Assembly: GCF_000758545.1 (NCBI RefSeq)
Contig: NZ_CP009279.1
Coordinates: 558,001-622,000 of the forward strand
Length of the DNA stretch: 64,000 nucleotides
Origin: Paenibacillus sp. FSL H7-0737
GTDB lineage: Bacteria; Bacillota; Bacilli; Paenibacillales; Paenibacillaceae
Reading direction: 5' to 3'
The translations under genes were made by a program, and so were the position numbers. The notes under the pieces were generated by a model. The model ran no database searches. It worked only from the letters and a program-made list of their open reading frames with translations, and was not told the DNA's origin. Below are positions 1-64,000 of this stretch, piece by piece (the stretch's first letter is position 1; every line of letters begins with the position of its first letter).

Positions 1-369
1 CTCGTGCCATTCAGAAGAAGCACCACCAGCTTTCATGCCATATTTACCATCTTCGGAAACTTTTTTCTTCAGATCGCCAGCAGTGTTTACGTTAAAAGCA
101 TCCCAGTCAGCCTTAGTGATCTTTCCACCTTCTACAGTTAGGAGTGCGAAATATTGCCAGCCAGTTTTAGCGTCCACATCAGCAGTAGCGTAATAAGTTC
201 CGTCTTTGTACGTAGCCGCTTCAGTTCCAGTGTTAGTGGAATTAGTTGCTGTACTGTTTTCTGTTGGAGCATTAGTAGCCGCCGGTGTGTTGTCTGTGTT
301 GTTACCGCAACCTGCAAGCAAACTACCTAAGATAAGGGCAGTCGACAAGATTACTGTTGTTTTTTTCAT
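1..369 (-). CDS. FMN-binding-type lipoprotein, cut by left edge
   Basis: The C-terminal part lies beyond the window; 123 codons are visible. It starts with a lipoprotein signal peptide (MKKTTVILSTALILGSLLAG followed by the lipobox Cys at residue 21), then a Thr/Asn/Ala-rich linker typical of surface lipoproteins. From about residue 52 there is a DGTYYATADVD segment followed by GW(Q)YFALLTVEGGKIT and KYGMKAG. This pattern is familiar from membrane-anchored lipoproteins with FMN-binding domains (COG4939-like). The covalent-flavin threonine motif would lie off the edge, so flavin binding is inferred. The start has a good GGAGG site a few bases upstream. The divergent upstream region contains two FNR-like boxes, which would fit a role in anaerobic or extracellular electron transfer, by analogy with PplA-type proteins. 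Confidence 0.75.
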   Translation of the reverse strand, partial: MKKTTVILSTALILGSLLAGCGNNTDNTPAATNAPTENSTATNSTNTGTEAATYKDGTYYATADVDAKTGWQYFALLTVEGGKITKADWDAFNVNTAGDLKKKVSEDGKYGMKAGGASSEWHE

Positions 370-440
370 TTGTTATGACCTCCAAAAATATAGTTTAAAA
401 TATATATATTAAAATGTAAAACATTTTAATAGTAATGCGA

Positions 441-456
441 AGTGATAAAAATCACT
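441..456. promoter_or_regulatory. FNR/CRP-family-like box 1
   Basis: AGTGA-N6-TCACT, an inverted repeat with the arm sequence and spacing of the Bacillus Fnr box (TGTGA-N6-TCACA/T). It lies about 70 bp upstream of the lipoprotein start, in the 447-bp AT-rich gap that also serves the divergent CsbD gene. Binding is inferred from sequence only. Confidence 0.45.
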
Positions 457-601
457 TTATAAATGATATTTGTCACTTTAATCTTGGGGTGAAGAGCCAA
501 ACTCTAACAGTATCATGACATATATCGGCATACGATAGAAAAAAATTTAATGATGTTGTTTCATCTCCGAGGGCATTCTAGCACATAGAGCAAATAACTC
601 A

Positions 602-617
602 TGTGAAAAAAATCACT
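602..617. promoter_or_regulatory. FNR/CRP-family-like box 2
   Basis: TGTGA-AAAAAA-TCACT matches the Bacillus Fnr consensus in both arms and in the six-base spacer. It is the second such site in the same divergent gap, 161 bp from the first and about 200 bp upstream of the CsbD start. The rest of the gap (370-816) is AT-rich and shows no open reading frame or hairpin that I can support. Confidence 0.5.
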
Positions 618-816
618 TAAAAAATTAAATGTTTAATTTATACATTGATTGTATCAAATTTTAAAGGATTTGAATACCTTTTTTTAAACTATTATTTGAC
701 AAATTGTGACTTTCTATAGATTAGGTAAGATTCATGGCGAATAGGACAGGGTAATGTAACGATAACACAGGATAGTATTCTACCCTACTTAATTCAGCTA
801 AGGAGATGAGCATATA

Positions 817-1020
817 ATGGACAACAATGTGTTTAAAGGAAAATGGAAACAGCTCAAAGGCGAGGCCAAAAAGCAATGGGGCAAGCTTACAGATGACGAT
901 CTTGATGTGATTGATGGTGAAAAGGATAAGTTGGTAGGTAAACTACAAGAGCGTTATGGCCATTCGAAAGAAGACGCGGAAAAAGAGTATCAAAGCTGGG
1001 GACGTTCCTACCGAGATTAA
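817..1020 (+). CDS. CsbD family protein
   Basis: This 67-residue, highly charged, soluble protein starts MDNNVFKGKWKQLKGEAKKQ and continues with WGKLTDDDLDVIDGEKDKLVGKLQ, which is the CsbD domain over almost its full length. CsbD-like proteins are small general-stress or stationary-phase proteins with no known enzymatic activity. The start has an AAGGAG site nine bases upstream. The gene appears monocistronic: it is followed by a 46-bp palindrome at 1060-1105 that could end the transcript, and the next gene has its own ribosome binding site. No sigma-B-type promoter is convincing upstream. Confidence 0.9.
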   Translation: MDNNVFKGKWKQLKGEAKKQWGKLTDDDLDVIDGEKDKLVGKLQERYGHSKEDAEKEYQSWGRSYRD

Positions 1021-1059
1021 TTCAAAATAGCTTTTACTCTAAGTACCCAAATATAAAAT

Positions 1060-1105
1060 GCATAGGAAGAGCGCAAATCGTATACGATTTGCGCTCTTCC
1101 TATGC
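1060..1105. repeat. 46-bp perfect palindrome, possible terminator
   Basis: Two 23-base arms are exact reverse complements with no loop (GCATAGGAAGAGCGCAAATC...GATTTGCGCTCTTCCTATGC around a TATA centre). It lies 39 bp after the CsbD stop. There is no long T run on either side, so it is not a classical intrinsic terminator, though the RNA hairpin would be very stable. Confidence 0.7.
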
Positions 1106-1189
1106 AACAATTAGGTGTGCGAAGGTTAAGCTATGGTATTATTGTGAGATGAAATCTGTAATTTATCTTGTGCAGGCAGGAGCAAAACT

Positions 1190-2602
1190 ATGGGGTATCT
1201 TAAAATATTTTTCGGGAATACCGCAATTCTTATAGCCGTGGCCTATTTGGCTAATCTGATCTATAAACATACCATTTCAAATGCAAGTGTAGGAATAAAA
1301 AAGGCGAGCTGGGTGATCCTGGCGATCTTTGCTGGTTGGATCAGTACTCTTTTTGGTTATAATTTGGACGACCATGTGATCTTTGATTTGCGGTTTGTAC
1401 CCTTAATCATCTCGACGCTGGCGTATCCTAGACCCATCACACTTATTTTGATCGGTATAGGGACGGGGCTTACAAGGTTAACTTTCGGAGTGACAGAGGC
1501 AGCAGTTGCAGGAATGCTAAATCTTTTTATTTTGGGAGTTATTTGCGCGGCGCTTAGCTACTGGGTCAGACGCTCAACCCTCAGTATTGTGAATCAAGGT
1601 CTGATCGTTATTCTAATCGTTAATCTTATGAATGCCATAAACATTATGGCGTTAGGCGTTATCCCTGTGGAAGAGTACATAAGAGAGATTATGCCAATTA
1701 CGTTCCCTGCGGGGCTAATTTTAAGTATTTTGTTCTCATTAATTATCCGTGATTTTCAACTCGGTCTTCTAAGGAATGAGCAGATCCAGCATGCTAACGA
1801 ACAGTTGTCTGCTCAGACTGAAGAATTACATAAGAACAAGCTTGATCTTGAAGAGCGTGCTAATCAGTTAATGATGGCATCTCAATTCAAATCGGAATTT
1901 CTCGCCAATATGTCACATGAGCTTAGAACTCCATTGAATAGCATCATTAATCTATCGCAATTAATTGAAGAAAATGATGATTTGCTTACGGAAGCAGAAA
2001 TAAGAGAGTATGCAGCCATTATCCATCGTTCGGGTGATGAATTATTGATGATCATCAGCGACATTCTGGATTTATCCAAGGTGGAGGCAGGTCGATTAGA
2101 TATTATAAATGAAGAATTAAATGTTAGCGAGATCCCAGATTTGCTGGCAATGCAGTTCGCTGTGACGGCCAAACAAAAAGGACTGGCTTTTAATATCTCC
2201 ATGGATGAGAATGTCCCTCCAATGATTCATTCCGATCCACATCGCGTACAGCAGATTTTGCGTAATTTGCTCTCAAATGCTTTTAAATTTACAAAGACAG
2301 GTTTCGTATCGCTGCATATCCACGAGCAGGAAGGTGGGGAAGGGGATGCCGTGCAACATTGGCTTGTATTTGATGTGGAGGATAGTGGCATAGGAATCGC
2401 ACCGGAGAAGCATGCCATGATCTTTGAAGCCTTTCAACAGGCAGACAGAACGACTAGCCGGAAATATGGTGGAACAGGACTAGGACTTTCTATTAGTAAT
2501 GACTTGGCCAGATTGCTCGGCGGGTTCATTTCTCTGGAGAGTAAGGAAGAGAAGGGGAGTCGATTTTCGCTTTATTTGCCCCTTGAAGTGGATAGTGAGT
2601 AA
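1190..2602 (+). CDS. Sensor histidine kinase, LytS/YhcK-type 5TM sensor
   Basis: A 470-aa membrane-bound histidine kinase. Residues 1-190 hold about six hydrophobic helices of the 5TM LytS/YhcK type, including the characteristic FDLRFVPLIIS and RLTFG segments. A coiled coil (about 195-230) links to a HisKA domain with the H box SHELRTPLNS (His243). The ATPase domain shows the N box (LRNLLSNAFKFT), G1 (DSGIGI) and G2 (GGTGLGLSI). It would autophosphorylate on His243 in response to an unknown membrane or murein-related cue. No response regulator gene is adjacent, so the partner must be elsewhere. The ATG has a GGCAGGAG site. The next gene is an unrelated MFS transporter. Confidence 0.92.
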   Translation: MGYLKIFFGNTAILIAVAYLANLIYKHTISNASVGIKKASWVILAIFAGWISTLFGYNLDDHVIFDLRFVPLIISTLAYPRPITLILIGIGTGLTRLTFGVTEAAVAGMLNLFILGVICAALSYWVRRSTLSIVNQGLIVILIVNLMNAINIMALGVIPVEEYIREIMPITFPAGLILSILFSLIIRDFQLGLLRNEQIQHANEQLSAQTEELHKNKLDLEERANQLMMASQFKSEFLANMSHELRTPLNSIINLSQLIEENDDLLTEAEIREYAAIIHRSGDELLMIISDILDLSKVEAGRLDIINEELNVSEIPDLLAMQFAVTAKQKGLAFNISMDENVPPMIHSDPHRVQQILRNLLSNAFKFTKTGFVSLHIHEQEGGEGDAVQHWLVFDVEDSGIGIAPEKHAMIFEAFQQADRTTSRKYGGTGLGLSISNDLARLLGGFISLESKEEKGSRFSLYLPLEVDSE

Positions 2603-2697
2603 AGCTCCAATATTATTTGGTGATTTGGCGTATTGACAGTAGATTGATGCGGAGTAGAATGAAGCCAATGCCGCATCAAAGGAGTGTTACCGCCTCT

Positions 2698-3972
2698 ATG
2701 GACAACATGGAAAATAAGCATAAGGTTACGGTTTCAAAACGTGTTCGTAAACCTTCAGTGCATCGCAGAAATTTGCGTATAGCTACGCTGGAAGGTGTGC
2801 CGTCAACTATTTTTCAGGTACTGCTGCAAGGGCAGTTCCTAACAGGATTTCTACTATATTTAGGAGCCTCCTCTAGTCAAATTGGATTTGTGCTAGCGCT
2901 TACTACATTAGTTAATGTGGCACAGATTGGGGTAGCTTTTCTGATTCAGAAGCTGCCAAGTCGCAAATGGGCTATGGTTACTTTTATCGGTCTGCATAGG
3001 ATACTTTGGGGTTCTACGGGACTAATCCCGTTTATTTTTCCTAAAGAATATTGGGTCATCGCATTTATTGCTTTATATACTACTGCTTTTATTGCCAATA
3101 CTGCTGGTGGTGTGTTGTGGAGCTCTGTGATTAGTGATCTGGTTCCCGCACGGGTACGTGGACGTTATTTTGGGATTCGTAACACGGTCCTGAATGCACT
3201 TGGAAGTTTGGTTATGTATGGCGGAGGTATTATTCTGGACCGTTATCCCGGGGGTCATGGTTTTCTGATTCTATATATTGTTGTGTGGATCTTCTCGATA
3301 TCGAATGTCGTAGTATTCTTTTTTTATCCGGATGTACCGTTCGAGAAATCAGAAGAGCATAAATTTTTGCCCATGTTTAAGAAACCGCTTAAAGATACAT
3401 TATTTATGAAGTCAACCTTGTTTCTGGCTGCTTGGCTGTTGTTGCAGAACCTAACGGTTCCGCTATACTCTTATGTCATGTTGCAGTTACTTCATATTAA
3501 TTATGAAACGTTGTCATTGCTTAATGTGTCCCAGACCGTGTTTATGATGGCTAGCTTCTACGTTTGGGGCAATCTAAATGCGAAATACAGCAATAAGCGA
3601 CTGTTATTCTTTACTTTGCCGATTATTGCACTGTCCTCATTGATGTGGGGACTCTTGTCTGTGATGCCGATGCTGGTGGTCTTATTTGCGGCCCATATCG
3701 TTTTTGGTGTTGGTGTAGGCGGTTTCAACCAGCTGGCCTTTAACTTTATTATTGGAGACACGCCGAAAAAAGAACGGCCGATGTATATGGCCACATATGC
3801 GGCGCTTACCGGGTTATCATCCTTTTTTGGTCCGCTTATTGGCGGTCAGCTCTATGAAAAAATTGCGCACTGGCCGCAATGGACTCAGGTATACGGTATG
3901 CAGCTAGTGGTAGGGACGCTTATGATTGCACTTGCGTTTCTGCTAGGTCGTCGTATTCTAAAGGACGAATAG
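2698..3972 (+). CDS. MFS transporter
   Basis: An integral membrane protein with about 11-12 hydrophobic helices in the major facilitator pattern. The cytoplasmic N-terminus is basic (about 25 residues), followed by EGVPSTIFQVLLQGQFLTGF, and a loop between TM4 and TM5 carries VPARVRGRYFGIRNT, an MFS motif A-like RGR/R pattern. The reading frame is open from a TTG at 2617, but the ATG at 2698 is preferred because of an AAAGGAG 13 bases upstream and because the extra N-terminus is not transporter-like. An ATG at 2707 is also possible. Substrate is unknown. The following oxidoreductase gene begins 20 bp after the stop and may be co-transcribed. Confidence 0.85.
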   Translation: MDNMENKHKVTVSKRVRKPSVHRRNLRIATLEGVPSTIFQVLLQGQFLTGFLLYLGASSSQIGFVLALTTLVNVAQIGVAFLIQKLPSRKWAMVTFIGLHRILWGSTGLIPFIFPKEYWVIAFIALYTTAFIANTAGGVLWSSVISDLVPARVRGRYFGIRNTVLNALGSLVMYGGGIILDRYPGGHGFLILYIVVWIFSISNVVVFFFYPDVPFEKSEEHKFLPMFKKPLKDTLFMKSTLFLAAWLLLQNLTVPLYSYVMLQLLHINYETLSLLNVSQTVFMMASFYVWGNLNAKYSNKRLLFFTLPIIALSSLMWGLLSVMPMLVVLFAAHIVFGVGVGGFNQLAFNFIIGDTPKKERPMYMATYAALTGLSSFFGPLIGGQLYEKIAHWPQWTQVYGMQLVVGTLMIALAFLLGRRILKDE

Positions 3973-3992
3973 AAGTAAAAGGGGGTTATTCC

Positions 3993-4658
3993 TTGTTAAG
4001 AATAGCGATGGTATTAGGTGCCACCGGATTGGTAGGCAAAGCGGTTACGGAGGAATTGTTAAATCGTGATAACTGGGAAGAAGTAAGGGTGCTTGTACGG
4101 ACACCGTTAGCCATGGAACATCCTAAGCTTAAACAAATCGTTGTAGATTGGGAGAACCTAAGAAACTATACAGAGTCGTTCGAAGGGGTACATTCCATCT
4201 TCTGTTGTTTAGGAACTACGATAAAAAAGGCGGGTTCACAAGAAAAGTTTGAACGAGTCGATCTACACTATCCGCTTGATGCTGCAGCCATAGCGAGAGA
4301 ACAGGGTGTTAAACAGTTTTTGGCCGTCTCTTCAATAGGGGCAAATGCGAAGTCGCGTAATTTCTACAGTCGGACTAAGGGAAGAGCGGAAGAAGGTTTA
4401 ACCGCTATTGGATTTCAAGGTATGCATATATTTCGCCCCTCCTTGCTACTGGGCCAACGTGAAGAATTCAGATTAGGGGAGAGAGTCGGAGCCAGTTTGA
4501 TGAAAGCGCTGGATTTTGTAATGGTGGGTAAGGCGGCTAAATATCGTGCAATACCTGGTACGACAGTCGCAAGAGCTATGGTTAACATTGCGTCTGCGGA
4601 TACCCATGGATTACATATTTATACGAATGAAGTGATACATGTGATTGGGAAACGCTAA
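3993..4658 (+). CDS. NAD(P)-binding atypical SDR, TIP30/HTATIP2-like
   Basis: A Rossmann-fold protein of about 221 aa. The dinucleotide-binding motif MVLGATGLVGKAV is at the N-terminus. ICCLGTTIKKAGS, VDLHYPLDAAAIAREQGVKQ and VSSIGANAKSRNFYSRTKG follow, and the YSRTKG supplies the Tyr-x-x-x-Lys pair. This set is typical of the TIP30/HTATIP2 branch of atypical short-chain dehydrogenases. The substrate is not known. The open frame reaches back to 3879 inside the transporter gene; the TTG at 3993 is preferred because of the GGGGG ribosome binding site eight bases upstream, with the ATG at 4008 as the alternative. Confidence 0.82.
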   Translation: MLRIAMVLGATGLVGKAVTEELLNRDNWEEVRVLVRTPLAMEHPKLKQIVVDWENLRNYTESFEGVHSIFCCLGTTIKKAGSQEKFERVDLHYPLDAAAIAREQGVKQFLAVSSIGANAKSRNFYSRTKGRAEEGLTAIGFQGMHIFRPSLLLGQREEFRLGERVGASLMKALDFVMVGKAAKYRAIPGTTVARAMVNIASADTHGLHIYTNEVIHVIGKR

Positions 4659-4751
4659 GCTTTCTGGGTCTCTAATAAATTTGCATTAAGATGAGAACAG
4701 GACTTACAATGGACAATAAATGATCAGCGCATAATGGAGAGGGGTAGTAAG

Positions 4752-5132
4752 ATGAGCAAAAAACAAGTAGCTACAACAAAAGCACCCGGAGCAATCGGTC
4801 CTTATAGTCAAGCTATAACCACGGGTAGCTGGGTATACACTTCAGGACAACTTGGTCTGAATCCGGAAACGGGTAATTTGGTTGAGGGTGTACAAGAACA
4901 AGCGCGTCAAGCGCTTAACAATGTACAAGCGATTCTTGAGGAAGCTGGTGCAACACTAGACCATGTAGTAAAGACAACTGTATTCTTAAAGGATATGAAT
5001 GATTTCGCGGCCGTTAATGAGGTTTATAGCACCTTCTTTAAAGAACCTTATCCTGCCCGCAGTGCTATTGAGGTTGCGCGTCTGCCTAAAGACGGACTTG
5101 TTGAGATTGAAGCGGTAGCTCGTAAGAAATAA
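4752..5132 (+). CDS. RidA family reactive imine/enamine deaminase
   Basis: A 126-aa protein, full length for the YjgF/YER057c/UK114 family. It hydrolyses reactive enamine/imine intermediates (for example 2-aminoacrylate from serine or threonine dehydratase) to 2-oxoacids and ammonia. The family signature is visible: APGAIGPYSQA at the N-terminus, VKTTVFLKDMNDFAAVNEVY in the centre, and PARSAIEVARLPKDGLVEIE at the end, the last containing the catalytic Arg. An ATG at 4734 is in frame, but 4752 fits better with AGGGG eight bases upstream and gives the family N-terminus. A strong bidirectional terminator follows. Confidence 0.95.
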   Translation: MSKKQVATTKAPGAIGPYSQAITTGSWVYTSGQLGLNPETGNLVEGVQEQARQALNNVQAILEEAGATLDHVVKTTVFLKDMNDFAAVNEVYSTFFKEPYPARSAIEVARLPKDGLVEIEAVARKK

Positions 5133-5165
5133 GGAGTTATCCTTTGCACTTTTATTATTTTACCA

Positions 5166-5210
5166 AAAAGGCAGGCTAAGGTGGATAACCCTAGCCTGCC
5201 TTTTTTTATA
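5166..5210. terminator. Bidirectional intrinsic terminator
   Basis: AAAAAGGCAGGCTA and TAGCCTGCCTTTTTTT form a nine-base GC-rich stem flanked by A and T runs. It lies between the convergent RidA and TspO-related genes and can terminate both. Confidence 0.9.
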
Positions 5211-5216
5211 TTAGAA

Positions 5217-5993
5217 TTAGTAACTTCTGTATCTCCGATACCTGCTACGGCGGGGTTTGAACAATAACCAGATGCTGTAAAGAAGCAGGAGGCCTGCTGT
5301 AATCATTCCGGTTAAATAGACATCGCTGGTCTCTTTGTGTTCCAAGGCAATCGCAATGAAGGCCCACACGAATACGAGTGGATAAATGCTATCTCGGTAA
5401 GGATAGCTGACCACAATTGCAAGTAGAGTTCCTACGCAGAGCATGATAACGCCCCAGGTGCTACCGCTAAGACCCCAACCTCCCCAATGATTCTTTTCTA
5501 GAACAACGCTGATGTTCACGATAGTAGCCACAGAGATCCAGCCAAGGTATATACTAAAGGGTAGCTTCATCAGCCATTTCTCGCCTGAGGTAGGATTAGC
5601 GATCAAACGTGTTTTTCGGTAAATGACAATCAGTGTGATTAACATCAGCACCATAGCAACCAGAGAGAGCTCAATGTATAAGTATTGCCAAAGGAAGAGC
5701 CAACTCATATTAAAAATACAGCTCAGAACAAACCAGAACTGAACCGCCCGCACAGAATCTCTAGAGGCTGTATAGGAGCGGAATTGATAAATAATGAAGC
5801 CGGCTAACAGTAGATAAATCAATGACCAGATGGAAAACGCGTAACCGGCAGGTGTGATGTAGGTCTGATATTTATCAGAGATTTCTCCAGTGCTGTGCCC
5901 GCCTAATGGTAAGGTGACCGAGAGCACATTCACGATAATCACACCTAAAAAGAACAGAAGATTCCACCATTTATAAGGATTATAACGTCTCAA
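5217..5993 (-). CDS. TspO/MBR-related tryptophan-rich membrane protein
   Basis: A polytopic membrane protein of about 258 aa with seven or eight hydrophobic helices. The segment YITPAGYAFSIWSLIYLLL resembles the PAGYAFSIW/PxxF-W core of TspO/MBR tryptophan-rich sensory proteins, but the protein is longer than classical five-helix TspO (about 160 aa). It belongs to the larger Firmicutes group usually annotated as tryptophan-rich sensory protein. Ligand and role are unknown. The frame opens at a GTG (6002), but the AGGGAG site abuts that codon; the TTG at 5993 has ideal spacing. The C-terminus is strongly basic (RRSRYRRYR). Confidence 0.75.
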   Translation of the reverse strand: MRRYNPYKWWNLLFFLGVIIVNVLSVTLPLGGHSTGEISDKYQTYITPAGYAFSIWSLIYLLLAGFIIYQFRSYTASRDSVRAVQFWFVLSCIFNMSWLFLWQYLYIELSLVAMVLMLITLIVIYRKTRLIANPTSGEKWLMKLPFSIYLGWISVATIVNISVVLEKNHWGGWGLSGSTWGVIMLCVGTLLAIVVSYPYRDSIYPLVFVWAFIAIALEHKETSDVYLTGMITAGLLLLYSIWLLFKPRRSRYRRYRSY

Positions 5994-6325
5994 AGAATTC
6001 ACTCCCTAGCTTTTTAATAGGGTGATGCTTACTTAGAATATACCCGCTTTCGGTACAATTAAGACTATAAACAAGAAAAGAAGTGACTAGCGAGTCATAA
6101 TGTTCATGGATAGTATGGTAGTGGTGAAGGGTATTTTACGATAGTGGCTAGAACATTTATTAAAAATATGCTGAAATGAATCAAATTCATGAGTGTTTCT
6201 ACGTACTTCAACTTTATTTGTATAAAAATCTACAGAAAATATGCAGAAACGTTTTTAAATCAGCGCTTTTTCGTATAAGATGAAGAGATGAAGATTCAAG
6301 AGCAGATAAGTTTTATCCTAGTTCT

Positions 6326-6373
6326 TTATCCTTATATTTCTTACAGGAGTGTATCTCATCTCTAAAAGGATGG
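6326..6373 (-). repeat. Degenerate REP-like element, copy 1
   Basis: On the minus strand this reads ATCCTTTTAGAGATGAG...AGAAATATAAGGATAA and aligns with the better copies at 38925, 57050 and 36465. It sits in the 490-bp gap before the SNF2 gene. AGAGATGA (about 6285) and TCATCTCT (6355) can also pair across it. Confidence 0.45.
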
Positions 6374-6427
6374 AGAAACTACTTCTACTTGTATAGCTTC
6401 AAAATTTATTTCTCGCGAAAAAGGTTG

Positions 6428-6466
6428 CAGTTACCACCTGATGGTGGCGGACTGGTTCTTTTTTTG
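6428..6466 (+). terminator. Leader terminator/attenuator before SNF2 gene
   Basis: CAGT-TACCACC-TGAT-GGTGGC-GGACTG followed by TTCTTTTTTT is an intrinsic terminator shape only 27 bp before the SNF2 start and pointing toward it. No gene on this strand lies upstream for it to terminate, so it may be an attenuator in a leader. I recognise no aptamer. Confidence 0.55.
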
Positions 6467-6492
6467 CTTGCTTAAAAGACAGGAGATCACCG

Positions 6493-9400
6493 ATGACTAA
6501 GCATCTTTATGCAATATGGTTGGGGGATGTGTTATTTTGCTTCTCTGGCGAAACTTCGGAGCCGAAGGTTGACGCTTGGACCCGAGTGGTGAAGCGGCTG
6601 GAGCTGCAGGGAGGAGTTCGCCCTTTTGCGAGTGCTGCTCTGCGACTCGCAGAAGTGAAATATCCGGCTCCTCCTGTAGAGGGGAAGCCAGCACGCCGTG
6701 GATTGCCCGGAAGAACATTCGAAGGGCTCGCCTTAGTCCCTAGCGATGCATTTGAACTGCTTCTGGCATGGGATGAGACGTTATGCCGAGATCAGGGAGT
6801 AGAGCCTGGAGGCGAATTGCGCTATTGGGCGGCAGCAGCCCGCTTTGCGCTGGAATTGATGGGTACTGGCGGCGTTACGCCAGGAGCCTTGCCCCCACGT
6901 CCGGTAGGTTCACGCCGTCGTGGTGGTGAACAAGCAGCAACGGTCTGCTGGTCTCCAGCTTTTCGAAAGCAGGAGGATAAGGAGATCTTTCTGCAGCTGG
7001 CGTCGTCCATGCCGGTATTGGCCTTAGGGACGCATATAGCTGAAGCGGGGGATTTATCTTCGAGGGAAGAGGCAGGCGCCTATGTGCTTTACTCCTTTAT
7101 GCAGGCGGTAATGACTGCAGAGATAAAGAAAGTGATTGCGGGTATTGAAAGTGAACTTACCCCTTACAAAGCCAATTATCGCCGGGGTTACTCCCCTTTA
7201 ACTGAGCTGTGGTGGAATAGTCTTCTTACAGGCAGCCGGGATATACCCGTGCAGGGAACGCAAGCAGAGGTGACAGATCTTCTGGCTACTGTGAATGAGA
7301 CAGCTGGTAGCGATGTGCCGCAATCGGAACCTGAAGAAGCGCGGAGTGGACAGCTGGGTCTTGGGCTACGTCTTGAGCCCCCTGGAGATAATGAAGAAAT
7401 CTGGCGGTTAACCTTCTGGGCGGAGAACAAGGAAGAAGGGGAATTCTGGATTCCGGCAAAATCGATTTGGAGCAGTAAGGAACGAGAGTTTACGTTATGG
7501 GGGAAACGCTATCGAAATATACAGCAGCAGCTTCTTATAGCGCTGGGCCGAGCGGCAAGAATCTCTCCAGACATAGAGCGCGCTCTTTCTATGCCTGCAC
7601 CTACGGGAGCAGATTTGGAACCAGAGCGTCTTTATTTCTTTTTGAAGGAGACGGTGCAGCAGCTGCGTGAGCGTGGAATAACCGTGCAGATGCCATCGCG
7701 CTGGAGCCGTGAGGGACGCCGCCGGATTGGCATGAAGATGAAAATGCAGCCGGTAGTGAGTGGGATTGATAGTCCTGCTCCAGTGGCTCTTGGGATGGAA
7801 GAGCTGATTTCATTTCGCATTGAAGCCTCACTTGGGGAGAGTACAATCAGTGAAGAAGAACTAAACGCACTAGTGGAGGCAGGCGTACCCTTTGTACGTT
7901 TCCGCGGAGAATGGATTGAGGTAGATCCTAAAGAAATTCGCCAGGTTCTTAGATATATGAAACGCCATGAAAATGGGGAAATGACCGCAGCCGATTGGAT
8001 GCGCCTAGAGGCTGAGGATGGTGAAGAGCGGCTCTGGAAAGGGATGTCGGTCACGGGGATGGAAACATCCGGACTATTGTCATCGCTGATGCGGGGCGAC
8101 ATATTGCGTAATCTTCCAGTGCGTGCCGTACCTGAAGGTCTGCACGGCACCCTGAGACCTTATCAGGAGCGCGGCTATCAATGGCTCTCCATTCTCAGTG
8201 GTCTGGGATTTGGGGTGTGTCTGGCCGATGACATGGGTCTCGGTAAGACGGTGCAGGTCATTACCTGCCTACTGGACCGCGCTTTAAGTGCTCCATCTGA
8301 AGAGAAGCAGGAGCCTGTGCTGATTCTATGCCCAACCTCACTTTTGGGGAACTGGCAGCGGGAATTGCAGCGCTTTGCGCCTTCGCTTAAAGTTCACATT
8401 CATCATGGTGGACGCCGAGTGCGGGGAGATAGCTTTTTAGAACTGGCTGCCAGTCATGATATTGTATTGACGACCTATCATTTAGCAGGTCGTGACAGCG
8501 AGGATTTAGCGAATGTTCAGTGGTCCACTGTGGTGCTGGATGAAGCTCAGTATATTAAGAATCATCGGACGAAACAGGCGCAAAGTGTGATGAAGCTATC
8601 AGCGCCGCATCGCATAGCTATGACGGGGACACCAGTAGAGAACAGACTAGGTGAGTTATGGTCTATTTTTCACTTTTTAAACCCGGGTTATCTAGGAACC
8701 TACCATTCCTTCCGGCAGCGTTATGTATCTGGAGAGGGTGGAGAACGACTAAGGGAATTGCATCGCTTGGTATCTCCATTCTTGTTGCGCCGCTTGAAAA
8801 GTGATCCGGATATCTCTAAAGATTTACCGGAGAAGCTGGAGCTGAAGTCTTATTGTCCGCTGACGGAAACACAGGCAGTCCTATATCAGGGTGTCGTGGA
8901 TGAAATGCTTGGCGTGATTGGAGAGAGTAGCGGGATGGCTCGCAGAGGACTCGTGCTGTCTTCTCTAACGAAATTGAAGCAGATTTGTAATCATCCTCAG
9001 CTATTCCGCAAAGAAGAAGGCAGGGGTCCGCGAAGTGAGCATTCCGGTAAAATGGAAGTCATGTTCGAGATTCTGGATAGCATTGCGGAGGTCGGAGAAT
9101 CTGTGTTGATCTTTACTCAATATGTAGCGATGGGTGAGCTCTTGGTTAGCAAGCTGACTAAGCGTTATGGAACAGCGCCGCTGTTCTTGCACGGCGGAAT
9201 TCCAAAACGCGAGCGCGACGAGATGGTTCATGATTTTCAAGAGGGAAAAGGCCCATCCTTCTTCGTACTTTCTTTAAAAGCGGGTGGTGTAGGGTTGAAC
9301 CTTACAAGAGCTAATCATGTCATCCATTATGACCGTTGGTGGAATCCGGCAGTTGAGAATCAGGCGACAGACCGGGCATTCCGAATTGGTCAGGATAAAA

Positions 9401-9579
9401 ATGTTCAAGTGCATAAGTTGATTTGCCAAGGAACGTTGGAAGAACGTATTGATGAATTGATTGAGCGTAAGAAAAATCTTTCCGAGCAGGTTGTTGGCTC
9501 TGGCGAAACATGGTTGACTGAGATGTCCAATCATGAGCTGAAGGAACTTATTGAACTGCAGGATCAGGACTGGATGTAA
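6493..9579 (+). CDS. SNF2-family DNA-dependent ATPase/helicase
   Basis: A 1028-aa bacterial SWI2/SNF2 ATPase of the YwqA/RapA-like group. Residues 1-550 hold the variable N-terminal region, including the SNF2-associated (DUF3670-like) domain. The motor starts around residue 560: motif I DDMGLGKTVQ (Lys585), motif Ia CPTSLLGNW, motif II DEAQ (about 683), motif III TGTPVENRLGELWSI. The second RecA lobe has KMEVMFEILD, LKAGGVGLNLT and the motif VI region NQATDRAFRIGQ. It probably translocates on duplex DNA to remodel bound proteins. The ATG has AGGAG seven bases upstream. A second gene follows after 32 bp. In Bacillus the equivalent neighbour is a SWIM-zinc-finger protein, but none is visible here. 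Confidence 0.93.
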   Translation: MTKHLYAIWLGDVLFCFSGETSEPKVDAWTRVVKRLELQGGVRPFASAALRLAEVKYPAPPVEGKPARRGLPGRTFEGLALVPSDAFELLLAWDETLCRDQGVEPGGELRYWAAAARFALELMGTGGVTPGALPPRPVGSRRRGGEQAATVCWSPAFRKQEDKEIFLQLASSMPVLALGTHIAEAGDLSSREEAGAYVLYSFMQAVMTAEIKKVIAGIESELTPYKANYRRGYSPLTELWWNSLLTGSRDIPVQGTQAEVTDLLATVNETAGSDVPQSEPEEARSGQLGLGLRLEPPGDNEEIWRLTFWAENKEEGEFWIPAKSIWSSKEREFTLWGKRYRNIQQQLLIALGRAARISPDIERALSMPAPTGADLEPERLYFFLKETVQQLRERGITVQMPSRWSREGRRRIGMKMKMQPVVSGIDSPAPVALGMEELISFRIEASLGESTISEEELNALVEAGVPFVRFRGEWIEVDPKEIRQVLRYMKRHENGEMTAADWMRLEAEDGEERLWKGMSVTGMETSGLLSSLMRGDILRNLPVRAVPEGLHGTLRPYQERGYQWLSILSGLGFGVCLADDMGLGKTVQVITCLLDRALSAPSEEKQEPVLILCPTSLLGNWQRELQRFAPSLKVHIHHGGRRVRGDSFLELAASHDIVLTTYHLAGRDSEDLANVQWSTVVLDEAQYIKNHRTKQAQSVMKLSAPHRIAMTGTPVENRLGELWSIFHFLNPGYLGTYHSFRQRYVSGEGGERLRELHRLVSPFLLRRLKSDPDISKDLPEKLELKSYCPLTETQAVLYQGVVDEMLGVIGESSGMARRGLVLSSLTKLKQICNHPQLFRKEEGRGPRSEHSGKMEVMFEILDSIAEVGESVLIFTQYVAMGELLVSKLTKRYGTAPLFLHGGIPKRERDEMVHDFQEGKGPSFFVLSLKAGGVGLNLTRANHVIHYDRWWNPAVENQATDRAFRIGQDKNVQVHKLICQGTLEERIDELIERKKNLSEQVVGSGETWLTEMSNHELKELIELQDQDWM

Positions 9580-9611
9580 GACAGATATGAGTGTTACGGA
9601 GGGATCGAACA

Positions 9612-10415
9612 ATGAGTGAACGGTTAGAGATGCGGCTGGAAGTTGTGCCTGGATTAGTAAAAGCAGCATGGACGGTGCTACCTGGGAAAGTGACGGGAGG
9701 GTCTCGGTCGAAGGGTGAATTGAACGCCAGTGCGCCTGCTCAGGAACAACAAGCGGATCGACCTCTCTCTCTGAAGGTTCCGGTATGGCATGCTTCCCGA
9801 AGAAAAGAAATATTACGAAGTCTGGCACTAAGTCCCGGGGAAGTATTTTCCCTGCTGCAAGGACGTTTGACGGGTGAACTGGCAGAACTTGAGCTTCTAC
9901 CTACGGATAGTGAACTGGAGCAAGCCCTTTTTGAGGGTGAGGGTTTGGAGCATAAGGCGGAAACTTTGAAGCTTATTAAAGAACGTCTTGCTGAAGAGCC
10001 ACTGCTGGCACTTTCGCTGAGAGGATTTACTAAAGGAGAGCTCTTGGACGGAATTTTTGCCCTTTGGGCTGAAGGGGATATTTCTAGCGACGAAGCTGAA
10101 ACAGAGGAAGAAGAGGTCTCGGTTAGTGAACTTTCTACAGAATTGGCTCGGCTTGAACGCAAGGGTCCGGCCATTTCCTCTGGCGAATGGTTGGCAGAAG
10201 CGGCTGCTGAAGGTTCGCTACATCAGCCTGGGCCACAGTTCCATGAGATTGCGGCTAGACCGTTTCCTTCGCCGGTAGTAGTAGCTGAAGTTACAGAAGA
10301 CTGGGGAACGTTGCTACCGCAGACACCTAAAGCCATTGAGGGATTAACTTTGATTATGCAGCGGGTTGCAGAAGCGTCTGCACGTCGGGCGAATAAGGGT
10401 CTGATTAAGCGGTAA
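9612..10415 (+). CDS. Unrecognised protein linked to SNF2 gene
   Basis: A soluble, acidic protein of 267 aa with no motif I recognise. It contains WHASRRKEILRSLALSPGEV near residue 55, a leucine/glutamate-rich helical stretch (about 75-150), an EEEE-rich loop near 165 and a low-complexity Ala/Glu C-terminus. The frame is open from a GTG at 9591, but the ATG at 9612 has a clean GGAGG site. It follows the SNF2 gene by 32 bp and is followed by a terminator, so the two form an operon. It probably serves the same process, for example as an accessory subunit. There is no SWIM-type CxC...CxH zinc pattern. Confidence 0.7.
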   Translation: MSERLEMRLEVVPGLVKAAWTVLPGKVTGGSRSKGELNASAPAQEQQADRPLSLKVPVWHASRRKEILRSLALSPGEVFSLLQGRLTGELAELELLPTDSELEQALFEGEGLEHKAETLKLIKERLAEEPLLALSLRGFTKGELLDGIFALWAEGDISSDEAETEEEEVSVSELSTELARLERKGPAISSGEWLAEAAAEGSLHQPGPQFHEIAARPFPSPVVVAEVTEDWGTLLPQTPKAIEGLTLIMQRVAEASARRANKGLIKR

Positions 10416-10427
10416 GTGAAAATACGA

Positions 10428-10480
10428 AAGAGGCTGTCTCAAAAGTAGTGAATGCTACTCTTGAAACAGCCTCTTGTTTT
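10428..10480 (+). terminator. Intrinsic terminator after SNF2 operon
   Basis: AAGAGGCTGT...ACAGCCTCTT stem with an inner AGTAG/CTACT pair, followed by GTTTTG. It lies just after the second gene of the SNF2 operon and before the convergent alarmone synthetase. Confidence 0.8.
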
Positions 10481-10515
10481 GCCTAATTATCTAACAGAGT
10501 ATCTGGTTAGTTATT

Positions 10516-11250
10516 CTAATGCTGACCAGCAGGAGGCAATTCTCCTTCTGAAAGCTCTAGAATTTCGCGGCGAAGACGAAGCATTTTTTGATCTAGTTCA
10601 TCAGCGGCGCGCGCGGCTTCTTTCAGTTCCTCAGCGACATGCGAAGGCAACTGCTTATCGAATTTATAATACAGAATATGTTCCATGCTTGCCCAAAAGT
10701 CCATAGCTAGGGTGCGCAGCTGGATCTCAGCCTTGACCCAGCGTGTTCCTTCCAGCAGGACGAGTGGGATACCGACTATAAGATGAAGGCTTTGATATCC
10801 GTTTGGTTTAGGATGAGCTATATAATCTTTAATCTCAAGCACGCGGATGTCTTCGCGTGTACTAAGATGATCTACTAAACGGTATATATCTTTAACGAAG
10901 GCACATACAATCCGCATTCCGGCAATATCGTGAATGTATTGCTCCATATTTTCCAAGCTGAAGCCGTAGCCTTTGCGCTCCATCTTTTGAAGAATGCTCT
11001 TTGGTTCTTTGATCCGGCATTTGACATGTTCGATGGGACTGAAGCCGTCGCGGGATTGCCATTCCGTCTTGATCACATCAATTTTATTCTGAAGATCATT
11101 TAACGCGTGGCGATAGAGTGCCGGTAAGGCTTCGAACTCGTTAACCAGTTTGGCGAAATCCTCGTTGCTGTTACCTTGCCACTGTTGCAGATCCTTTACG
11201 TGTACCTGTAGCTGACTAAGCGTAAGCTGTGTGCTCTCATGTTCTTCCAC
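10516..11250 (-). CDS. relQ: Small alarmone synthetase (RelQ/YjbM type)
   Basis: A 244-aa single-domain (p)ppGpp synthetase that transfers pyrophosphate from ATP to GDP or GTP. It has the RelA/SpoT synthetase core without an HD hydrolase, TGS or ACT domain: VKCRIKEPKSILQKMERKGY, DIAGMRIVCAFVKDIYRLVD and HPKPNGYQSLHLIV, followed by AEIQLRTLAMDFWASMEH, with the catalytic glutamate in the EIQLRT segment. Length and the C-terminal helix (ELDQKMLRLRREI) fit the RelQ/YjbM (SAS1) class more than RelP. The start is a GTG with GGGAG seven bases upstream; no in-frame ATG offers a better site. The gene is convergent with the SNF2 operon and has its own promoter region. Confidence 0.9.
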   Translation of the reverse strand: MEEHESTQLTLSQLQVHVKDLQQWQGNSNEDFAKLVNEFEALPALYRHALNDLQNKIDVIKTEWQSRDGFSPIEHVKCRIKEPKSILQKMERKGYGFSLENMEQYIHDIAGMRIVCAFVKDIYRLVDHLSTREDIRVLEIKDYIAHPKPNGYQSLHLIVGIPLVLLEGTRWVKAEIQLRTLAMDFWASMEHILYYKFDKQLPSHVAEELKEAARAADELDQKMLRLRREILELSEGELPPAGQH

Positions 11251-11495
11251 TGAAACTCTCCCGATTTCGTTATTTGTGATAATTCTATTTTAACCGATGT
11301 AGAACCCCTGACGCAAAATTACATTCAAAATTAGGAAATATAACCCATAAGTGTAAGAGGGAAGTGGCTTAAATCAATTAGTATGGATTTTATAGGAACA
11401 TTCTCCTCTAAATCGCGTATTAAAGCACATTAATGAATCTACTCGATACATTTGGTATGATAGAAACACGTATCGCTGGAGAGGGAGGAACTGTA

Positions 11496-12278
11496 ATGAG
11501 TTTTATCAAAAAAATTAAAGATAGCGCGAGCCGGGTTACCGAAAAAGCCCAAAACTCAGTAGAGATCGGCAAGCTGAACGGACTTATTTCCGACGTTGAA
11601 CAAGAGATGGAAGTTGAATTTACGAAAATGGGCAGACTTTTTTATGAAGGATATCGTTCAAAGGATATGTCGGTAGCTGAAGGTAAAATGGTGGAGCTGT
11701 CCCGTAACTGTTCCAAACTTCAGGAAAAAATCGAAGTCCTGCGGACACGAATTGCTGAGCTGAAAAATGAGCGGTTATGTTCATGTGGTCATATTGTGGC
11801 GCTTGATGCAAACTTTTGTCCGAAATGCGGAAGTAAGCTGGAGCCATTGTCCGCTTCGAGAAGGGTGCCTTCTACACCGGTATTTGTTCAATCTGTGAAT
11901 GAAGATGACGAAGATCAATATTATGGTGCAGATGAGCTTACGGATGAAGAGAAGGAAATTGCAATGAAGCTGCACCCGCAGAGTGTCGTATATGCTGAAG
12001 TTCAGCATCCGGATGATGAGCTGCCACTTGAAGAATATAAGGTGAGCGAGCAAGATATTGAGCGGGAACGTAAACAAGCCGAGCAGCTGGAACGGGAAAG
12101 AAAAAGACAGCTTGAACTAGACCGTCGCTTCGGCGAATGGCACAAGAATGAGCACCAGGAGGAATCTACGGTCACTGAGGACCATGGTGTACGAGATATG
12201 ATCCAGTGCCAAATCTGTCGGAACGAATTACCTAAGGGCTCCTTATGGTGCCCGCGATGTGGGTCAGAGCAAATATAG
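11496..12278 (+). CDS. Double zinc-ribbon coiled-coil protein
   Basis: A 260-aa soluble protein. Residues 1-90 are an alpha-helical coiled coil (MSFIKKIKDSASRVTEKAQN onward). The first zinc ribbon is CSCGHIVALDANFCPKCGSK at about 92-111. A long acidic linker (DEDDEDQYY region) and a charged helix (ERKQAEQLERERKRQ) lead to a second ribbon, CQICRNELPKGSLWCPRCGS, at the C-terminus. Each ribbon has two CxxC knuckles and could bind one zinc. No enzymatic domain is present. The frame extends upstream to 11433, but the ATG at 11496 has GGGAGGA nine bases upstream. The TrmB regulator begins 33 bp later, perhaps in the same transcript. Confidence 0.72.
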   Translation: MSFIKKIKDSASRVTEKAQNSVEIGKLNGLISDVEQEMEVEFTKMGRLFYEGYRSKDMSVAEGKMVELSRNCSKLQEKIEVLRTRIAELKNERLCSCGHIVALDANFCPKCGSKLEPLSASRRVPSTPVFVQSVNEDDEDQYYGADELTDEEKEIAMKLHPQSVVYAEVQHPDDELPLEEYKVSEQDIERERKQAEQLERERKRQLELDRRFGEWHKNEHQEESTVTEDHGVRDMIQCQICRNELPKGSLWCPRCGSEQI

Positions 12279-12311
12279 AACGGATTTCAGTCAGCTTAGG
12301 GGGACAACAAG

Positions 12312-13130
12312 ATGGAACAGCTGCTGCTGCATCTGCGCAATCTGGGCTTCACAGAGATGGAGTCCAAAATTATGGTAGAGCTTGCGACAAAAGGTCAGGC
12401 TTCTGGCTATGAGGTTGCCAAACAGCTCGGAGTTTCAAGATCGAATGTGTATGCGGCGTTACAACGCCTTACGCAGCAGGGATATGTACGATGTGGTGAA
12501 GGAGAACCTGCGCGGTACAGTGTTCTCAATCCAGAGGAGCTTGCGACCATGATCTCGGGACGGGTTCAAGCTTCACTGGCTTATATGGAAAGTGAGATGC
12601 CTCGCGGTGGACCTGTTAGCCCTTCGTTTTATAATGTGGAAGGTGACCGCAATGTATTGGGCGCTCTTATTCGCCAACTTAATATGGCTGAGCAAGAGAT
12701 CGTAGTGGATATGTGGCGTGAGGAAGCGTCACTTCTACGGAGTGAACTTGAACAGGCGGAGTTGCGTGGCGTTAGACTCTTGTGGGCGTTTGATGGTGGC
12801 AATGCTGCTCCTGCCGCCTATCCGGTATGGCCGCCTCTCGGAAGAGATTCTCAGCGAACAGATGGACGGAAGTTCTCATTCGTAATCGATCGGAGCTGGT
12901 GTATGCTCGGGATGCGCTATGAAGATGGATCGGCGCAAGCGGTTGTAACCGAGCACCCGGTGTTAGTAGATCTGCTATTGAATCATTTTGCACAGGAAAT
13001 GGTGCTGTTCGAGCTGGAGCAGGATATGGGCGCAGAATTAGAAGAACGTTATGGTGAGCGTTACAGCAAAATTCACAGCAAATATGTGATGCATGATCCA
13101 GGCGATGATGGGGAAGAACAGGCGCAGTAG
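12312..13130 (+). CDS. TrmB family transcriptional regulator
   Basis: A 272-aa DNA-binding regulator. The first 75 residues are a TrmB-type winged helix (LRNLGFTEMESKIMVELATK, SGYEVAKQLGVSRSNVYAAL, GYVRCGEGEPARYSVLNPEEL). The remainder (about 95-250) resembles the PLD-like C-terminal sensor domain of TrmB proteins (MAEQEIVVDMWREEASLLRS and FVIDRSWCMLG). TrmB regulators often sense sugars; the ligand here is unknown. The ATG has a GGGGGA site. The gene is followed after 22 bp by a 100-aa gene and then xpt, with short gaps, so a regulator-hypothetical-xpt operon is plausible. Confidence 0.85.
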   Translation: MEQLLLHLRNLGFTEMESKIMVELATKGQASGYEVAKQLGVSRSNVYAALQRLTQQGYVRCGEGEPARYSVLNPEELATMISGRVQASLAYMESEMPRGGPVSPSFYNVEGDRNVLGALIRQLNMAEQEIVVDMWREEASLLRSELEQAELRGVRLLWAFDGGNAAPAAYPVWPPLGRDSQRTDGRKFSFVIDRSWCMLGMRYEDGSAQAVVTEHPVLVDLLLNHFAQEMVLFELEQDMGAELEERYGERYSKIHSKYVMHDPGDDGEEQAQ

Positions 13131-13152
13131 CTATTACAGGGAGGTGAAAAGC

Positions 13153-13455
13153 ATGGAATGTATCGTACATTTTGAAGTGGTGCATGAGGATGGTCCTAAA
13201 AAATTGCGTGGACTGCTGTTTCTGGATAAAGGAGCAAGTCCCGGAGAAGCAGAGCTAGTTGAAATGTTCAAGGACATGAAATTTAACGTGAGACTGGAAG
13301 ACCGCGAGAAATTGATCTTTAAACCGGTAAATCCGGGCGATTTCGTGGAGATCCGAATTACGGGTTATGATAATGGGCAAGAAAAGAGCAAGGATGACCA
13401 TAATTTAAAATCTATCGTTGGAAATTTATTGCCACAAAAACCGACAGGTCTATAA
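13153..13455 (+). CDS. Hypothetical 100-aa protein
   Basis: A small, soluble protein with a beta-rich predicted core (MECIVHFEVVHEDGPKKLRG onward) and a lysine-rich C-terminus. I do not recognise the family. The frame is open from 13093 inside the regulator gene, but the ATG at 13153 is preceded by a strong GGGAGGTG site. It sits 22 bp after the TrmB gene and 42 bp before xpt and is probably co-transcribed with them. No cysteine motif, membrane segment or signal peptide is present. Confidence 0.7.
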   Translation: MECIVHFEVVHEDGPKKLRGLLFLDKGASPGEAELVEMFKDMKFNVRLEDREKLIFKPVNPGDFVEIRITGYDNGQEKSKDDHNLKSIVGNLLPQKPTGL

Positions 13456-14091
<636 letters not shown>

Positions 14092-14123
14092 GACTCTTTG
14101 GTGTAGATTCGGATGAAGTTAAC

Positions 14124-14175
14124 ACAAAACAGCAAGAGACAGGTTTATAAGCCTGTCTCTTGCTGTTTTTTTTGT
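14124..14175 (+). terminator. Intrinsic terminator after xpt
   Basis: ACAGCAAGAGACAGG and CCTGTCTCTTGCTGT form a 15-base stem with an eight-base loop followed by eight T residues. A run of A residues on the other side could also end the convergent lipid kinase transcript. Confidence 0.92.
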
Positions 14176-14191
14176 GATGCACGGGTATGGA

Positions 14192-15148
14192 TTACCCGTT
14201 GCTACCGCATGCCGCTGCAGGATCGGCGTGGCGCTGCGCGCTAACCGCCGCCAGCGGCGAGAGCACCCGCAGCGCCCCTGACTCGCAGCGCACGGCAAGC
14301 GGCCCTTTGCCGAAGCTCTCGCCATCGCCGATCGCCGGCCGGGCCTCTGCGAAGTTGACGGCTACGCTACGTCCACGCAGCATCGACACGAAGGGCAACG
14401 CTACATGCTTGCCCTTCAGTACTGTTGGGAACAGCCGCAGCAGCTGCCCGCGGCTGCACCCGTGCACGACGCAGACGTCGAGCTGGCCGTCATCGGCCTT
14501 CGCCTGCGGGCAGATCAAGAGCCCGCCGCCGTAGCTGGGCAGGTTGCAGACCGAGACCAGCCATGCCTTCTCAAAGACGTGCTCCGTCCCGTCGCACGCA
14601 ACACTCACCCGGCATGGCTTAAACGTCATCAGCGTATGCAATATGCCGATGATATAAGCCAGTTGGCCTGCGCCAATGGCATTGCACAGCCGTTTGTAAC
14701 GGCTGGCATTCACATTCTCGGCCACCTGAGCATCAAAGCCGTTGGCAACGGCTGTTAAAGTCAGTCCGTTTGCGCCTGAGATCAGATCGGCTTCGATATA
14801 CCGTTCGCTAAGTGCAGCTTCCAGCGCGGCTTCAGTCGAAAGCGGAATGCCGAAGCCGCGTGCGGAGTCGTTACCGGAGCCGGCAGGGATGATTGCCATA
14901 GGAATATCTTTGCCACGAAGGGCGCCCAAAATGCTGTGCAGCGTGCCATCGCCGCCGATTACAATCGCGGCTTTCCAGTCCTCACGGTGTTTAAGTGTAT
15001 TTAGAACGAGAGCTTCTGTACCCTCTGCGCTATGCGTAAACAAGGTCATATATGGCAGCATCCGCTCTTTCATGAGCGCCTCTACAGTATGCCAGGTCCG
15101 CCCGCCTGCGCCCCCGCCGGAACGCGGGTTTATGATGAATAGATACAT
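14192..15148 (-). CDS. Diacylglycerol/lipid kinase family protein
   Basis: A 318-aa cytoplasmic or membrane-peripheral lipid kinase of the YegS/DgkB/BmrU type. The ATP-binding motif IVIGGDGTLHSILGALRG is at about 62-80, followed by MAIIPAGSGNDSARGFGIPL, the GSGNDxAR substrate/nucleotide loop. Such enzymes phosphorylate diacylglycerol or related lipids. A GGAGGAA site precedes the ATG. The last 250 bp (14192-14440) are clearly more GC-rich than the surroundings, and the protein ends in a low-complexity Ala/Arg/His tail beyond the usual domain. DgkB proper normally has a closer match to the phage-type DagK replacement, so I leave the symbol empty. Confidence 0.88.
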   Translation of the reverse strand: MYLFIINPRSGGGAGGRTWHTVEALMKERMLPYMTLFTHSAEGTEALVLNTLKHREDWKAAIVIGGDGTLHSILGALRGKDIPMAIIPAGSGNDSARGFGIPLSTEAALEAALSERYIEADLISGANGLTLTAVANGFDAQVAENVNASRYKRLCNAIGAGQLAYIIGILHTLMTFKPCRVSVACDGTEHVFEKAWLVSVCNLPSYGGGLLICPQAKADDGQLDVCVVHGCSRGQLLRLFPTVLKGKHVALPFVSMLRGRSVAVNFAEARPAIGDGESFGKGPLAVRCESGALRVLSPLAAVSAQRHADPAAACGSNG

Positions 15149-15259
15149 TTAAATTCCTCCAGCCTGTAGAATTCCGTTGATGCCCGTCTTTCCATTGTAA
15201 GGAGTGGATGGGCAAAAGGGAATACTTTTCAGCGATAAGAGGTGTTAGTTCAGCGGTGT

Positions 15260-15598
15260 TTATAGATGCCGAATCTGACTTTCTGCGATATCCCCAACCC
15301 AAGGGAGCTTATACCATCTGCTGCTTAAAGCTTGATAGATCATAAGCAGCCATATAGCAAAGCTGCAAAGAGAGAGGATTGCACTCAACAGGGAACCTAG
15401 AAAAGGGATAAATCCGGTTAGGACATGGAGAATCATCAGCACGCCGAACGTAAGCAGTGATTGCAACGCGTGGAACAGCACGAAGCGGTTGCGTTTCTCC
15501 AGAGCGAGAAAGAAAACACCGCCGATAAAAGGGAAAAAATAGCACAGCGCGCCCGCAATATTATCGGGCAATCCGGTGGATGATTTGAAAGGGGACAA
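15260..15598 (-). CDS. DUF4870 small membrane protein
   Basis: A protein of about 112 aa with four hydrophobic helices. The pattern GALCYFFPFIGGVFFLALEK, NRFVLFHALQSLLTFGVLM and a third helix containing GFIPFLGSLLSAILSL is the DUF4870 (YtbD-like chloroplast Tic20-related) signature. Function is unknown. The frame opens at a GTG (15607) that is only one base from its AAGGAG; the TTG at 15598 has more normal spacing. It lies between the lipid kinase and a serine hydrolase, all on the minus strand, with gaps over 90 bp, so each may be transcribed separately. Confidence 0.8.
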   Translation of the reverse strand: MSPFKSSTGLPDNIAGALCYFFPFIGGVFFLALEKRNRFVLFHALQSLLTFGVLMILHVLTGFIPFLGSLLSAILSLCSFAIWLLMIYQALSSRWYKLPWVGDIAESQIRHL

Positions 15599-15690
15599 AG
15601 GGCTCACTCTCCTTCTACTTGGAGAAGAAGGGGGTTAGTTCGCTACTCCTTCTTCCTTAAAAGCCTATGACTTGTCAGGAAAAAGTATGT

Positions 15691-16707
15691 TTAGCTCATT
15701 GTGGGTATAATATACTTTTCCAACAGCTTGCGGGGGTTCTTCCAATTGTTTGTCTTACTCTCTGCTGTAAAGACCACTACCGTATCTAACTTGGGTAGGA
15801 GAAGGATTTGCTGTCCGCCATGACCGTGGGCAAGCTTGTAGGGTTGGCCGCTCATCGTACCTACCCAGAACTGATATCCGTAATCTCCAAAAGCCGGGTA
15901 TCCCGTAGTCTGTGCAGTTAGTGCTTCTTGCAGCCAATGCTTCGGAATGATCTGCTGTTTTGCAAATACGCCGTTATTAAGCAGACATATACCAAATTTA
16001 GCCATATCTCTTGAGTTTAAGTACAGACCAATATGTCCCATACTATGTCCTTCGGGACTCGGTAACCAAGCCGTGTGAGTCATTCGGAGAGGGCTAAATA
16101 AATGCTCAGCAGCATAGGTGAATGCATCAAGACCTGTGGATTCACTAAGGATCATCGAAATCAGATGGGTGTCGATACTACGGTATTGAAATTGACCGAT
16201 ATGTTCCGGAATTATGTTCATACTAAGAGCAAAGGAACCCCAGCGGCGACTACGATGGAGATTCCGGACGAAAGGCTCCCCCAGCTTCTTGCCCGTGATC
16301 CAGCTAAATCCGGAAGTCATGGTAAGCAGATGACGGAGAGTGATTTTTGATAAATGAGGGGAGTGCAGGTATGGAACATGCTTACGAAGTACCTTGGAAA
16401 CCAAGACATCGATATCAGGGATATCTCCCCGATCGATAGCGATTCCGGTAATTGCGCTGATAAAGCTTTTAGTCGCAGATCGAAGATCATTTAATGCCCC
16501 GGCATGATGGTTGCCGTAATAACGTTCAAAGATGAGCTTGCCATGGCGAGCGATAAGCATACTATGCATCTTTGGATATTCTTTCTGAATAGCATAATCA
16601 GCTTGTTCAAGACCCTCACGGCGCGTTGCAGTTTCCTCGGGTAGCGCGGTAGTCATCGCGGGAACTACGTTATAAGATGAAGTCAGTAATGGTGTAGGTT
16701 GGCCCAT
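15691..16707 (-). CDS. Class C beta-lactamase-like serine hydrolase
   Basis: A 338-aa soluble penicillin-binding-fold hydrolase (beta-lactamase family C/CubicO group). The catalytic SxxK tetrad is SATK in DLRSATKSFISAITG. The second motif is Y-R-S in FQYRSIDTHLISM. The third, normally KTG, is HGHGG in LAHGHGGQQILLLP. No signal peptide or lipobox is visible, so it is probably cytoplasmic. The replaced third motif makes it more likely an esterase or peptidase than a true beta-lactamase. The ATG has an AAGGAG site seven bases upstream. It is the third minus-strand gene in a row and is divergent from the 62-aa gene at 17178. Confidence 0.87.
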   Translation of the reverse strand: MGQPTPLLTSSYNVVPAMTTALPEETATRREGLEQADYAIQKEYPKMHSMLIARHGKLIFERYYGNHHAGALNDLRSATKSFISAITGIAIDRGDIPDIDVLVSKVLRKHVPYLHSPHLSKITLRHLLTMTSGFSWITGKKLGEPFVRNLHRSRRWGSFALSMNIIPEHIGQFQYRSIDTHLISMILSESTGLDAFTYAAEHLFSPLRMTHTAWLPSPEGHSMGHIGLYLNSRDMAKFGICLLNNGVFAKQQIIPKHWLQEALTAQTTGYPAFGDYGYQFWVGTMSGQPYKLAHGHGGQQILLLPKLDTVVVFTAESKTNNWKNPRKLLEKYIIPTMS

Positions 16708-16873
16708 AATGATCTCCTTTTCTTGCTGTGGTATGTGCTAGGTGTGGCCTGCTATAGAGCATATTGTATTTTAACCCGACACGAGCAATATGACTTACGA
16801 AGAACATTGTAAAAAAATAAAAATTTTCCAATTAGCACATTTTACAAGGAAAGGTGGAAGTTGGACCGGAATA

Positions 16874-16882
16874 TGATACAAT
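16874..16882 (+). promoter_or_regulatory. Extended -10 promoter for leader RNA
   Basis: TGATACAAT is an extended -10 element (TGn followed by TACAAT). It has no good -35 box, although TTGGAC lies ten bases upstream. Transcription would start near 16889, giving a leader of about 290 nt before the 62-aa gene. Confidence 0.45.
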
Positions 16883-16888
16883 ATAACG

Positions 16889-17177
16889 ATAAGGCCCGAA
16901 AGGGGTGATTCAGTAAGTGGCTCTTCGGGTAATAAAAGTGTCAAGGAGCTTTCGTTCAACAGGCGTCCTTACTCTCAGCCCAAATCACGACGAACCTGCT
17001 TCACCGGCGAACCAGTATCTCAAGGCTTTGAAGCTTTGAATTTTACGTTTTGGCGGATAATGCAAGCCACGTATGTGTAATGGTTGCTTCACTTGCATTC
17101 GAGGTTACGGCGTACTTTTCATCATGCATTCTCTACAACGGAGCATTCATTTTCAATGTTTTGGGAGGGAACTGATC
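16889..17177 (+). ncRNA. Long structured 5' leader of unknown class
   Basis: A 289-nt untranslated stretch between a candidate promoter and the 62-aa gene. It holds CCCGAA (16895) pairing with TTCGGG (16924), a GGGGTGATTC segment, and later ACTCTCA-GCCCAAATC-ACGACGAACCT. The last resembles the ACTCTC...CCC-AATC-CGAC-AACCT part of the ydaO aptamers at 30431 and 31000. The match is partial and the GGGGGAACC block is missing, so I do not call it a c-di-AMP riboswitch. There is no open reading frame with a ribosome binding site. Confidence 0.35.
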
Positions 17178-17366
17178 ATGGCAAGTAAAGGTCATAACGA
17201 AGTCAAGGAAAGTTTACGGGAAATGACACGTATTTTCCGGCCCAAAGATCCCAAGAAATTCGTAAAGGAGTACGTCCGAAAATATCGGATTACCGGAGGC
17301 TATGAAGAAGAACTGACCATGGTCGTGGAGCATGAGCTGGTAAAGATGAATTCATCCGTCTCCTAG
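17178..17366 (+). CDS. Hypothetical 62-aa protein behind long leader
   Basis: A small, charged, soluble protein (MASKGHNEVKESLREMTRIF, then a basic PKDPKKFVKEYVRKY stretch and an acidic C-terminus). I do not recognise the family. The frame is open from 17073, but the ATG at 17178 is preceded by GGGAGGGA at good spacing. Its 62-residue length, helical composition and isolated position after a nearly 300-nt leader suggest a tightly controlled small regulator or adaptor, but no function can be assigned. Confidence 0.65.
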   Translation: MASKGHNEVKESLREMTRIFRPKDPKKFVKEYVRKYRITGGYEEELTMVVEHELVKMNSSVS

Positions 17367-17433
17367 CTAACAGATACGAGTGTCACTTACTTTTGACATC
17401 ATTTTGAGTAATAACATCCACGAGGATTCTTAT

Positions 17434-17477
17434 AAACCGTGCCCGAGCAGCGTTTGTTGCAGGAATCGGTTTTTTTT
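17434..17477 (+). terminator. Possible intrinsic terminator
   Basis: AACCGTGC...GCAGGAATCGGTT is an interrupted stem followed by eight T residues, 68 bp after the 62-aa gene. The stem is imperfect, so confidence is moderate. Confidence 0.45.
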
Positions 17478-17550
17478 GTATGTACATTTATGAATAAGAA
17501 ATATTGTCTCTCATAAAATAGTCAAATGAATTAATAGACACATTTCACAA

Positions 17551-17593
17551 TGAATGCGCTTTAACGATCATTTTTTATTTGATTGCGTTTTCA
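17551..17593. promoter_or_regulatory. Two cre-like CcpA sites
   Basis: TGAATGCGCTTTAA (17551-17564) and TGATTGCGTTTTCA (17580-17593) each match the cre consensus TGWAARCGNTWNCW at 12 of 14 positions. They lie about 75-115 bp upstream of the -35 box of the cta operon. Carbon catabolite control of this operon is known in Bacillus subtilis. Confidence 0.4.
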
Positions 17594-17647
17594 AAAAATG
17601 CGCATAAATGCAGGTGGGACAAGGAATTATTATGTCGAAAATTACAA

Positions 17648-17665
17648 TGTGAACTAGTTGTGAAC
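17648..17665 (+). promoter_or_regulatory. ResD-like direct repeat upstream of cta promoter
   Basis: TGTGAAC-TAGT-TGTGAAC is two exact seven-base direct repeats 11 bp apart, so on the same face of the helix, ending two bases before the -35 box. The motif fits the ResD recognition sequence (TTTGTGAAT-like), and ResD activates aerobic and anaerobic respiration genes. Confidence 0.55.
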
Positions 17666-17667
17666 GA

Positions 17668-17696
17668 TTGACAAAACTTTCCCTTAAACTTATATT
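17668..17696 (+). promoter_or_regulatory. Sigma-A promoter of the cta operon
   Basis: TTGACA, a 17-bp spacer, then TATATT, about 70 bp before the ctaC start. The -35 box is perfect and the -10 box has five of six matches. Confidence 0.8.
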
Positions 17697-17764
17697 AATA
17701 GTGATTGTTATAATTGACAGAAAAAAACAGGAACCTACGAAATCGGGAAAAGCGGGGTAGATCA

Positions 17765-18811
17765 ATGATGAAAACGTGGCAGGCTGTAAAGCGACTCCTT
17801 CCCATGACCGCTATGTTTGGTCTCTTTCTTGCCGGGTGCGGCCGTGAGGACTTGTCAGTGCTCAGACCACAGGGGCCTCAGGCGGAAATGTCTTATGGAT
17901 TAATGGAGCTGTCGATCAGTATTATGATCGTCGTGTTGCTGATTGTCTTTACGATTGCAGCTTATGTACTGATCCGTTTCCGTCGAAAGCCGGGTCAGAA
18001 TGAAATCCCTGAGCAGGTTGAGGGTAGCATCAAGCTTGAGATTCTCTGGACGGTCATTCCGCTTATCCTCGTAGTGGTACTGGCAGTTCCAACGGTGAAA
18101 GCAGTGTTCGCCGCAGGAGATGATCATGCCAATGACAAGGATGCGATTAAGGTTAAAGTAACCGGCCACCAATATTGGTGGGAGTTTGAGTATACCGATT
18201 ACAAGGTGACTACAGCGCAGGATCTGATTATTCCAGTGGGCAAAGATATTGCTTTTGAACTGGAGACTAAAGATGTGCTGCACTCCTTCTGGGTCCCTTC
18301 CCTTTCCGGTAAAATCGACACCAACCCAGCCGGGACGATTAACCGCTTCAGCTTCAGTGCACCTAATGAAGGCGTTTACCGTGGCAAATGTGCGGAACTA
18401 TGCGGGCCGTCTCATGGATTCATGGAATTTAAGGTGAAATCGGTTAGTGAACAAGATTTTCAGAAGTGGATAGATTCGATGAAAGCACCCGTAGCTGTGC
18501 TGCCAGAGGATCCTGCTTTAGCTGAGAAGTTCAAAGCGGCGTGTCTGACTTGCCACGCTGTAGGTGATCAAGGGATTAATAATGCGCCGAACTTGACCGG
18601 AATTGGTTCGCGGGAGTCGATTGCAGGGATCCTGCTCAACGACGACACGAGGGAGGATGGTGCACCAATTGAGGAGAATCTCAAAACATGGCTGCATGAT
18701 CCACAATCCGTAAAACCGGGCAATCTGATGCCTAACCCCAAAGATCTAGGCCTAAGTGATGCGGAGATTGATGGCATTGCTGAGTATCTGGCCAACTATA
18801 AGCTGGACTAA
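17765..18811 (+). CDS. ctaC: Cytochrome c oxidase subunit II (caa3 type)
   Basis: A 348-aa lipoprotein subunit that accepts electrons and passes them via CuA to subunit I. There is a lipobox (GLFLAGCG) near residue 25, two transmembrane helices (about 45-75 and 90-110), and a cupredoxin domain with the CuA ligands in GKCAELCGPSHGFM. A fused C-terminal cytochrome c has CLTCHAV (CxxCH) and the later axial Met in the GNLMP segment. This fusion defines the caa3 type. The frame is open from 17714; the ATG pair at 17765/17768 follows a GGGG site. It leads an operon with ctaD, ctaE and ctaF. Confidence 0.96.
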   Translation: MMKTWQAVKRLLPMTAMFGLFLAGCGREDLSVLRPQGPQAEMSYGLMELSISIMIVVLLIVFTIAAYVLIRFRRKPGQNEIPEQVEGSIKLEILWTVIPLILVVVLAVPTVKAVFAAGDDHANDKDAIKVKVTGHQYWWEFEYTDYKVTTAQDLIIPVGKDIAFELETKDVLHSFWVPSLSGKIDTNPAGTINRFSFSAPNEGVYRGKCAELCGPSHGFMEFKVKSVSEQDFQKWIDSMKAPVAVLPEDPALAEKFKAACLTCHAVGDQGINNAPNLTGIGSRESIAGILLNDDTREDGAPIEENLKTWLHDPQSVKPGNLMPNPKDLGLSDAEIDGIAEYLANYKLD

Positions 18812-18860
18812 TGCCTTAGCCTAAAGGCGGGCGGAACTTTCGAAAAAGGGGGTACGAACT

Positions 18861-20786
18861 TTGGCTCAAGCAGCGCATACCTTGAATTCATCCAAGCCTC
18901 TGGGGCATGGCCACAATGTGAAGCGCCATACAGGACTTATGGATTGGCTAACAACCGTCGATCATAAAAAAATCGCAATTTTGTACCTATGGGCCGGAGG
19001 ATTATTTTTTGGTATCGGCGGAATTGAAGCACTTCTGATTCGCTGGCAACTCATCAAACCAATGAATAATTTTTTGGATGCCCAAACGTTTAATGAACTT
19101 ATTACCATGCATGGTACGACGATGATATTCCTCGGCGTCATGCCAATCATCTTCGCCTTAATGAATGCCGTCATACCGCTACAAATCGGTGCACGTGACG
19201 TAGCCTTTCCTTTTCTAAATGCACTTGGCTTCTGGACCTTCCTGTTCGGCGGAATTCTACTGAATCTCAGCTGGATAATGGGTGGCGCTCCTGATGCCGG
19301 ATGGACCTCCTACACCCCACTATCTACGAGTACATACAGCACTACACACGGTGTAGACTTTTATACGATTGGTCTTCAAATTGCCGGATTAGGTACCCTC
19401 ATCGGGGGGATTAACTTTCTAGCCACGATCATTACGATGCGCGCGCCGGGAATGACCTACATGCGGATGCCGATGTTTGCTTGGACTACATTTATTACTT
19501 CCGCAATTATTCTGTTTGCATTTCCAGCAGTTACAGTAGGTTTAGTACTGCTGACATTCGACCGGATACTTGGAGCCAATTTCTTCGAGGTTGGGGCTGG
19601 GGGTAATCCGGTGCTCTGGCAACATATCTTCTGGATATTTGGTCATCCAGAAGTATATATCCTCATTCTGCCTGCCTTCGGAATTATATCGGAGGTTATC
19701 CCGACTTTTTCACGGAAGCGATTGTTCGGGTATAGCTCAATGGTGTTCGCTACCATCCTGATTGCCTTCCTGGGCTTCATGGTTTGGGCTCACCATATGT
19801 TCACTACCGGACTTGGGCCGGTAGCTAATGCGTTGTTCTCTGTATCGACGATGTTGATTGCGGTTCCGACAGGAATCAAGATTTTTAACTGGTTGTTCAC
19901 GATGTGGGGCGGGCAAGTACGTTTCACGACACCAAACCTGTTCGCGGCAGGATTCATTCCTACCTTTACGATGGGTGGCGTCACTGGCGTCATGCTGGCT
20001 TCTGCGCCTGCTGACTTTCAGTTCCATGATACGTATTTTGTTGTAGCACATTTTCACTACGTTATTGTGGGCGGCTTGGTGCTTGGCCTGTTTGCAGGTC
20101 TGCATTACTGGTGGCCGAAGATGTTTGGTCGGATGCTAAGTGAGAAGCTGGGCAAATGGACCTTCTGGACGTTTATCATCGGATTCCATCTGACATTCTT
20201 TGTACAGCATTTCCTTGGACTCATGGGGATGCAACGTCGGGTATTCACGTATTTGCCGAATCAGCAATTCGATTTGCTGAATTTAGTCAGTACAATCGGT
20301 GCTGGATTGATGAGTGTGGGCATGATTATATTCTTGGTTAACATCTATCTAACTTCAAGAAGACCGGCGGATGCAGCTAATGATCCTTGGGAGGATGGAC
20401 GTACACTAGAATGGACGATTCCTTCACCACCACCAGAATATAACTTCAAGCAAACCCCACTTATCCGTGGTATTGATGCATTCTGGAAAGAAAAGATGGC
20501 AGGAAATAAAGGCATGACTCCGGCAGAACCGGTCGGCTCGATCCATATGCCGTCTGCAACTATATTGCCGTTTACTATGTCTGTTGGAATTTTCATCGCT
20601 GGACTTGGCTTCATGTTCAGTCGGGATGACTTCGGCAACGCCTTTATGAGCTTTATGTTTAATAATTATATCGTTACAGCCATCGGTCTTATCATCACGT
20701 TTGGATCTATGCTGTTGCGTTCGCTGTATGATGATCATGGATGGCATATTGAACCTGAAGAGCTGGAAGGAAGTGAGCGGACATGA
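18861..20786 (+). CDS. ctaD: Cytochrome c oxidase subunit I
   Basis: The 641-aa catalytic subunit of the caa3 oxidase carries haem a and the haem a3-CuB site, with 12 or more membrane helices. The ligands are visible: the helix II His in ITMHGTTMIF, WIFGHPEVYILILPAFG (CuB His and cross-linked Tyr), MVWAHHMFTTG, and the haem ligands in VVAHFHYVIVGG. The start is a TTG (GGGGG upstream), 49 bp after ctaC. It overlaps ctaE by four bases (ATGA), so translation is coupled. The length includes the C-terminal extension typical of Bacillus CtaD. Confidence 0.97.
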   Translation: MAQAAHTLNSSKPLGHGHNVKRHTGLMDWLTTVDHKKIAILYLWAGGLFFGIGGIEALLIRWQLIKPMNNFLDAQTFNELITMHGTTMIFLGVMPIIFALMNAVIPLQIGARDVAFPFLNALGFWTFLFGGILLNLSWIMGGAPDAGWTSYTPLSTSTYSTTHGVDFYTIGLQIAGLGTLIGGINFLATIITMRAPGMTYMRMPMFAWTTFITSAIILFAFPAVTVGLVLLTFDRILGANFFEVGAGGNPVLWQHIFWIFGHPEVYILILPAFGIISEVIPTFSRKRLFGYSSMVFATILIAFLGFMVWAHHMFTTGLGPVANALFSVSTMLIAVPTGIKIFNWLFTMWGGQVRFTTPNLFAAGFIPTFTMGGVTGVMLASAPADFQFHDTYFVVAHFHYVIVGGLVLGLFAGLHYWWPKMFGRMLSEKLGKWTFWTFIIGFHLTFFVQHFLGLMGMQRRVFTYLPNQQFDLLNLVSTIGAGLMSVGMIIFLVNIYLTSRRPADAANDPWEDGRTLEWTIPSPPPEYNFKQTPLIRGIDAFWKEKMAGNKGMTPAEPVGSIHMPSATILPFTMSVGIFIAGLGFMFSRDDFGNAFMSFMFNNYIVTAIGLIITFGSMLLRSLYDDHGWHIEPEELEGSERT

Positions 20787-21409
20787 CAACGGCACATGCA
20801 GAAGCTTCTAAGGAAGAATTTCCTCACGAGCCGGAAAAAGCTACGCTCGAAGGACGAAACAAGGTTCTTGCCTTTTGGTTGTTTCTAGGTGGGGAAGCGG
20901 TATTGTTCGGTACGTTGTTCGCTACGTTCCTCGCATTGCGTAATCAGACGAATGAGGGGCCATCGGCGAATGAATTGTTTCACTTGCCGCTTGTAGCTGC
21001 TGCAACATTCATTCTTTTGGTAAGCAGTCTGACGAGTGTATTCGCTATCCAAGCGATGCATAGGAACCGTCCGGCTGTGCTTCGTAACTGGCTTTTGGTA
21101 ACTGTAGCCTTAGGGCTTGGCTTCCTGATTCTGGAGATCTATGAGTTTACTCAATATGTGAGACACGAAGACTTCGGAATGACTACAAGTGCATTTAGTT
21201 CGGCATTCTATACATTAGTAGGATTCCACGGTGCGCACGTAGCTTTCGGGATTGCATGGATCGCCATCCTGATTGGGCAACTCATGCGTAAAGGATTAAC
21301 CGTAGTTACTGCACCAAAAGTGTATGTGTCAGCCATGTACTGGCATTTTATTGATGTGGTATGGGTCTTCATCTTTACGGTTGTATACCTACTTGGAAAG
21401 GTGGGCTAG
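20783..21409 (+). CDS. ctaE: Cytochrome c oxidase subunit III
   Basis: A 208-aa integral membrane subunit with five helices (the shortened form typical of Firmicutes), here with LVGFHGAHVAFG and MYWHFIDVVWVFIFT carrying the conserved His and Glu/Asp positions of subunit III. It stabilises the proton-pumping subunit I. The ATG overlaps the ctaD stop by four bases, indicating translational coupling. The N-terminal 30 residues are soluble and acidic. ctaF follows with six bases between stop and start. Confidence 0.95.
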   Translation: MTTAHAEASKEEFPHEPEKATLEGRNKVLAFWLFLGGEAVLFGTLFATFLALRNQTNEGPSANELFHLPLVAAATFILLVSSLTSVFAIQAMHRNRPAVLRNWLLVTVALGLGFLILEIYEFTQYVRHEDFGMTTSAFSSAFYTLVGFHGAHVAFGIAWIAILIGQLMRKGLTVVTAPKVYVSAMYWHFIDVVWVFIFTVVYLLGKVG

Positions 21410-21414
21410 ACACT

Positions 21415-21741
21415 ATGACGACAGATCAGCATGTGCCAGAGAATGACGGGTATAAGCATCGTCATCGGCATGAAGGGCCACAGAGGCATATTGTTGTCTT
21501 TATACTGTCCATTGTCTTGACCTTAATTGCTTTCGCCGCTGTTGCGGCTGGAGGGGTGAATGCCACCTTTGCGGTTATTCTACTCCTGGTGATGGCAGTC
21601 ATTCAGGTCATTGTGCAGATGGGCTTCTGGATGCACCTGAAAGATAAAGGACATCTAATACCGATTATCTTCATGCTGGGTGGTTTTTTTACCGCCGGTA
21701 CCTGTATTATTATGTCGCTGTATTGGGTTTGGTGGAATTAA
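21415..21741 (+). CDS. ctaF: Cytochrome c oxidase subunit IV (CtaF)
   Basis: A 108-aa small subunit with a His-rich hydrophilic N-terminus (residues 1-30) and three hydrophobic helices; the end of the third carries MGFWMHLKDKG, typical of the prokaryotic subunit IV family (COX4_pro). The frame extends upstream to 21361 within ctaE, but the ATG at 21415 has an AAAGGTGG site and follows ctaE by five bases. It is the last structural subunit of the oxidase; a hairpin with a T run follows, then the assembly gene ctaG. Confidence 0.92.
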   Translation: MTTDQHVPENDGYKHRHRHEGPQRHIVVFILSIVLTLIAFAAVAAGGVNATFAVILLLVMAVIQVIVQMGFWMHLKDKGHLIPIIFMLGGFFTAGTCIIMSLYWVWWN

Positions 21742-21751
21742 CGGACTATAA

Positions 21752-21786
21752 AGAAAGAGGCGGGCTGAGATGCCCCCTCTTTTTGG
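21752..21786 (+). terminator. Intrinsic terminator after ctaF
   Basis: AAAGAGG-CGGGC and GCCCC-CCTCTTT form a GC-rich stem followed by a T run. It may cause partial termination and so separate ctaCDEF expression from ctaG-DUF420. Confidence 0.7.
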
Positions 21787-21823
21787 TGTTTAACTAGATC
21801 CTGCGCTAGGAGGGGTTAGGGTT

Positions 21824-22744
21824 ATGCTCGGATTACAATATTTTAGCTTTGCAGAACTATGGAGCCCGCTTTTTCTGGCGGTCATGCTGCTGCTGACGGC
21901 GGGTTATTTCGTTTGGATTGGTCCGATTGATGGACTTCATGCCGATTCAGTTCCGGTTCCATTCTGGCGAAGAGCACTATTTGTGTGCGGAATGCTTGCG
22001 CTTTATCTTGCACAAGGCGGTCCTGTTAGTCTATTAGGACATATGATGTTTTCCTTCCACATGGTTAGTATGGCCTTGTCATACCTAGTGGCGGTGCCGC
22101 TGATTATGCTGGGGATTCCAGATTTTATCTGGCGCAGCATATTGAGAGTAAATCCATTTCGCCGGTTGTCTTTTTTAGCTCGACCGGTGGTAGCTGCTCT
22201 ACTGTTTAATGGACTATTTTCCTTGTACCATATTCCTGTTATCCATGATTATGTGATGCTGCATTTTACCGTTCACCGAATCTACTATATTGTTTTATTC
22301 CTAACAGCTGCCTTAATGTGGTGGACATTGATCAATCCGTTACCGGAGCGTCGAATGGCGAGTGGACTGGGCAAGATTGGGTTTATTTTTCTAAACATGG
22401 TATTGCTGACACCAGCTTGCGGACTGATTATTTTTGCAGATCAACCGCTCTATGCTACTTACAGTGATCCGGAGACTTGGGCACTTGCCATGGGCTATTG
22501 TATATCGGGTGATCCTTCTGCCTTACTTCAGAATTTTGGGGGTCCTGCGTTCTTTTCATTGTTGTCACCAAAAGTGGATCAGCAGGTGGGAGGTATCGCG
22601 ATGAAGTTCATTCAGGAATTTATTTTTGCCTCTATGCTTGCTTATGTGTTCTATCATTGGTATAAAAAAGAGAACGGACAAGAGGGCGATGAATTATCGA
22701 CGCCTTCCTCAGCACTCGAGGAGAGCACCTTGACCCGTGCATAA
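21824..22744 (+). CDS. ctaG: Cytochrome c oxidase assembly factor CtaG
   Basis: A 306-aa polytopic protein of the caa3-type CtaG family. In Bacillus subtilis this is needed for caa3 oxidase formation and is distinct from the copper chaperone CtaG/Cox11. It has about seven hydrophobic helices, with HMMFSFHMVSMALSYLVAVP and SLYHIPVIHDYVMLHFTVHR containing the conserved histidines proposed to handle copper. The start ATG has AGGAGGGG ten bases upstream. It lies directly after ctaF, behind a terminator-like hairpin. Confidence 0.94.
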   Translation: MLGLQYFSFAELWSPLFLAVMLLLTAGYFVWIGPIDGLHADSVPVPFWRRALFVCGMLALYLAQGGPVSLLGHMMFSFHMVSMALSYLVAVPLIMLGIPDFIWRSILRVNPFRRLSFLARPVVAALLFNGLFSLYHIPVIHDYVMLHFTVHRIYYIVLFLTAALMWWTLINPLPERRMASGLGKIGFIFLNMVLLTPACGLIIFADQPLYATYSDPETWALAMGYCISGDPSALLQNFGGPAFFSLLSPKVDQQVGGIAMKFIQEFIFASMLAYVFYHWYKKENGQEGDELSTPSSALEESTLTRA

Positions 22745-22770
22745 CTGGTAGACTGCCAAGGAGGAGAATC

Positions 22771-23235
22771 ATGGATATTTTTACGGTGTTTCCAACTATT
22801 AGCACATCGTTCATCGTGCTTAGTGCGGTGCTCGTAGCTATTGGCTGGTGGCTCATCATTAAGGGCAAACGCGAGGCGCACAAGAAGACGATGATTGCTG
22901 CCGCAATCGCCGCGCTCCTGTTTTTTATTGTTTACGTATCTAGAACGTTGTTTGTGGGAAACACCTCATGGGGTGGTCCTGATGAACTTCAGACGATTTA
23001 TCAAGTGTTTCTGATCTTCCATATCGTGCTGGCAACGGTAGCTGCGGTATTCGGACTTACTACGTTAACTCTTGGATTTAAGGCGAAGTACTCCAAGCAC
23101 CGTAAGTGGGGCAGAGTAACATCTATAATCTGGTTCATTACTGCGATTACTGGCGTTATGGTGTATGTGCTGCTTTATGTTCTGTATCCAGGTGGACACA
23201 CCAAGCCAGTGTGGGAAGTTATTTTGGGCGCGTAA
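22771..23235 (+). CDS. DUF420 membrane protein (CtaM/YozB-like)
   Basis: A 154-aa protein with four hydrophobic helices and the DUF420 pattern: PTISTSFIVLSAVLVAIGWW, GKREAHKKTMIAAA, FHIVLATVAAVFGL, AKYSKHRKWGRVTSIIWFIT. The conserved His residues (REAHKK, FHIV, KHRK) suggest haem or copper handling. The Staphylococcus aureus homologue CtaM is needed to assemble a terminal oxidase. It follows ctaG by 26 bp with a GGAGGA site, so it is part of the oxidase assembly unit. A terminator hairpin closes the operon at about 23330. Confidence 0.88.
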   Translation: MDIFTVFPTISTSFIVLSAVLVAIGWWLIIKGKREAHKKTMIAAAIAALLFFIVYVSRTLFVGNTSWGGPDELQTIYQVFLIFHIVLATVAAVFGLTTLTLGFKAKYSKHRKWGRVTSIIWFITAITGVMVYVLLYVLYPGGHTKPVWEVILGA

Positions 23236-23327
23236 GATAGTTGCGTGAAAAGAGCTTGTGATTGGCATGTGAAAAGAGCATGTGAATATGCGTGCGAATC
23301 GTACGTGAATTTGTGTGAATAGTAATG

Positions 23328-23388
23328 AAATAAGCCTATGCATCTGCTCGTTCCTAAATAGGGATGATGGATAACGGGCTTATTTTAG
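23328..23388 (+). terminator. Intrinsic terminator after oxidase operon
   Basis: AAATAAGCC and GGCTTATTTT pair around an inner CCTA-AA-TAGG hairpin, closing the cta operon. Before it (23245-23320) GTGAAAAGAGCWTGTGA is repeated twice with a 24-bp period and then decays. Confidence 0.6.
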
Positions 23389-23489
23389 TTTATGGAGTTG
23401 GGGGAGTGCTGAAGTTGTAAAATTGAACTGTGAAATCACTTGTGATATGAACAGTGGCGTGATGTGAAGCATTCTATTTACTTATTTTT

Positions 23490-23668
23490 AGGGAAAACCT
23501 CCCTGAAAGAGATAAGTTTTGAGCTCGAAAAACGATAATTAGGGAATTTCTCCCTGTATTTTAACCGTTTAAGCTCTAAAACGTAGAAATGGCTGAATTT
23601 ATAGGGAGGAATTCCCTAAAAACGTTGATTTCAGGCTAAATCCAAGTAATTAGAGGGAGATTTTCCCT
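23490..23668. repeat. Array of four AGGGA-N5-TCCCT palindromes
   Basis: Four 15-bp motifs lie at 23490, 23541, 23603 and 23654: AGGGA-AAACC-TCCCT, AGGGA-ATTTC-TCCCT, AGGGA-GGAAT-TCCCT and AGGGA-GATTT-TCCCT. Start-to-start distances are 51, 62 and 51 bp. The AT-rich spacers share motifs (AACGWT, AAGCTC/GAGCTC). The 904-bp gap 23236-24139 holds no gene I can support besides this array. Confidence 0.8.
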
Positions 23669-24022
23669 AATTGTTAATTCTACTAGCAGTTACACCCACC
23701 GAGTGATTCACATCCACTCAGTGGTAGCGCACGCCGAGGAGTCGCATCCATTAGTGGTCACACCCACAGAGGAGTCGCTCCCGCCCTTCAATCACCCCAC
23801 CGAGCCGCAACAACTGGCCCTACACCTACAACCCATTGGCGAAGCAACAATGAGGCTGTCCTCACTCCGCGTCCTTCGCTCATATTCAACCTCTCCATAA
23901 GTTATGTTTAATCCTCTGATTAGTTAATCCTGATAATGATCAGTTTCCCATACGTGCAAAGCCTTCTCCAAAGGGGGGAGCGCATACCTCCTAATCAACT
24001 TGAATGTTTTCCATTTACAGGA

Positions 24023-24072
24023 TTGACAATGGTAAATTAAGGACATATACTGTGTATATAGATATATACAGT
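24023..24072 (+). promoter_or_regulatory. Promoter with overlapping YtrA-type operator
   Basis: TTGACA (24023), 17-bp spacer, TATACT (24046). A 24-bp dyad (24049-24072, ACTGTGTATATAGATATATACAGT split as ACTGTGTATATA/GATATATACAGT) overlaps the -10 box and start site; 10 of 12 base pairs match. The GntR/YtrA repressor encoded two genes downstream is the natural ligand. Confidence 0.75.
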
Positions 24073-24139
24073 AAGCACAGGGATATGAACACCTGCTTCT
24101 GCTAGACGCTGAAGACATTGTAAAGCGAGGTTAGTTTTA

Positions 24140-24868
24140 ATGAGAACATTAAAAGATTCATGGTTTATGTTGCGCTCTGATTTTCGCGGAGACAAATTAA
24201 AGATATTAGGGACCCTCGTAATAACAGTTATTTTTATGTGTTATCTTGGTGGAATGACTAGCCTGGTAGCAAATGACGTACTAGGTGAGCAGGATCGGAC
24301 GATGATAACGGATTTCTTATTTCTTTCCTTTATACCCTTATTGGGATTAACATTCTCTCGCCGTTCCATGAAATATTGGAGTGAAGACTCTTACACAAAA
24401 ATGTTGGTTTACTTAAGAACCTTACCAATTCCAGCTGCAGTAATATTATCGCGGAGAAAACTTCAGGGAGTTTGCTCCTTTATTCTAAATGGTACGTTAT
24501 TCTTCGGTATTGTTTACTTGTTAGGGGAAAATTTCCGGACAGAGCTGGCGGTTCCCTCGTATATAGCTTTTGCCATTACATGGCTCGGCTTCGGATTCAT
24601 GGTCTCAGGTCTATATATTTTTATTGAGTATCTTTTTAGCGGCAAAGCTTATCTATGGCTAACATTGCTTATCGTAGTGTTATCGTGGGGAATATCATTC
24701 CTAGTTACACTTGGGGGAGGTAATTTGTTTTTATACAGTATCTCCTATTCCAAGGAGTGGGGGCTGTTATCTCCGATCATGTGGGGATCACTTCTGCTGG
24801 GGACAATATCTGTGCAGTTATTCTCTAAATGGACTATACATCGACTGAAGAGTCGCAATCTCGTATAA
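24140..24868 (+). CDS. ABC-2-like membrane protein of YtrA operon
   Basis: A 242-aa integral membrane protein with six hydrophobic helices and a basic loop (RRSMKYWSEDSYTKMLVYLR) after helix two. Such proteins, next to GntR and ATPase genes, act as permease subunits of Ytr/Bcr-type ABC transporters, often linked to antibiotic or cell-envelope stress. It is the first gene after the operator-controlled promoter at 24023. No strong ribosome binding site is obvious (AAGCGAGG lies 13 bases upstream). A 60-bp gap separates it from the repressor gene. Confidence 0.75.
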   Translation: MRTLKDSWFMLRSDFRGDKLKILGTLVITVIFMCYLGGMTSLVANDVLGEQDRTMITDFLFLSFIPLLGLTFSRRSMKYWSEDSYTKMLVYLRTLPIPAAVILSRRKLQGVCSFILNGTLFFGIVYLLGENFRTELAVPSYIAFAITWLGFGFMVSGLYIFIEYLFSGKAYLWLTLLIVVLSWGISFLVTLGGGNLFLYSISYSKEWGLLSPIMWGSLLLGTISVQLFSKWTIHRLKSRNLV

Positions 24869-24928
24869 AAAATCGGAATGGCAAGGACTGCGCTCTAGCA
24901 CGCTAGAGTGGAAGGCGAGGTGTAAATA

Positions 24929-25324
24929 ATGTGGATACCGGTACAAATCAACGAAAATAGTGCAGAGCCCCTCTATCATCAGATAGAGACTCAGCTTAGA
25001 TCATTAATCATTAGCGGAGTCATTACAGAAGGTACGCTACTGCCCTCGATTCGTGAGTTTGCAGGAGATCTGAAATGCAGTGTAATTACAGTGCGGCGCG
25101 TATATCAGGATCTGGAGAACGAAGGTTTGCTGCGAACGAGACAAGGAACAGGTACCTTTGTATCCCACATAGGCGACGGAGCAATGGAAGAATACAAACG
25201 AGACACGGTAGGCAAAGCACTTGAAAGTGCTGTGGATATCGGCCGATCGGTACATTGCAGCAAGGATGAACTTGAGCAGATTTTTATGGAGATTGTAGAA
25301 CGCAAGTATAGAGCAAAGGAATGA
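24929..25324 (+). CDS. GntR family regulator, YtrA subfamily
   Basis: A 131-aa repressor. The winged helix is complete: EPLYHQIETQLRSLIISGVI, LLPSIREFAGDLKCSVITVR, VYQDLENEGLLRTRQGTGTF. The short C-terminal part (about 60 residues, helical) is the minimal dimerisation domain of the YtrA subfamily, without a ligand-binding FadR or UTRA domain. YtrA regulators control adjacent ABC transporter genes by binding a dyad over their own promoter; the dyad at 24049 fits. The ABC ATPase gene follows after 19 bp. Confidence 0.92.
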   Translation: MWIPVQINENSAEPLYHQIETQLRSLIISGVITEGTLLPSIREFAGDLKCSVITVRRVYQDLENEGLLRTRQGTGTFVSHIGDGAMEEYKRDTVGKALESAVDIGRSVHCSKDELEQIFMEIVERKYRAKE

Positions 25325-25343
25325 AAGGGGGGCGCATATTCAT

Positions 25344-26273
25344 ATGGTACAGATGGCTATAGAATTGCGGAATGTACTTAAACAGCGGCGAAACAAGACG
25401 ATAGGACCGCTGACCATGAATCTGCCAAGAGGATATATTACAGCCCTGGTAGGTCAGAATGGATCTGGCAAAAGCACGCTACTGAATCTACTGATGCAGC
25501 TGACCAATCCAGAGGAAGGCGAGATATATTGGTTTGAGAACAGGTATGATAGCGGGTTGCCTCTGGAGCTGCGGCAGACCATTGCCTATGTTCCTGAGAC
25601 GTCGATTACTGAGGAGAACCACTGGAATGCAGAAGAGGCCGCTCAATTTCGACAGCATTGGTATCCGAACTGGGATGAGTCGTATTTTCAGGATCTAATG
25701 GATCGCTTTGAGGTTCCATATCATATGAGGCTTTCTAAGATGTCTAAGGGTGAGCGTCGGAAATTCGAAATTGCCGCAGCACTTGCGTCACGCCCAAGTC
25801 TGCTGCTACTGGATGAACCTTCATCAGGTCTTGATCCCTTTGCCTGGAAGATTATGATCGAGACGCTGCTTAAATATATGGATGAGAACAACGCTACGAT
25901 CATCATCTCTACACACATTGTGGAAGAGGTGCGGCGGTTGGCAGATTATATCATGCTTATGCATAGAGGTGAACTGCTGGGTATGGCCGAGAAAGACAGT
26001 TTATTCGGTACTTGGACCGAGGTATGGGTACAGGTTGCAGGTGAAGAGGAGCTTGCTGAGTTATCAGCGGAATTACCGGGAGGTATAAACTTTACCATGG
26101 ATACACCGGGTGTAGCTTCTTTTATCATAGAACAATTTTCTAAGAACGAGAAACGCATTCAGGACTTGGGCGTAAAGGTTATCAAGAGTCGCAGTTTAGA
26201 ATTGGACGAAATATTGGGTTTATGGACACAGGGACACCGTCCTATCCTGATTGATCACAAGAGAGGGGACTAG
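25344..26273 (+). CDS. ABC transporter ATP-binding protein (Ytr type)
   Basis: A 309-aa nucleotide-binding subunit. Walker A is GQNGSGKST (about residue 37), the signature is LSKMSKGERRKFEIA and Walker B is LLLLDEPSSGLDP, followed by the switch His in STHIVEE. The pairing with a YtrA regulator and the DEPSSGLDP motif fit the Bcr/Ytr class. It works with the membrane protein at 24140. The ATG at 25344 is 10 bases from GGGGGG; an ATG at 25353 is an alternative. Its last six bases lie just before the start of the second ATPase gene. Confidence 0.92.
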   Translation: MVQMAIELRNVLKQRRNKTIGPLTMNLPRGYITALVGQNGSGKSTLLNLLMQLTNPEEGEIYWFENRYDSGLPLELRQTIAYVPETSITEENHWNAEEAAQFRQHWYPNWDESYFQDLMDRFEVPYHMRLSKMSKGERRKFEIAAALASRPSLLLLDEPSSGLDPFAWKIMIETLLKYMDENNATIIISTHIVEEVRRLADYIMLMHRGELLGMAEKDSLFGTWTEVWVQVAGEEELAELSAELPGGINFTMDTPGVASFIIEQFSKNEKRIQDLGVKVIKSRSLELDEILGLWTQGHRPILIDHKRGD

Positions 26274-26277
26274 AGAA

Positions 26278-27180
26278 ATGGAAGCCTTAAAGCTGGAAAG
26301 TGTAATGAAGCAATATGGAGAAAAAACCGCTGTAAACGGAATTAACCTAACGGTAGGCAAGGGGGAAATTTACGGATTACTGGGGGCAAATGGTGCAGGG
26401 AAAACAACCACAATGCGCATGGTGCTTGGCCTAATTTACCCTGATGGCGGGAATATTTTGTATAATGGAAAGTCGTATAACAGCGAACTTCAGCAAATCA
26501 TGGGCTATCTGCCCGAAGAAAGAGGATTATATCCAAAGGTAAAGGTAAGCGATCAAATCGTCTACTTGGCACGTCTGCGCGGGATGTCGGCTAGTGATGC
26601 AGATAAGAGCCTTCGCTACTGGCTCGATCGGTTTGAGGTTCCGGATTACTACAATAAGAAGATTGAAGAGCTCTCCAAAGGGAATCAGCAGAAAATGGGC
26701 TTTATCGCCGCAGTCGTTCATAAGCCGCAAATTCTCATCCTTGATGAAGCCTTCAGTGGCTTGGACCCTGTTAACGTGGAACTACTGAAAGATACGGTAA
26801 AAGAATTGCGTGATCAAGGAACGAGTATCTTATTCTCTACTCACCGGATGGAGCATGTTGAAGAGCTTTGCCGTAATATTACGATTTTGGATCGTTCCAA
26901 TACTGTCGTGCAGGGCGATATTCGTACGATTAAGAGTGGATATCCTCGTGAACAAGTATTGTTGCGTACGGATAACGAAGTGACCGGTCTAGAATCAATT
27001 GCAGGTGTAACAGCAGTACAGCGACAGGAGCGAGGTTATCTGTTGTCAATCAGTGAGATCGGCGCAGCACAACGTATCCTACAGCAGGCGATGGCGCAGG
27101 GTGAAGTGGAGCATTTTGAAATTAAGGAACCAACGTTAAATCAAATCTTTATCAGAGCGGTGGGTGAATCTCATGAATAA
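26278..27180 (+). CDS. ABC transporter ATP-binding protein (NatA/YhaQ-like)
   Basis: A 300-aa nucleotide-binding subunit of the ABC-2 exporter type. It has Walker A GANGAGKTT, signature LSKGNQQKMGFIAAV, Walker B ILILDEAFSGLDP and the switch His in STHRMEH. The C-terminal 80 residues match the DUF4162 tail found in NatA/YhaQ-like ATPases. The ATG at 26278 has an AGAGGGG site, and the gene begins four bases after the previous stop. The partner permease gene overlaps its 3' end by eight bases, so the two are translationally coupled. Confidence 0.93.
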   Translation: MEALKLESVMKQYGEKTAVNGINLTVGKGEIYGLLGANGAGKTTTMRMVLGLIYPDGGNILYNGKSYNSELQQIMGYLPEERGLYPKVKVSDQIVYLARLRGMSASDADKSLRYWLDRFEVPDYYNKKIEELSKGNQQKMGFIAAVVHKPQILILDEAFSGLDPVNVELLKDTVKELRDQGTSILFSTHRMEHVEELCRNITILDRSNTVVQGDIRTIKSGYPREQVLLRTDNEVTGLESIAGVTAVQRQERGYLLSISEIGAAQRILQQAMAQGEVEHFEIKEPTLNQIFIRAVGESHE

Positions 27181-28462
27181 GATGGGGACAATTATTGGCT
27201 TTACCTTTAAAAATAAAGTAAGAACGAAATCATTCATGATTACTACGTTAATTCTAGTGTTGCTGCTCAGCATTGGGATGAATCTTCCGTACATCATCGA
27301 TCAGTTTAAGGGAGATTCTACAACAAACGCAGAGACTCAAATTGCTGTGATCGCGGAAGATGGAAATCAGGCTGCAGAGTTGTTGAAGGCTTATACTTCA
27401 CCTGAAGGAATGCCGCAGGCAAAAGTTGTGCAATATACTTCTGCCGACGATGCGGAGCTAAAGAAAGCTTTAGATGAAGGGACTGTAGAAGGGTATGTTA
27501 CTTTTGCAGAACCGACTGGTGAAGGACTTCCACCCGTTACTTATCATAGTGAGAATGGTGAATTGAAGGGCGATGTACAAATCTATCTCCAAAATGCCCT
27601 TCAGCAGGTAAACACCCAGTTCGTCGTTGGCGACAAGCTGACGCAGGAGCAGATTGCTGCTATGTCAACACCGGTACAGATAGCTACTCAGCAGCTCAAC
27701 CCTGATGGGACTGCGGGAGATAAGGATGCGTCGCAGGAATCCGCTCCACCTATTAATTACGTCATTGTATACGCCATGCTTATGCTGTTCTTCATGTCTA
27801 TCATGATGACCGGTAATATGATCGCAGCTGAGATTACTTCAGAGAAGAGCTCACGGATCATGGAGATTCTGATTACAAGTGCCTCACCTTTAGCGCAAAT
27901 GTTCGGTAAAGTTATCGGTGTCTTCTTAGTAGGGTTATTACAAATTGGCGTCATTATTGCAGCGGTAGTTGTCAATCTCAAGCTTCCGCATAATGCAACG
28001 ATCTTGAAAGATTTAGACCTGGATTTAGGTCAGCTTAATATTAACTTGTTGCTTTATGGGATTGTTCTTTATGTACTAGGTTATTTCCTCTATGCCTTGA
28101 TGTATGCAGCTGTAGGTTCGATTGTCAGCCGTACAGAGGATCTTGGCCAAGCGGTTATGCCGATTATGATGTTAGGCTTCGTAGCATTCTATGTTCCACT
28201 ATTCAGTATCTCTAATGCGGATACTCTGCTGGTTAAGGTAGCGAGTTATGTACCGTTCACCTCTCCATTGACCATGCTGCTCCGGATTGGTGTTGGTGAA
28301 GTAGCGATCTGGCAAGTTATTGTATCATTAGCCATCCTGCTTGTTACCACATTCATCTTTGGATGGTTGGCTGCCAAGATCTATCGCACAGGCGTATTGA
28401 TGTACGGCAAACGTCCAAGTATTAAAGAGATCAGAAAAGCGATGAAGGCTTACAAGATCTAA
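27173..28462 (+). CDS. ABC-2 type permease (NatB/YhaP-like)
   Basis: A 429-aa permease: one N-terminal helix (about residues 20-40), a large extracytoplasmic domain (about 45-190) rich in charged residues, then five or six helices with EITSEKSSRIMEILITSASP, the NatB/YhaP-type signature loop. With the upstream ATPase it would form an exporter for ions or toxic compounds (NatAB exports sodium). The preferred ATG (27173) overlaps the ATPase stop by eight bases; a GTG at 27164 is less likely. A 63-aa membrane peptide gene follows 34 bp later. Confidence 0.9.
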   Translation: MNKMGTIIGFTFKNKVRTKSFMITTLILVLLLSIGMNLPYIIDQFKGDSTTNAETQIAVIAEDGNQAAELLKAYTSPEGMPQAKVVQYTSADDAELKKALDEGTVEGYVTFAEPTGEGLPPVTYHSENGELKGDVQIYLQNALQQVNTQFVVGDKLTQEQIAAMSTPVQIATQQLNPDGTAGDKDASQESAPPINYVIVYAMLMLFFMSIMMTGNMIAAEITSEKSSRIMEILITSASPLAQMFGKVIGVFLVGLLQIGVIIAAVVVNLKLPHNATILKDLDLDLGQLNINLLLYGIVLYVLGYFLYALMYAAVGSIVSRTEDLGQAVMPIMMLGFVAFYVPLFSISNADTLLVKVASYVPFTSPLTMLLRIGVGEVAIWQVIVSLAILLVTTFIFGWLAAKIYRTGVLMYGKRPSIKEIRKAMKAYKI

Positions 28463-28496
28463 GTGGCTTCTTATAAACTTTTAAGGAGTGGTAATC

Positions 28497-28688
28497 ATGA
28501 CTAAAAGTGAACAATACAATATGATGCTTTTAATGAGTTCGGTATCTCTGGCTACGGTTAGTAGAATGCTCTCGACCAATGGGTCCACTTTAATGGATTT
28601 CACTCAGGGTGTATTGACTGGGATTGCCATGGTGGGGATGATTGCGGGATTGTGGATGTACGGAAAGGCTCGTAAGAGTAAAGCGTAA
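28497..28688 (+). CDS. Small membrane protein of ABC operon
   Basis: A 63-aa protein with one or two hydrophobic helices (MLLMSSVSLATVSRMLS and MDFTQGVLTGIAMVGMIAGL) and a short basic tail. It is the last gene of the GntR/ABC operon and is followed by a terminator. The ATG has AAGGAG seven bases upstream. I do not recognise the family; small hydrophobic partners are common next to ABC-2 exporters. Confidence 0.68.
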   Translation: MTKSEQYNMMLLMSSVSLATVSRMLSTNGSTLMDFTQGVLTGIAMVGMIAGLWMYGKARKSKA

Positions 28689-28709
28689 TAGTAGGGAAAT
28701 AGGGAAAGG

Positions 28710-28742
28710 AAGCCGCGGCAGATGCCGTGGCTTTTTTATTTT
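28710..28742 (+). terminator. Intrinsic terminator after ABC operon
   Basis: AAGCCGCGGC-AGAT-GCCGTGGCTT followed by TTTTTATTTTT. It ends the GntR/ABC operon. Confidence 0.9.
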
Positions 28743-28785
28743 TGTGTATGTATCGTAAAAGTTATTTGGAAGATAGTTGAGGGAG

Positions 28786-29238
28786 TTAGACAACGGATAG
28801 ATTACCACTAGGCAGCAAATCCTCTTGAGCAGTCAGTTGCTCCCGCACACGCCTAAGCTGTGCTTTTAGGACAGGAACACTCTTTTGCAGAATGATGCTT
28901 ATTTGAGGTAAAGATAGCTTTAGGCCATACCACATCGTTTTTATAAGCTGTTCCTCCCAAGGCAATGTCTTGGCAGACAGAAGAGACCGGCGTGCGTAAT
29001 AATCGGCGCATTGTCGGATACAAGAGCGGTAAGCCTCGATAGAGAATAGCTGGCTGTCGAAGCTTTTTTGACGGAATATTTTATGAAGCTCTTTAAAAGT
29101 ACGGATAGTAACCTTCTCGGCTTCTACTGATTGTTGTAACAACATGGAACTGAGCGTATAGATATCATTCGTACACTTTTGAACACACTCTGCAAATATA
29201 GTTCTACGGGGTGATTCGGAAGGTAAGGGGTCAGGCAT
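28786..29238 (-). CDS. ECF sigma-factor-like protein, third gene of riboswitch operon
   Basis: A 150-aa protein with a layout like a diverged ECF sigma factor. An N-terminal region-2-like helix pair contains VEAEKVTIRTFKELHKIFRQ (compare the AEDVTQETF pattern). A C-terminal region-4-like segment, LPWEEQLIKTMWYGLKLSLP followed by QISIILQKSVPVLKAQLRRVR, corresponds to the LSYEEIAEIL...VKSRLHRAR pattern. The typical RNA polymerase contact residues are only partly conserved. The ATG at 29238 is chosen because AAAGGA lies 12 bases upstream and the alternative GTG (29247) is too close to it. It would be produced only when the c-di-AMP riboswitch at 30431 permits read-through. Confidence 0.55.
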   Translation of the reverse strand: MPDPLPSESPRRTIFAECVQKCTNDIYTLSSMLLQQSVEAEKVTIRTFKELHKIFRQKSFDSQLFSIEAYRSCIRQCADYYARRSLLSAKTLPWEEQLIKTMWYGLKLSLPQISIILQKSVPVLKAQLRRVREQLTAQEDLLPSGNLSVV

Positions 29239-29277
29239 GATAAACACGATCCTTTCAGAATGGGTTATGGGATGAAC

Positions 29278-29787
29278 TTATAATAAAGAAAAGTAAGAAA
29301 TGGATTTGTTGATAAGCTCGGCGGTATCAGGTTCTGGATAACTATGTTTTTGAAGCGCTACACTGGATGGTTTATAATATAGCCGCCCTCCTTTGGAATC
29401 TCTCCCACCAGCGACAGCTCTGTACAGACGACCTTGCTCAATGTGCCCTGCCAAGGATTTACCCTGCAGCTTGGCTTTTAAATCCTGTAAAGCACCTTGC
29501 ACTAGCTCAAACTGAGTCTGATCCCACTCTGAACCATGGGTACGTACTTTATCTATCGCTTCCTCTAGCCGGCAATGGTATATCATTCTGAGAAAAGAAC
29601 TCCATTTAATAAGGTCGAAGGTTTTGGTATTGGCAGAGATAAGACATGCCCCCCAGCTACTACCTCCTTTACAGGTAAGTTTCAGGATGCCATAACGGCT
29701 GTCTTGATCAGCCTCCATTCCATAGTGAATAGGCTCTGGTGAATCAAAGACGAATACTTCTATGCGAGATAGTCTTCGCTGGTCCAT
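29278..29787 (-). CDS. Unrecognised protein, second gene of riboswitch operon
   Basis: A 169-aa soluble protein. The N-terminal half is beta-rich (RIEVFVFDSPEPIHYGMEAD, YGILKLTCKGGSSWGACLIS); the central part is helical and includes DLIKWSSFLRMIYHCRLEEA. I do not recognise the family. An AGGAGG site precedes the ATG at ideal spacing, and the gene starts 16 bp after the previous one, so it is clearly in the operon that begins with the leftward riboswitch. The sigma-like gene follows after 39 bp. There are no signal peptide, membrane segment or zinc motif. Confidence 0.65.
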   Translation of the reverse strand: MDQRRLSRIEVFVFDSPEPIHYGMEADQDSRYGILKLTCKGGSSWGACLISANTKTFDLIKWSSFLRMIYHCRLEEAIDKVRTHGSEWDQTQFELVQGALQDLKAKLQGKSLAGHIEQGRLYRAVAGGRDSKGGRLYYKPSSVALQKHSYPEPDTAELINKSISYFSLL

Positions 29788-29803
29788 GACAGGTTTCTCC
29801 TCC

Positions 29804-30316
29804 TTAGGTTTCCAAAAGCTTAAGATTTACATGGTGAATGACGTTAGCCTTCTCTATACAGGCGAGCATTTCAGCTTCATTCTCACAGACTGCGGCATGC
29901 TCCAGCCATAGTCGGAATTTCTGTTTGCGTATAACGGATAAATGTAAGGGAAAGGTGTTGCGGGATCTCATTACGTACCAACCGACTGCAACTTCTTTCC
30001 ACGGTTCCTTAAAAGCGGTGAGCCACGGAAAACGTTGGTGTGCTGACCAATCCTGCAGCTGTTGCTTTTCTCGGATATTTTTATATATTTCGTATATAAT
30101 TGTTCGGTCCATACAGTATTCACAGGTAGATGGGCTGCTGAAATGGCGAAGTGATTCAATCTGCTTCTGACCAAAAGCATAGCCGACAATAGTTCTGTGA
30201 TGATCCTCTTCGAACCACAACGCTCCAAAGCAAACATAATTTAGACTTATCGGCTCAAGTAGCCCTTGCTGAGTTCCCCAATAATAGTGTTTCATTCCTT
30301 TCACCCCGTCCAGCAT
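29804..30316 (-). CDS. Unrecognised protein, first gene of riboswitch operon
   Basis: A 170-aa soluble protein, rich in aromatic and charged residues, with one CEYC pair (FSSPSTCEYCMDRTIIYEIY). Motifs include VCFGALWFEEDHHRTIVGYA and RFPWLTAFKEPWKEVAVGWY. The family is unknown to me. Start candidates are the ATG at 30316 (GGGTGA upstream) and the ATG at 30295 (GGGGTG six bases upstream). It is the first gene after the leftward c-di-AMP riboswitch and its terminator (30343-30383), so its synthesis should drop when c-di-AMP is high. Confidence 0.65.
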   Translation of the reverse strand: MLDGVKGMKHYYWGTQQGLLEPISLNYVCFGALWFEEDHHRTIVGYAFGQKQIESLRHFSSPSTCEYCMDRTIIYEIYKNIREKQQLQDWSAHQRFPWLTAFKEPWKEVAVGWYVMRSRNTFPLHLSVIRKQKFRLWLEHAAVCENEAEMLACIEKANVIHHVNLKLLET

Positions 30317-30342
30317 GCTATCACCCTATAGATTCAGGTAAC

Positions 30343-30383
30343 GCAAAAACCGCAGCAAGAGGAGGACCTCTGCTGCGGTTTTG
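30343..30383 (-). terminator. Riboswitch-controlled terminator, leftward
   Basis: On the minus strand AAAACCGCAGCA pairs with TGCTGCGGTTTTTG, followed by a T run. It lies between the aptamer and the first gene, as expected for a transcriptional OFF switch. Confidence 0.85.
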
Positions 30384-30430
30384 GAATACAGGTATACACA
30401 CACCTGTGCCAAAGCGTGGCGGATCAAGGG

Positions 30431-30613
30431 TCTCTCTCTTTACGCTTACGAGGTTAGCTGTCGGATTCGGACGGTGAGAGTCGCCCTACCTATGTGAGAC
30501 TTGAACAGTCTCCTTCGGATTCACCCCAAGTAGGCCATGTGGCCTGATGGTTCCCCCGTTCCCTGCAAATGCAGGAACTCAGCGTTGAATGTATTTCGTG
30601 AAATAGATTCAAC
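30431..30613 (-). promoter_or_regulatory. ydaO-type c-di-AMP riboswitch, leftward
   Basis: Read on the minus strand, the conserved blocks appear in order: GTTGAAT...ATTCAAC outer stem, CGGGGGAACC, GGGGTGAATCC, GGTAGGGCGACTCTCACC, CCGAATCCGACAGC, TAACCTCGTAAGCG. This is the ydaO/yuaA c-di-AMP aptamer. It precedes an intrinsic terminator and the three unrecognised genes 30316-28786. In other Firmicutes, ligand binding shuts off expression of potassium uptake and osmotic or cell-wall functions. No characterised target resembles this operon. Confidence 0.93.
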
Positions 30614-30617
30614 CCGA

Positions 30618-30647
30618 ATCATACTCTTTTCAAGGTGTTTCTGTAAA
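30618..30647 (-). promoter_or_regulatory. Promoter of leftward riboswitch operon
   Basis: On the minus strand TTTACA (30647-30642), an 18-bp spacer, then TATGAT (30623-30618), just before the aptamer. The two boxes and the spacing are identical to those of the rightward kdp promoter. Confidence 0.75.
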
Positions 30648-30814
30648 AACAGAAAGTGTTCTTTTGAGCGCAATTTAAACCAAATCCTGCCTACTACGAC
30701 GAAAAAGGGAACCAAATAGGTATTTATTGCGAGTTATCGGGCTTCTTCCTCGCTTAATCTCGCTTTCTTGTTTCCTTTCTTATATAGGCGATTTTTGGTG
30801 ATTTCACTAATCGT

Positions 30815-30830
30815 GGTGAATAAAATCACA
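30815..30830. promoter_or_regulatory. FNR-like box between the two riboswitches
   Basis: GGTGA-ATAAAA-TCACA, one mismatch from the TGTGA-N6-TCACA pattern, in the 313-bp interval between the divergent promoters. The match could be chance in an AT-rich stretch. Confidence 0.3.
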
Positions 30831-30960
30831 TGGTATGACCGTTTTTCGCTAATGGATTGAAACTCGAGTAAACAAGAGATATAGAGAGATTGGATATCAA
30901 GTAAGCGCTATCCAATGCGAAAATAGTTTTTAATTTGCATTATTTTGGCATCAATCAGGT

Positions 30961-30990
30961 TTTACAATACTTCCTGCATAAGGGTATGAT
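30961..30990 (+). promoter_or_regulatory. Promoter of kdp riboswitch operon
   Basis: TTTACA (30961-30966), 18 bp, TATGAT (30985-30990). Transcription would begin near 30997, immediately before the aptamer. Confidence 0.75.
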
Positions 30991-30996
30991 TACTCC

Positions 30997-31195
30997 TGTT
31001 TCAACAACAATCGAATATTTGATCCGCTTAATTTCCGATAAGGAAAGCGGGGGAACCAACAATCGGCAGACGATGTGAGAGTCGGAAGCCGGTTATGGGG
31101 TGAATCCTGTAGAAGATGCCAGTGAGCTCGCATCTATACAGGTAGGGCGACTCTCACCGCCCGAATCCGACAGCTAACCTCGTAAGCGTATGGAG
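30997..31195 (+). promoter_or_regulatory. ydaO-type c-di-AMP riboswitch, kdp operon
   Basis: Conserved blocks in order: CCGCTT/GCGG stem with TTTCC-GATA-GGAAA, CGGGGGAACC, GGGGTGAATCC, GGTAGGGCGACTCTCACC, CCCGAATCCGACAGC, TAACCTCGTAAGCG. It is the same class as the leftward copy, with a different insert between GGGGTGAATCC and GGTAGGGCG. High c-di-AMP, a signal of potassium sufficiency, should terminate transcription before the kdp genes. Such switches are known upstream of Ktr and Kdp genes in Bacillus. Confidence 0.95.
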
Positions 31196-31222
31196 AGAGG
31201 ATGAGTGCAATGTGACCGCTAG

Positions 31223-31256
31223 CGAGCCACAGAGGAGAATCCTTTGTGGCTTTTTG
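31223..31256 (+). terminator. Riboswitch-controlled terminator, kdp operon
   Basis: GCCACAGAGGA and TCCTTTGTGGC with a GAA loop and TTTTT, 28 bp after the aptamer. A second hairpin (AAGATCAG...CTGATCTT) and two copies of AAGCAAAGCATTT follow before the first gene. Confidence 0.88.
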
Positions 31257-31394
31257 CTGTGCTTTTTTAAGCAAAGCATTTATGGAAAACCTCACGAAGA
31301 GGTCGTTATATTCATCATTAGCGGTAGCTTTTCTTTCAAGATCAGGGTGATCAAGCTCTGATCTTACAAGCAAAGCATTTGAGGAGAATAAGAG

Positions 31395-31805
31395 ATGACA
31401 GATCAGAATGAATATGTACTGGTATGTGCGCCAACGAAGGCAGGCGAACATTTTATTAAGCTTCTAAAATTCAGAGGCATTAAGATGGCCGGATTGACCA
31501 ACAACTTGCCTGAGAAGGCCCTACTCGAAGAGATGGGGATTGAACAAGTCGTTCTAGTTGATACCCGCCATCAGAATACTTGGTTTCGCCCGCCGTTTCC
31601 GGTAGGCCGGGTATATCTGTTCGAGAGCAGCTTTACGTTATGCTGCCGTTACATTCAGATGTGCCGTACCTGGACGACACAGCCGATTTTTGTAATTACA
31701 AGCTCAATAAATCCTAGATTGGTCTATAAAAGACTTGGCGCGAGTTATGTAATCTATTCCCACAGCGGTGATGCTGATTTTCTGGTAGATAGATCACCTC
31801 ATTAA
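31395..31805 (+). CDS. Unrecognised first gene of kdp operon
   Basis: A 136-aa protein with an alternating beta/alpha pattern: NEYVLVCAPTKAGEHFIKLL, GLTNNLPEKALLEEMGIEQV, PIFVITSSINPRLVYKRLGA. It looks like a small Rossmann-like or universal-stress-like fold, without a clear nucleotide-binding glycine motif. The ATG has GAGGAG seven bases upstream. It is the first open reading frame after the kdp c-di-AMP riboswitch and directly precedes the 36-aa membrane peptide and kdpF. It is not one of the known Kdp subunits; a regulatory role in potassium uptake is only an inference. Confidence 0.7.
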   Translation: MTDQNEYVLVCAPTKAGEHFIKLLKFRGIKMAGLTNNLPEKALLEEMGIEQVVLVDTRHQNTWFRPPFPVGRVYLFESSFTLCCRYIQMCRTWTTQPIFVITSSINPRLVYKRLGASYVIYSHSGDADFLVDRSPH

Positions 31806-31830
31806 GGATAAAAGAAGGAGTGCGGAAGAT

Positions 31831-31941
31831 ATGATGGATCTGTATATGGTGGCTTCGTTAGCTGTAATTTACGGGTTATTTTATGGATTTATGCGCTGGT
31901 GTGCAGGTGTAGTTGAGGATACGGGGAGGGATAAGCTGTGA
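31831..31941 (+). CDS. 36-aa membrane peptide upstream of kdpF
   Basis: A short reading frame (MMDLYMVASLAVIYGLFYGF, then MRWCAGVVEDTGRDKL) with one predicted transmembrane helix. An AAGGAG site precedes the ATG pair. Its TGA stop overlaps the GTG start of kdpF (GTGA), so the two are translationally coupled. It is too short for most gene finders but the ribosome binding site, coupling and operon position make it credible. Function is unknown; a small helper of the Kdp complex, like KdpF itself, is plausible. Confidence 0.65.
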   Translation: MMDLYMVASLAVIYGLFYGFMRWCAGVVEDTGRDKL

Positions 31942-32015
31942 TTCTAGTAATCGCTGTTACCCTACTGCTGTTTATATATCTGGTTTATGCATTGATTCAT
32001 CCGGAGAAATTTTAA
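31938..32015 (+). CDS. kdpF: Potassium-transporting ATPase subunit F
   Basis: A 25-aa single-helix peptide (MILVIAVTLLLFIYLVYALI followed by HPEKF) with the typical KdpF ending, hydrophobic throughout apart from the C-terminal charges. It stabilises the KdpABC complex. The start is a GTG overlapping the stop of the preceding 36-aa gene, and kdpA follows after 12 bp with an AAGGAGG site that overlaps the kdpF stop region. Confidence 0.85.
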   Translation: MILVIAVTLLLFIYLVYALIHPEKF

Positions 32016-32027
32016 GGAGGGGCATTC

Positions 32028-33704
32028 ATGGGCATTTTGCAAATTGTTGCTGTAATCGTAATTCTCATCTTGCTGGTTAAGCCGATGGGCACGTATTTAT
32101 ATTATGTGTTTTCTAATGAACCGAACCGTACGGATCGATGGTTTGGAGGTATGGAAAAAGGAATTTTTAAGCTGATCGGCCTGAAAAAACGGGACGGTAT
32201 GTCCTGGAAGAAGTATGCGCTCAGCTTTGTTTTAACGAATATCGTACTGGTTACTTTCAGCTATATCTTTCTTCGATTGCAGCGGGGTTTACCGCTAAAT
32301 CCGAATGGAATTGCGGATATGGAACAGACGCTTTCGTTCAATACGGTGATTAGTTTTATGACTAATACAAACCTGCAGCATTACAGCGGGGAGACGGGAC
32401 TTTCGTATTTTTCACAAATGGCTGTCATCACGATGATGATGTTCACGTCTGCAGCGAGCGGATTTTCTGTTGCGGTTGCCTTTGTCAGAGGGATCACAGG
32501 ACGGAAATCAGTCGGGAACTTCTTCGAGGATTTCGTTAAAGCACATATTCGTGTATTCATTCCTCTAGCTCTGCTGGTTTCATTGGTACTGGTAGGACTA
32601 CATGTGCCGCAAACACTCAAGCCATCGCTTGAAGTCACTACACTAGAGGGGCAAACGCAACAAATTGCTATCGGTCCAGTAGCTTCTCTGGAATCGATCA
32701 AGCATTTGGGCACCAATGGTGGCGGCTTCTTCGGAGCCAATTCATCGCATCCTTTTGAGAACCCTAATCCACTTACGAACGTGCTAGAGATTCTCTCTAT
32801 GTGGATGCTGCCAGCTTCGCTCCCTTATATGTACGGATTGTTTGCCAAGAACAAACGTCAGGGCTGGGTAATTTTTACCGCAATGATGACCTTGTTTGTT
32901 CTGCTATTAAGCCTAAACTTCTATGCTGAATCGAAAGGCAATCCGGCGATCAATGCACTAGGAATAGAATCTTCACAAGGTAGTATGGAAGGTAAAGAGG
33001 TGCGCTTCGGCATACCGCAGTCTTCCTTGTTTACTTCAGTAACAACCGCAGCTACGACAGGTAGTGTTAACAATATGCATGATACGCTGACGCCGCTGGG
33101 AGGCATTACGCCTCTTGCACTGATGATGCTCAACAATGTCTTCGGTGGTAAAGGTGTCGGACTGATCAATATGCTGATGTATGCGATTCTGGGTGTCTTC
33201 CTGTGCGGTCTCATGGTCGGCAGGACACCGGAGTTCCTCGGACGGAAAATAGAGGCCAAGGAGATGAAGCTGATTGCCATAGCGATCCTTGTGCATCCGT
33301 TCATTATCCTTGTGCCAACCGCAGCTGCGTTCCTGACCGATTTGGGGCAAGGGGCGATTACGAACACTGGATTCCATGGACTCAGCCAAGTGTTATATGA
33401 ATATGTCTCTTCTGCCGCGAACAATGGTTCAGGATTTGAAGGGCTTGCAGACAATACAACTTTTTGGAATGTCACAACCGGGATTGTCATGCTGCTAGGT
33501 CGTTATGTCTCTATCATTGCAATGCTGGCGGTAGCAGGTTCTCTGCTTAAGAAGAAGCCGGTTCCTGAGACGATTGGCACGTTCCGCACAGACAATGGAC
33601 TGTTTACGGGAATTCTGATTGGTACAGTAGTGATTATCGGTGCGTTGACGTTCCTGCCGGTCATTGTACTCGGCCCCATTGCAGAATATCTAACCTTACG
33701 GTAG
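32028..33704 (+). CDS. kdpA: Potassium-transporting ATPase subunit A
   Basis: The 558-aa K+-channel-like subunit of the high-affinity Kdp pump, with about 10-12 hydrophobic helices. The four selectivity-filter-like loops are visible, the clearest being [11 protein letters not shown] and [20 protein letters not shown]. It binds and moves K+ across the membrane using ATP hydrolysis in KdpB. The ATG has AAGGAGGGG upstream. kdpB follows after 16 bp. Length matches the family. Confidence 0.97.
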
Positions 33705-33720
33705 GAAGAGGGAGAATAAG

Positions 33721-35754
33721 ATGAGTACTGTAAAAAGAAAAAAGCTGCTGACGGGACCCATACTCCTTAGCGCTGTAAAGGATAGTTTTATAAAGCTTAA
33801 CCCAGTAACGCTAATCAAAAATCCCGTCATGTTCGTGGTAGAGGTCGGTACGATCATTGTCCTCCTCATGGTGCTGGCTCCTGGATATTTTAATGCAGAG
33901 CAATCGATAGGCTTCAATATCACAGTGTTGTTCATTCTGCTGTTTACAGTGCTGTTTGCGAACTTCGCTGAAGCACTGGCAGAAGGCCGGGGGAAAGCCC
34001 AAGCCGATTCGCTCAAGAAAACAAAACAAGATATCACAGCTAACAAACTGGTTGGAGGAGCGGTGAAGACAGTCTCTTCCTCCGAGCTGCGTAAAGGAGA
34101 TATCGTCATTGTCAGTCAGGGAGAACTCATCCCTGGTGACGGTGAGGTGATTGAAGGGCTGGCTTCCGTAGATGAATCAGCGATTACAGGTGAATCTGCA
34201 CCTGTAATCAAGGAGGCTGGTGGGGACTTTGGCTCCGTTACAGGCGGTACACGGGTCGTCAGTGATGAGATTAAAGTCAGAATTACAAGTGATCCTGGTG
34301 AGTCGTTTCTAGATCGAATGATCTCTCTTGTTGAAGGGGCGAAACGTCAGAAGACACCTAACGAAATTGCGCTAAATACGCTTTTGATCAGTCTGACGCT
34401 GATTTTCTTGATTGTAGTAGTGACCTTGCGGCCGATTGCAACTTATCTAGGTGTTGATCTTGATATTCCGGTTATGATCGCCTTGTTGGTCTGTCTGATC
34501 CCGACAACTATCGGGGGACTGCTATCCGCAATCGGAATAGCGGGTATGGACCGGGTGACCCAGTTTAATGTACTCGCGATGTCTGGTAAGGCCGTTGAGG
34601 CTGCTGGCGATATTAATACGATGATCCTAGATAAGACCGGTACGATTACCTTTGGGAACCGGATGGCGAGTGAATTTGTACCAGTCGGAAATGAATCCGA
34701 AGCGGAGCTTACGGCATGGGCGGCCATCAGTTCCCTAAAGGATGAGACGCCTGAGGGACGTTCTGTAATTGAGCTGGCCAAAAAGCTGGAACGCAGCTAT
34801 GACAGCAAGCTTGCTGAAGGTGGCGAATTCGTAGAGTTTAAGGCCGAAACTCGGATGAGTGGTATTGACCTGCAAGATGGACGCTGCGTACGCAAAGGTG
34901 CGGTAGACTCCGTGAAGAAATGGGTACAGTCGAAAGGCGGTGTCATTCCCGCGAACCTCGACAGTAATTCTGATGCCATCGCCCGGATGGGGGGGACCCC
35001 GTTAGCGGTTGCGGTAGACAATCGGATCTATGGACTTATTTACTTGAAGGATACCGTTAAGCCAGGCATGAAAGAGCGGTTTGATGAGCTGCGGAAAATG
35101 GGGATCAAGACCATCATGTGTACGGGTGACAATCCGCTGACCGCAGCTACGATTGCCCGTGAAGCGGGGGTAGATGATTTCATCGCTGAAAGTACACCTG
35201 AGGATAAAATAGCAGTCATTCGCCGCGAACAGAACGAGGGTAAGCTGGTTGCGATGACCGGGGATGGTACAAATGATGCCCCTGCCCTTGCGCAAGCTGA
35301 TGTGGGCTTAGCCATGAATAGCGGCACTACAGCTGCTAAGGAAGCAGCAAATATGGTCGATTTGGACTCCGACCCTTCGAAGATTATAGAGGTCGTAGCG
35401 ATTGGTAAACAGCTGCTGATGACGCGGGGTGCGTTAACAACCTTTAGTATCGCGAATGATATCGCGAAGTATTTCGCTATTATTCCGGCGATGTTCATGC
35501 TCGCCATTCCTGAAATGGAAGCCCTGAATGTAATGGGACTAGGCTCGCCAAGCTCGGCTATAATATCCGCCTTAATATTTAATGCGATTATTATTCCGCT
35601 GCTCATCCCACTGGCTATGAAGGGTGTGTCGTATAAAGCTATGAGCTCTACGAAGCTGCTTGGACGTAATATATTTATCTATGGGCTAGGCGGAGTGGTT
35701 GTTCCATTTGCTGGCATCAAGCTCATTGATATGATCGTAAGTGTATGGATTTAA
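33721..35754 (+). CDS. kdpB: Potassium-transporting P-type ATPase subunit B
   Basis: The 677-aa catalytic subunit. The phosphorylation site DKTGT is at Asp304 ([13 protein letters not shown]); the actuator domain has AITGESAPV, and the hinge has [20 protein letters not shown]. It couples ATP hydrolysis to K+ uptake through KdpA. The transmembrane segments include [20 protein letters not shown]. The ATG follows GAGGGAG. kdpC starts 38 bp later. Confidence 0.97.
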
Positions 35755-35791
35755 CGACGTGTTGACTAATCATTGAAAGGGTGAGAGCATC

Positions 35792-36418
35792 GTGAATAAC
35801 GGAAACGCCATGGAGGACACTGAAGAGCAGTTATCATCATCGAAAGGTGCTTATTTCTTTATTATTGTGCGACTAAGTTTAGTATTTATTGTTCTCTGCG
35901 GAGTGATCTATCCTCTGACAACTACAGCGCTTGCCCAGGTTCTAATGCCGTCGCAAGCGAACGGCAGCTTGCTTAAGAATGATGCTGGAGTAGTTGTAGG
36001 CTCGGAACTCATTGGGCAGAACTTTACGAACCCAGCACTATTTCATGGTCGTGTGTCTAGTATTGAGTATAAAGCAGAAGCCTCAGGGTCCAATAACTAC
36101 GCTCCATCCAATCCGGATATGCTGCAGCGGACAAAGGATTTCATTACGCAGTGGAAGCTCGATAATCCGGATGTGCCCGTGAACAAATTGCCAGTTGATT
36201 TGGTCACCAACTCGGGTTCGGGGCTTGATCCGCATATCACACCAGCTTCAGCAATGGTGCAGATTCCTCGGATTAGCAATTTAACCGGTATTCCTGCATC
36301 GCAGCTGGAAGAGCTCGTAAATAAGCATACCGAGGGTCGTGACTTAGGGTTGTTTGGTGAAGAACGGGTCAATGTGTTGAAGCTGAACATGGATCTACTG
36401 AAACTATCGAACAAATAA
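35792..36418 (+). CDS. kdpC: Potassium-transporting ATPase subunit C
   Basis: A 208-aa accessory subunit with one N-terminal transmembrane helix (about 25-48, [20 protein letters not shown]) and a periplasm-side domain ending in [20 protein letters not shown], the KdpC signature. It interacts with KdpB and modulates ATP affinity. The start is a GTG with AAAGGGTGA upstream; an ATG at 35807 is an alternative. After it there is a hairpin (CCCTGCC/GGGCAGG) without a T run and a REP-like element before kdpD. Confidence 0.94.
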
Positions 36419-36464
36419 ATATAGTAAATGTCCCTGCCAGATCTCTAGAATCGGGCAGGGATAT

Positions 36465-36535
36465 CTTGCTTTCTTATATTTCTACGAGAAACGGCTGTCA
36501 TCTTTGAAGGACGACAATGTCGTTTCTTCTTGGAA
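36465..36535 (-). repeat. Degenerate REP-like element, copy 2
   Basis: On the minus strand AACGACATTGTCGTCCTT, then AGCCGTTTCTCGTAGAAATATAAG; aligns with copies at 38925 and 57050 over the TGTCGTCCTT, CGTTT and AGAAATATAAG blocks. It lies between kdpC and the kdpD-like gene. Confidence 0.55.
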
Positions 36536-36579
36536 CAGAAGGGTACATGCATGATCGGGGTTAGTAAGGAGTGGTCTTG

Positions 36580-38904
36580 ATGGGAACATACCGGAGGAAG
36601 ACGCCGGAGGAGCTGCTGCTCTCTATCTATGAGCTGCATCGGGGACGTCTGAAGATCTATATCGGTCCGGTCAGTGGGTCGGGCAAAACGTATCAGATGC
36701 TGCGTGAGGGCCAGGCACTAAAAGCGCAGGGAATCGATGTTGTGATCTGTGCGGTTTCGACGAATCAGAGTCCAGAAACTAAGGATCAGCTGGGCGATTT
36801 GGAACGGATACCAAGTATTCATTGGTTTCAGAAAGATATAGAGAAGAAGGATCTTGATGTAGAAGCTATTGTGGCACGTAATCCCGAAGTTGTGCTAACC
36901 GATGGCTTGGCCCACCAGAATCGCGAGGGTGCGGAGAGATCTGGAAGACTGGACGATATCAAATACTTATTGAGCAATGGGATTAGTGTCATCACAACTG
37001 TAAACGTGTACGAACTAGAAGGTGCTGCGGATCTGGCACGGAAATGGACCGGGATTGAGGTAGAGCATTCTCTTCCCGCCGAGGTGCTTACCCTTGCCGA
37101 TGATATCGTTCTAATTGATGTGACCCCTGAAAAAATACTTCAGCGCTTGTCCGATGGCCATTTAGGTAAACGCCAGCAGAGATCGCTTTTTAATAAGGGT
37201 AATTTAAGCAAGCTGCGGGAGCTGGCACTTCGGATGGTCGCTGAGGATGTTAATGACTCGCTGGAGAAACACCGGGAAGAACAAGGGCTGCAGGGAGCTT
37301 CGGGGATCGCAGAAAAAGTGTTGGTATCTGCGCAGTATTATTGGAATGGCTCGATCCACATCCGACGTGGACAGCAGATTGCCAAGCGGTTAAATGGGGA
37401 TCTTTCAGTAGTGTCATTCTGGAAGCAGGGTCTCACCCTTTCTAAGGAAGCAGCTACATTTAAGCGTTCCCTCTGGAAGCTGACCGAGAAGATTGGTGCC
37501 TCTATGGAGGAGATCACCTTTCGCTCGAAGCGGGAGATCCCACATCTGTTGGTAAAATACGCGATAGAACATAATATTACCCGGATCGTTATGGGACATT
37601 CCAAGCAGACCGCTTGGCAGGAATTATGGAAAGGCTCAATCGCTAATTCGTTACTGAAGCAAATCCGAGGTGTGGATGTGTTCTTCGTAGCGGATCGCGC
37701 AGATCGCGAAGGAGAACGTGTACTTCCAACCCGGCAGAGTCGTAATGAACGGAAAGCGGATGCCTATCACAGGTTAAGCAGTCAGGAAGTAAAGGATAAA
37801 ATCGATGCGATTCGCGGAGGAACCTTTAAGGTATATATTGGGGCTGCTCCCGGTGTGGGCAAGACTTACAAGATGCTGCGTGAAGGGAACGATCTCTTAA
37901 AGAGAGGGATCGATGTCGTGATAGGGCTCCTGGAGACACATGGCCGCAAAGAAACCCTTGAACAAATAGGCGATTTGGAGACCCTTCCGCGTCTACGTAT
38001 GGAGTACCGCGGGACTATCCTTGAGGAGATGGATACGGCAGCAATTATTAAGCGTAATCCAGAAGTCGTGCTAGTGGACGAACTCGCTCATACCAATATG
38101 CCAGGCAGCAAACATAAGAAGCGGTATATGGATGTTATGGAGCTGCTGGATGCGGGAATATCTGTGATTTCTACCGTGAATGTGCAGCATTTAGAAAGTC
38201 TGAATGACGCTGTAGAGCAAATTACAGGAGTTAGAGTAAGGGAGACTTTTCCGGACAGCATTCTACAGCGGGCAAATGAGGTAGAGCTTATCGATGTATC
38301 ACCCAAGACGCTTCAAGAGCGAATGAAGGACGGAAAAATATATGCCATGGCCAAGGTGGATCAGGCGCTGGGGGCTTTTTTCAAAATCGGGAATTTGATC
38401 GCCCTACGGGAGCTGGCGTTGCGGGAAATTGCTGATGATGTAGATGAAAGGCTAGAATCTTGGGAACGTGTTGGTTCGTTACGGGGACCTTGGCGGCGTC
38501 AGGAAGTAATATATGTGTGTATCACCTTGGGGGATCATGCGGAGCGTTTAATTCGGCGTGGTTTTCGGATTGCATATCGTCTAAAAGCTTGCTGGTATGT
38601 TACGTATGTGCAGGAATTTAAACAAAATGGACCCGTATATGATAAACGTATAAATGATTTAAAGGAATTGACGGAACGACTGGGTGGAACGTTCAAGATG
38701 ATTCCTAACGTACTTCCTGCACGAGTGGCGTCCTTGCTGCTTGAAAGATCTCAAGCTTTGCAGAGTACTCAGATTATTATTGGTCAATCACAACGCTCAT
38801 GGCTGCGAAAAAGTATTCGCGGCGATGTTACCAAGCAGATTCTGCGTTCTGCCAGAAACGTGGATGTGCTGGTCGTGGCAGATCTCATACGTGAGGAAGC
38901 ATAG
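36580..38904 (+). CDS. Internally duplicated KdpD sensor domain, no kinase
   Basis: A 774-aa protein consisting of two tandem KdpD N-terminal modules. The first (about residues 1-400) has a diverged P-loop, GPVSGSGKTY, and LTDGLAHQN. The second (about 412-774) has the consensus forms GAAPGVGKTYK and LVDELAHTN. Each is followed by a universal-stress-protein-like domain. The four-helix membrane segment, the HisKA and the HATPase domains of full KdpD are missing. No KdpE gene is adjacent. Stand-alone KdpD stubs exist in Firmicutes, and the USP domain of S. aureus KdpD binds c-di-AMP. The ATG at 36580 has AAGGAG eight bases upstream; a GTG at 36571 also opens the frame. Confidence 0.88.
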   Translation: MGTYRRKTPEELLLSIYELHRGRLKIYIGPVSGSGKTYQMLREGQALKAQGIDVVICAVSTNQSPETKDQLGDLERIPSIHWFQKDIEKKDLDVEAIVARNPEVVLTDGLAHQNREGAERSGRLDDIKYLLSNGISVITTVNVYELEGAADLARKWTGIEVEHSLPAEVLTLADDIVLIDVTPEKILQRLSDGHLGKRQQRSLFNKGNLSKLRELALRMVAEDVNDSLEKHREEQGLQGASGIAEKVLVSAQYYWNGSIHIRRGQQIAKRLNGDLSVVSFWKQGLTLSKEAATFKRSLWKLTEKIGASMEEITFRSKREIPHLLVKYAIEHNITRIVMGHSKQTAWQELWKGSIANSLLKQIRGVDVFFVADRADREGERVLPTRQSRNERKADAYHRLSSQEVKDKIDAIRGGTFKVYIGAAPGVGKTYKMLREGNDLLKRGIDVVIGLLETHGRKETLEQIGDLETLPRLRMEYRGTILEEMDTAAIIKRNPEVVLVDELAHTNMPGSKHKKRYMDVMELLDAGISVISTVNVQHLESLNDAVEQITGVRVRETFPDSILQRANEVELIDVSPKTLQERMKDGKIYAMAKVDQALGAFFKIGNLIALRELALREIADDVDERLESWERVGSLRGPWRRQEVIYVCITLGDHAERLIRRGFRIAYRLKACWYVTYVQEFKQNGPVYDKRINDLKELTERLGGTFKMIPNVLPARVASLLLERSQALQSTQIIIGQSQRSWLRKSIRGDVTKQILRSARNVDVLVVADLIREEA

Positions 38905-38921
38905 ACTATGACTAACAAGTA

Positions 38922-39013
38922 AAAACGCCTTCGGCGTCCCTAAAGGACGGTAAGCGTTTATGCGAGAAATATAAGGATAATGTATAGCGTGAAAATTATA
39001 GATTCTTATATTT
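38922..39013 (+). repeat. REP-like element, copy 3
   Basis: AACGCC...GGCGTCCCTAAAGGACGGTAAGCGTT forms a stem-loop; TATGCGAGAAATATAAGGAT and TTATAGATTCTTATATTTTG follow. It is closest to the copy at 57039, which is in the opposite orientation. It lies between the kdpD-like gene and the terminator. Confidence 0.7.
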
Positions 39014-39014
39014 T

Positions 39015-39062
39015 GAAAAAGGGTACCTTCAAGCCGATTGGCTATGAGGATACCCTTTTTTG
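39015..39062. terminator. Bidirectional intrinsic terminator
   Basis: AAAAAGGGTA and TACCCTTTTTT form the outer stem, with an inner AAGCC-GATT-GGCT. It separates the kdp locus from the convergent glutaredoxin-like gene. Confidence 0.82.
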
Positions 39063-39105
39063 CAGCTATGAATTACATCATGTACTGAATAGTTTAATGG
39101 CTTAA

Positions 39106-39345
39106 TTATTGGGCAGCTTCGATGAGTGCTTTGAGCGCAGGAAGATTAAATCCCTTGATCGCTTGATCCCCTGCTACAGTGACAGGAACACCCATGAATC
39201 CAAGCTTCTCAACTTCCTCTTGATAGACTGTGCTGGTCATAACATCTCTTACTTCAAAAGGGACACCCTGCTCCGTAAGATAATTTTTAACCAAATTACA
39301 GTCACTGCACCCTGCGGTTGAATAGACAATCACTGGCTCACTCAT
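39106..39345 (-). CDS. Glutaredoxin-like thiol oxidoreductase
   Basis: A 79-aa glutaredoxin/NrdH-fold protein with the active-site pair in YSTAGCSDCNLVKNYL (CSDC) near residue 13, the cis-proline loop GFMGVPVTV, and a C-terminal GFNLPALKALIE helix. It probably reduces disulfides or mixed thiols with bacillithiol or thioredoxin reductase. Its ATG overlaps the stop of the upstream YtxJ gene by four bases (ATGA), so the two are translationally coupled. Confidence 0.88.
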   Translation of the reverse strand: MSEPVIVYSTAGCSDCNLVKNYLTEQGVPFEVRDVMTSTVYQEEVEKLGFMGVPVTVAGDQAIKGFNLPALKALIEAAQ

Positions 39346-39668
39346 TGGTTCACAGCCTCTTTGATAGCATCTCTTGTAATTTTCCAGTGGGAAGTGTTCC
39401 AGCGAACCTCATTGTCCTCAAGCAGGAAGAGTTGTGGAGATTCATGTTTGATGCCAAAATCCTCAGCAATTTGATTGGAAACGGGACGATCCTCGATGAC
39501 TAAGACCACTGCAGCGGCAGTATCCGCATCCTTCAGATAAGCCTGAAACTCTTCATTAGCTTTAGCACTAATCGGGCAGGTCGTGCTGTGTTTGAACAGC
39601 AGCTTCTTGCCAGGCTTAGCTACATATTGCTCAAGATCCTCCAGCGTATGGAGTTGTTGAATAGACAT
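39342..39668 (-). CDS. ytxJ: YtxJ-like bacillithiol-linked redox protein
   Basis: A 108-aa protein with the YtxJ active-site segment FKHSTTCPISAKANEEF, a single Cys in the TCPIS position followed by EDRPVSNQIAEDFGIKHESP. YtxJ proteins are monothiol bacilliredoxin-like enzymes in bacillithiol-producing Firmicutes. The ATG at 39668 has AGGAGGG eight bases upstream; the frame begins at a GTG at 39677. It is co-transcribed with the glutaredoxin-like gene. Confidence 0.9.
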   Translation of the reverse strand: MSIQQLHTLEDLEQYVAKPGKKLLFKHSTTCPISAKANEEFQAYLKDADTAAAVVLVIEDRPVSNQIAEDFGIKHESPQLFLLEDNEVRWNTSHWKITRDAIKEAVNQ

Positions 39669-39895
39669 AGATATCACCCTCCTGGGATCGTTATTTTGCT
39701 AACAATTGTGTTGTTAACAACCTGTAATCATGATTGTAACATATATCAAAATTAAAACAAAAAGGATTCTGAAAGGCTTGCACAAGAGGCGATATACCTG
39801 AAACCAATCGCGTTGAAAAAAAGAGTACAGCATGCTAAGGTGAAAAGAAGCAACATGCCTAACCATATCGCTACGAGATAGGAGTGTTCAGAAGA

Positions 39896-40618
39896 ATGAA
39901 GAGAGTTGCATGTGTAACTGGAGCTGATCGGGGGCTTGGACTGTCGCTTGTACGTTCGTTGCTGGCCAAACAGTTCTCAGTATTTGCAGGACAGTTTTTG
40001 AAAGAATCGGAAGATTTGAAAGCGCTTAAAGAGCAATATCCTGAACAGTTGGAGCTTATCCCCCTAGATATCAGCAATAAAGATAATGTAAAGCAGGCTG
40101 CAAGAGTAATAGCCAGTAAAACTGGATATGTCGATATGATTATTAATAATGCAGGTATTATTCGTTCTGCTGATAATGCTACTGTGCTGGTGGAGCTGGA
40201 TGATGAAGGCATGGCAGAAATATATAATGTAAATACGCTTGGCGCGTTAAGAGTCAGCAATGCACTGATGGGACTATTACTACAAAGTGAGGATAAATTA
40301 ATCGTCAATATTTCATCGGAGGCAGGCAGTATTGCCCGAAATAAGCGTATCAACATGTATGGCTATTGTATGTCGAAGGCAGCACTGAATATGCAGTCCT
40401 CCTTGATGCATAATCATCTGAAAACGCTTGGCGGTCAAGTAATGGTGTTCCATCCTGGCTGGCTGCAGACTTATATGAATGGTAAGAAGGATGAGCAAGC
40501 GGAAATGACTCCTGAACAGTCCGCGGAGCAGATTATCGACCTTGTTCTGGATTATAAAAAATATATGGGCGAGGAACCGGCCTATCTGGATACGGATGGC
40601 AGCTCATGGCCGTGGTAG
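39896..40618 (+). CDS. Short-chain dehydrogenase/reductase
   Basis: A 240-aa classical SDR. The cofactor motif is VTGADRGLGLSLVRSL near the N-terminus, followed by MIINNAGIIRSADN and the catalytic pair in MYGYCMSKAALNMQ (YxxxK), with the Ser in NISSEAGS. It would use NAD(P)H on an unknown carbonyl or alcohol. The ATG at 39896 has GGAG 11-12 bases upstream; the frame is open from a GTG at 39884. A ThuA-like gene follows after 42 bp with its own AAAGG site. Confidence 0.87.
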   Translation: MKRVACVTGADRGLGLSLVRSLLAKQFSVFAGQFLKESEDLKALKEQYPEQLELIPLDISNKDNVKQAARVIASKTGYVDMIINNAGIIRSADNATVLVELDDEGMAEIYNVNTLGALRVSNALMGLLLQSEDKLIVNISSEAGSIARNKRINMYGYCMSKAALNMQSSLMHNHLKTLGGQVMVFHPGWLQTYMNGKKDEQAEMTPEQSAEQIIDLVLDYKKYMGEEPAYLDTDGSSWPW

Positions 40619-40660
40619 AACGGATATTTCAAAATAGATAAGAAGAAAGGCGCTGATAAC

Positions 40661-41296
40661 ATGTCTACACTAAAAGCACTCGCACTCGGAAGCTACTCGG
40701 AGGTTAAATATCACCCCTTTGCTGGCGTGGACCGGGAGATCGAACAAATCCTTGCGAATGACTTACAGGTTTTCTCTTCAGAGGATTATGCACTTCTCAA
40801 TAAAGAAACGTTGTCTGACTATAAGCTGGTAATCTCCTACACTGAATTTTCTGATGACAAAATCCCCGCGGATCAAAGTGGTGCTTTGCTATCTTATGTG
40901 GCTGGCGGGGGCGGACTACTAGTGGTACATAACGGAATTTCCTTACAGCGCAATCAGGAGCTTGGCGCTATGCTGGGCGCACATTTCACCCATCATCCAG
41001 AGTATACTTCGCTGCAGATGTCCATATCCGCACGAGAGCATCCCATTATGCAGGGAATTGAAGAATTTGTAATTGAGGATGAGCCGTATTATTTTGAGAT
41101 GCATCCTTATTTCGAAACAACGGTGCTCGCTGAATATTCTCATGAGGGAGCTATGCGCCAAGCGGCTTGGTGTCACGAATTTGGCTTGGGTCGGGTTGTT
41201 TATTTAATGCCAGGGCATCATTTACCATCATTCTCAGTAGAACCATTCCGCGAAATGATTCGTAGAGGTGGGCTTTGGGCAGCAGGATTATTGTAG
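40661..41296 (+). CDS. ThuA-like domain protein
   Basis: A 211-aa protein resembling the ThuA (trehalose utilisation) family, a class I glutamine-amidotransferase-like fold without the catalytic Cys. Typical segments are LLSYVAGGGGLLVVHNGISL, LGAMLGAHFTHHPEYTSLQM, FVIEDEPYYFEMHP and GLGRVVYLMPGHHLPSF. Some ThuA proteins modify sugars. It is the second of two genes in a short unit with the SDR, so a role in sugar oxidation or reduction is plausible. A terminator follows at 41339. Confidence 0.82.
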   Translation: MSTLKALALGSYSEVKYHPFAGVDREIEQILANDLQVFSSEDYALLNKETLSDYKLVISYTEFSDDKIPADQSGALLSYVAGGGGLLVVHNGISLQRNQELGAMLGAHFTHHPEYTSLQMSISAREHPIMQGIEEFVIEDEPYYFEMHPYFETTVLAEYSHEGAMRQAAWCHEFGLGRVVYLMPGHHLPSFSVEPFREMIRRGGLWAAGLL

Positions 41297-41338
41297 AATA
41301 TAAGCGGCGGATATACTTGTTGTAAGATTATAAATGAG

Positions 41339-41372
41339 TCCAACTGTGGGATAACTACGGTTGGATTTTTTT
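41339..41372 (+). terminator. Intrinsic terminator after ThuA-like gene
   Basis: TCCAAC and GTTGGA enclose an interrupted loop, followed by seven T residues. The T run runs directly into the -35 box of the MerR promoter. Confidence 0.72.
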
Positions 41373-41373
41373 A

Positions 41374-41405
41374 TTGACTCTTACATTGATGTCAGGGTTT
41401 ATACT
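41374..41405 (+). promoter_or_regulatory. MerR-type promoter with 20-bp spacer
   Basis: TTGACT and TATACT are separated by 20 bp, longer than the usual 17, which is characteristic of promoters activated by DNA-twisting MerR regulators. A near-dyad ACTCT...AGGGT lies in the spacer. The MerR gene follows. Confidence 0.6.
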
Positions 41406-41443
41406 GGTGTAGAACAATTCTCATGAACCCCGGGGAGATTGCT

Positions 41444-41836
41444 ATGAAAATAGGTGAGCTTGCTAAAATGACGGGCGTAAGCGTCCGTTCAATTCGTTAT
41501 TATGAGAGTCAGGGATTAATTTCGCCGATCCGTCAGGCCAACGGATATCGGGAGTACTCTCCGCTCGCTGTGGAGACGGTAGAAACGATAAAATTATATT
41601 TGAACCTGGGTCTGTCCACAGAGCAGATCGCGGGCTTTCTACATTGTGTCTTGAAGAACAAAGAAGCTTTCTGCGCAGAAGTGATGCCACTATACCGTAG
41701 CAAGCTTGAAGATATTGAACGTCAGCTTGTAGAACTGAATCAGATCAAACGCAATTTGGAAGAAAGAATGGCCTCTATCTTGCAAGAGCAGAACGAGAGT
41801 AGTTTAGAGGCATGTACACTGGAGAGTTTGGAGTAG
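41444..41836 (+). CDS. MerR family transcriptional regulator
   Basis: A 130-aa regulator. The N-terminal winged helix is complete: MKIGELAKMTGVSVRSIRYY and SPIRQANGYREYSPLAVETV. A dimerisation coiled coil follows (YRSKLEDIERQLVELNQIKR). Cysteines at CVLKNKEAFC and at the C-terminus may sense thiol stress, but there is no clear metal-binding loop. It is followed by a thioredoxin gene, so it probably activates a redox operon from the 20-bp-spacer promoter. The ATG at 41444 has GGGGA upstream. Confidence 0.9.
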   Translation: MKIGELAKMTGVSVRSIRYYESQGLISPIRQANGYREYSPLAVETVETIKLYLNLGLSTEQIAGFLHCVLKNKEAFCAEVMPLYRSKLEDIERQLVELNQIKRNLEERMASILQEQNESSLEACTLESLE

Positions 41837-41874
41837 GTACTGCTGGAGTTGAAAACTATGAGGAGGAATGACAA

Positions 41875-42201
41875 ATGGCTATTACAAATGCAGATAGCGC
41901 TGATTGGGTACGAGCAGAGATTCGCGGTGGTGGAACGGTATTGGTAGATTACGGTGCGCCATGGTGTCCCCCTTGCAAGGTGCTGCTGCCTCTTTTGGAA
42001 GATCTTCATCAGGAATATGGAGACGATGTCTCTATTGTGAAGGTGAATTGTGACGAGTTGCCGGATCTGGCTGGTGAAGCTGGTGTTATGGGGATGCCTA
42101 CAGTCATTGTATATAAAGATGGGCAGCCAATGGAAAAGTTAGTTGGCTTACGTCCGATAGCAGCCTACCAAGGGATATTGAACAAGGTTATTCTAGCATA
42201 G
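41875..42201 (+). CDS. Thioredoxin, WCPPC active site
   Basis: A 108-aa thioredoxin-fold protein. The active site is WCPPC (Trp30, Cys31, Cys34) instead of the usual WCGPC; the Pro between the cysteines changes the redox potential and resembles some stress-linked thioredoxins. The cis-Pro loop is GVMGMPTVIVYKDG. It lies 38 bp after the MerR gene with GAGGAGGAA upstream, so the two form a MerR-thioredoxin unit, likely controlled by the regulator. Confidence that it is a thioredoxin is high; whether it is the main TrxA is doubtful. Confidence 0.9.
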   Translation: MAITNADSADWVRAEIRGGGTVLVDYGAPWCPPCKVLLPLLEDLHQEYGDDVSIVKVNCDELPDLAGEAGVMGMPTVIVYKDGQPMEKLVGLRPIAAYQGILNKVILA

Positions 42202-42321
42202 CGAATTGGAATTTAGTTGTATTTTGATGCTATATTAATTTCAAGCTGAGAAGGCATTAAGAAGCCTCATCCGGATATTTCCTGCGTGCACTCGATAGGC
42301 TAGACGTGAAGCCCTAGGAGA

Positions 42322-42361
42322 GCGTCTATATTGTTGATCATCCGCTGATCGATGTAGACGC
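42322..42361. repeat. Hairpin upstream of ECF41 gene
   Basis: GCGTCTA...TAGACGC with inner GATCA-TCCGC-TGATC. It has no T run. It lies 54 bp before the sigma-factor gene in a 214-bp gap and may be a protein-binding site or an mRNA structure. Confidence 0.4.
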
Positions 42362-42415
42362 CGCGGTGAGCCGTGATGGTATGAAAGGCACAGCTTTGGA
42401 AGGAGTCTAGCCCGT

Positions 42416-43294
42416 ATGGATTTTCAGGTCGCATATACCAACTATCACTCTCTGCTGAAAGCAATCGCTTACCGTATGACCGGCTCTATAGCAGATGCAG
42501 CAGAGGACCTCGTTCAAGACGTATTCATCGAGTACAGCAAGCTACAAACAATAGATATCACCCATCCGAAAGCTTACTTAATCCGTATGACAACAAATCG
42601 TTGCATCAACTATATGCAATCCGCCCGTATAAGGAGAGAGCAATATGTCGGCACATGGCTGCCGGAGCCACTCGTCAGCTTTACGAATGGAGGCGGAGAT
42701 AATCCTGCTGATCTCTTCGATCACGATGAAAATGTATCCTACGCCCTGCTCGTCATGCTGGAACATTTGTCGGCTGTCGAGAGAGCCGTCTTCATCTTGC
42801 GCCAATCCTTCGCTTTCGAATATAGCGAACTTGCCGATGTATTAGGAAAATCAGAAGCCAACTGTCGAAAAATATTTAGCCGCGCTAATGATAAGCTGCA
42901 TCAACAATCGCCAGTTCTGCCAGGCAACACGGCTCAGGCAACACCTCTTGCGACAGCATTCCTCGCAGCTGCGCGAGGCGGCAACGTCGATGCGCTTGTC
43001 AGCCTGCTGACCGAGGATGCGCTGCTTACGTCGGACGGCGGCGGTAAAGTTCGCGCAGCGATCTTCACTATTACGGGCAGGGATCGTGTTCAAGCTTTCA
43101 TTGGAGGCGTCATTACGAAGGGCTTCCTCGGAGATTCGCAAAGGATGGTGCTACTTAACGGCCAGCTGGGCATCGTCATCTATCGGGATGGCCGGCCGCT
43201 TAAGGCGATCAGCTTCCAGCTTGATGCGGCCGGGGAGCGGATCGAGCATATTTATATCGTACTCAATCCCGATAAATTACAACGAATGGGGTAA
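42416..43294 (+). CDS. ECF41-family RNA polymerase sigma factor
   Basis: A 292-aa sigma factor with a C-terminal SnoaL-like extension. Region 2 is AEDLVQDVFIEYSKLQ and region 4 contains FEYSELADVLGKSEANCRKI. The three ECF41 hallmark motifs are present: WLPEPLV (Trp81), SDGGGKV (Asp207) and LNPDKL (Asn284). The C-terminal domain works both as activator and as inhibitor in this group; no anti-sigma gene is present. The AhpD-like gene at 43380 is the usual ECF41 target. The DNA around 42400-43820 is somewhat richer in GC than its flanks. Confidence 0.93.
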   Translation: MDFQVAYTNYHSLLKAIAYRMTGSIADAAEDLVQDVFIEYSKLQTIDITHPKAYLIRMTTNRCINYMQSARIRREQYVGTWLPEPLVSFTNGGGDNPADLFDHDENVSYALLVMLEHLSAVERAVFILRQSFAFEYSELADVLGKSEANCRKIFSRANDKLHQQSPVLPGNTAQATPLATAFLAAARGGNVDALVSLLTEDALLTSDGGGKVRAAIFTITGRDRVQAFIGGVITKGFLGDSQRMVLLNGQLGIVIYRDGRPLKAISFQLDAAGERIEHIYIVLNPDKLQRMG

Positions 43295-43296
43295 CC

Positions 43297-43323
43297 TGTC
43301 ACAAACGGAGCTTTTGCATTGTC
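43297..43323 (+). promoter_or_regulatory. ECF41 target promoter
   Basis: TGTCACA (43297-43303), a 16-bp spacer, then TGTC, 57 bp before the AhpD-like gene. It matches the ECF41 promoter (TGTCACA, 15-16 bp, CGTC) in the -35 box exactly and in the -10 box with one change. Confidence 0.7.
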
Positions 43324-43379
43324 TTATTAGTGAAACAATCAAAAGATAACCGGTCTACAGCCGGAGAGGAGCTATCCCC

Positions 43380-43817
43380 ATGGAACAAAGAATGGATCTG
43401 GCCGGTGAAATTCCAGCCGCATACAAAGCGATGATGGGTCTTGAAGCGTTCGTACAATCGACAGGCGTGGAGAAGTCGTTATTGGAGTTAATCAAAATCA
43501 GAGCGTCACAAATTAATGGCTGCGCCTTCTGCATCGATATGCATACGAAGGATGCCCGCAAGGCAGGCGAGTCGGAACAGCGCATCTACATGCTGAACGC
43601 ATGGCGTGAAGCGCCGTTCTACAGCGACGAGGAGCGTGCAGTGCTTGCGCTGACCGAGTCGGTTACACTCGTGACACAAGGACATGTACCGGACGATGTC
43701 TATTCGGAAGCGGAGCGCCATTTCGATACTAAGCGACTTGGCGAGATCATCATGGCAATTGTTACAATCAATGCATGGAATCGCATCGCGATCACCACTC
43801 GCATGATGCCGCAATAA
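43380..43817 (+). CDS. AhpD-like carboxymuconolactone decarboxylase family protein
   Basis: A 145-aa alkyl-hydroperoxidase D-like protein. The active-site motif is CAFCIDMHT (Cys48, Cys51, His55), as in AhpD. In ECF41 clusters such proteins (COE group: carboxymuconolactone decarboxylases, oxidoreductases, epimerases) are the regulated target. It probably acts in redox or peroxide stress. The gene has an AGAGGAG site upstream and an ECF41-type promoter at 43297. A strong terminator follows at 43910. Confidence 0.92.
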   Translation: MEQRMDLAGEIPAAYKAMMGLEAFVQSTGVEKSLLELIKIRASQINGCAFCIDMHTKDARKAGESEQRIYMLNAWREAPFYSDEERAVLALTESVTLVTQGHVPDDVYSEAERHFDTKRLGEIIMAIVTINAWNRIAITTRMMPQ

Positions 43818-43909
43818 ACTTTAATTACGTCAGCCGAACGTCCAAGGCTAGCATCCGACACTTTACAGATACAATAGAGGTATAAGAACATATGAAGTTT
43901 AACTTAGGG

Positions 43910-43936
43910 AGACCCCATACTATGGGGTCTTTTTTG
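43910..43936 (+). terminator. Intrinsic terminator after AhpD-like gene
   Basis: AGACCCCATA-C-TATGGGGTCT followed by six T residues. Confidence 0.92.
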
Positions 43937-43998
43937 TATGCATGAATTATCCATCTTCGGTAAAAAATACGGTCACAGCTATAAAGGAGGTGTTAGGG

Positions 43999-45741
43999 GT
44001 GTGGAATGAGGTAATAGAATTAATTCCAAGTTGGGGTGTGGTTTTCCAAGGGATTATGATTTTCTGTGTCCCTTTCTTCCTGCTTCGTACAATAAGCTGG
44101 GCTAAAGCTAAAGAAGACAGGATAACGACTAGAGCGGAAAAAGCTACTGGCAGCAAAGGTGGAGGTGTTTCTTCCGTAGAAAACTCTGGAGAAACAGGCA
44201 TTTTAGAAGGGCCGGTGAAGCAGTCCAGCTCGAATGTAGTAACTAAGGATAAGGGGAAGAGAATAACTTATAGTGGCCATTTTGAGGATGATTTGCAGAA
44301 ATTCAGAGAGATCAGCGCCGATATGCATGATGTGAATGTAAGGGAGTTGCGAATCGGAAGCATTAAGACAAGGGCAGCACTTTTGTACGTAGACGGTCTA
44401 ACGGACAAAGACAAAATGGATCAGAATATTTTAAAACCGTTAATGAATGCATATCAGCCGTTTATGAACATGAATAACAAAGCGGAAGCGAAAGATCTAC
44501 AAGATATTCTCATCCACGAGATCCTGCTTATCTCGGAAGTTGAGCTTACGGATAATGCATACCTCTCCCTTCAGAAGGTGTTATTTGGATCTGCCGTGCT
44601 ACTCGTGGAGGGGATATCAGAAGTTTTTGTGCTTAGTAGTCCAAAGGGGGCTACAAGAGGGATTCAAGAGCCAGAATCTGAAGCAGTCTTACGGGGCTCA
44701 CGGAGCGGATTTAATGAGACTTTAAGCGACAACACGGCAATGCTGCGTAGACACGGGCAGAGTACGGAGCTAGCGATGATTTCTTTTACTCTAGGAAAGA
44801 GAATGCAGAAGGAACTCATCTTAACCTATATCAAGGATATTGCGAATGATGAGCTTGTAGAAGAGGTTAAACGAAGAATTAAAACGATAGATATAGATGA
44901 TGTTCAAGAATCTGGTTATGTCGAACAATTGATTGAAGATAATAGTTATAGTCCCTTCCAGCAGATTCAGAATACAGAAAGACCGGACCGCGTAATGGCA
45001 GCACTCCTGGAAGGAAGAGTAGCTATCTTAATTGATGGTACTCCCTTCGCGTTGATTATGCCGGTTACCTTCGGGATGTTACTGCAATCTCCAGAGGATT
45101 ATAACGATCGCTGGATGGTAGGGTCGCTGCTACGTCTGTTACGTTTTTTTGCGGCAACGATATCACTGTTTGCGCCGGCACTATATATCTCCTTTCTCTC
45201 GTTCCAACCCGGATTGATTCCAACGAAGCTGGCCATTTCCATTATTGCCTCCAGGCAAGGCGTTCCCTTCACTGTATTAATCGAAGCATTGATTATGGAA
45301 ACCTCGATTGAAATTTTACGGGAGGCTGGACTTCGTTTGCCTAAACCTATCGGTCCGGCGATGGGGATTGTCGGCGGTTTGATCATCGGCCAGGCCGCGG
45401 TAGAAGCAGGAATCGTGAGTCCAATCCTAGTCATTGTAGTATCAATTACTGCTGTTTCTTCCTTCTCTATGCCAATGTATAGTGCTGGAATGACGCTTCG
45501 TATGCTCCGGTTTGCGGCTATGTTTTTTGCAGCAATCTTTGGATTATACGGAGTGGTACTTTTTTTTCTTTTGCTTAGTAGTCATTTAATTAAGCTGAAG
45601 AGTTTTGGTGTTCCCTATCTTGGTCTGGCAGTCCCGAATAGAACATTCAATTGGAAAGATTTTATATTCCGTATGCCTTTGCAATTTTTAACCGGGCGGC
45701 CTACATTGTTGAAACCCAAGGACCCTTTGCGTAAAGGGTGA
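43999..45741 (+). CDS. GerA-family germinant receptor A subunit, cluster 1
   Basis: A 580-aa spore germinant receptor subunit of the GerA type (GerAA/GerKA family). It has a hydrophilic N-terminal region (about 1-290), containing FEDDLQKFREISADMHDVNV and VDGLTDKD, then five or six membrane helices from about 330, with ERPDRVMAALLEGRVAILID and the following TPFALIMPVTF marking the family. A GTG at 43999 with AAAGGAGGTG seven bases upstream is preferred over the ATG at 43942, which lies in the preceding terminator region. It begins an A-B-C operon with overlapping or closely spaced genes. Confidence 0.92.
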   Translation: MWNEVIELIPSWGVVFQGIMIFCVPFFLLRTISWAKAKEDRITTRAEKATGSKGGGVSSVENSGETGILEGPVKQSSSNVVTKDKGKRITYSGHFEDDLQKFREISADMHDVNVRELRIGSIKTRAALLYVDGLTDKDKMDQNILKPLMNAYQPFMNMNNKAEAKDLQDILIHEILLISEVELTDNAYLSLQKVLFGSAVLLVEGISEVFVLSSPKGATRGIQEPESEAVLRGSRSGFNETLSDNTAMLRRHGQSTELAMISFTLGKRMQKELILTYIKDIANDELVEEVKRRIKTIDIDDVQESGYVEQLIEDNSYSPFQQIQNTERPDRVMAALLEGRVAILIDGTPFALIMPVTFGMLLQSPEDYNDRWMVGSLLRLLRFFAATISLFAPALYISFLSFQPGLIPTKLAISIIASRQGVPFTVLIEALIMETSIEILREAGLRLPKPIGPAMGIVGGLIIGQAAVEAGIVSPILVIVVSITAVSSFSMPMYSAGMTLRMLRFAAMFFAAIFGLYGVVLFFLLLSSHLIKLKSFGVPYLGLAVPNRTFNWKDFIFRMPLQFLTGRPTLLKPKDPLRKG

Positions 45742-45768
45742 AAAGTCTAGGTGAAGGAGGAAGAGAAC

Positions 45769-46860
45769 ATGAGCGCCGAGGTAAAGGATCGAATAACTGC
45801 TGTTCAAGCGACGATCATTCTAGCCAATTATACGATTGCGGCAGGGGTACTTACGCTTCCTCGGACCATTGTAGAGGCCAGTGGTAGTCCAGATGTATGG
45901 ATAAGTATTTTTTTAGGGGGATTAATCTCCTTTCTGTTAGGCTTGATCATTGTGAAACTTAGTCAAAGGTTTCCAGGCCAAACTTTTTTTCAATATATCG
46001 GGAAGATCATCGGCAAACCACTCGGAGTGGTTCTCTCAATAGGAGTCATTGGGTATTTTCTCAGTATTGCCGGCTTTGAGATACGTTCGGTGCAGGAAGT
46101 GACCTCTTTTTTTCTACTGGAAGGAACACCTCCTTGGGCGATAGTGGCTGCTTTTATATGGATCGCCTTCTATTTATGCAGAGGAGGAATTAATGCGATC
46201 ACTAGCATGTGCAGACTTATTGTTCCGATTACCTGGACAGTGTTTCTGGGGGTTTGTCTGCTAAGTTTCGAAGTTTTTGACCTCAATAATCTACTTCCAG
46301 TACTGGGAGAGGGAATGGAACCCGTATGGAAAGGGATCAGGCCAACCATTCTGACCTTTACAGCTGGTGAAGCGATGCTGTTCGTTGTTGCTTTTATGGA
46401 CAAGCCCCAAAAAGCAGTAAAGGTAATTATAGCCGGAACCTGTATATCGACGATATTTTATGTCCTGGCAGTTGTAGCAACCATAGGTGCCTTTTCTATA
46501 GATGGAGTTCTCACAAGAACCTGGCCGTTTCTCGATCTTGTACGTAGCTTTGAGGTGAACTATCTCATCTTTGAAAGGTTTGAGTCGTTGTTGCTGGTGA
46601 TCTGGATTATGCAGATCTTTTGTACCTTTTGTGTTGCGATTTATGCAGCGGCGTTAGGTTTGTCTCAAATCATTCATAGAAGCTTCAAAAGCTGTTTATT
46701 GGCATTACTTCCGGTTGTTTATATAGTTTCTAGGATTCCTCCTAATGTGAATGCTTTGTTTGCTTTAGGATCAGGCATTGGTGATTGTATGCTTATTTTA
46801 TTCGGAGTGCTTCCTTTACCATTATTAATCATCACATACTTCCGGAGGGCTGCTTCATGA
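45769..46860 (+). CDS. GerB-family germinant receptor permease, cluster 1
   Basis: A 363-aa amino-acid-permease-like B subunit with about ten hydrophobic helices (LANYTIAAGVLTLPRTIVEA, FLGGLISFLLGLIIVKLS). It is part of the ligand recognition unit in the spore inner membrane. The ATG at 45769 has AAGGAGG upstream; the frame opens at a GTG at 45751. It overlaps the C-subunit gene by four bases (ATGA), so translation is coupled. It follows the A-subunit gene by 27 bp. Confidence 0.92.
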   Translation: MSAEVKDRITAVQATIILANYTIAAGVLTLPRTIVEASGSPDVWISIFLGGLISFLLGLIIVKLSQRFPGQTFFQYIGKIIGKPLGVVLSIGVIGYFLSIAGFEIRSVQEVTSFFLLEGTPPWAIVAAFIWIAFYLCRGGINAITSMCRLIVPITWTVFLGVCLLSFEVFDLNNLLPVLGEGMEPVWKGIRPTILTFTAGEAMLFVVAFMDKPQKAVKVIIAGTCISTIFYVLAVVATIGAFSIDGVLTRTWPFLDLVRSFEVNYLIFERFESLLLVIWIMQIFCTFCVAIYAAALGLSQIIHRSFKSCLLALLPVVYIVSRIPPNVNALFALGSGIGDCMLILFGVLPLPLLIITYFRRAAS

Positions 46861-48068
46861 AAAAATGGAGGTTGTGGATCGTACTCACTGTACTATGTTC
46901 TCTGTTATCAGGCTGCTGGAGCAGCGTACCGATCGAGGAATTAAACATGCAGATTGGTGTTGCACTGGACAGTGCGGAGGAGTCAGGAGGCGAGGGAGTA
47001 GCTAATCCGGAAGGTGGGAGCCATAAGAAGCCTGAAAAAATAATAAGTACCTATCAATTTACGATTCCACAAGGATCGGGAGGCGCCGTCATGAAGTCTT
47101 CTGCCAGTTCCTCTTCCTCCTCCTTTAAGAATTACTATAATATGAGTGAAACTAGCGATTCTATCTTTGAAGCGATGCGGCAGCTTTCACTGCGTACTAG
47201 ACGCACTCCGATTGGTCATCATTTAAAGGTTATTGTGATTAGTGAAAAACTCGCGCGTTCCAATAACCTTACTAAAATCATAGATTTCTTTACGCGGGAT
47301 AATGATATTCGTCCGAGTGTTATGTTATTTGTCAGCAAGGGAATGGCCAAGGATGTATTGGAAAATGCGCTGCCGGGTCAGACTCCTGCCTTTGTACTTG
47401 AAGGGATATTCAATAACAGAGACCGGAATATGGGGATATGGGAGCCGGTATCTCTGGCTAAAGTAGTTGGCCCGTTGCAAGGAAAGAAAAGCTTCTTATT
47501 GCAAAATGTTATCCCTATTGATCAGGAGACAAAGCTATCGGGAGCAGGTGTAATCAACGGGGAAACGGGGAAGCTTGTTGGGTTTTTGGATGAGTCGGAG
47601 CTGGAAGGGATGGCTTGGTTGACCGGAAAGGGGCTAGGGGGAGTGCTTAAGACGTATAATCCGGATACCAATGACCTCTTAACCTATGAGGTTAAAACCA
47701 TGCATAGCAAGATCAAAGCCAATGTGAATAATGGTCAGATCTCTTTTAACGTGAAAATAACATCTACAGGTAGATATGCTGAGGTCTTTGCCGAGAAATC
47801 GAAGAAATTACACGACGGAATTGTAAAGAAGGATAAAGCCTTGCTGCAGAAGCGTGTCCTAGAAATGGTGCAAACTACTGTTACAAAGATGCAGAAGGAA
47901 CTGCATACCGAAGCTGCCGGTTTCGGCACCAGTCTACATAATCAGCATCCAGCCGTATGGCGGAGCGTCAAGGATAACTGGGACGAAACCTTCAGCAAAA
48001 TTCCAATTACTTATGAAATAAACCTGAATATTGAGGAATACGGCGCATCAGATACAACGGCTGAATAG
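46857..48068 (+). CDS. GerC-family germinant receptor lipoprotein, cluster 1
   Basis: A 403-aa lipoprotein of the Ger(x)C family. The signal peptide ends in LCSLLSGCW (lipobox Cys near residue 19), followed by SSVPIEELNMQIGVALDSAE. Typical GerC segments are LKVIVISEKLARSNNLTKII, DIRPSVMLFVSKGMAKDVLE and TGKLVGFLDESELEGMAW. There is a Gly/Glu/Ser-rich insertion at about 40-95. Its start overlaps the GerB-type stop. It ends cluster 1; no terminator is evident before the convergent CHAD gene. Confidence 0.9.
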   Translation: MKKWRLWIVLTVLCSLLSGCWSSVPIEELNMQIGVALDSAEESGGEGVANPEGGSHKKPEKIISTYQFTIPQGSGGAVMKSSASSSSSSFKNYYNMSETSDSIFEAMRQLSLRTRRTPIGHHLKVIVISEKLARSNNLTKIIDFFTRDNDIRPSVMLFVSKGMAKDVLENALPGQTPAFVLEGIFNNRDRNMGIWEPVSLAKVVGPLQGKKSFLLQNVIPIDQETKLSGAGVINGETGKLVGFLDESELEGMAWLTGKGLGGVLKTYNPDTNDLLTYEVKTMHSKIKANVNNGQISFNVKITSTGRYAEVFAEKSKKLHDGIVKKDKALLQKRVLEMVQTTVTKMQKELHTEAAGFGTSLHNQHPAVWRSVKDNWDETFSKIPITYEINLNIEEYGASDTTAE

Positions 48069-48090
48069 AAAGATTGTAAAAGATTCAGAG

Positions 48091-48975
48091 TTACTTCTTT
48101 TGATGTGTGAGCGGTATGACATCATTTTGGTGCAGCGCATCGAGTACTTCGGTTTTTAATTGTTCAGTAAAGGTATTCCATGTTTTTTTGCTCGTATTCA
48201 GCTCTTCCCGCCCAATAGCATTTAGTGTTTCCAGCCAAAGGCGTTTATCGTTTATCAGCCCGAGCTGATCTTGGATCTGCTTATATATTTCCTCATGGGC
48301 ATGAAATTTTTGATTTAACGCAAAAGAGGCTGCACTAGCGGTATATCGCAGTTCCTTAGCAGCCATCCTCAGCTCATGCAGTGAGTCGAAGGCTGCTTCT
48401 GATTCGGCATCTTGTCCACGAAATATAGCCTTGCAAGCTTTTTTCTTCTGCTCGTAAGCTACCTCAAGTTCGCGAATGACAACGTTGGCATCTTTTTTCG
48501 CTACCAGGGCCTCAAGCTGTTCACTAAGGAAGGCTTTCCACTTCTCATCCAGATCTTCATTGATTAGCTTAGGCAGCTCATCGGCCAGCTTCTTACGATA
48601 AGTTTTGCGCTTGTCCTTTTGATGGTCGATCACTGCCTTCAACAACTCTGCGGTCTTTATATCGCCGTTTTCCTTGGCTTGTTTGCGTTTAGTCTTGAAC
48701 GATTCAATCAGAACGTCTGCATCTCTGACCTTGCCTAATCTCTTTTGGGCTCTTTCAAATAGAGGGTATAGTCCTAGAGTATGACCAGGGTCGAGAATGG
48801 ATAGCAGTGTTAACAGCTTGCGGCAGTTCACTCTTGCTTGGTGAATGTCCTCGTCATCGAATTTGCTAAGTGCATCATGGCAGTAATCCCAAAAATCAAT
48901 ATACAGCAGGTTAAGTGCCTGTTCCCATTGTCTTGTCTTGGTTAACTGTCGTTCCTTCATCACTTCCACTGTCAT
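48091..48975 (-). CDS. CHAD domain protein
   Basis: A 294-aa all-helical protein with the CHAD pattern: IHQARVNCRKLLTLLSIL and LGKVRDADVLIESFKTKR, then LHELRMAAKELRYTASAA, the conserved His/Arg/Lys positions that bind polyphosphate. CHAD proteins associate with polyphosphate granules. The ATG has AAGGAGTGATGC upstream. There is no accompanying CYTH/VTC-like gene in the window. It is convergent with gerC of cluster 1 over a 22-bp gap. Confidence 0.87.
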   Translation of the reverse strand: MTVEVMKERQLTKTRQWEQALNLLYIDFWDYCHDALSKFDDEDIHQARVNCRKLLTLLSILDPGHTLGLYPLFERAQKRLGKVRDADVLIESFKTKRKQAKENGDIKTAELLKAVIDHQKDKRKTYRKKLADELPKLINEDLDEKWKAFLSEQLEALVAKKDANVVIRELEVAYEQKKKACKAIFRGQDAESEAAFDSLHELRMAAKELRYTASAASFALNQKFHAHEEIYKQIQDQLGLINDKRLWLETLNAIGREELNTSKKTWNTFTEQLKTEVLDALHQNDVIPLTHQKK

Positions 48976-49153
48976 GCGGCATCACTCCTTAACGTTGTGT
49001 ATAGCATGAACCTAAGGCTACCCCCTATTCGAGCTGGGGTATGTTCGTATACTATAAGGATAGCGTTATCATAACCTCATTTCAATTCTGATTTCGCACT
49101 AGCGAGGCAGATTGATTACAATATTACGGATAATACGGGAAAGAGGGGAATCG

Positions 49154-50083
49154 GTGGATACTCGGGAATACGATGCAATGATCAATGGATCTGTTGATAG
49201 AAGTAAAGAAGTCATCGGACTTCCTGCAGAAATGGGACTTTTCCAGCATCTAATCTTAAAGGATGACAGGATAGATGAGAAAGCAGGGGGCATCGGGGAG
49301 ATGTTGATCCCGTTCGCCTTTGAAGAGACCCTTTGTAGGGATGTCGGAGCGGGACTTGTTCCTCCTAGTCTGCACCTATGGAGTCATTCCGGGGGTGTTG
49401 TGCTCGGCCTACGGGACAGCAAGCTTCCGTACGCGGCTCAAGCGATGGCTAAGTTGGAGCAGCGAGGAATTCGTACAGCGGTAAGACATTCCGGTGGTGC
49501 TGCGGTGCCTCTGGATGATGGAATTGTTAATGTTTCGCTAGTTCTCCCCAAAGGACGCGGAAAGCTGGACTTTCATGATGACTTTAGGCTTCTGGCTTCT
49601 CTGATCACTGAGGCAGTTGCTATGAGTCATCCACAGGCTGCAGCTCAAATTGAGGCTGGTGAAATTGTTGGTTCTTACTGCCCGGGAGACTTCGATTTGG
49701 CGATCGGTGGGCGGAAATTTTGCGGCATTGCTCAGCGCAGACAAAATAATGCCTATTTCGTACATGCATTTGTAGTGGTTTCAGGTTCGGGACAGGAACG
49801 TGGTGAACTCATTCATAAATTCTATGAGCAAGCCTCTGGAGGAGACTCAGCATTATCTTATCCGCGGGTTCGTCCAGAGACGATCGCTGGGCTTGGCGAA
49901 CTAGGCGGACCGAATGCGACTGAAGTATTTGCCGAAGGTATTAGACAAGCATTAGCCCACCGTGGAGTGGTGCTTAAATCCTCTGACAGGCTACAGCAGG
50001 AGACCGGATATTTCCTAGACTATGAAGATCCGCGTGTTCTGGATGCTGCGCGAGTCCTGCATGAACGTTATGCCCAAGGATAA
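49154..50083 (+). CDS. lipL: Octanoyl-[GcvH]:protein N-octanoyltransferase (LipL-like)
   Basis: A 309-aa member of the lipoate-protein ligase fold. It transfers octanoyl from GcvH to E2 subunits of 2-oxoacid dehydrogenases. The catalytic Cys is in EIVGSYCPGDFDLAIGG (Cys176), close to the GSYCPGxYDLSI motif of LipL, followed by FCGIAQRRQNNAYFVHAF; HSGGAAVPLDDGIVNVSL lies before it. The open frame reaches back to a TTG at 49112, but the GTG at 49154 has AGAGGGG at good spacing. A terminator-like hairpin follows at 50115. Confidence 0.88.
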   Translation: MDTREYDAMINGSVDRSKEVIGLPAEMGLFQHLILKDDRIDEKAGGIGEMLIPFAFEETLCRDVGAGLVPPSLHLWSHSGGVVLGLRDSKLPYAAQAMAKLEQRGIRTAVRHSGGAAVPLDDGIVNVSLVLPKGRGKLDFHDDFRLLASLITEAVAMSHPQAAAQIEAGEIVGSYCPGDFDLAIGGRKFCGIAQRRQNNAYFVHAFVVVSGSGQERGELIHKFYEQASGGDSALSYPRVRPETIAGLGELGGPNATEVFAEGIRQALAHRGVVLKSSDRLQQETGYFLDYEDPRVLDAARVLHERYAQG

Positions 50084-50112
50084 ATGGATATTGCGCATCG
50101 TTAAGAAAGGAC

Positions 50113-50156
50113 GAAACAGAAGTCTGGCGAGAGGCCAGCATCTGTTACGTCCTTTT
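50113..50156 (+). terminator. Intrinsic terminator after lipL
   Basis: AACAGA-CTGGC and GCCAG-TCTGTT enclose a GAGAG loop, followed by CCTTTTT a few bases later. Confidence 0.65.
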
Positions 50157-50935
50157 TAATCATATAAGTCCGGACGTCTGTCTGAAAAAATCGGGATTTG
50201 TGCTCGAATTTCACGCACCATATGTAAATCGATATCCCCCGTTAGGATTTCTTCCCCTTCAGAAGCTTCACATAAAATATCTCCCCAAGGATCAATTATC
50301 ATAGAATGCCCAGCAAAGGTATTGTTAGGATCGCTTCCTGCACGGTTACAGGCTACTACATAACATTGGTTCTCGATCGCTCGGCTGATCAGTAGTGCAC
50401 GCCAATGTGACAGCCTGGATAATGGCCATTCTGCACTGATAAACAAGATTTCTGCACCTTGTGCGGTATGAGCACGAACCCACTCTGGAAATCGGATATC
50501 ATAACAGATTAATCCGGCACATAACGTGCCCTCCAATGTGAAGAGGCCTTTGTCTTCTCCAGGCTGCAAATATAGATGTTCATCCATTAGCTGAAACAAA
50601 TGTAGCTTACTGTATTCGCCAACGAGTTCTCCAGTTCGATTAAATACAAACATACGATTAGTTACACCGGAGGCGTTCCTGCTAGCGACTGAACCAGCGA
50701 CGATATTGATGTTGTATTGTCTGGCTAATCTGGAGATGAATTCCTTGGTAATTTCCCCTTCTGGATCACCAATATCCTCTAGTCGGGTCAGATCATAGCC
50801 AGTGGTCCAAAGCTCAGGGAGAATAAGACAGTCGGGGACTGTGGCGGCAGCTACACTAATTTTATTTGCTACAGCAGCATAATTCATATCGGGTTTGCCA
50901 AATGCTATATCCAGCTGAATCAGGGAGATTCTCAT
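50156..50935 (-). CDS. Nitrilase-family carbon-nitrogen hydrolase
   Basis: A 259-aa cytoplasmic amidase. The Glu-Lys-Cys triad is visible: the Glu in LILPELWTTGYDL, the Lys in VGEYSKLHLFQLM and the Cys in CAGLICYDIRFPEWVR. Length and the NNTFAGHSMIIDPWGDIL segment fit the omega-amidase/YafV branch, which hydrolyses 2-oxoglutaramate or related amides. The ATG has an AGGAGGA site. The gene stands alone on the minus strand, convergent with lipL and divergent from the MarR gene. Confidence 0.87.
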   Translation of the reverse strand: MRISLIQLDIAFGKPDMNYAAVANKISVAAATVPDCLILPELWTTGYDLTRLEDIGDPEGEITKEFISRLARQYNINIVAGSVASRNASGVTNRMFVFNRTGELVGEYSKLHLFQLMDEHLYLQPGEDKGLFTLEGTLCAGLICYDIRFPEWVRAHTAQGAEILFISAEWPLSRLSHWRALLISRAIENQCYVVACNRAGSDPNNTFAGHSMIIDPWGDILCEASEGEEILTGDIDLHMVREIRAQIPIFSDRRPDLYD

Positions 50936-51018
50936 AGGATTCCTCCTTTTTGTTCAAGACTATAGCACCATAAGAGGATAAGCAATGTTGATTTTTAAAA
51001 AATGATTTGATATATTAG

Positions 51019-51047
51019 TTGACGGGTCAATGATTATCAGTTAGTAT
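51019..51047 (+). promoter_or_regulatory. Promoter of MarR operon
   Basis: TTGACG, a 17-bp spacer, then TAGTAT, followed 15 bp later by the palindrome at 51063. Confidence 0.6.
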
Positions 51048-51062
51048 TATTTTATACAAAAC

Positions 51063-51076
51063 AATTGTGCACAATT
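51063..51076. promoter_or_regulatory. Candidate MarR operator
   Basis: AATTGTGCACAATT is a perfect 14-bp palindrome, extended by a CA on the left, positioned just after the expected start of transcription and 22 bp before the MarR gene. That is a typical auto-repression site. Confidence 0.6.
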
Positions 51077-51098
51077 AAATTTATGAAGGAGGTATATT

Positions 51099-51527
51099 TT
51101 GACGGAGCACTATCCTGAGGAAGACCGCATATTTGAACTGCTGCAGGCATTAAACAAGGGAATCTGTCCGAAATTCGAACGATGTGCTGGGATTAGTCCC
51201 ACACGGCTTCGCCTCCTGCATGAACTATTCCAGGTGGATGAAGTCAGCCAAATTACGCTGCAAAAGGGCATGGATATAGATGCGGCCGCCGTCACTCGGC
51301 ACTTGAAAGGGATGGAAGAGAGTGGTACGATCACTCGCCGCAACAACCCCGCAGATAACAGGGTTACATTGGTCTCATTAACGGATCAAGGGCGGGAAAG
51401 AATGATTCAATATGGCGAAGAGAAGAGACGATTTGTCGCTACTCTGCTTACTGGATTTAACGATCAGGAGCGAAAAGTGCTCATAGATATGCTTAATCGT
51501 CTGCAATCTAATATCAATCTGTTGTAA
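51099..51527 (+). CDS. MarR family transcriptional regulator
   Basis: A 142-aa regulator with the MarR winged helix: TRLRLLHELFQVDEVSQITL, GMDIDAAAVTRHLKGMEESG and a wing RRNNPADNRVTLVSLTDQGR. The N-terminus has two cysteines (GICPKFERCAGIS), which could sense thiol-reactive quinones or electrophiles as in MhqR/YodB-type systems. It is the first gene of an operon with a nitroreductase and a monooxygenase. The start is a TTG at 51099 with AAGGAGG upstream. Confidence 0.9.
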   Translation: MTEHYPEEDRIFELLQALNKGICPKFERCAGISPTRLRLLHELFQVDEVSQITLQKGMDIDAAAVTRHLKGMEESGTITRRNNPADNRVTLVSLTDQGRERMIQYGEEKRRFVATLLTGFNDQERKVLIDMLNRLQSNINLL

Positions 51528-51563
51528 CTACAAAAATCACACACTCAAAGGAGAAATACACAT

Positions 51564-52205
51564 ATGAACGCTACACAAACACAAACCAATGATTTTAAAG
51601 AAATTATTACGGGTCGCCGCTCTATCCGCAAATATGATCCATCCGTTAAGATCAGCAAAGAAGAGATGACTCAGATTCTTACGGAAGCGACTCTTGCACC
51701 TTCTTCTGTAAACATGCAGCCTTGGCGGTTTCTTGTCATTGAAAGTGACGAAGCAAAAGCTACTTTAGCTCCTCTTGCTCGCTTTAATGGCGTACAAGTT
51801 GAAACCTCTGCAGCTATGATTGCCATTTTCGGTGATTTGAACAATTTCGACTATGCAGAGGAGATTTATGGCACAGCTGTTGAACGTGGACTAATGCCTG
51901 CTGAAGTAAAAGAAAACCAATTAACTAGATTATCTGCTCACTTTGCTACCTTGCCACGTGAAGTTAACAAAGATACTGTGCTTATTGATGGTGCTCTTGT
52001 TGCAATGCAATTGATGCTGGTTGCCCGTGCACATGGATACGATACAAACCCAATTGGCGGTTATGAAAAAGATCAAATCGCAGAAGCGTTTGGCATGGAA
52101 AAAGATCGTTATGTTCCTGTAATGTTGCTTTCCATCGGTAAGGCTGTTGATGCAGGTTACCCATCTGTCCGTTTGCCTATCGATAAAATTGCTGAGTGGA
52201 AATAA
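51564..52205 (+). CDS. Nitroreductase family protein
   Basis: A 213-aa FMN-dependent oxidoreductase. FMN-binding arginines are in ITGRRSIRKYDPSVK, and SSVNMQPWRFLVIESDEAKA is the typical second segment. Such proteins reduce quinones or nitroaromatics with NAD(P)H. It is in the MarR operon and precedes an ABM monooxygenase, the combination seen in quinone and electrophile detoxification units. The ATG has AAAGGAG upstream at good spacing. Confidence 0.9.
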   Translation: MNATQTQTNDFKEIITGRRSIRKYDPSVKISKEEMTQILTEATLAPSSVNMQPWRFLVIESDEAKATLAPLARFNGVQVETSAAMIAIFGDLNNFDYAEEIYGTAVERGLMPAEVKENQLTRLSAHFATLPREVNKDTVLIDGALVAMQLMLVARAHGYDTNPIGGYEKDQIAEAFGMEKDRYVPVMLLSIGKAVDAGYPSVRLPIDKIAEWK

Positions 52206-52232
52206 TACTTTATACCTTAGGAGGAAAACACA

Positions 52233-52526
52233 ATGATCATTATCCATGCAGTACTTAAAGTGAATCCAGAACGTCGCGAGCAGTTTTTAGCGGAGTCCAA
52301 AACACTTCTCACAGCTACTCACGCTGAAGAAGGAAATCTCTCTTACGAGCTGTATGAGAATGCTGGAGAAGCAAACTCATTTATTATGGTGGAGACTTGG
52401 CGCGACGCTGAAGCCGTATCCAGCCACAATACGAGCGCTCATTTTACTGCGTTCTCAGCTAAAGCTGGTGAATTCTTGGCTGCGCCACTAGACGTAAAAG
52501 TATTTAGCGCAGAGCAAGTGAAATAA
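52233..52526 (+). CDS. Putative quinol monooxygenase (ABM domain)
   Basis: A 97-aa dimeric-barrel ABM domain protein (YgiN/antibiotic biosynthesis monooxygenase family). Typical features are HAVLKVNPERREQFLAESK, EEGNLSYELYENAGEANSF and TWRDAEAVSSHNTSAHFTAF. It probably oxidises quinols or similar aromatic substrates, matching the upstream nitroreductase. It starts 27 bp after the nitroreductase with AGGAGG upstream and is followed by a terminator at 52562. Confidence 0.9.
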   Translation: MIIIHAVLKVNPERREQFLAESKTLLTATHAEEGNLSYELYENAGEANSFIMVETWRDAEAVSSHNTSAHFTAFSAKAGEFLAAPLDVKVFSAEQVK

Positions 52527-52561
52527 GTTATCTCGATTCTTAGTGAATCCTGGTTGATCTT

Positions 52562-52612
52562 AAACAGGGATGTTCCATAGCCATAATGGCTGCGGGGCAT
52601 TCCTGTTTTTTA
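52562..52612 (+). terminator. Intrinsic terminator after MarR operon
   Basis: AAACAGG and CCTGTTTTTT with an inner AGCC-ATAAT-GGCT hairpin. Confidence 0.75.
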
Positions 52613-52699
52613 TGTTCCCCGTTTATAAGGAGGAGTTCAAGGGTATCTATCCTTACCTTGATACATGTGCAATCACAATAAAGATAGGGGATCTTACAT

Positions 52700-54268
52700 A
52701 TGGAAACACAGAAAAATATGATCGATATGGTGAACTATTATTTATCAGGCGGTTCACTTGCCCGCATTATGGGCGAAGCAGGAGAAGAGGCGGAGCACAG
52801 GCTGATGGGGATCGACCTGGAGGCGGCTAGAGCATACCGACAGTCCATTGGCGGAGTCATTACGGAGGGTGAGCAGCTATTTCAGGTTCCTGGCTTTAGC
52901 CCAAGATTGCTGGGACAACTTACTGAAGTATTAGACAGATTAGATTCAGACAAGCTAAAAGCTCTGGCCCCACAAACCACATGGAATAACCAAGTAGATC
53001 CTTACGTGAATGGACCCGAGTGCCTAGGGATGATACTAGAAGAAATAAAGAAGGCACAGCATTATATTCACCTGTCCGTGATGCTCTTCTTTAATGACCG
53101 TTCAGGCAATCTGGTTGCAGATGAATTATTTCACGCCCTTAAACGGGGGGTGAAGGTACGGATCATGGTCAATTACGCGCTGACAGCTTTAGGGTATGAG
53201 AACAATCTGGCGTTTGGTCAATTTTCCAAGATTTCTGAAAGGCTCGAGAATGCAGGAGCTAAGCTGTTGAATACCTTCAATTCTTATTATACAGCCGTAG
53301 AATGGCGTGTGAAGCGGAAGGCGCTGAAGCAACAAGGCGTACCGGAAAGTATCCTGTTCTTACAGGATAAAGTACAAGAGGACGTTGAAATCACTGGGCT
53401 GAATGTCATTGATCATCGGAAGTTTATGGTCATTGATGGGGTAACCTCTATTATTGGCAGCCTGAATATTGGAGATCAATACACGTACGTGACGCCTGTT
53501 CAGGCATCTTCTTCGATCAGTATAGAAGGACATTTACAGGGGATTCCTAGTAAAAAAGAGGAGTGGCATGATGGCTGCTTCCGCATCCGTGGCGCGGCGG
53601 CGCAGCCTTTAAATGCTAAGTTTCATTCCCGTTGGTTACTTCTGGGAGGTGATCATTTTGACGTGGATGATGCCTTCTACCATCCGAATGTAAATTATCA
53701 TTTTGGGGAGGAAGAATGTACACTGTTTGCAAGCTTTCCGGGTAATCCAGTTAACTTAATTCAGCAATACTATTTGAATTTAATTACCTATGCGAAAGAG
53801 GAGACGGTGATTGTAAATCCTTATTTGATTGATCAAGAGTTTTGGGATCGGCTGGGGGAGCTGGGGCCAGACTGTTCCTGTCATCTGAGCATCTGCAATC
53901 CGCTGAAGGTTAATGATCATCCTACCAATACTGCGGCGGTACGAGGCAATATGTATAAGCCGTTTCTCAATGGGGTTTCCTTTTATGATTACAGTTTCAC
54001 AGGTCGTTTTTCACATTGGAAAATAACCTATGACCATAGATCACGGGTGGTATTTCATGGCTCCTACAACATCAATGAGAGAAGCGCCTGCCACGATTTC
54101 GAGCTGGGAATGCTGGTGAAAGGGGAGGCCTTCGCAGAGCGGATAAAGTCTATGATCGATTATGATCTGGGTGTCTCACGGAGAATTACGAAGAAAAGTG
54201 AGTTCTTTAAGTATCCTTGGCTGCATCCTAGTACGTATCTGAACAAGGTTACTCAGAATTACACTTGA
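52700..54268 (+). CDS. Phospholipase D-like protein, degenerate second HKD
   Basis: A 522-aa PLD-superfamily protein. The first HKD motif is intact, DHRKFMVIDGVTSIIGSLNI (HxKxxxxD). The second, at about residue 440, is HWKITYDHRSRVVFHGSYNI: the position of the last Asp is His, with Asp one residue earlier, so the active site may be altered. A 90-residue N-terminal helical region precedes the PLD core, and no transmembrane segment like that of cardiolipin synthase is visible. The ATG has AGGGGA upstream. An inverted repeat covers the stop codon region and the next ribosome binding site. Confidence 0.82.
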   Translation: METQKNMIDMVNYYLSGGSLARIMGEAGEEAEHRLMGIDLEAARAYRQSIGGVITEGEQLFQVPGFSPRLLGQLTEVLDRLDSDKLKALAPQTTWNNQVDPYVNGPECLGMILEEIKKAQHYIHLSVMLFFNDRSGNLVADELFHALKRGVKVRIMVNYALTALGYENNLAFGQFSKISERLENAGAKLLNTFNSYYTAVEWRVKRKALKQQGVPESILFLQDKVQEDVEITGLNVIDHRKFMVIDGVTSIIGSLNIGDQYTYVTPVQASSSISIEGHLQGIPSKKEEWHDGCFRIRGAAAQPLNAKFHSRWLLLGGDHFDVDDAFYHPNVNYHFGEEECTLFASFPGNPVNLIQQYYLNLITYAKEETVIVNPYLIDQEFWDRLGELGPDCSCHLSICNPLKVNDHPTNTAAVRGNMYKPFLNGVSFYDYSFTGRFSHWKITYDHRSRVVFHGSYNINERSACHDFELGMLVKGEAFAERIKSMIDYDLGVSRRITKKSEFFKYPWLHPSTYLNKVTQNYT

Positions 54269-54315
54269 TAATATCGGTTCATTGTCATGTATAATGATCG
54301 TTATAAATTATCAAG
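54264..54315 (+). repeat. Inverted repeat over stop and next RBS
   Basis: CTTGATAAT (54264) and ATTATCAAG (54307) are nine-base perfect arms 34 bp apart. The first includes the end of the PLD gene; the second reaches the AAGGTGG of the next gene, so folding could hide that ribosome binding site. Confidence 0.5.
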
Positions 54316-54329
54316 GTGGAATCATAGCT

Positions 54330-54707
54330 ATGAAAATCAAAATTACAAAGAATGGCATGAAAAAGGATGAGGTATTCTTTCGCACAGAGTTTGGCGAGGG
54401 TCGGGGGATCTGGTGCGGTGCTCCTGTGGAGCCAGATACGGAAACAGATGTGGAATTCGAGCTTTCGGAGCTGCTGATGAGATGGGTGGATATTCTGCCT
54501 GCACCTGCTAGTGAGTTCAATACTAGGTTAGAGGGAGATAAGATTGTTTTTACCGGTGTGCTGGAGAATATTGAAGAGGATGGAACAGGATTTTTGCGAA
54601 TAGGTGAAAGTTTAGTGATGTTCGAGTGTCTCGGTGAGCCTATGGCGCTTGGTGTGTTTGTAGAAGTACAGGTTCGTAATGTGAGTATCTACCCTTTGAG
54701 TATTTGA
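54330..54707 (+). CDS. Hypothetical protein, 125 aa
   Basis: A soluble, acidic protein (MKIKITKNGMKKDEVFFRTE at the N-terminus; GRGIWCGAPVEPDTETDVEF in the centre; GDKIVFTGVLENIEEDGTGF and GLSLRIGES-like segments later), beta-rich throughout. I do not recognise the family. The frame is open from 54282 but the ATG at 54330 has AAGGTGG upstream. It follows the PLD-like gene by 61 bp. The single Cys and lack of a signal peptide suggest a cytoplasmic role. Confidence 0.65.
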   Translation: MKIKITKNGMKKDEVFFRTEFGEGRGIWCGAPVEPDTETDVEFELSELLMRWVDILPAPASEFNTRLEGDKIVFTGVLENIEEDGTGFLRIGESLVMFECLGEPMALGVFVEVQVRNVSIYPLSI

Positions 54708-54779
54708 CGCTTATCAGGGACTAAGATAACATACAAAGATAGCATTAGATTTAGAAGTAAGTATGAGGAGTAGAAGTCT

Positions 54780-55106
54780 ATGAACACCGAAATTCAGCAA
54801 TTTAAGACCGAATTCTTCAAGGCGCTGGCTCATCCGATGCGAATTCGTATACTGGAACTGCTCAGCGAAGGTGAGAAGAATGTAAATGAGCTACAAGCCA
54901 TTCTAGGATCAGAAGGCTCTGCTGTATCCCAGCAGCTAGCTGTTTTACGCGCCAAGAATGTAGTAGCCAGTGTAAAAGAAGGTACCACTGTGATCTATTC
55001 GTTACGTGATCCTCTAATTAAAGATCTTCTGGTCGTAGCCAAACAAATATTTGATAACCATCTGGTGAATACCATTTCATTGCTCGAAGGTATGCGCGGA
55101 GAATAA
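54780..55106 (+). CDS. ArsR-type transcriptional regulator
   Basis: A 108-aa winged-helix repressor of the ArsR/SmtB type: FFKALAHPMRIRILELLSEG, NELQAILGSEGSAVSQQLAV, VVASVKEGTTVIYSLRDPL. No Cys metal ligands are present in the DNA-binding helix, so it is not a classical metal sensor. It is followed 99 bp later by a SulP transporter with its own promoter-like sequence and inverted repeats, so the regulator is likely to control that gene. Confidence 0.9.
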   Translation: MNTEIQQFKTEFFKALAHPMRIRILELLSEGEKNVNELQAILGSEGSAVSQQLAVLRAKNVVASVKEGTTVIYSLRDPLIKDLLVVAKQIFDNHLVNTISLLEGMRGE

Positions 55107-55113
55107 AGGAATA

Positions 55114-55196
55114 ACATTATTTTGGCGTTGACAACAGTAGCGTCCTAGAGTAATGTTCTTCTTATATTCAAATAATCAGATATTTAAAGAAAAGAA
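55114..55196 (+). promoter_or_regulatory. SulP promoter with inverted repeats
   Basis: TTGACA (55129), 17 bp, TAATGT. An inverted repeat AACATTA (55116) and TAATGTT (55151) flanks the -35 region, and an imperfect ATTCAAATA/TATTTAAA dyad lies between the -10 box and the start codon. These are candidate ArsR sites. Confidence 0.5.
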
Positions 55197-55205
55197 GGTT
55201 TGATC

Positions 55206-56984
55206 ATGACAGGGTGGGGCCGATATAAAGGCTACAACATGAATGCATTTCGCAAGGATTTGATTTCGGGAACAATCGTTGGTGTTATTGCCATTCCTTT
55301 GGGGATGGCATTTGCTATTGCATCTGGTGTAAAACCGGAGTATGGCATTTACACGACAATCGTTGCCGGAATATGTATTTCATTGTTCGGAGGATCAAAA
55401 TTTCAAATTGGTGGGCCAACAGGTGCTTTTATTCCTATCTTGTTTGCCATTGCGATGGAGTATGGCTATGAGAACTTGCTTATCGCTGGGATGATGGCAG
55501 GCGTTATTCTAGTTCTCATGGGATTATTAAAGTTGGGTGTATTGATTAAGTTTATTCCGAGGCCAGTAACGATTGGTTTCACAGCAGGGATAGCGGTCAT
55601 TATCTTCACCGGGCAGATTGCTAATTTCCTTGGACTAAGGAATATAGAACGGCATGAGAGCTTTGTAAATAATATGAAAGAAATAGGGCTTCATCTATCG
55701 ACGATGAATGGATACAGTATTCTGACCGCCGTGATTTGTCTTGCCGTCGTTATCCTAGCGATTCGATTCGCTCCGAAGGTGCCTGGATCATTGGTAGGTC
55801 TTCTGTGCGCGACTGTGGTTGCTGCGTTATTCTTTAGTGGTAAAGTGACTACGATTGGCTCTGCGTACGGAGATATTCCTAATACCTTACCAAGCTTTCG
55901 ATTTCCGGACATTACTTGGGAACGAATTACCCTGCTAATTCGTCCGGCATTTATCATTGCAATGCTAGGTGCTATAGAGTCATTGTTATCTGCTGTTGTA
56001 GCGGATGGAATGACAGGCAGCCGCCATAATAGTAACCGAGAGCTGATCGGTCAGGGAATCGCAAATATTGCTGCTCCATTGTTCGGGGGCATACCAGCGA
56101 CAGGAGCAATTGCTAGAACAGCGACGAACATCAAGAGTGGCGCTGTTTCTCCCATCTCGGGGATCGTTCACGGTGTTGTGGTGTTTCTAATTCTCCTGTT
56201 GCTCGCACCCTATGCTTCCAGTATTCCTTTAGCTGCGATGGCACCGATCTTAATGGTAGTAGCTTGGAATATGAGTGAGCGCAAAGAGTTCCTTCATCTG
56301 CTTAAGATCAAGACCGGCGATTCCTTGGTGTTATTCATCACCTTCTTGTTAACGATATTTGCAGATTTAACGCTGGCTGTAGAGGTGGGATTAATTCTTG
56401 CGGTTATTCTGTTTGTGAAACGAATGGGAGAGGTTCATCTGGTAGCCAAAGTGCTGCCTGATCCGAAGTCCGTTAAGGTAGAGGCACATATGGTTACGGA
56501 GAGTCATGACTGTCCGCAAATTGGAATTTACACGGTGGAAGGTCCGCTGTTTTTTGGCGCTGCTTATCGATTCGATGACACTATGCCAAGCTATGGTTCA
56601 GATCAACCTAGAATTATATTAATGCGGATGGGGAAAGTACCCTTCATGGATACCACTGGAGAATCCAATTTAGCAGAGCTGGTGCGGCATTTACAAGCTG
56701 TTGGAGGGAAACTTATGATTTCAGGTATTCAGCCACAGCCGCTTGAGCTACTCAAGAGAACTGGACTGTATAGTACCATAGGTGAGGCTCAGTTTTATCC
56801 GCACACCGGGGAAGCCATTAATGACGCACTTAACAGCATCGATTACAACAAGTGTATTGGATGTAGCCATGCCGCTTTTAGGGAGTGTACAGCGTTCTCC
56901 TGTCTGGAAGAGGCGGGAAGTGTGCGCGGTCTGAAAGGGCGTAAGAAACCTGTAATTGCACCTGAACTAAATAGTGGTCTTTGA
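55206..56984 (+). CDS. SulP family anion transporter with STAS domain and Cys-rich tail
   Basis: A 592-aa permease with about 10-12 membrane helices (GVIAIPLGMAFAIASGVKPE, GPTGAFIPILFAIAMEYGYE) and a cytoplasmic STAS domain (about 435-545; FMDTTGESNLAELVRHLQ). Substrate may be sulfate, bicarbonate or another anion. Unusually, it continues for about 50 residues with CIGCSHAAFRECTAFSCLEE, four cysteines that could bind zinc or a cluster or sense redox. An ArsR gene precedes it. The ATG at 55206 has AAGGT upstream. A terminator follows at 57005. Confidence 0.88.
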   Translation: MTGWGRYKGYNMNAFRKDLISGTIVGVIAIPLGMAFAIASGVKPEYGIYTTIVAGICISLFGGSKFQIGGPTGAFIPILFAIAMEYGYENLLIAGMMAGVILVLMGLLKLGVLIKFIPRPVTIGFTAGIAVIIFTGQIANFLGLRNIERHESFVNNMKEIGLHLSTMNGYSILTAVICLAVVILAIRFAPKVPGSLVGLLCATVVAALFFSGKVTTIGSAYGDIPNTLPSFRFPDITWERITLLIRPAFIIAMLGAIESLLSAVVADGMTGSRHNSNRELIGQGIANIAAPLFGGIPATGAIARTATNIKSGAVSPISGIVHGVVVFLILLLLAPYASSIPLAAMAPILMVVAWNMSERKEFLHLLKIKTGDSLVLFITFLLTIFADLTLAVEVGLILAVILFVKRMGEVHLVAKVLPDPKSVKVEAHMVTESHDCPQIGIYTVEGPLFFGAAYRFDDTMPSYGSDQPRIILMRMGKVPFMDTTGESNLAELVRHLQAVGGKLMISGIQPQPLELLKRTGLYSTIGEAQFYPHTGEAINDALNSIDYNKCIGCSHAAFRECTAFSCLEEAGSVRGLKGRKKPVIAPELNSGL

Positions 56985-57002
56985 GTGAAATAGATAAGAG
57001 TC

Positions 57003-57033
57003 AGCCCGGACGTTTTTGCGTCCGGGTTTTTCT
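57003..57033 (+). terminator. Intrinsic terminator after SulP gene
   Basis: CCCGGACG-TTTTTG-CGTCCGGG followed by TTTTTC. Confidence 0.92.
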
Positions 57034-57038
57034 GTTCA

Positions 57039-57135
57039 AATATAAGAATTTAAGTTTCACATCATATATTATCCTTATATTTCTCGCTTAAACGCTTATC
57101 GTCCTAATAAGGACGACAAAGGCGTTTATGCTTGA
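57039..57135 (-). repeat. REP-like element, copy 4
   Basis: On the minus strand AACGCCTTTGTCGTCCTTAT, then AGGACGATAAGCGTTTAAG, CGAGAAATATAAGGATAAT and a TTCTTATATTT end. This matches the copy at 38922 closely. The GTCCTTAT-TAGGAC core forms a stem-loop. Confidence 0.7.
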
Positions 57136-57215
57136 GATTGGACTTGGGAATGCCAAATTTGTACAATTGGGTATAAGTTAAATGTAAACTATCTCGATAA
57201 GGAGAATATAAGCTC

Positions 57216-57917
57216 ATGAAGGAATTGCGTTATCCGAAGGTGTTTATGCTCTTGGCAGGTCTGTCTGTGGCGACATTGGCCGTATATCGTGTAGTGTCAC
57301 TACAGACGGATTCGTTTTATGCATTTTTACTCTGGAATTTATTCCTGGCTTGGATTCCGTTCCTGTTCTCTATGGCTGCTTATGAACTGGATAAAAGGAA
57401 GATAGGTGGATTGCTGCTTGTTCCGCTAGGCGTCGCTTGGCTGCTGTTCTTTCCGAACGCGCCTTATCTCATGACGGATCTGGTGCATCTGACGATAAGA
57501 AAAAGCAGATATATCGTGGATGGCACCATTCAGAATCGGTATTGGTATGATCTGGTTACCCTCTTATTGTTCACTTGGAGCGGATGGTTGACTGGTTTCT
57601 TCTCTTTATACCAGTTCCAGACGGTTGTTTATCGCAAGAGCAGCCTGCTGTTCTCTTGGATATTCGTATTCGCAGCATGTGTACTTGGGGGGTATGGTGT
57701 CCTGCTTGGCCGAGTCTACAGGCTGAATAGCTGGGATGTACTGACGGACCGGCATCAGTTGTACCAACTGGTTATGGACAGCTTGAATCGACAGTCGGTA
57801 TTTTTCAGCTTGTTCATTGCGTTTGTATTGCTGGTTATCTACGCTACGATGTACTGTTTGCTGAATGGTCTTGGAACCAGTGAAAGAGGAAGGGGCGCTA
57901 AGCGCATACGTGGTTAA
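57216..57917 (+). CDS. DUF1361 membrane protein
   Basis: A 233-aa protein with six hydrophobic helices and the DUF1361 pattern: FLLWNLFLAWIPFLFSMAAY, WLLFFPNAPYLMTDLVHLTI (the FPNAPY motif) and GRVYRLNSWDVLTDRHQLYQ. Function is unknown. The ATG has AAGGAGA upstream. Its stop overlaps the convergent alkyltransferase-like gene by four bases. Confidence 0.88.
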   Translation: MKELRYPKVFMLLAGLSVATLAVYRVVSLQTDSFYAFLLWNLFLAWIPFLFSMAAYELDKRKIGGLLLVPLGVAWLLFFPNAPYLMTDLVHLTIRKSRYIVDGTIQNRYWYDLVTLLLFTWSGWLTGFFSLYQFQTVVYRKSSLLFSWIFVFAACVLGGYGVLLGRVYRLNSWDVLTDRHQLYQLVMDSLNRQSVFFSLFIAFVLLVIYATMYCLLNGLGTSERGRGAKRIRG

Positions 57918-58231
57918 TCCATAAATTCCGGATCAAATTGGTATTGCTTCAGATCTACCACACCTTTTTCATTAAAAATAATCCCTTCCTCCTGTAAATA
58001 AAGCTTCTGGAGGGAGTTGGATTCATCTTCAGTCAAGGCGATCATTCCTTTGGCGTTGATAACCCGATGCCAGGGAAGCTTATATTTTCTACTCATGGAG
58101 TGAAGGATACGAACTACCTGCCTTGCGCCTCTTGGGCTTCCTGCCGCACGAGCAACGCCTCCGTAAGTCATTACTTTTCCTTCAGGTATAGATTGTATGA
58201 TACGAATCACTTGTTCTGTAAATGGTGTCAT
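57914..58231 (-). CDS. Alkyltransferase-like (ATL) DNA-binding protein
   Basis: A 105-aa protein of the MGMT fold: TEQVIRIIQSIPEGKVMTYG, GVARAAGSPRGARQVVRIL. The normal active-site PCHRV is PWHRVI, with Trp replacing the alkyl-accepting Cys, so it cannot repair DNA directly. ATL proteins bind O6-alkylguanine and channel it to nucleotide excision repair. The ATG has an AGGAG site. The gene is convergent with DUF1361. Confidence 0.9.
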   Translation of the reverse strand: MTPFTEQVIRIIQSIPEGKVMTYGGVARAAGSPRGARQVVRILHSMSRKYKLPWHRVINAKGMIALTEDESNSLQKLYLQEEGIIFNEKGVVDLKQYQFDPEFMD

Positions 58232-58297
58232 AGGGAGCTCCTATCTCTTATTTTCATCAAATTATACCAGATGATCACTACAATCATAAACATTCAA

Positions 58298-58328
58298 CAT
58301 GCCGCTGCTAAAGCGGCTTTTTTATTTT
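58298..58328 (+). terminator. Terminator-like hairpin without upstream gene
   Basis: GCCGCT-GCTA-AGCGGC followed by TTTTTTATTTT on the plus strand. No plus-strand gene ends just before it; it may insulate the germination operon from read-through. Confidence 0.5.
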
Positions 58329-58450
58329 AACAGAAGGATTTTACTTTCCTTTGTGAAGAAGTTGATCCCTTTTAAGTATAATTTTGGCGGATAGTATTTA
58401 GTGAGATGGGGGATAATTTCTAGGAAACTATTGTGACAGGAGTGACTACT

Positions 58451-60001
58451 GTGGAGAAACAGACAGCAGATGGTAACCGCAAAGATTCCCTAAAAAATAC
58501 GACGTCTGGACAGACTCCGAGTACGTCACTAGATGAAATGATGAAGCTGTTTCGACAAATCTTCAAGGATGATGGAACACTAAGAATAAGGGTGATAAAT
58601 AATATCCATAGTGACGGCATCCGCTGCGGATTAGTCTATGTAGACGGAATGGTAGACAGGGAAATGATCCAGTACGGGGTGATAAAGCCTCTAATGGATT
58701 TTGATTTTACAGCAATGGATAGCGGGAATACAGCTGAAATGATGGAGAAAATTCGGACGCTGGTTATTAACATTAGCGATGTGGTTTGCTCTACGAGTTT
58801 GGATGAGATGGTTAGCGCGGTCGTAGCTGGAAAAACATTGTTTCTGATGGATGGCTTTGCGGGTGCGCTTAACATTAGTGCGCAGGGGTGGGAAACGAAG
58901 GCTATCGCGGAGCCTGTGACGGAAAAAAGCGTAAAGGGTCCGCGAGAAGGTTTTACAGAGTCGCTGCTTGTAAACTTGACGCTCATTCGCCGAAGAGTGC
59001 AAAGTCCGGACTTAAAGATTATTTATGGTCAAGTCGGGACTCGCTCCAAAACACAAACTTGTATTTGTTATATCGAAGGTTTGGCCTCACCGGATGTTGT
59101 TAAAGAGCTGCAAAACCGAATTCAACAGGTGGACATAGATGTTGTATTGGATACGTCTATTCTTTCGGAGCTTATTCGAGATGAACCCTTTTCACCCTTT
59201 GAAATGACGGGAAGCACAGAACGTCCTGATTCTGTAGTAAGCAAAATTATGGAGGGTAGAGTTGCCTTATTAATGGAAGGCAGTCCTTATGCAATGACAG
59301 TGCCCTATTTGTTTGTGGAGAATTTTCAGGCCAGTGCTGATTATTATATTAACTATTACTTTGGTTCGTTTAACCGAATGATAAGGGTACTTGGAGCCTT
59401 TTTGTCTATTAGTATTCCTGCTTTGTACGTAGCGTTGGTTACCTATAGTCAGGAAATGCTGCCTACCATGTTGTTACTTAGTATTTCAACGTCGAGAGTA
59501 GCCGTTCCTTTTCCAACTGTGGTGGAGGTCTTGTTCATGCTAACGATATTTGAAATTCTGCGAGAGGCAGGAGAACGAATACCGACCTACATTGGTCAGG
59601 CGATTAGCATCGTAGGTGCGCTTGTACTGGGTCAGGCGGCTGTGGAAGCGAGAATCGTTAGCGCTCCTATGATTATTGTAGTGGGTTTAACAGGAATTAT
59701 GGCTTTGCTTAACCCAAGACTGACGGGTCCTCTAATCGTAGTAAGGTCGCTTTTGCTGTTCGTAACCTTTTTTCTGGGATTATATGGGTATTTTTTGGGT
59801 GTGATCGGTTTAGTGATTCATTTGATGAGTTTACGTTCCTTTGGGGTTCAGTACATGCTTGGAGTAGGTTCTATTCATCCGCAGGACATTAAGGATACAG
59901 CTATAAGGGCGCCATGGTGGCATATGTATTTACGTCCGGCGATGATTGGAGCGCGTAACCGAAAGAGAAAAGCGACCAATAAAGTAAGGAATCGGTCATG
60001 A
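58451..60001 (+). CDS. GerA-family germinant receptor A subunit, cluster 2
   Basis: A 516-aa subunit with the same layout as the cluster 1 copy: hydrophilic N-terminal half with TSLDEMMKLFRQIFKDDGTL and SSDVVC-like segments, then five or six membrane helices from about 280 onward, including SISIPALYVALVTYSQEMLP. The GTG at 58451 with AGGAG eight bases upstream is preferred; GTG codons at 58433 and 58442 also open the frame. It overlaps the C-subunit gene by four bases (ATGA). Confidence 0.92.
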   Translation: MEKQTADGNRKDSLKNTTSGQTPSTSLDEMMKLFRQIFKDDGTLRIRVINNIHSDGIRCGLVYVDGMVDREMIQYGVIKPLMDFDFTAMDSGNTAEMMEKIRTLVINISDVVCSTSLDEMVSAVVAGKTLFLMDGFAGALNISAQGWETKAIAEPVTEKSVKGPREGFTESLLVNLTLIRRRVQSPDLKIIYGQVGTRSKTQTCICYIEGLASPDVVKELQNRIQQVDIDVVLDTSILSELIRDEPFSPFEMTGSTERPDSVVSKIMEGRVALLMEGSPYAMTVPYLFVENFQASADYYINYYFGSFNRMIRVLGAFLSISIPALYVALVTYSQEMLPTMLLLSISTSRVAVPFPTVVEVLFMLTIFEILREAGERIPTYIGQAISIVGALVLGQAAVEARIVSAPMIIVVGLTGIMALLNPRLTGPLIVVRSLLLFVTFFLGLYGYFLGVIGLVIHLMSLRSFGVQYMLGVGSIHPQDIKDTAIRAPWWHMYLRPAMIGARNRKRKATNKVRNRS

Positions 60002-61152
60002 AAAAAATCAAAAAAGGGTTGCTAGCTTGTATATCGCTATTACTTCTGGTAAGTACCTTGGGTTGTTGGGATTACGCCGAAATTGAAGATAGGGCAGTTG
60101 TAGCAGGCGTGGGCATCGATAAGGATTCTGACGGGAAGCTACTAGCAACGGTCGAAATTGTGGATACGAAAGAGGGGATGAAATCTAGTCAAGCGGGTTA
60201 TAAGATGGTTAGTCTTTCAGGAAAAACGATGTTTGATATTGTAAGAAGCATGATTTCAATCACGGGAAAGAAACTATTTTGGAGTCATTCCAAGGCGATC
60301 ATCCTCAGTGAGGAGATAGCGAAGGAAGGGGTTGTAAAAGTGATTGATTGGTACAACAGAGATACAGAAACTCGATCGGATGTATACGTGTTTGTTTCTA
60401 AAGAGAAGACGGCTCAGGAAGTAATTAATTTAAATAGCTCAACAGAAACTATTATGTCTTATGGTCTTGCTCAGCAGATGGCAATTGAACAAAATGTTAG
60501 TACGGCCCCGGTTGTGGAGATTTGGGACTTCATTGAAAAGCTGGAGACGCCCGGGGATTGTGCTATAGCTCCTCTTATTTATATCCACGAAAAAAATGGT
60601 CAGAAAAATCCGCGTGTTAGTGGAACTGCTATATTCAAAATGGACAAAATGATTGGCAAACTGAGTGGCGAAGAGACCAAGTACATGTTGTTTATTAAAG
60701 ATGAGATAAAGGGTGGGGTGTTAACCGTGAATAACGAAAAGGGAGCCCCCGACTTCACACTTGAGATTTTTTCCAATAAAACAAAAGTAAAGCCTGTTTG
60801 GGTAAACGGTAAGCTTCAATTACAGATAAATATGGTCACACATACCGGGCTTGATGAGGTAATGACTACTGAAGGATTCACTAGTCTGAATAGTAAGAAT
60901 GTTATAGAGAAGCGTGCCGCTAAGGAATTACAGAAGCATATTCTCTCTGTAATTAAAAAGTTGCAGCAGGAATATCATTCCGATATTTTTGGATTCGGAG
61001 AGATTATCTTTGAGAATATGCCTAAGACCTGGACCGAGCTAGATAAAGATTGGGAGCGGGAATTCTCTGATCTAGATGTGGTTGTAAATTCAACAGTAAT
61101 TATTGAGAGCAGTGCTCAAAACTCAAGATCTATCCAGATCCATCAAGAATAG
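59998..61152 (+). CDS. GerC-family germinant receptor lipoprotein, cluster 2
   Basis: A 384-aa Ger(x)C lipoprotein. The signal peptide ends in LLLVSTLGCWD (lipobox Cys near residue 23), followed by YAEIEDRAVVAGVGIDKDSD. Typical family segments are KKLFWSHSKAIILSEEIAKE and GEETKYMLFIKDEIKGGVL. The start overlaps the A-subunit stop, and the small D-type gene follows immediately. This cluster has the order A-C-D-B, unlike cluster 1. Confidence 0.92.
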   Translation: MKKIKKGLLACISLLLLVSTLGCWDYAEIEDRAVVAGVGIDKDSDGKLLATVEIVDTKEGMKSSQAGYKMVSLSGKTMFDIVRSMISITGKKLFWSHSKAIILSEEIAKEGVVKVIDWYNRDTETRSDVYVFVSKEKTAQEVINLNSSTETIMSYGLAQQMAIEQNVSTAPVVEIWDFIEKLETPGDCAIAPLIYIHEKNGQKNPRVSGTAIFKMDKMIGKLSGEETKYMLFIKDEIKGGVLTVNNEKGAPDFTLEIFSNKTKVKPVWVNGKLQLQINMVTHTGLDEVMTTEGFTSLNSKNVIEKRAAKELQKHILSVIKKLQQEYHSDIFGFGEIIFENMPKTWTELDKDWEREFSDLDVVVNSTVIIESSAQNSRSIQIHQE

Positions 61153-61161
61153 GTGATAAAA

Positions 61162-61365
61162 TTGGCTGTTATCGTTGTTTTGATCTACTTTTTTGTTGTA
61201 TTGATGGATCCTTACGGATTGTTAAAGCAAGGGATGAAACGGGATTTTTATGTGTGTTGTACACTATGTCTGTTTTCTTTCTGTATTGCTTTTGCATTGG
61301 CCATGAAATGGCAGCTTCCTAGTCCTTCACCTTTAATTGTAAGCTGGATCAGCAAGTTATTTTAG
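61162..61365 (+). CDS. Germinant receptor D-type small membrane subunit
   Basis: A 67-70-aa protein with two hydrophobic helices separated by a short charged loop (YGLLKQGMKRDFYVC) and a Pro/Ser-rich C-terminus. Small two-helix D subunits encoded within receptor operons modulate germinant sensitivity in Bacillus. The frame opens at a GTG (61153) overlapping its own AGGTGA; a TTG at 61162 has normal spacing to AGGTGA. It lies between gerC and gerB of cluster 2. Confidence 0.78.
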   Translation: MAVIVVLIYFFVVLMDPYGLLKQGMKRDFYVCCTLCLFSFCIAFALAMKWQLPSPSPLIVSWISKLF

Positions 61366-61391
61366 TTACAAGTCCAAGAGGAGATTTAAGC

Positions 61392-62498
61392 ATGAAAAAA
61401 GAGATCATACCCACAGGGCATTCTATAAGTATTGTTGTTCTATTTATTATTGGGACTTCACTATTCATGGGTCTGCCGGGGAAATCGGGCAACAGTAGCT
61501 GGATTGCTCTACTTTTTGCCATATCTTTAACGGTTCCCCTGCTGTTTATATACGCTAGATTTCATGTGCTTTTTCCGGGTAAGAATCTATTTGATATATT
61601 GATCATCGTATTTGGATCTATCTTTGGGAGAGTAGTTTCTTGTATGTATATATGGTACGCGCTGCATATGGGGGCCCTCGTTCTACGGAATTTTGGGGAA
61701 TTTAGTAAAACGGTTGCCTTGACAGAGACGCCTATGATTGCACCCATGTTATGCGTAGGTCTGTTATGTATTTGGGTGGTTAAGGCAGGAATTGAGGTGA
61801 TTGGGAGATGTGCTAAGCTATTTCTGCTGCTTCTTTTAGCTGAGGTTCTGTTTATTGAAATTTTAGCCATTCCCAAGCTCAAGTATCACTATTTGAAGCC
61901 TTTTCTTGCCAGTGGATGGTCACCAATATTTGCAGATACATTTGGGTCATTTACTTTTCCTTTTGCTGAAATTGTTCTTTTTATGGGAGTGTTCAGTCAT
62001 TTACCGGCAAAAGACTCAGCCAAAAAGATTCTGCTAAGCGGATTGCTGATTTCTGGTGGGGTGATTTTGCTCGTTTCTCTGCGGAATTTGCTGATTCTCA
62101 ATCCTGATATTGTTCAAAGTTTATACTTCCCCTCTTATGTAGCGGTTAGTCGGATTAATATAGGGGATTTTTTGACCCGAATGGAGGCATCATCAGCACT
62201 TGGATTTGTCATCACGATATTCATAAAGACTAGCTTATGTTTATATGTGGCTAGTGTTGGAGTCGCTAAATTATTCAAACTGAAGAGCTACCGATCCGTT
62301 GTGCTTCAGCTGGGATTGATTATGGTTTATTTCTCTCGATTTATCTTCAAGGATATTATGGAGATGCAGCATTTTGCCTATACTATTTATCCAATATATG
62401 CGCTTCCTTTTCAGGTGATTATTCCGTTGATATTGTGGATTTGTGCTGAAATTAAGGTTAGTAAAAGTAAAAATAAGCAGGTGGCATCACAGCAATAG
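61392..62498 (+). CDS. GerB-family germinant receptor permease, cluster 2
   Basis: A 368-aa permease-like B subunit with ten hydrophobic helices (HSISIVVLFIIGTSLFMGLP, SGWSPIFADTFGSFTFPFAE). It is the ligand-recognition membrane subunit of the receptor. The ATG has AGAGGAGA upstream. It is the last gene of cluster 2, placed after the C and D subunits. No terminator is obvious in the 126 bp before the next gene. Confidence 0.92.
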   Translation: MKKEIIPTGHSISIVVLFIIGTSLFMGLPGKSGNSSWIALLFAISLTVPLLFIYARFHVLFPGKNLFDILIIVFGSIFGRVVSCMYIWYALHMGALVLRNFGEFSKTVALTETPMIAPMLCVGLLCIWVVKAGIEVIGRCAKLFLLLLLAEVLFIEILAIPKLKYHYLKPFLASGWSPIFADTFGSFTFPFAEIVLFMGVFSHLPAKDSAKKILLSGLLISGGVILLVSLRNLLILNPDIVQSLYFPSYVAVSRINIGDFLTRMEASSALGFVITIFIKTSLCLYVASVGVAKLFKLKSYRSVVLQLGLIMVYFSRFIFKDIMEMQHFAYTIYPIYALPFQVIIPLILWICAEIKVSKSKNKQVASQQ

Positions 62499-62624
62499 AC
62501 CTACTTTCGAACATTCCTGATCTCTAGTAAAGATTAGGAATTCTTTGATTTTAAAACTAAACATAAGTTAGCTATAATGATAGATATATATAGAATGGTT
62601 GTTTTAGAAAAGAGGGAAACAGGT

Positions 62625-63251
62625 ATGAACATCAGCAACATCATTATGTCCTCTTATTGGGGTAGAGAGGTTAGACATAAATATATTACTCAAGGATCTA
62701 AGGCATTGGCTGTTATTTTTCCAGGTAAAAATTACTCGGCTGAACGCCCCCTGCTAGATTATGCGGCCAAAGCAGCTCGGGAACATAATTGCGATGTCCT
62801 GCTGCTTGAATATGGCTACCAGAGTGCTAGAGTAGGTTTTAAGCGTGATGAAATGATTATTCTCATTCAGGAATGTAAGGCGGCCATTGCATCTCTTCCT
62901 GAATACAAAAAGATTCTATTCATTAGCAAAAGCGTGGGTTCGGTCATAGCAGGGAGAATTGCAGAAGAGCTAGAAATACAGAAAAAGACGTCTCATCTAT
63001 ATATAACACCATTACCTGAGGCGATCCCTTTGATACAGCAGAGTCGTGGGACTGTAATTTATGGGGGAAGCGACCCTTTATTTAGCGAACAGCTTTCTGG
63101 TGAAATTAGTGGGCTTCATCATTTAAAAGTGTATAGAATCGATGATGCTAATCATAGCCTTGAGGTAGAGCAGGTCAACGAGTCACTAGCCATTCTGCTT
63201 GTTATTATTAATTTTTATCATGAATTTTTCCGTGATGCTTTAAATACATAA
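62625..63251 (+). CDS. Small alpha/beta hydrolase
   Basis: A 208-aa protein with an alpha/beta-hydrolase core: ALAVIFPGKNYSAERPLLDY, CDVLLLEYGYQSARVGFKRD, and a nucleophile elbow ILFISKSVGSVIAGRIAEE, where the usual GxSxG is S-K-S-V-G. The acid and His are probably in VIYGGSDPLFSE and IDDANHSLEVEQV. It is probably an esterase or thioesterase of unknown substrate. The ATG at 62625 has AGAGGG upstream; the frame opens at 62577. An ABM-domain gene follows. Confidence 0.82.
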   Translation: MNISNIIMSSYWGREVRHKYITQGSKALAVIFPGKNYSAERPLLDYAAKAAREHNCDVLLLEYGYQSARVGFKRDEMIILIQECKAAIASLPEYKKILFISKSVGSVIAGRIAEELEIQKKTSHLYITPLPEAIPLIQQSRGTVIYGGSDPLFSEQLSGEISGLHHLKVYRIDDANHSLEVEQVNESLAILLVIINFYHEFFRDALNT

Positions 63252-63270
63252 CCTTTGGAGGATGCTGATT

Positions 63271-63567
63271 ATGATTTTGGAAGCTGCGATGCTGCAAGTG
63301 AAGCCTGGTTTAACTACTGAATTTGAAAAAAGCTTCAAGGAGGCATCAAGCTTAATTTCTTCGATCGAAGGCTACATAGGGCATGAATTGCAACATTGCT
63401 TGGAGGATGATCATAAGTATCTACTGCTTGTGAAGTGGAGAACGCTTGAAGATCATACCATAGGATTCAGAGAATCCAGCCAGTATCAGGAATGGAAGGC
63501 GCTACTTCACCATTACTACGACCCATTTCCGGTTGTTGAGCATTTTACCCGCATTAATCTGGACTAA
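63271..63567 (+). CDS. ABM-domain monooxygenase family protein
   Basis: A 98-aa dimeric alpha/beta barrel protein with the ABM layout: MLQVKPGLTTEFEKSFKEAS, IEGYIGHELQHCLEDDHKYL and LLVKWRTLEDHTIGFRESSQ. Such proteins are small monooxygenases or haem-degrading-like enzymes of varied function. The ATG at 63271 has GGAGG ten bases upstream; the ATG at 63262 is too close to it. It follows the hydrolase by 19 bp and precedes an APH-like gene by 14 bp, so the three form an operon. Confidence 0.87.
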   Translation: MILEAAMLQVKPGLTTEFEKSFKEASSLISSIEGYIGHELQHCLEDDHKYLLLVKWRTLEDHTIGFRESSQYQEWKALLHHYYDPFPVVEHFTRINLD

Positions 63568-63581
63568 ATGGAGGCTGCCGA

Positions 63582-64000
63582 ATGAAGGCGAAGCTTGTTG
63601 GGAAAGGCAGAACAGCGGAGATCTGGCAGCATGATGATCAGAGGATTCTTAAATTGTACCTAGAGGATGTTTCAGAACAGAATATTAGCCGAGAATATAA
63701 GATCAGCCAGTTTGTGCACTCGCAGGGCGTCCGGACACCACAGCCATTTGAACTCATTTCTGAACAATCAAGACAAGGTATTGTATTTCAACAAATTAAA
63801 GGTCCCTCCCTGCTAAAGGTGATGGGTGAGAAGCCTTGGAAAGTTAGTAAGTATGCCAGAATGATGGCTAGGCTTCACTACGATTTGCATAAACTTGAAA
63901 TTACTGAGGAGATTGGACAGCAGAAGGATATGTTGAAGTGGAATATCATGGGGGCTCCAATGCTTAGTGAAGATGAGAAGTCAGCCATCCTGCGCTATCT
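63582..64000 (+). CDS. APH-family phosphotransferase, cut by right edge
   Basis: The first 139 codons are visible. The protein starts MKAKLVGKGRTAEIWQHDDQ, with a nucleotide-binding glycine loop, then ILKLYLEDVSEQNISREYKI (the Lys and Glu of the kinase fold) and GIVFQQIKGPSLLKVMGEKP. This pattern is typical of aminoglycoside phosphotransferase/choline kinase-like (APH) enzymes of unspecified substrate. The catalytic HGDLHPGN-type motif would lie beyond the edge. The ATG has GGAGG ten bases upstream and the gene is the third in a unit with a hydrolase and an ABM protein. Confidence 0.85.
   Translation, partial: MKAKLVGKGRTAEIWQHDDQRILKLYLEDVSEQNISREYKISQFVHSQGVRTPQPFELISEQSRQGIVFQQIKGPSLLKVMGEKPWKVSKYARMMARLHYDLHKLEITEEIGQQKDMLKWNIMGAPMLSEDEKSAILRY

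Follow-up and report, generated by a model that had tools for sequence, protein, structure and literature searches.

In Bacillus thuringiensis the kdp operon is reported to lie under a riboswitch of the c-di-AMP class and to be associated with a truncated KdpD (PMC6488665). The same study counted 12 species in which a riboswitch regulates the kdp operon, and its main text contains neither the word "divergent" nor "Paenibacillus". C-di-AMP riboswitches have also been described as doublets, 77 of them (Sherlock et al. 2022, PMC9481103); the terms "divergent" and "opposite strand" are absent from the main text of that study. A Paenibacillus transcriptome report mentions one ydaO element, located before a cell-wall hydrolase (PMC5670726), and a survey of antisense-acting riboswitches, its supplements aside, gives 27 ydaO-yuaA cases (PMC9943018). 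No divergent or head-to-head riboswitch pair is named in the titles and abstract openings returned by a literature search, in which subscription coverage is partial and absence is unproven.

Here we describe a locus of Paenibacillus sp. FSL H7-0737 in which two aptamers of this class occupy opposite strands of a single intergenic region (30316 to 31395). Coordinates refer to the window, the whole stretch of 64,000 nucleotides that was analysed. The sequence and its conservation support two riboswitches of the c-di-AMP class, each with a promoter and a terminator of its own and one of them driving kdp. The two probably act together as a two-way OFF switch for c-di-AMP within a single response to potassium limitation.

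A cmscan of the full 64 kb window at the gathering threshold returned RF00379 twice and no other Rfam family. The c-di-AMP (ydaO/yuaA) riboswitch aptamer on the kdp side (31015 to 31204, plus strand) scored 101.9 bits (E 4.6e-23) and the one on the side of the P3, P2 and P1 genes (30429 to 30594, minus strand) scored 91.9 bits (E 2.7e-20), against a gathering score of 38. Both cover the model at full length, positions 1-134. The conserved core (GGGGGAACC, TAGGG, CCGAA and AGCTAACCTCG) is present in both and is invariant or nearly so across 34 aligned aptamers. Because the genome holds only eight RF00379 matches in 6.77 Mb, a chance meeting of two aptamers head-to-head less than 1 kb apart is very unlikely. 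The other six, with gene names assigned by inspection, precede genes for a KimA-type permease, a KtrB/TrkH-type transporter, two NlpC/P60-type hydrolases, a 3D-domain-type cell-wall protein and an alpha/beta hydrolase. The two NlpC/P60-like hydrolase genes adjoin each other and have one c-di-AMP aptamer apiece (G000:C1:122710-123831; L007, L008).

Each aptamer is preceded by a predicted promoter, TTTACA-18-TATGAT, at 30961 to 30990 (plus strand) for the kdp leader and at 30618 to 30647 (minus strand) for the left leader. The predicted promoters end 24 (plus) and 23 (minus) bases from their aptamers. In an alignment of the window with five close relatives the hexamers of both are kept in all six sequences, and the spacing is 18 throughout except in the left promoter of L075, where it is 17. 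Sites of this type are no more numerous than expected by chance (4 found vs 3.1 +/- 1.8 in shuffles), and the promoter calls therefore rest on position and conservation. Transcription would start near 30997 (plus) and 30611 (minus), judging from these predicted sites. Behind the kdp-side aptamer an intrinsic terminator with a 13 bp stem and a U-run is located at 31224-31252 (plus). The left terminator (30382-30346, minus) has a stem of about 15 bp with one bulge followed by TTTTT, and was missed by an initial pattern scan. The earlier note had claimed a complete ydaO-type aptamer on each strand, with five quoted motifs, an intrinsic terminator behind it and TTTACA, 18 bp, TATGAT before it, and had proposed a scan with RF00379. 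That scan is above threshold on both strands, all five motifs are present in both aptamers, and the terminators and the conserved promoter sequences are found on both sides, though the latter at a count not above chance. Upstream of the kdp promoter, a strongly conserved block contains the dyad ATTGGATA-N12-TATCCAAT (30889-30916). Among the six aligned sequences, both arms are altered in L075 with the symmetry retained, and L078 and L079 have a mismatch in one arm.

In the kdp transcript P4 (31395 to 31805, plus strand; 136 aa) comes first, ahead of the kdp genes. It is followed on the same strand by a kdpF-like short ORF with a GTG start (31938 to 32015; 25 aa, named by inspection of its translation) and by kdpA (32028 to 33704; PF03814 1.1e-235, TIGR00680), kdpB (33721 to 35754; TIGR01497 1109 bits) and kdpC (35792 to 36418; PF02669 3.7e-69), the last three in KdpFABC operon order. 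A KdpD-like non-kinase of 777 aa comes next (36571 to 38904, plus strand; NF038185 776 bits, in two stretches). It has two stretches each of PF02702 and PF00582, and neither HisKA nor HATPase is among its Pfam and NCBIfam matches at E <= 1. The whole KdpD+Usp module is doubled in this protein.

The AlphaFold model of P4 (pLDDT 90.4) aligns with KtrA/TrkA-N over 119 residues (Z 13.5, rmsd 2.5), and the best Foldseek match has an E of 4.5e-6. Pfam matches of P4 relatives are weak and mixed (TrkA_N in 10/53, ADH_zinc_N in 13/53), and by sequence the PDB chains matched are a HAD phosphatase (0.0067) and a TrkA protein (0.05). In RCK_N domains a GxGxxG nucleotide loop is expected. P4 has no GxGxxG, and almost every aligned sequence shows APxxxG at that place. 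RCK_C is lacking, because the protein ends after one domain. P4 is thus predicted, from its model, to be a lone KtrA/TrkA-N-like (RCK_N) domain, a fold that by itself shows no function. It is 96% identical in L130, Paenibacillus sp. VTT E-133291.

The left operon reads P3, P2, P1 on the minus strand. P3 (29804 to 30316; 170 aa) has a second ATG at 30295, a likely start, and matches nothing in Pfam or NCBIfam at E <= 1. P2 (29278 to 29787; 169 aa) is the core gene of this operon. P1 (28786 to 29247; 153 aa) is weakly ECF-sigma-like: its best NCBIfam match, SigW (1.9e-5), reaches 24.6 bits against a cut-off of 209. None of the three passes the cut-off of any Pfam model. The family of P2 is unnamed, and none of the families searched matches more than one of its 43 members. 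Its sequence link to the enolase superfamily is almost nil (MR_MLE_N, E 0.12 for the P2 of the window), and the single match to PDB chains by sequence is at chance level. Since Foldseek gave nothing at E <= 0.001 (best E 0.029), the reading of P2 as an enolase-superfamily capping domain rests on a comparison of the predicted model (pLDDT 75.1; below 50 at residues 111-116, 127-130 and 133-146) with the capping domain of mandelate racemase/muconate lactonizing enzyme, which aligns over 125 residues (VIA; Z 11.3, rmsd 3.4). A catalytic barrel domain is absent, 169 aa being too short to hold one. P2 is predicted to be a lone enolase-type capping domain, and again the fold alone shows no function.

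The divergent layout recurs in the genus. At the RF00379 gathering score the window and 13 other loci (L010, L012-L016, L040, L045, L046, L048, L055, L056, L058) have an aptamer on both strands. P4 has a match in 56/100 genus genomes, own included, and a covariance model built from 34 aptamers was run over the 57 P4 loci of these 56 genomes, where the training rows match by construction. The two weakest of its 97 matches (L081 and L080; 26.7 and 24.4 bits) were excluded from the counts of the 57 loci, P2 places, terminators and tree. An opposite-strand aptamer is found in 23/57 P4 loci, window included, and a gene of the P1, P2 or P3 family follows it in all 23. Two tandem aptamers stand on the kdp side in 20/57 loci, seven of which also have the divergent aptamer. 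Three aptamers thus share one intergenic region in L104, L105, L115, L118, L120, L122 and L123, two facing P4-kdp and one facing P2. No aptamer was counted on either strand in five of the 57 loci. For L098 and L101 the count gives no kdp-side aptamer since the ORF start was set too far upstream; the covariance search finds one in each. In L083-L096 a riboswitch and P4 are present with no kdpA in the 2.5-3 kb downstream. Where kdpA was found in these genomes it lies elsewhere, so P4 can stand apart from kdp.

A second set comprised the best 80 of 163 named P4 relatives, mostly from Paenibacillus, with some from Cohnella, one Brevibacillus metagenome-assembled genome and one Siminovitchia record; the scores of the last two are so alike that contamination is possible. 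This set overlaps the 57 loci, and counts from the two must not be summed. Among the best 80, an opposite-strand aptamer lies upstream of P4 in 32 and is followed by a P1-P3 gene in 29. This count keeps the two weakest sites (here L132 and L131), and under the rule used for the 57 loci the figures become 31 and 28; it omits two far matches, L164 and L182. The aptamer is at most 1.5 kb from P4 in 28 of the 32. In L147, L149, L152 and L195 it is more than 2 kb away and therefore belongs to another intergenic region. The opposite-strand aptamers of L149, L160 and L166 have no P1-P3 gene behind them, an alpha/beta hydrolase gene taking this place in L160. At least two kdp-side aptamers are present in 38 of the best 80 loci, and in seven of these (L143, L147, L149, L152, L166, L179, L196) the second match is below 50 bits.

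The composition of the left operon varies, with P3 matched in 20/100 genus genomes, own included, and P2 in 49/100. The P2 profile identified 50 places in these 49 genomes (from 52 profile rows, two being second pieces of one gene); it was built on P4-linked loci and may therefore favour such members. An aptamer on the same strand lies directly upstream in 31/50 places. KdpA is located within 15 kb of P2 in 24/50, six of which have no same-strand upstream aptamer, and most genomes surveyed carry one kdpA. Six of the named loci (L165, L168, L172, L184, L198, L200) have P2 immediately ahead of P4-kdpA in the kdp orientation, with an aptamer upstream of it in four and none found for L172 and L198. 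A second kdpB lies directly behind P2 in L160, and in L195 a 128-aa ORF stands between the two. The earlier note had taken the head-to-head layout to imply that one signal co-regulates kdp and an unrelated unknown operon. Kdp does lie downstream of one riboswitch, but "unrelated" is rejected, because P2 is near kdpA in 24/50 places, before P4-kdpA in six loci and before a second kdpB in two. The P1-P3 genes appear to belong to the potassium response that includes kdp.

P2 is also found near kdp genes in the absence of an aptamer. In G059 and G087 a P3-P2 pair is divergent from the kdp operon, and in G002 (L210) P2 neighbours kdpA together with genes for a full KdpD kinase and an OmpR-type response regulator; no aptamer was found in the 16 kb examined in any of the three. 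The left strand of L161 carries P2, an alpha/beta hydrolase, P3 and, at its end, a KimA-like permease. Twelve aptamer-P2 cassettes are located away from kdp (L072, L213-L215, L217-L221, L224-L226). Of the 19 places that have no same-strand aptamer upstream of P2, nine (the second copy of G008, and G017, G025, G041, G058, G063, G076, G090 and G095) lack both an aptamer within 2.5 kb and kdpA within 15 kb, and the stretch examined shows no KdpD-like gene; in G090 P2 has an aptamer 5.7 kb upstream. Tandem aptamers precede an alpha/beta hydrolase gene that is divergent from an aptamer-less P2 in L211:8931-10369, L216:6290-7731 and L222:8791-10231. In L160:3804-8605 and L195:2035-7296 the order is P2, the second kdpB (no kdpA found beside it) and a PAS-GGDEF-EAL protein. 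This arrangement possibly joins c-di-AMP and c-di-GMP signalling.

A terminator-like hairpin of -10 kcal/mol or lower within 220 nt was found behind 102/114 aptamers, compared with 10/114 mononucleotide-shuffled copies. This folding scan replaced an ungapped scan (51/114 within 350 nt), which had missed bulged stems. A general antiterminator formed by the 3' strand of the aptamer was not found, pairing between the 5' arm of the terminator and the 3' end of the aptamer (P > 0.5) being present in 7/102 leaders. For some leaders on the kdp side, pairing of this 5' arm with a linker directly behind the aptamer is possible. No hairpin reaches -10 kcal/mol behind the left aptamers of L115, L118, L120, L122 and L123, the one in L120 being at -6.0, and these aptamers end 0-3 nt from the P2 ORF start. 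In L122 the ATG is preceded by GGAGAGA, which stands behind the aptamer and is itself probably the ribosome-binding site. The kdp-side aptamers of these five loci keep their terminators in 10/10 cases. Because the left aptamer abuts the P2 start with no terminator between them, translational control of the left switch is suggested in these loci. Along one lineage the same aptamer seems to have switched between termination and translation as its output. In L072:7640-8060 an aptamer without a terminator is followed by only the tail of P3, as if deleted, upstream of an intact P2.

The ancestry of the aptamers was examined with a FastTree phylogeny of 119 short sequences, rooted at the midpoint. 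It contains the 114 aptamers of the P4 and P2 loci and five of the six other aptamers of the genome (L006 was left out), and does not include the best-80 named loci. One clade of 36 tips (support 0.976) consists of all 23 divergent aptamers, all 12 stand-alone P2 aptamers and one other, and the kdp-side aptamers fall outside it. The left and stand-alone P2 aptamers thus share a common ancestry, and from their separation in the tree it follows that the left switch travels with P2.

If the two-way switch serves a single response, two separate promoters would fire outward and each transcript would start with its own aptamer and terminator. With plentiful potassium, c-di-AMP would be high, both aptamers would be bound and both leaders would end early. 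When potassium is short, c-di-AMP would fall and both leaders would be read through. Rightward read-through would yield the RCK_N-like P4, KdpFABC and the double KdpD-like non-kinase, and leftward read-through P3, P2 and P1, which would most likely assist or regulate the uptake of potassium. That c-di-AMP turns these switches off is inferred from the class and from the B. thuringiensis kdp case (PMC6488665), and the ligand, the use of the promoters and a part for P1-P4 in potassium uptake are likewise putative.

The pair may instead be a passive neighbourhood of two normal c-di-AMP operons, the left one, for example in cell wall or sigma-factor signalling, sharing the messenger and not potassium. 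The cell-wall hydrolase genes behind other aptamers of the genome fit such a reading, as do the 12 cassettes in which P2 has its own aptamer away from kdp and the weak ECF-sigma likeness of P1. We nevertheless consider it unlikely: kdpA is near P2 in 24/50 places though most genomes have only one, P2 keeps this company even without an aptamer in G059, G087 and G002 (with KdpDE beside it in the last), and in eight named loci it stands just before P4-kdpA or upstream of kdpB. Another origin, a recent inverted duplication of one leader with one copy decaying or redundant, would explain the inverted repeat that the two aptamers form over a 60-nt stretch, with 95% complementarity. That stretch, however, is the conserved core of the aptamer family, and both aptamers of the window are far above the gathering score, each with a terminator. 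The left and kdp-side aptamers separate in the tree, where 23/23 left ones cluster with the stand-alone P2 aptamers, and the pair therefore did not arise as a recent inverted copy. This origin was dropped after the tree, short sequences and midpoint rooting included, and we regard it as highly improbable.

The two directions could also be interlocked, either through the promoters, whose -35 sites are 313 bp apart, or through a protein bound to the dyad at 30889-30916, with the riboswitches only trimming a response set by that factor. The strongly conserved block that holds the dyad and the two-arm change of L075 that preserves its symmetry are in keeping with this. On the other side, no regulator gene for the dyad was found, the alignment consists of the window and five close relatives, and two of these, L078 and L079, are mismatched in one arm; we judge direct coupling to be rather doubtful. 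The two-way c-di-AMP switch for one potassium-limitation response remains the reading that we prefer. The KimA-like and KtrB/TrkH-like transporter genes behind other aptamers of the genome fit it, while the variable left operons, the P2 places that lack an aptamer, the 12 cassettes away from kdp, the five P4 loci with no counted aptamer and the absence of a general antiterminator in the folding count against it.

That preferred reading would extend the c-di-AMP potassium regulon to the unnamed families P2, P3 and P4, whose conserved company with kdp offers a direct and testable guess at function. It would also provide a natural comparison, one messenger controlling two opposite transcripts. 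A bolder proposal is quite possible, and we put it forward tentatively. P2 may found a new c-di-AMP-controlled potassium-limitation family, a lone capping domain that binds or tunes Kdp together with P3 and P4. Its own riboswitch lineage would have been kept across Paenibacillus and placed face-to-face with kdp (also in Cohnella), one messenger releasing pump and partner, and the output would have moved between terminator and start codon along the lineage.

The locus is like the B. thuringiensis kdpFABC operon (PMC6488665), as far as that system is described there, in having an RF00379-class aptamer ahead and a kinase-less KdpD-like gene downstream. It differs in that an RCK_N-like gene comes first, the KdpD-like protein is doubled and another riboswitch, in divergent orientation, precedes P3-P2-P1. 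Tandem c-di-AMP riboswitches (PMC9481103) likewise have several aptamers per site, and relatives of this locus have kdp-side doublets; the tandem aptamers described there are on one transcript, whereas the two of the window are on opposite strands. P4 resembles KtrA/TrkA-N (RCK_N) in its predicted fold, but is without RCK_C and has APxxxG for GxGxxG. P2 resembles mandelate racemase/muconate lactonizing enzyme in its predicted capping fold, but is without the barrel domain.
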